9,982 nt of DNA. Source: Acetobacteraceae bacterium (lineage in GTDB: Bacteria; Pseudomonadota; Alphaproteobacteria; Acetobacterales; Acetobacteraceae). Location of the stretch: assembly GCA_030039695.1 (NCBI GenBank), contig JASHVB010000470.1, positions 1-9,982 of the forward strand. Reading direction: 5' to 3'. The notes beneath the pieces are model-generated. The model had not been told where the DNA came from. It saw only the letters and a program-made list of their open reading frames with translations, and did no database searches. The position numbers and the translations under genes were made by a program. Positions 1-9,982 of this stretch are shown in pieces. The first letter of the stretch is position 1, and every line of letters begins with the position of its first letter.

Positions 1-95
1 GCCCCGTCGATGACCATCCTCACGTCAAGCCGCAGCGCCGCTGCCTGTGTCTGAAAATGCCCGCGCCCCAGTTCCTTGATTCGCTCGAGCGGCAT
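1..95 (-). CDS. N-terminal fragment of third operon gene (possible aldehyde dehydrogenase)
   Basis: The first 31 codons of a gene that runs off the left edge. The ATG at 95-93 is preceded by AAGAGGA with a 5-nt spacer, a good ribosome binding site, and lies 11 bp after the stop of the Rieske fusion gene, so it is almost certainly cotranscribed. The visible protein starts MPLERIKELGRGHF and reaches LDVRMVIDG. A short leader followed by an 'M-[VLF]-I-[DN]-G' stretch is how many aldehyde dehydrogenases begin, and such an enzyme would fit downstream of an oxygenase that releases an aldehyde, as in choline or carnitine breakdown. That assignment is inference from nine residues and is weak. The existence of the gene is much better supported than its function. 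Confidence 0.6.
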   Translation of the reverse strand, partial: MPLERIKELGRGHFQTQAAALRLDVRMVIDG

Positions 96-106
96 CGGCG
101 TCCTCT

Positions 107-2308
107 TTACAACTCGAAGATAAGACCGGTTTCCTTCGCCGACGCCGCCGGAGCCGAGCAGCAGAGCAGCGCCTGCCCCTCCTCCAAGGCAGCTACCGGC
201 TCGTCCAGATACTCGACGTCGCCCTGTTTCATCATCGTCACGCAGGTTCCGCAGACGCCGGAACGACAGCCAAACGCCGGAGCAATCCCCAAGCCCTCGG
301 CGAATTCCAAGAGCGTACCATGCTCGGGCGTCCATTCGGCCTTGATGCCCGATTTGGCGAAGTAAACCGAGACTGGGGGTATGCGCTTCCGCACCGCGTG
401 GATTTCTGGCTTCAACCTCAGTGCACCGCCGAACGATTCCAAGTGGATGCGCTCCCGAGGTACGTCCGCCGCAATCAGCCCGTCATAGAGCGACTGCATG
501 AACGGGGTCGGCCCGCACAGATAGAAATCGCAATCCGCAAGTGGCAAAAGCTGCTTCAACAGGTCCGGGCAAACCCGCCCGACGCTGTCATGCGTTTCGC
601 CCAGCTGATCCGACGCCTCTGGAGCACTGTAGCAGACATGTACCGCGAGGTGTGGATGCTCAGCCGCAAGTGCGCGGACGTGGGGACCAAATGCATGTTC
701 GCGTCCGCTACGCGCCCCGTGAACGAAATGGACCTTACGCTGCAACCCTCCCGGTTGGATGACAAGATGGTTCAGCATAGCGATCATCGGCGTCACGCCG
801 ACCCCACCCGAGACGAGCGCCACCGACCGCTTGCTGGTTTCATCGAGCACGAACTTGCCACGGGGTGCCATCGCCTCCAGCCGGAACCCCGGCCCGGCGT
901 GGTCGTGCAGGAACGTCGAAACCGAGGCGTCTCTGCCTTCGCGCTTTATGGAAAGCCGGTAATGACTGCCGTCCGTCACGTCGGAGATCGTGTAGGTTCG
1001 CAGCATCGGCCGTTTCTCGCCGGGAATCATTATCCGGATCGGCAAGAATTGCCCCGGTAGGGCCGGTGCTAACGTCTCGTTGTCCATGCGGCGCAGGTAG
1101 AATGAGGAGATGACCTCGCTCTCCCGCTCCACCTTGATCACCTCGTAGGGGTGATACGTATTGCCGTCCTCCGCTGGCGCGGACGCCTGCTCGGCATCTG
1201 CCGCAAGAGCGCGCACCACCAGGCTCTGGAAATGGATCGCCAGGTGCTCGGCACTGGGGAGGAACCGCGCCTTCTCGGGCAAGCCTGAGCGGAGCCCGAT
1301 CTGCACCGAGTCGGTCAGCTCATCATCCTCCAGACCGACCTGGCGATTAAACGAGATCAGCTCTTCGGCAAATTCCCTGGTTACGCCGGGGGCGAAATAC
1401 TGCTCCGAAAATCCTTTAGCTCCGTTCGGCCCGTTCGGCAGCCACACATCCACCGAGAGGTTGGGGAAGCCTGGGTTGATACTGATCGTAACGTTCGGCC
1501 ATAACAAATGATACTGAGCCTGACCAATTTTGCCGCGCGCATCGTAAATCTTGATCTGGCTCTTGCCCTCCAGAGCCGAGTCCCGAACGTGACCGATCTG
1601 GCTCGAGAACCAGTCCTCATATGTAAGCACGTAATTTTCCGGCTTGACGTCAATCGCGGCGCTGAATCCAGGATGCGCGACCGCACAATGATAGCACTCG
1701 AGGTAGTTTTCGAGCATAGTCTTCCAGTTCGCAGAGGACTCCCACTCGTCCCGGCTGTAGAGTTCCAGGGAACCGAGATCGATTCCGCTCTCGCGAATAA
1801 GATCGAGCACGCGACCATAGTAGGCACTCGCGGGCTTGGTCCCCGGATCGAGATTGACGAAAACGAACGGGCCGACTGCCTCGACCTGAATTGGCAGCAG
1901 CGGATAATCTTCGACACGGAACTCGGGATCGCCTTCTGAACGCGGTGCACCCTTGAGATGCCCGTTCAGATCATAGACCCAGGCGTGATAGGCGCACTGG
2001 ATCATCCTGACGTTGCTGCGGCCCTTCAGCACCTGATGCCTCCGGTGGCGGCAGACATTGACGAACGCGGCAAGCCCGTTCGCATTGCGCACCACCGCAA
2101 CCGGCACGTTGCCAGAGACTCCGGTTATATAGTCCCCAATGTTCCGCAGTTCCCGCAATGATCCAATATATTGCCAGGTCCGGCGAAATATCTTCGCCAT
2201 CTCAAGCTCGGTGATCGCGGGATCGGTGTACCATGCGACCGGTAGCGACTCGCCACGCTGGACGGCCGCCAAGAGGCTCTCATAAGTTTCGGACGCTTGC
2301 AGGCTCAT
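107..2308 (-). CDS. Self-sufficient Rieske non-heme iron oxygenase fused to flavin/[2Fe-2S] reductase
   Basis: A 733-residue fusion of two proteins that are normally separate. Residues 1-370 are a Rieske oxygenase alpha subunit: the Rieske cluster motif is C86-x-H88...C105-x2-H108, and the catalytic iron site is E204, H207, H212 with D328 as likely third ligand. Glu rather than Asp at the bridging position is also seen in carnitine monooxygenase CntA, and the 'VQ-x-GL' region resembles the GbcA/CntA quaternary-amine group. A linker around 371-386 leads to a reductase: flavin motif RTYTIS (437-442), NAD(P)H motif GGVGVTP (501-507), CGP (598-600), and a plant-type [2Fe-2S] ferredoxin with C681, C686, C689 and probably C716. 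This is the GbcB/CntB/VanB order. One chain could thus carry electrons from NAD(P)H to the active site. The start at 2308 has GGAGAA upstream and overlaps the transporter stop (ATGA); an in-frame extension to 2527 lies inside the transporter and is rejected. The substrate is unknown. Confidence 0.93.
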   Translation of the reverse strand: MSLQASETYESLLAAVQRGESLPVAWYTDPAITELEMAKIFRRTWQYIGSLRELRNIGDYITGVSGNVPVAVVRNANGLAAFVNVCRHRRHQVLKGRSNVRMIQCAYHAWVYDLNGHLKGAPRSEGDPEFRVEDYPLLPIQVEAVGPFVFVNLDPGTKPASAYYGRVLDLIRESGIDLGSLELYSRDEWESSANWKTMLENYLECYHCAVAHPGFSAAIDVKPENYVLTYEDWFSSQIGHVRDSALEGKSQIKIYDARGKIGQAQYHLLWPNVTISINPGFPNLSVDVWLPNGPNGAKGFSEQYFAPGVTREFAEELISFNRQVGLEDDELTDSVQIGLRSGLPEKARFLPSAEHLAIHFQSLVVRALAADAEQASAPAEDGNTYHPYEVIKVERESEVISSFYLRRMDNETLAPALPGQFLPIRIMIPGEKRPMLRTYTISDVTDGSHYRLSIKREGRDASVSTFLHDHAGPGFRLEAMAPRGKFVLDETSKRSVALVSGGVGVTPMIAMLNHLVIQPGGLQRKVHFVHGARSGREHAFGPHVRALAAEHPHLAVHVCYSAPEASDQLGETHDSVGRVCPDLLKQLLPLADCDFYLCGPTPFMQSLYDGLIAADVPRERIHLESFGGALRLKPEIHAVRKRIPPVSVYFAKSGIKAEWTPEHGTLLEFAEGLGIAPAFGCRSGVCGTCVTMMKQGDVEYLDEPVAALEEGQALLCCSAPAASAKETGLIFEL

Positions 2309-3564
2309 GATGGTTCTCCAGGGGTTTCCTGCGCCGCCGCGCTCACCGTTTGTGCGTGAATGTCTGCCCTCACGATCAGTGGAATGCACACGAGCAAGAT
2401 CGCGCTGACACATAAGAGAATCTGACTTACGCCGAACCGGTCTGCCAAAGAAGCAGACAGTGCCGAGGCGCTCATCATCCCCACGGCGTAGGCGATGTTG
2501 TAGATCGCGTAGACCGCCCCATAACAAGCAAGGCCGCGCCGCTCGACCGCATCGCCAAGCTCCGCCGATGTCGGATTAAGCAAGAACGCAAAGGCCCCAT
2601 TCACCACGCAAAGCACGACGCCGGTCAGAATCAGGTTGGGCGTCAGACCGAGCAACGGGAGCGACGCCGCCATCACCAAAATCCCGGCAACGACTGTGCG
2701 CGTCACGCCAAATCGCTCGGTCGCGAAGCTGACCAAAGGGGTGACAAATCCGTACATGATCGTTGAGAGCGTGAACAACAGGCCGACCTCGGCTGCACCG
2801 GCCGCGAGCGTGAGTTCGAGATGGCGCGGGAGAACCGGCTCGACGAGGCCCCATGCCCCGGCGGCGATCGCCACCGTGAGCGCCGGCGCGGCCACCGAGC
2901 GGTCCGCGAGCAGCCCGGTGAGGCCCAGCCGACTGCCCTCATGCGCCTTGTCGGGAGGCAGCAGCAAGAAACGTAGGCTGGCATCGACCACCGCAAACCC
3001 GCACAGGACCGCAAAGGGCAGCGCATACCCCCCGTACTGATAAAGCACCCCGGACATCACCGGCCCAAGCACCGAGCCGCCGGTGCTGGCCATCAGCGTG
3101 AAGCCGATCATCCGTACCCGCTGCTCCGGACAGCGGGACGCGACGAGAGCGAGGCCGGCGGTCCAGGTCCCTGCCGAAGCTGCCCCCTGAAACAGCCGGC
3201 CGATCAAGGTGAGCGTAAACCCGTGACTGTGCCAAAGCAGCAGGATGCCGGGCGCGTTGAGCCCCGCCGCGAGCCACATGACCGTGCGGTAGCCGAACCG
3301 GTCGCCGATAATCCCAAAGGGCGGCGTGCTGAGCAGCACGCCAACGGAGTACGCGAAGTACAGAATCGAGAGGTGGCTGGCCGGTCCTCCGGCGGCGGGT
3401 GAGTAGGGGGTTAACGGAACGATCGCGCCATAGATGAGATAGTCGGTAAACACGGCGAACCCGACCGCAACCAGCGCCGTCCACTGCCCTGCTCGCAACC
3501 CGCCAACCTCCGCCCGCCCGCTGACGGAGCCAATGCCGGCGCGTCGCACGGCTCCCGAATGCAC
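2305..3564 (-). CDS. MFS transporter, 12-TM drug/metabolite type
   Basis: A 419-residue polytopic inner-membrane protein of the major facilitator superfamily. About twelve hydrophobic segments are visible, the first near residues 28-52 with an Asp (D41) inside it. Motif A, GIIGDRFGYR, sits at 84-93 in the loop between TM2 and TM3. A motif-C-like stretch, GGSVLGPVMSG (162-172), in TM5 is typical of proton-coupled antiporters of the DHA1/VMAT-like branch. The gene leads the operon; its stop overlaps the oxygenase start by 4 bp, so the two are translationally coupled and the transporter probably moves the oxygenase substrate or product. The start is GTG at 3564 with AGGAAGA tight against it. A TTG at 3498 preceded by GGAGG at 8 nt is a credible alternative that places the N-terminus just before TM1. 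Direction and substrate cannot be read from the sequence. Confidence 0.9.
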   Translation of the reverse strand: MHSGAVRRAGIGSVSGRAEVGGLRAGQWTALVAVGFAVFTDYLIYGAIVPLTPYSPAAGGPASHLSILYFAYSVGVLLSTPPFGIIGDRFGYRTVMWLAAGLNAPGILLLWHSHGFTLTLIGRLFQGAASAGTWTAGLALVASRCPEQRVRMIGFTLMASTGGSVLGPVMSGVLYQYGGYALPFAVLCGFAVVDASLRFLLLPPDKAHEGSRLGLTGLLADRSVAAPALTVAIAAGAWGLVEPVLPRHLELTLAAGAAEVGLLFTLSTIMYGFVTPLVSFATERFGVTRTVVAGILVMAASLPLLGLTPNLILTGVVLCVVNGAFAFLLNPTSAELGDAVERRGLACYGAVYAIYNIAYAVGMMSASALSASLADRFGVSQILLCVSAILLVCIPLIVRADIHAQTVSAAAQETPGEPS

Positions 3565-3567
3565 TCT

Positions 3568-3579
3568 TCCTACCTAGGA
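3568..3579. promoter_or_regulatory. Small inverted repeat in the leader of the MFS-Rieske operon
   Basis: TCCTA-CC-TAGGA is a perfect 5-bp inverted repeat lying 3 bp upstream of the GTG start and overlapping its ribosome binding site. It could be an operator or simply chance at this length. No convincing -35/-10 pair was recognised in the 100 bp upstream. Confidence 0.2.
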
Positions 3580-4054
3580 CGGCCGCGCTGGGGAAATTTC
3601 TAATCGTGTCCTGCTGGCCGGCATGTCGCGCCAGCATCTACGAAATGCGATGGCTCGCCGTACCGGATAATGCTCCACCACCGATCCGCGACCTTTTGAA
3701 GATGGAAACCGCTGCGCCAGGCCGGATCGTGTCGTGCCCGAATATCGTGGAGAGCTTAGTGGCAGTCCAGGAACGCGACGCCGCGAAGTGGCGCTTTCTT
3801 CGTTTTTTGTCCTATTTTTGCGTTTTCTGTCCTTGTGTCGTGTTTAGACTTTTAGCAAATACTGAGCCGGGACCCAGGCGCTACGAAAGCGCCCTTCCGG
3901 GCATGCTCCGTTCGGGCGGTCGCCGGCAAGCGATCTGCGAACCACGCGACCAAACAGCCGCACCAACGGCACAACCCGCCAGTCACGCGATCCGGAAACA
4001 GCAGACGCTCGAGAAATCAATCAGCCAGGCCGCACGGCGTGCCGCAATTTGTGC
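3580..4054. other. Intergenic region with AT-rich tract, no convincing gene
   Basis: This is the upstream region of the minus-strand catabolic operon. A plus-strand frame is open from 3606 to 4109, and the part from about 3648 to 3795 reads somewhat like protein (for example NIVESLVAVQERDAAKW), but it has no ribosome binding site, no recognised family and runs into T-rich DNA, so it is at best a gene relic. The T-rich tract at 3797-3856 stands out sharply from the GC-rich surroundings. A 6-bp-stem hairpin (GGCGCT/AGCGCC, 3877-3893) follows, without a U-tract on either strand. Confidence 0.5.
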
Positions 4055-4205
4055 GTACTGCTCCTCAGACGTCTGGCGCAGGATCTTATTAGTGGCGAAC
4101 GTGAAATAGCACTTCTCCGCCAGCAGCTCCTCGTCGCGACGCGCACTGCGCCCGCCAGACTCCGGTTGCGCACCGCAGATCGCCTGGTCCTTGTCTGGGT
4201 TAGCC
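4055..4205 (+). pseudogene. Relic of a DDE integrase-type transposase, N-terminal part
   Basis: In one frame the translation reads LISGEREIALLRQQLLVA, then APARLRLRTADRLVLVWVS. This is the pattern of the N-terminal helical region of a common integrase-catalytic-core transposase group, where 'E-x-ALR-Q-QL' is followed by 'R-x-R-L-x-x-x-DRL-x-LVWL'. The match ends abruptly near 4205, and the expected 'RPET-x-x-RWHR' continuation and DDE core are missing. It is therefore a short, non-functional fragment if the resemblance is real. The identification rests on motif memory over about 50 residues, so confidence is limited. Confidence 0.35.
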
Positions 4206-4420
4206 CGTGCATCGCGCCGCACCGAAACCCAGCCGGCCGGCGACGGCCGGCCGCGTTCCAGCACCATCAAACCGGATCGGCTTCAGGAGCGTGGTGCTGC
4301 AAGGCAGTCCGAGGGGCGCCTTTCGGAGATGGCCCACTCATGTTCGAGCGCCCGTTTTGGGTCGGATTCGGTAACCGAGCTTGATCGCCCGCTCCTATTG
4401 CCGCGGTTGAGGCGATCCCC
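4206..4420. other. Gene-free stretch with a GC-rich hairpin
   Basis: No gene is recognisable between the transposase relic and the toxin-antitoxin operon. The stretch contains GCCGGCCG-GCGA-CGGCCGGC (4232-4251), an 8-bp perfect stem closed by a GNRA-type loop on the plus strand. No run of T follows, so it is not a clear intrinsic terminator. Confidence 0.4.
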
Positions 4421-4440
4421 GGGATATGCCAGACTATCCC
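4421..4440. promoter_or_regulatory. Candidate operator of the toxin-antitoxin operon
   Basis: GGGATA and TATCCC form a perfect 6-bp inverted repeat separated by 8 bp, ending exactly where the ribosome binding site of the antitoxin begins. AbrB/MazE-type antitoxins usually repress their own operon by binding palindromes at this position, so this is the likely autoregulatory site. A TTGAGG at 4407 could serve as a -35 box, but its spacing to a -10-like GACTAT is long (19 bp). Confidence 0.35.
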
Positions 4441-4457
4441 AGGAAGGAGTGCTAGCG

Positions 4458-4724
4458 ATGTCACATTCGGTGGTCGGGAAATGGGGCAAGAACCTCGCGA
4501 TCCGTATTCCAATGGAGGTCGCGCGCGCGGCTGGCCTTACAGATGGCGAGAAGGTCGAGGTTGAGACGCAGGCCGGCGACATCGTTGTTCGCCGCCAGGA
4601 GGCGCGTATCCGATCACGCCAAGATGCCGAGGCCGCCGCGGAGGAAATCATTGCCGAGAGCCGACGCCACTCCCTCGGCGGCGTTTCGATTCGGGTGCTG
4701 CTGGAAGACGGGCGCCGAGGGTGA
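4458..4724 (+). CDS. AbrB/MazE-family antitoxin
   Basis: An 88-residue protein with an N-terminal swapped-hairpin (SpoVT/AbrB, MazE-like) DNA-binding domain. The signature is GKWGKNLAIRIP (7-18), followed by 'AAGL-x-x-G-x-x-V-x-V' (24-35) and DIVVRR (41-46). The C-terminal half (about 50-88) is charged and helical and would wrap the toxin. It would neutralise the PIN-domain toxin next door and, with it, repress the operon. The ATG at 4458 is preceded by AGGAAGGAG with an 8-nt spacer, which decides the start; the in-frame extension back to 4191 has no such signal. The stop overlaps the toxin start by 4 bp (GTGA), so the two proteins are translationally coupled. Confidence 0.9.
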   Translation: MSHSVVGKWGKNLAIRIPMEVARAAGLTDGEKVEVETQAGDIVVRRQEARIRSRQDAEAAAEEIIAESRRHSLGGVSIRVLLEDGRRG

Positions 4725-5134
4725 CGCTCGTCCTCGATGCGTCGATGACCATCTCGTGGCTGTTCGACGATGAGCGAACCGAGGCCGCGCACACCGTGAT
4801 GCGCCGCGTTGTTGCGGAAGGAGCGATCGTCCCTTCCCTCTGGCGGTTGGAGGTCGCCAACGTCCTGCGCAACGCGGTGCGGCGGCGGCGCTGCAATGAA
4901 GCATTTGTCGATCGGTCACTGGCAAGGCTCGCTCGCCTTGCAATCAAGCGCGACGAAGAAACCGACGATCACGCCTGGGGATCGACACGGACGCTGGCTC
5001 AGAAGGAAAACCTGAGCCTCTACGACGCCGCTTACCTCGAGCTCGCTATTCGCAGGCGTATGTCGTTGGCTTCCTGCGATCAGGCGCTGCTTGCCGCGGC
5101 GGCCCGAAGGAAGGTGGAGGTCGTCGCAGCCTGA
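4721..5134 (+). CDS. VapC-type PIN-domain toxin (ribonuclease)
   Basis: A 137-residue PIN-domain protein of standard VapC length. The acidic residues that bind the catalytic metal are all present: D6 in VLDAS, E44 in WRLEVANVL, D102 in LYDAAYLELA and D120 in LASCDQALL. Family members cleave RNA, often tRNA or rRNA, and arrest growth when the antitoxin is lost. The start is the GTG at 4721 inside the antitoxin stop, a coupled arrangement that keeps toxin output tied to antitoxin translation. Pairing a PIN toxin with an AbrB/MazE-like antitoxin is common in VapBC systems. No inactivating change is visible, so the pair looks intact. It is probably a stabilising passenger of this accessory region rather than part of the catabolic operon. 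Confidence 0.92.
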   Translation: MTLVLDASMTISWLFDDERTEAAHTVMRRVVAEGAIVPSLWRLEVANVLRNAVRRRRCNEAFVDRSLARLARLAIKRDEETDDHAWGSTRTLAQKENLSLYDAAYLELAIRRRMSLASCDQALLAAAARRKVEVVAA

Positions 5135-5461
5135 CACCGACGAACGCAGACTGCGAATGACCGCTTTGGGGATATGGCGACATGGCGCCTTGTGACCGGG
5201 TAGGGTCGAGACCACACTGGCGGCTCACGGTGGATCTCTGCCTGTCCGCTTCCGGGCCGGGGCGCTTTGAGAGACGACATTCGAGAGGCTTCGCAAAACG
5301 CCATCGCCTTTCGTGAGTTCTGCAAAAACACTCGGCTGATCGGACGTTAAGATTCATGTCAACAGCAGCCTTCGACCTGCATCAGCTGGCATCAGCTTGA
5401 GCCCGCGGGTCATCCCGCGTACGCTGTCCCCTGATGTCGTAGTGCGCGCGAGCGAGCAAGA
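5135..5461. other. Intergenic region, no gene seen
   Basis: About 330 bp between the toxin and the broken dehydrogenase gene. Open frames here are short, lack ribosome binding sites and match nothing recognisable. A tandem 10-bp near-repeat (GCATCAGCTG, GCATCAGCTT) lies at 5379-5398. No terminator with a U-tract follows the toxin gene. Confidence 0.5.
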
Positions 5462-6252
5462 ATGGTTGAACATGTAGCTCTCGTTACTGGAGCTGGGCGC
5501 GGGCTTGGGCGCGTTATGGCGCTTGTCCTGCTGCGTGCAGGCCATCGCGTCTTTTTGACTTCAACCGATCAAGCCTCGCTCCAGGACACGCAGCGCGCGA
5601 ACCATGCGGGTGAACGCGCCGCTGCCGCAACGGCAAATCTTGGTGATGAACACCGCCTCTCCGGGGTCGTCGACGCGGCAGAGAGGCTGTTCGGGCGCGT
5701 TGACATCCTCGTCAACGATGCTGGCGTCCCAACCCACTCTCGCACCAGCCCCTCGATCTCGCGCTCAGCCGAATCCGACGGATGTTCGAGATCAATACCT
5801 TCGCTCCAATCAGGCTCACCCAACTCGTTGCACCTTTCATGATTCAACGTGGTTGGGGAAGAATTGTCGTCATCAGCACCAGTTTGGACACAATGCTGGG
5901 TCCCGGTTACGCCGCATATGGGATGACCAAGGCGTCGGCGGAGGTATTTGTCGCGGGCTTAGCGGCATCGCTGCGCGACACTGGCGTAACGGCGAATGTG
6001 CTGCTGCCAGGTGGAGCGGTTGCGACACGCATGGCTGATCCTGCTGGCACAAGGAAGGGCTTGCTTCCACCCGACATTATGGCCGCGCCCATGGTGTGGC
6101 TGGCATCTGATTCGTCCAACCACGTTACAGGCCATCGGTTTATCGCAGCACGGTGGAATCCCGCTCTTTCTGACGACCAGGCGGCTCAGGCGGCCGGAGC
6201 GCTTGCCGCCTGGGGCGGTCACCGCGACACCAGCATAAGGCCATCGGCATAA
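5462..6252 (+). pseudogene. Short-chain dehydrogenase/reductase, broken by a one-base frameshift
   Basis: An NAD(P)-dependent oxidoreductase of the SDR family, about 263 residues if repaired. The 5' part encodes the Rossmann start (VTGAGRGLG, residues 8-16) and ILVNDAG, where the family usually has NNAG. The frame is then lost: from about 5744 the protein continues one frame away as QPLDLALSRIRRMFEINTF, through ISTS and the catalytic Y-x3-K (YGMTK, 5917-5931), to a normal C-terminus at 6252. Restoring one base between 5743 and 5744 (CGC-AC to CGC-GAC) gives a continuous, family-like sequence. As it stands, the first frame yields a 126-residue product lacking the catalytic half. A real mutation and a sequencing error are both possible; the undamaged downstream half suggests the change is recent. 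The ribosome binding site is weak (GAGCAAGA). The substrate is unknown. Confidence 0.88.
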
Positions 6253-6666
6253 CAGCAACTCCCTGGGCGAGTGTGGCGACATACGATCTTCTGGCAAAGA
6301 TGACGTCGCTTCTTCGAATGGCGGCGTTACGGAAGCGTAGACGGCGCACATTCCGACCGGGTTGGGTCGGGAACTGCCGGGCCGTCCGGGTGGCTTTCTG
6401 CCGGACTGCTTACCGATCGGTATACTACGCTTGGTCCGTCCGCACGCGTCTGACTGCATATTGTCAAAGCGCAAGTCCCTACGGGCAACGACCCGATCCG
6501 CCGATTTGCAGCCGGCGAGATCGTGATGGTGGGGGCGATACCCGACCGGGGTCACCGCACGGGCGTCGCCGAAGCCGAGCAATGCTTCTTCCACGTCCCG
6601 ATGCCCGACAACAGGTCACTGATCTGGTCACATCGCCGGTCACACACGAGGCGCCCGCGCCCGATC
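6253..6666. other. Gene-poor spacer with repeats and a palindrome
   Basis: No convincing gene lies between the dehydrogenase remnant and the end of the convergent methyltransferase. Long open frames exist on both strands, but they lack start signals and recognisable domains. The stretch contains the palindrome TACCGATCGGTA (6411-6422) and three GGTCAC copies spaced exactly 12 bp apart (6614, 6626, 6638), with a further copy at 6550. Confidence 0.5.
6411..6422. promoter_or_regulatory. TetR-like operator palindrome
   Basis: TACCGATCGGTA is a perfect 12-bp palindrome running straight into TATACT (6421-6426), a good -10 box on the plus strand. Palindromes of the ACCG-x-CGGT kind overlapping -10 boxes are typical TetR-family operators. 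No regulator or downstream gene remains here, and no clear -35 box is seen, so it may be an orphaned control region. Confidence 0.35.
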
Positions 6667-7338
6667 TCACCGCATCGCAGAGGTTGCACCGGACACACCG
6701 AATATCCGAATCGTCCGATGAAGGCCGTTGGCGTAGCGCAGGGACATACCGTCCAGCATCGGCATGGTAGTCTCGATATCCTGCCAGATCTTCTGAATTC
6801 GCAACGTTGCCCGAAACCCGAAGTCCGCCATCGAGATGATAAACGCCCCGGCGGGGACCATCGCGCGCAACCGGGTCAGCACCGCCATCGGGTCGCGGAA
6901 TAAGTACAGCACCTCGTTGAGGACAACGAGGTCGAACTGGTCCTGCAACGCAAGCGTTTCTGCGTCAGCCACCATGAAGCGGGTTCGGTTGTCGTTACGG
7001 GACGCCATCCGTTCGATCGCCGTTGGGGATATGTCGACGCCGACATATTGCCGATACCCGGCGCGGGCGAGCAGAGCGTGCAGCACGCCCTCACCGCAGC
7101 CGACATCGAGAATCGCCGCGTCCGAACCGAAGCGCGTGTGGTACGCGGCGATGATATAATTGTGCACCCGCTCGTCGTCGCCCTTCAACCAGTCCCATCC
7201 ACCGCTGGCGTATTCGCGCTCCCAACGCGCCTGATCGGAATACAACGCCGCCGACGGCCCGAGAATCCGCAGCAGGCCATCGCGCAACGGCGGACATCCG
7301 GAACTGACACTCAGGCACGCGTTCTTCAATAGGCTCAC
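6667..7338 (-). CDS. Class I SAM-dependent methyltransferase
   Basis: A 223-residue soluble methyltransferase. The SAM-binding core is clear: motif I ILDVGCGEG (76-84), the acidic end of strand 2 in VGVDIS (99-104), an ADAE acidic loop (124-127) and FDLVVLNEVLYL (135-146). A short N-terminal region (about 30-65) containing 'W-x-REYASG-x-WDWL' resembles methyltransferases found in polysaccharide or small-molecule gene clusters, but the acceptor cannot be told. The start is a GTG at 7338 with a perfect GGAGG six bases upstream. A longer in-frame reading back to 7665 crosses transposase debris and is rejected. The gene begins 13 bp after the truncated tail of an IS3-type transposase, so its original upstream neighbour was probably lost. 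The last 25 or so residues look ordinary rather than conserved, and C-terminal trimming is possible. Confidence 0.85.
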   Translation of the reverse strand: MSLLKNACLSVSSGCPPLRDGLLRILGPSAALYSDQARWEREYASGGWDWLKGDDERVHNYIIAAYHTRFGSDAAILDVGCGEGVLHALLARAGYRQYVGVDISPTAIERMASRNDNRTRFMVADAETLALQDQFDLVVLNEVLYLFRDPMAVLTRLRAMVPAGAFIISMADFGFRATLRIQKIWQDIETTMPMLDGMSLRYANGLHRTIRIFGVSGATSAMR

Positions 7339-7351
7339 TCGCAACCTCCAA

Positions 7352-7532
7352 TCACGCCGGCCGCTCGATGAACGTATTGTCCGTCTACCGACCACGCCTG
7401 TCCACCGCGATCCGGATCCCCGCCGCCGCCAGCGTGCGGGTGAAGGCCGCGCTGGTGAACTGCGATCCCTGATCGGTATTGAAAACCGCGAGAGGGTCGA
7501 ACCGCGCCGATGCCTCTTCCAGCGCCGAGACG
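7352..7532 (-). pseudogene. IS3-family transposase (OrfB) remnant
   Basis: A fragment of the integrase core of an IS3-type transposase. It reads SALEEASARFD, then FNTDQGSQFTSAAF, the second catalytic Asp region of the DDE triad, then LAAAGIRIAVDRRGR. An in-frame TAG (7387-7385) stands where the family has Trp. The frame continues as TDNTFIER and then departs into PA and a TGA at 7352; the family would continue ERLWRS with about 100 more residues including the catalytic Glu. The element is therefore dead: its 3' part is deleted and its 5' part is not recognisable upstream. The methyltransferase ribosome binding site begins immediately beyond the broken end. Confidence 0.85.
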
Positions 7533-8462
7533 CGCCGCGCAGCACACACCGCATCAATCCCTCGGTGATCGCCCATCTGTCCATGTTGGCGCCGTTCGGG
7601 CGGCGCGGGACGAACCCGCCAATTGTGTCGACGGCGTCGCGGCGGGCGCACAGGCAGCGTCGCAAGCGCTCGATGGTGGCCTGCTAAACCGACGCCAGAC
7701 GCGGGCTGTTGGCAAGAAGCGCGCTGCGGCGAGGTACCAGTCACAGGGTGCACCTCGGCCCCGCCCATGACCACCTCACCAAAATCAGCGGCGATCGATA
7801 GCCGCCGTCGCTCACCGGCATCGGCTCGCACCGGTCGCCCGGGACTCCAGGCGCTGAGGCTCGTGCCTGCGTTGAACGGATCGGCGTAAACACTCCCTCC
7901 GCCTCAATCCCACAGATGGATTGATTGTCCTGAATTGCGAGGCTCAGCCCGCGCAGACGCAGCCGCACCCACGCGCCGTGTGTCGCTCGCGGTGGTTCTC
8001 GGTGGGCCGTAGTGGCAGCGTGCTCGCCGACTTCCCAGCCGCGCTGCGAGAGAAAGCACGTTCCGGCTTCGATAGGCGAGGCCTCCAATTCGGTGGCGAG
8101 TGTGTCATTGAAGCGCACCTGAGGCGAGCCGTAACGCCGCACCAGGCCTTTCGGTCCTTGGCCGGCGTGAGCATCCGCTTACGGCATCGGTCGAACGGTC
8201 GCCCCGTGGCGGTGATGGGTCGATTCCGGACATTCGCAACGGGCGCGAGATTTCTCTTTGGTCGGCTCCTAGGGATTTCGATCGTGGAGCAGGTTCGCAG
8301 TAACATCGCGATCCAAACCTTGTAGGCCTGTCATGTTGCCGTTTGGACTTCCTACCAAGAGTCAACGACAAAAAGGACGGCGGGGCGGAAACCCCGCGCC
8401 GGGTTTTGGCAGTGAAAAATTGGGCACGTTGCCCCGGTTATCCGATCGTTTATTGTGCTTGC
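7533..8462. other. Decayed gene-poor region
   Basis: About 930 bp with no gene I can support. Open frames exist on both strands (for example 7921-8325 plus and 8142-7741 minus) but show no recognisable domain or start signal. The position next to an IS3 remnant and IS110 genes suggests further unrecognised insertion-sequence debris. A GCGGGG/CCCCGC hairpin (8380-8397) is followed by GCCGGGTTTT on the plus strand, at best a weak terminator. Confidence 0.4.
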
Positions 8463-8536
8463 GGTCGGCTGACCGGCGTCAAGCCCAAGCCGCCTTCGGC
8501 GGTCGCTTCGCGAGGCTTGACCCCGGCCAGCCGACC
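8463..8536. repeat. Large inverted repeat with nested hairpin
   Basis: Two 23-bp arms (8463-8485 and 8514-8536) match as inverted copies at 21 of 23 positions, starting GGTCGGCTG and ending GTCAAGCC on the left. The 28-bp centre holds a second perfect hairpin, CCGCC-TTC-GGCGG (8490-8502). It lies about 70 bp beyond the stop of the truncated IS110 gene. It could be a dispersed palindromic repeat, an insertion-sequence end, or a target for IS110 insertion. Confidence 0.85.
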
Positions 8537-8607
8537 GAAGCATGGCTCGGGATCCGATTCAGGGACAGATCGGGTTCACCGTCTCGTGGCTGCGAGTGAC
8601 GCGGCGG

Positions 8608-9438
8608 CTACTTGGTGTGGGCAAAGTTCGGATCAAACGGCGTTTGTCGCTGCAGAAGCACACACGCCAGGGCAAGCAATCTGTCCGCAACACCGCGGAG
8701 GGCGCGGCCGTGTGAGTGGCCACGACCGCGGAGCGCCACATACCTGGCCCGACACTTTGGATCGTGCTGGGTGGCAACACGGGCCCAGTGATAGACCACG
8801 TTGCGCAAACGGACGTGTGCGGCGTAGCGCATGATGACGATGTGCGACTTGCCGCTGCGTTTGGTGACCGGCGCAGCGCCACACAGCGTTCGCAGTGCCG
8901 GATAATCCCGCCGGCTCAGCGGACCGGAGCCCTCGCACAGCAGGGTCGCGAGATTGATCCGGCCGATACCGGGCATCGATCTGAGTATCATGACGTCCTG
9001 TCGTTGAAGACCCTCTCCCGAGTCAGCATCGGTCTCGCCGATCGTCGCGGACAGCGCATCAAGCTTGGCCTCAGCCTGCCGCAGTTCGCGGTTGATGACA
9101 CGCAACCGGGTAAACAGCGAACGCAGGTGAACGCTGGCTGCCTCGGCCACGCCCCTGCCAACTTTGATGGCAGGCTCTCGCAAGATGCCAAGCACGGTGT
9201 CGGGGTCGATGCGGCGGATGCGGTGTTGCTCGAGCAATTTCTCGACCGGCGCGGAGCGCAGCCGGCGTGCCTTGGCCGGCGTGGGTGCGAGATCCCACAG
9301 TTCGAGGACCCAGAGCGCCGCCACGTCGTCGTCGACGATCTTCAACATCTGCGGAATATGTTGTCGATAACATATTCCGCAGATGCCGACGAGTGCCGAA
9401 ACCCTCGTTTCCCATTGCTGCTTGGCCGAGCTGTTCAT
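8608..9438 (-). pseudogene. N-terminally truncated IS110-family transposase (chimeric 5' end)
   Basis: The C-terminal two-thirds of an IS110 transposase. From about 9348 inward it reads as family sequence: DLAPTPAKARRLR, a helical linker, RSMPGIGRINLATLL (helix-hairpin-helix), and the Transposase_20 region CGAAPVTKRSGKS, whose serine is the likely catalytic nucleophile, ending TPFDPNFAHTK. The N-terminal RuvC-like DEDD domain of about 120-150 residues is missing, so the protein should be inactive. The reading frame can start at an ATG (9438-9436) that overlaps the stop of the neighbouring IS110 gene as ATGA, giving a 276-residue chimera whose first 30 residues are not transposase-like. The frame also stays open to 9618, which is a shadow of the neighbouring gene. 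The true break is probably at the inverted repeat 9346-9385. Confidence 0.8.
9346..9385. repeat. Perfect 17-bp inverted repeat at the IS110 junction
   Basis: Left arm 9346-9362 and right arm 9369-9385 are exact reverse complements around a 6-bp centre, GTCGAT. The right arm reads AACATATTCCGCAGATG. It marks the boundary between family-like sequence of the truncated IS110 gene and the short tail of the second IS110 element. No U-tract follows on either strand. Confidence 0.95.
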
Positions 9439-9982
9439 TGCGCAGGGCGCAGGACAACCCCGTCCGGCACCTCGCCACCGGTGACGAACCGCCAGAGTGC
9501 GATGAGGAGCTTGCGTGCCAGTGCCACGATCAATGTCTTTCGCCCCTTGCCAGAGATCGCACGCGCCTCGAACCACTGCGTCAGGGCGCTTTGCTTTTGG
9601 TGCATAAGAAAGCGCCACGCCAATTGAATCATGCCGCGGCGGACCCGCGCGCTGCCTGCCTTGGACAGGCCCTTTTCTCGGCGTCGAGCACCACTCTCGT
9701 CGGGTGAGCCGGTAAGGCCGGCATAGCGCGCGACTGCTCGTTGATCGCGTAGTTCACGTGAGAAAACTTCGTGCACGAGCATATCCGCAGTTTCCACGCT
9801 AATGCTGAGGACGCGTTGCAGATGCAATACCTTGGCATTTGCGCGATTCTCTGGTGCCTGCTCGAGTTCTTTCTTCCGTGCACTTTCAATCTGGTCGATT
9901 TGCCCCCTGAGGAAGCGGTGATGTTCCATATCGCGTCGAAGCTCAGTCAACGTATGAGGCGGAATGACTTCACCTTCAGGTG
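9435..9982 (-). CDS. IS110-family transposase, C-terminal part (5' end outside window)
   Basis: The frame is open from the right edge to a TGA at 9437-9435, giving about 181 visible residues of a protein that begins outside the window. The visible part starts PEGEVIPPHTLTELRRDMEH, a coiled linker, and continues with the Transposase_20 domain: ETADMLVHEV, YAGLTGSPDESG (containing the family's conserved serine), KGLSKAGSARVRRGMIQLAW and VALARKLLIALWR, ending VPDGVVLRPAQ. This domain, with the N-terminal DEDD domain, catalyses RNA-guided DNA recombination in active IS110 elements. It belongs to a different subgroup from the neighbouring truncated gene. No damage is visible here, so the element may be intact. 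The 50 bp after its stop, up to the inverted repeat, would be its 3' non-coding end. Confidence 0.9.
   Translation of the reverse strand, partial: PEGEVIPPHTLTELRRDMEHHRFLRGQIDQIESARKKELEQAPENRANAKVLHLQRVLSISVETADMLVHEVFSRELRDQRAVARYAGLTGSPDESGARRREKGLSKAGSARVRRGMIQLAWRFLMHQKQSALTQWFEARAISGKGRKTLIVALARKLLIALWRFVTGGEVPDGVVLRPAQ

Follow-up and report, generated by a model that had tools for sequence, protein, structure and literature searches.

The window, that is, the whole stretch of 9,982 nucleotides analysed here, carries a frame in which a Rieske oxygenase is followed by a reductase. It raises the question of whether this is a natural oxygenase with a built-in electron supply or two neighbouring genes joined by error. 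In the sections concerned, an August 2025 Biochemistry review (PMC12445004) describes several natural self-sufficient P450s and no identified self-sufficient Rieske oxygenase, and looks forward to the construction or discovery of such enzymes. Similarly, the available portion of a 2022 study of an E. coli CntA-type pair (PMC9508527) reports that the two proteins could not be captured as a complex and describes the interaction of reductase and oxygenase as insufficiently understood.

Oxygenase and reductase domains share one reading frame

A single open reading frame on the minus strand (2308 to 107, ATG to TAA) encodes a 733-aa Rieske oxygenase-reductase, as seen from the ORF, Pfam, protein matches and alignment; a GGAG stretch precedes its ATG. 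PF00355, PF00848, PF00175 and PF00111 all scored over their curated cut-offs in a Pfam scan. From the N-terminus, and all on the minus strand, Pfam and alignment placed a Rieske [2Fe-2S] domain (PF00355, residues 44-125, 1934..2179) with C86, H88, C105 and H108, and the catalytic mononuclear iron domain (PF00848, residues 183-369, 1202..1762) with Y202, E204, C205, H207, C208, H212 and D328. A linker of 16 residues (370-385, 1154..1201), delimited by alignment and by low model confidence, leads to a flavin-binding part (residues 386-497, 818..1153) carrying R437-T-Y/F-T/S, to an NAD(P)-binding domain (PF00175, residues 498-606, 491..817) and finally to a plant-type ferredoxin domain (PF00111, residues 661-720, 149..328) with C681, C686, C689 and C716. 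Residues 386-497 did not reach PF00970 in the Pfam scan, a family matched in a few relatives; they are covered by flavohaemoprotein matches, from which the boundary of this part was taken and by similarity to which its flavin-binding character was judged.

In an alignment of 120 chains (the window protein and 119 relatives), the Rieske ligands C86/H88/C105/H108, the mononuclear iron ligands H207/H212/D328, the bridging E204 and the ferredoxin (Fer2) cysteines C681/C686/C689/C716 were identical throughout (120/120 in each case). The CxH...CxxH motif and the 2-His-1-carboxylate site expected of a Rieske non-haem iron oxygenase are both present, and oxygenase, flavin, NAD(P)H and ferredoxin domains all lie within one chain, as in self-sufficient oxygenases. 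The sequence-only reading had proposed a complete oxygenase with both iron sites conserved, joined by a short linker to a complete flavin-NAD(P)H-[2Fe-2S] reductase. Domain matches and invariant ligands bear out both halves, and the linker indeed lies within one open frame. An AlphaFold2 model of the chain reached a mean pLDDT of 84 and a pTM of 0.60, with linker residues 372-379 at pLDDT <50; the mutual placement of the two halves in this model is not confident at such a pTM.

The join is conserved among relatives

A search over 5.8 billion proteins, in which the 7997 candidates sharing most words were scored, returned 909 matches to the window protein at E <= 0.001, 120 of them listed. Among the matches listed, 119/120 carry all four Pfam domains in one chain, with 57-99% identity and 96-100% query coverage; the exception, P0090, is a 568-aa piece without a Rieske match. 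Full-length two-domain relatives, for which the sequence-only reading had proposed to search, thus exist, and its reservation that the homologues might always be separate genes does not hold. By source names, members occur in the cultured Acidisoma cellulosilyticum (Acetobacterales; P0012, 66% identical), Stellaceae, Acidobacteriaceae and Candidatus Baltobacteraceae. The stretch equivalent to the linker measures 12-41 residues across the 120 chains.

The full fusion is rare among the whole genomes searched and was found in G001, G002 and G1085, in the last on a 5.45-Mb contig. It occurred in 1/76 genomes of G002's order (oxygenase half only in 34 more), 1/395 of G001's order, 0/95 of G474's order, 1/385 of G002's class and 1/399 of G474's class; these searches used E limits of 1e-90 to 1e-120, and three of them scored the two best candidates per genome. 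Two MAG contigs, L001 and L002, carry it as well. Among viral contigs, 27 stretches matched a pattern, none of them a relative. On plasmids, 1746 records matched, 22 with one place covering >=80% and none at >=60% identity. No annotated single-chain fusion was present in the 7 plasmid matches examined (H3, H12, H16, H18, H21, H23, H31); H3 and H18 have no annotation at the locus and their two halves lie in different frames.

A join arising from an assembly error, a frameshift or a chance read-through of two neighbouring genes is conceivable in principle, the Cereibacter GbcA and GbcB genes being separate, in frame and parted by one stop. Nothing at the window locus favours such an accident, and the joined state of all listed relatives except P0090, the conserved junction and the occurrence of the fusion on the 5.45-Mb contig speak against it. 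We consequently rejected an assembly artefact, whose probability we regard as practically nil; this explanation is already refuted. Separate homologues do not revive it, since they probably descend from joined ancestors, as discussed below.

The oxygenase half carries a group Va signature

CntA was the best solved match of the oxygenase half both by sequence (8e-41) and by fold (ranks 1-13 in a search with the predicted model), at an identity of only about 26-29%. Tyr202, Glu204, Cys205 and His207 align with CntA Tyr203, Glu205, Cys206 and His208, and Cys208, His212 and Asp328 with CntA Cys209, His213 and Asp323, the CntA numbers being read by eye from the alignment as chain numbers less 20. 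Position 202 is occupied by Y in 101/120 and by F in 19/120 aligned chains, and the Cys pair C205/C208 is invariant (120/120). Unlike CntA, which has Tyr225, the window protein carries Asn225 at the aligned position.

According to the relevant passages of PMC7948474, Tyr or Phe at CntA position 203 marks group Va (carnitine, choline, benzalkonium) and Asn at the same position group Vb (glycine betaine, stachydrine); PMC10952381, in the part that deals with it, attributes the Cys pair to some enzymes of group V. The window protein has the Cys-X-X-Cys by the iron site and the bridging Glu of group V, together with the Tyr/Phe of group Va (CntA, choline monooxygenases, OxyBAC). The GbcA NCBIfam cut-off was not passed (132.6 vs 670 bits). 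Tyr/Phe202, Glu204 and Cys205/Cys208 give the oxygenase the group Va signature of quaternary-ammonium enzymes, and the family probably acts in the breakdown of quaternary ammonium compounds.

The reductase half is related to PNPOx-joined and flavohaemoprotein modules

The best NCBIfam model of the reductase half was flavohaemoprotein (243 bits, under the curated cut-off), which was also its best solved match; the GbcB cut-off was not passed (94.6 vs 500 bits). Flavohaemoprotein matches end at residue 630, and Hmp is not known to have a ferredoxin domain. The FAD/NAD part of Hmp-like proteins is 37-42% identical to the window reductase and E. coli YeaX 25%. No globin match was found in the window protein, none of its four Pfam families being globin; the UniRef name of one relative, P0012, begins 'nitric oxide dioxyge'.

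Other proteins combine the same reductase module (44-58% identical) with a PNPOx-like domain, as confirmed by Pfam for L041-L044 and L046 and judged by eye for L100-L105 and L107. In the reductase tree, the halves belonging to Rieske fusions come together in a single clade (34/52 tree rows, support 96/99.7) nested among PNPOx-joined reductases; the window reductase clusters with PNPOx-joined and Hmp modules, outside the GbcB clade and not with YeaX. We also observed this FAD-NAD-Fer2 module behind a MOSC-like N-terminal domain in L106 (judged by eye) and, in L108, in a chain cut at a contig end. From its various partners, the module looks portable.

It had been suggested from sequence that the two halves together match the GbcA/GbcB or CntA/CntB pair. 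This stands for the CntA-like front and fails for the reductase, both in the scores (243 bits for flavohaemoprotein vs 95 for GbcB) and in the tree. Accordingly, the reductase tree led us to reject, for the window family, a mere fusion of adjacent CntA/CntB or GbcA/GbcB genes.

Most likely one join, followed by repeated loss of the reductase

Pairwise identities of the oxygenase and reductase halves correlate at 0.91 over 7140 pairs. Since the halves co-diverge and the reductase halves form a single clade, the fusion appears to have been inherited as a unit; this pattern fits a single joining event in the window family followed by common descent.

A scan of genome contigs gave 58 loci: 2 full fusions (L001, L002), 40 oxygenase-only, 13 reductase-only and 3 distant oxygenases. 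The oxygenase-only loci are 57-67% identical over the oxygenase half and include four contig-end pieces (L037, L040, L045, L047). In L038 the oxygenase is split over two frames, one piece being 73% identical. No reductase was detected near the oxygenase-only loci in the 40 fetched stretches (up to 8 kb each side, less at contig ends; matches >=100 residues, E <= 1e-10).

In the oxygenase tree, stand-alone enzymes branch from within the fusions in four separate positions: Reyranella with its relatives, Obscuribacterales with theirs, L003 (an acidobacterial MAG contig) and L009 (a verrucomicrobial one). A single clade of stand-alones was rejected (p-AU 5.8e-7) in a test of 58/76 tree rows that left out 5 distant outgroups, 12 further stand-alones and P0002. 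The C-terminal tails of L003 and L009 resemble fusion linkers, with matches that none of 1000 shuffles each equalled, and the sequence beyond these tails shows no significant trace of a reductase (best E 2.1). In the outgroup-rooted oxygenase tree the outgroups sit on very long branches and the base is unresolved. Because of this poorly resolved root, it is the linker remnants and the reductase tree that carry the direction of change, with the join preceding the losses. The four placements and the two linker tails suggest that the fusion is probably old and that its reductase was lost repeatedly. Most likely, then, the joined form came first and lost its reductase several times, and the stand-alones of Reyranella, Obscuribacterales and others would be later losses, the reverse of the usual story. 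Separately, we noted that the Obscuribacterales genomes G004 and G006, which carry a stand-alone oxygenase, have only one PF00175 gene each.

A second family joins GbcA and GbcB

With the Cereibacter GbcA-GbcB pair read as one chain, a search gave 2683 matches, 120 of them listed. Among those listed, at least 29 unite oxygenase and reductase domains in one chain of 772-890 aa (P0122-P0150 except P0138, plus P0165), including chains from Cocleimonas flava (P0147, 873 aa, Thiotrichales) and a Granulosicoccaceae MAG. The Vb motif (Asn201, Glu203 of P0147, and the Cys pair) and the Rieske, two-His and Fer2 ligands are invariant in 29/29.

The 13 of these fusions placed in trees group with GbcA (100/98) and with GbcB (100/100), apart from the window family, indicating that they arose separately; the two families part on a 100/98 branch for the oxygenases and on a 98/99 branch for the reductases. 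A single origin, tested as a clade of all fusions, was rejected with p-AU of 5.5e-117 and 1.5e-7, values driven also by unjoined rows nested inside each family and obtained with long branches present. In both trees P0122 clusters with the Cereibacter pair, whose genes are unjoined, and more than one joining within the GbcA-GbcB family is therefore possible. It thus appears quite likely that natural self-sufficient Rieske oxygenases arose at least twice in the quaternary-ammonium group, from a group Va oxygenase with a PNPOx/flavohaemoprotein-type reductase (join first) and, once or more, from GbcA with GbcB.

Six further proteins of 636-674 aa (P0218, P0234, P0227, P0230, P0236, P0239) have a Rieske domain and a GbcB-like reductase with no PF00848 match. 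In P0218 and P0234 the two-histidine iron motif was not seen in the middle part of the sequences; the other four are known from domain lists only. Proteins of the P0218/P0234 type are possibly fused oxygenases with a decayed catalytic domain.

Gene neighbourhood

Upstream of the fusion lies an MFS transporter gene (2305..3564, minus strand), recognised by Pfam and solved-structure matches, whose stop overlaps the fusion's ATG (ATGA). Eleven bases past the fusion's stop starts an aldehyde dehydrogenase (ALDH) gene (1..95, minus strand), which runs out of the window after 31 codons. These codons align with the ALDH N-termini of L001 and L110, and 0/2000 shuffles were as good in each case. The order MFS - fusion - ALDH is found in the window, in L001 and in L110 (G1085), the three loci on which the full operon rests. 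In L002 the tail of the same MFS stands in front of the fusion, with no ALDH beside it. Among 40 loci compared (window, L001-L039), L001 alone showed an ALDH resembling the L110 one, which speaks against a fixed three-gene unit; the 31 codons of the window were below the ORF size used. The same MFS directly precedes the stand-alone oxygenase in L003 and L036 and stands elsewhere in the locus in L006, L007, L008, L011, L023, L031 and L038.

The best solved matches of the MFS protein were VMAT2, VMAT1 and VAChT (6.6e-22 to 2.8e-14), with a weaker match to NorA (1.7e-6). The L110 ALDH is nearest to KauB, PuuC and betaine aldehyde dehydrogenases, below curated cut-offs; plasmid records H1 and H6 show an annotated succinate-semialdehyde dehydrogenase beside cntA and cntB. 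This context suggests an operon for the uptake or movement of a quaternary ammonium compound, its oxidation to an aldehyde and oxidation of that aldehyde, with substrate, products and direction of transport all inferred.

Another set of genes recurs beside the stand-alone oxygenase in Obscuribacterales-type loci (L006, L007, L008, L010, L011, L014, L023, L024, L025, L031, L038): lyxose isomerase-like, DeoC-like aldolase, HAD hydrolase, MFS and flavin amine oxidase. One representative of each was scanned and not every gene is in every locus; the set is perhaps an undescribed pathway.

Elsewhere in the window, a MazE-type antitoxin domain gene and an overlapping PIN-domain gene form a VapBC-like pair (4191-5134, plus strand), and a short-chain dehydrogenase split over two overlapping frames of 126 and 156 aa (5462-6252, plus strand) is probably a frameshifted gene. 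A methyltransferase-like protein (6667-7665, minus strand) matches Methyltransf_11 and others at residues about 176-318, its N-terminal part of about 160 residues being unmatched in profile scans. Two overlapping ORFs match an IS110-type transposase (8608-9950, minus strand), near a 24-nt inverted repeat at 8462-8485/8514-8537.

Proposed mechanism and alternatives

Building on the observed single chain, conserved ligands, family, operon order and tree history, we favour, with a probability of roughly 0.7, a natural self-sufficient group Va Rieske monooxygenase with electron supply within the chain, acting in an MFS/ALDH quaternary-ammonium route. We infer the bound cofactors, the electron path, a trimer, the substrate class and the direction of transport as follows. 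NAD(P)H would reduce the bound flavin, from which electrons would pass to the C-terminal plant-type cluster and then, bridged by the flexible linker, to a Rieske cluster. For CntB/CntA, EPR supports the sequence flavin - ferredoxin - Rieske, as given in the pertinent sections of PMC7948474; this sequence is assumed for the window fusion, as is the final transfer to iron. The same sections put 44 A between Rieske centre and iron within a CntA subunit, so the last step probably takes place between subunits, and electrons would reach the mononuclear iron across the subunit border via Glu204. There O2 would be activated to attack the substrate. A quaternary ammonium compound or similar amine is the probable candidate, and the VMAT/VAChT-like MFS protein would import it or otherwise transport it. 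Either C-N cleavage of the CntA type or an oxidation like that of choline would turn this substrate into an aldehyde, to be oxidised by the downstream KauB/PuuC/betaine-aldehyde-dehydrogenase-like enzyme.

With the join real and the oxygenase self-sufficient, the substrate could instead be a tertiary amine, an amino sugar or another cation. The low identity to CntA leaves room for this, as do genes for flavin amine oxidases (PF01593) in the surroundings of some relatives (L002 and the Obscuribacterales cluster) and the sugar-type genes of that cluster. We nevertheless consider it unlikely, as the aromatic residue 202, the Cys pair and the bridging Glu of group Va are kept in all 120 chains and the operon pairs a VMAT/VAChT-like transporter with a betaine-aldehyde-like ALDH. 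Another view takes the reductase as a general NAD(P)H-driven module that does not mainly feed its own oxygenase, the Rieske cluster being reduced by another partner. The module is indeed joined to PNPOx-like domains and, by eye, to another N-terminal domain in L106, and the oxygenases persisting in Reyranella and Obscuribacterales evidently manage with a reductase from elsewhere. The invariant Fer2 cysteines, the co-divergence of the halves and the EPR-supported electron order in CntB/CntA argue against this view and make it highly improbable.

Comparison with known systems

The kind of enzyme is known; as far as could be checked, the one-chain architecture is new in the Rieske superfamily. 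We found no report of a natural self-sufficient Rieske oxygenase in the open-access PMC literature, subscription papers and bioRxiv being mostly outside this scope. LumU, which came up in this literature, is a P450 according to the relevant part of PMC12746152. A natural single chain, with oxygenase and reductase fixed at 1:1, would serve as a biocatalyst that does not have to find its partner, and would allow the contact between reductase and oxygenase to be observed. Moreover, the apparent repeated loss of the reductase provides joined oxygenases and unjoined counterparts, 57-67% identical, with which to ask what advantage the join confers.

CntA/CntB (YeaW/YeaX) shares with the fusion the oxygenase fold, the Rieske and iron ligands, the bridging Glu, the Cys pair and the aromatic 203-type residue. 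Unlike the fusion, it consists of two proteins, whose association in E. coli is transient or weak in the account given in PMC9508527; CntB carries FMN, as stated in PMC7948474, and the window reductase is not CntB-type. GbcA/GbcB similarly combines a group V oxygenase with a flavin-NAD-Fer2 reductase and is encoded by neighbouring genes. It differs from the fusion in being group Vb (Asn in place of Tyr/Phe202), in its separate proteins and in its reductase clade. Hmp and PNPOx-FAD-NAD-Fer2 proteins share the reductase module (up to 58% identical when PNPOx-joined), joined there to a globin or a PNPOx-like domain instead of an oxygenase. Engineered Rieske oxygenase fusions have reportedly been made by Runda et al. 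in 2024, a work cited in PMC12445004. In artificial fusions as presented in the relevant section of PMC12445004, the redox partner is covalently linked, as here, by engineering, unlike the window fusion. Finally, CYP116B46 (6LAA) has an oxygenase, a flavin-NAD(P)H reductase and a C-terminal [2Fe-2S] domain in one chain, and the fusion's reductase half aligns with 6LAA residues 465-771. Its oxygenase is a haem-thiolate P450 and not a Rieske non-haem iron enzyme, so that only the reductase half matches. The proposal that the window protein is the Rieske counterpart of the self-sufficient P450s is thus supported at the level of architecture.
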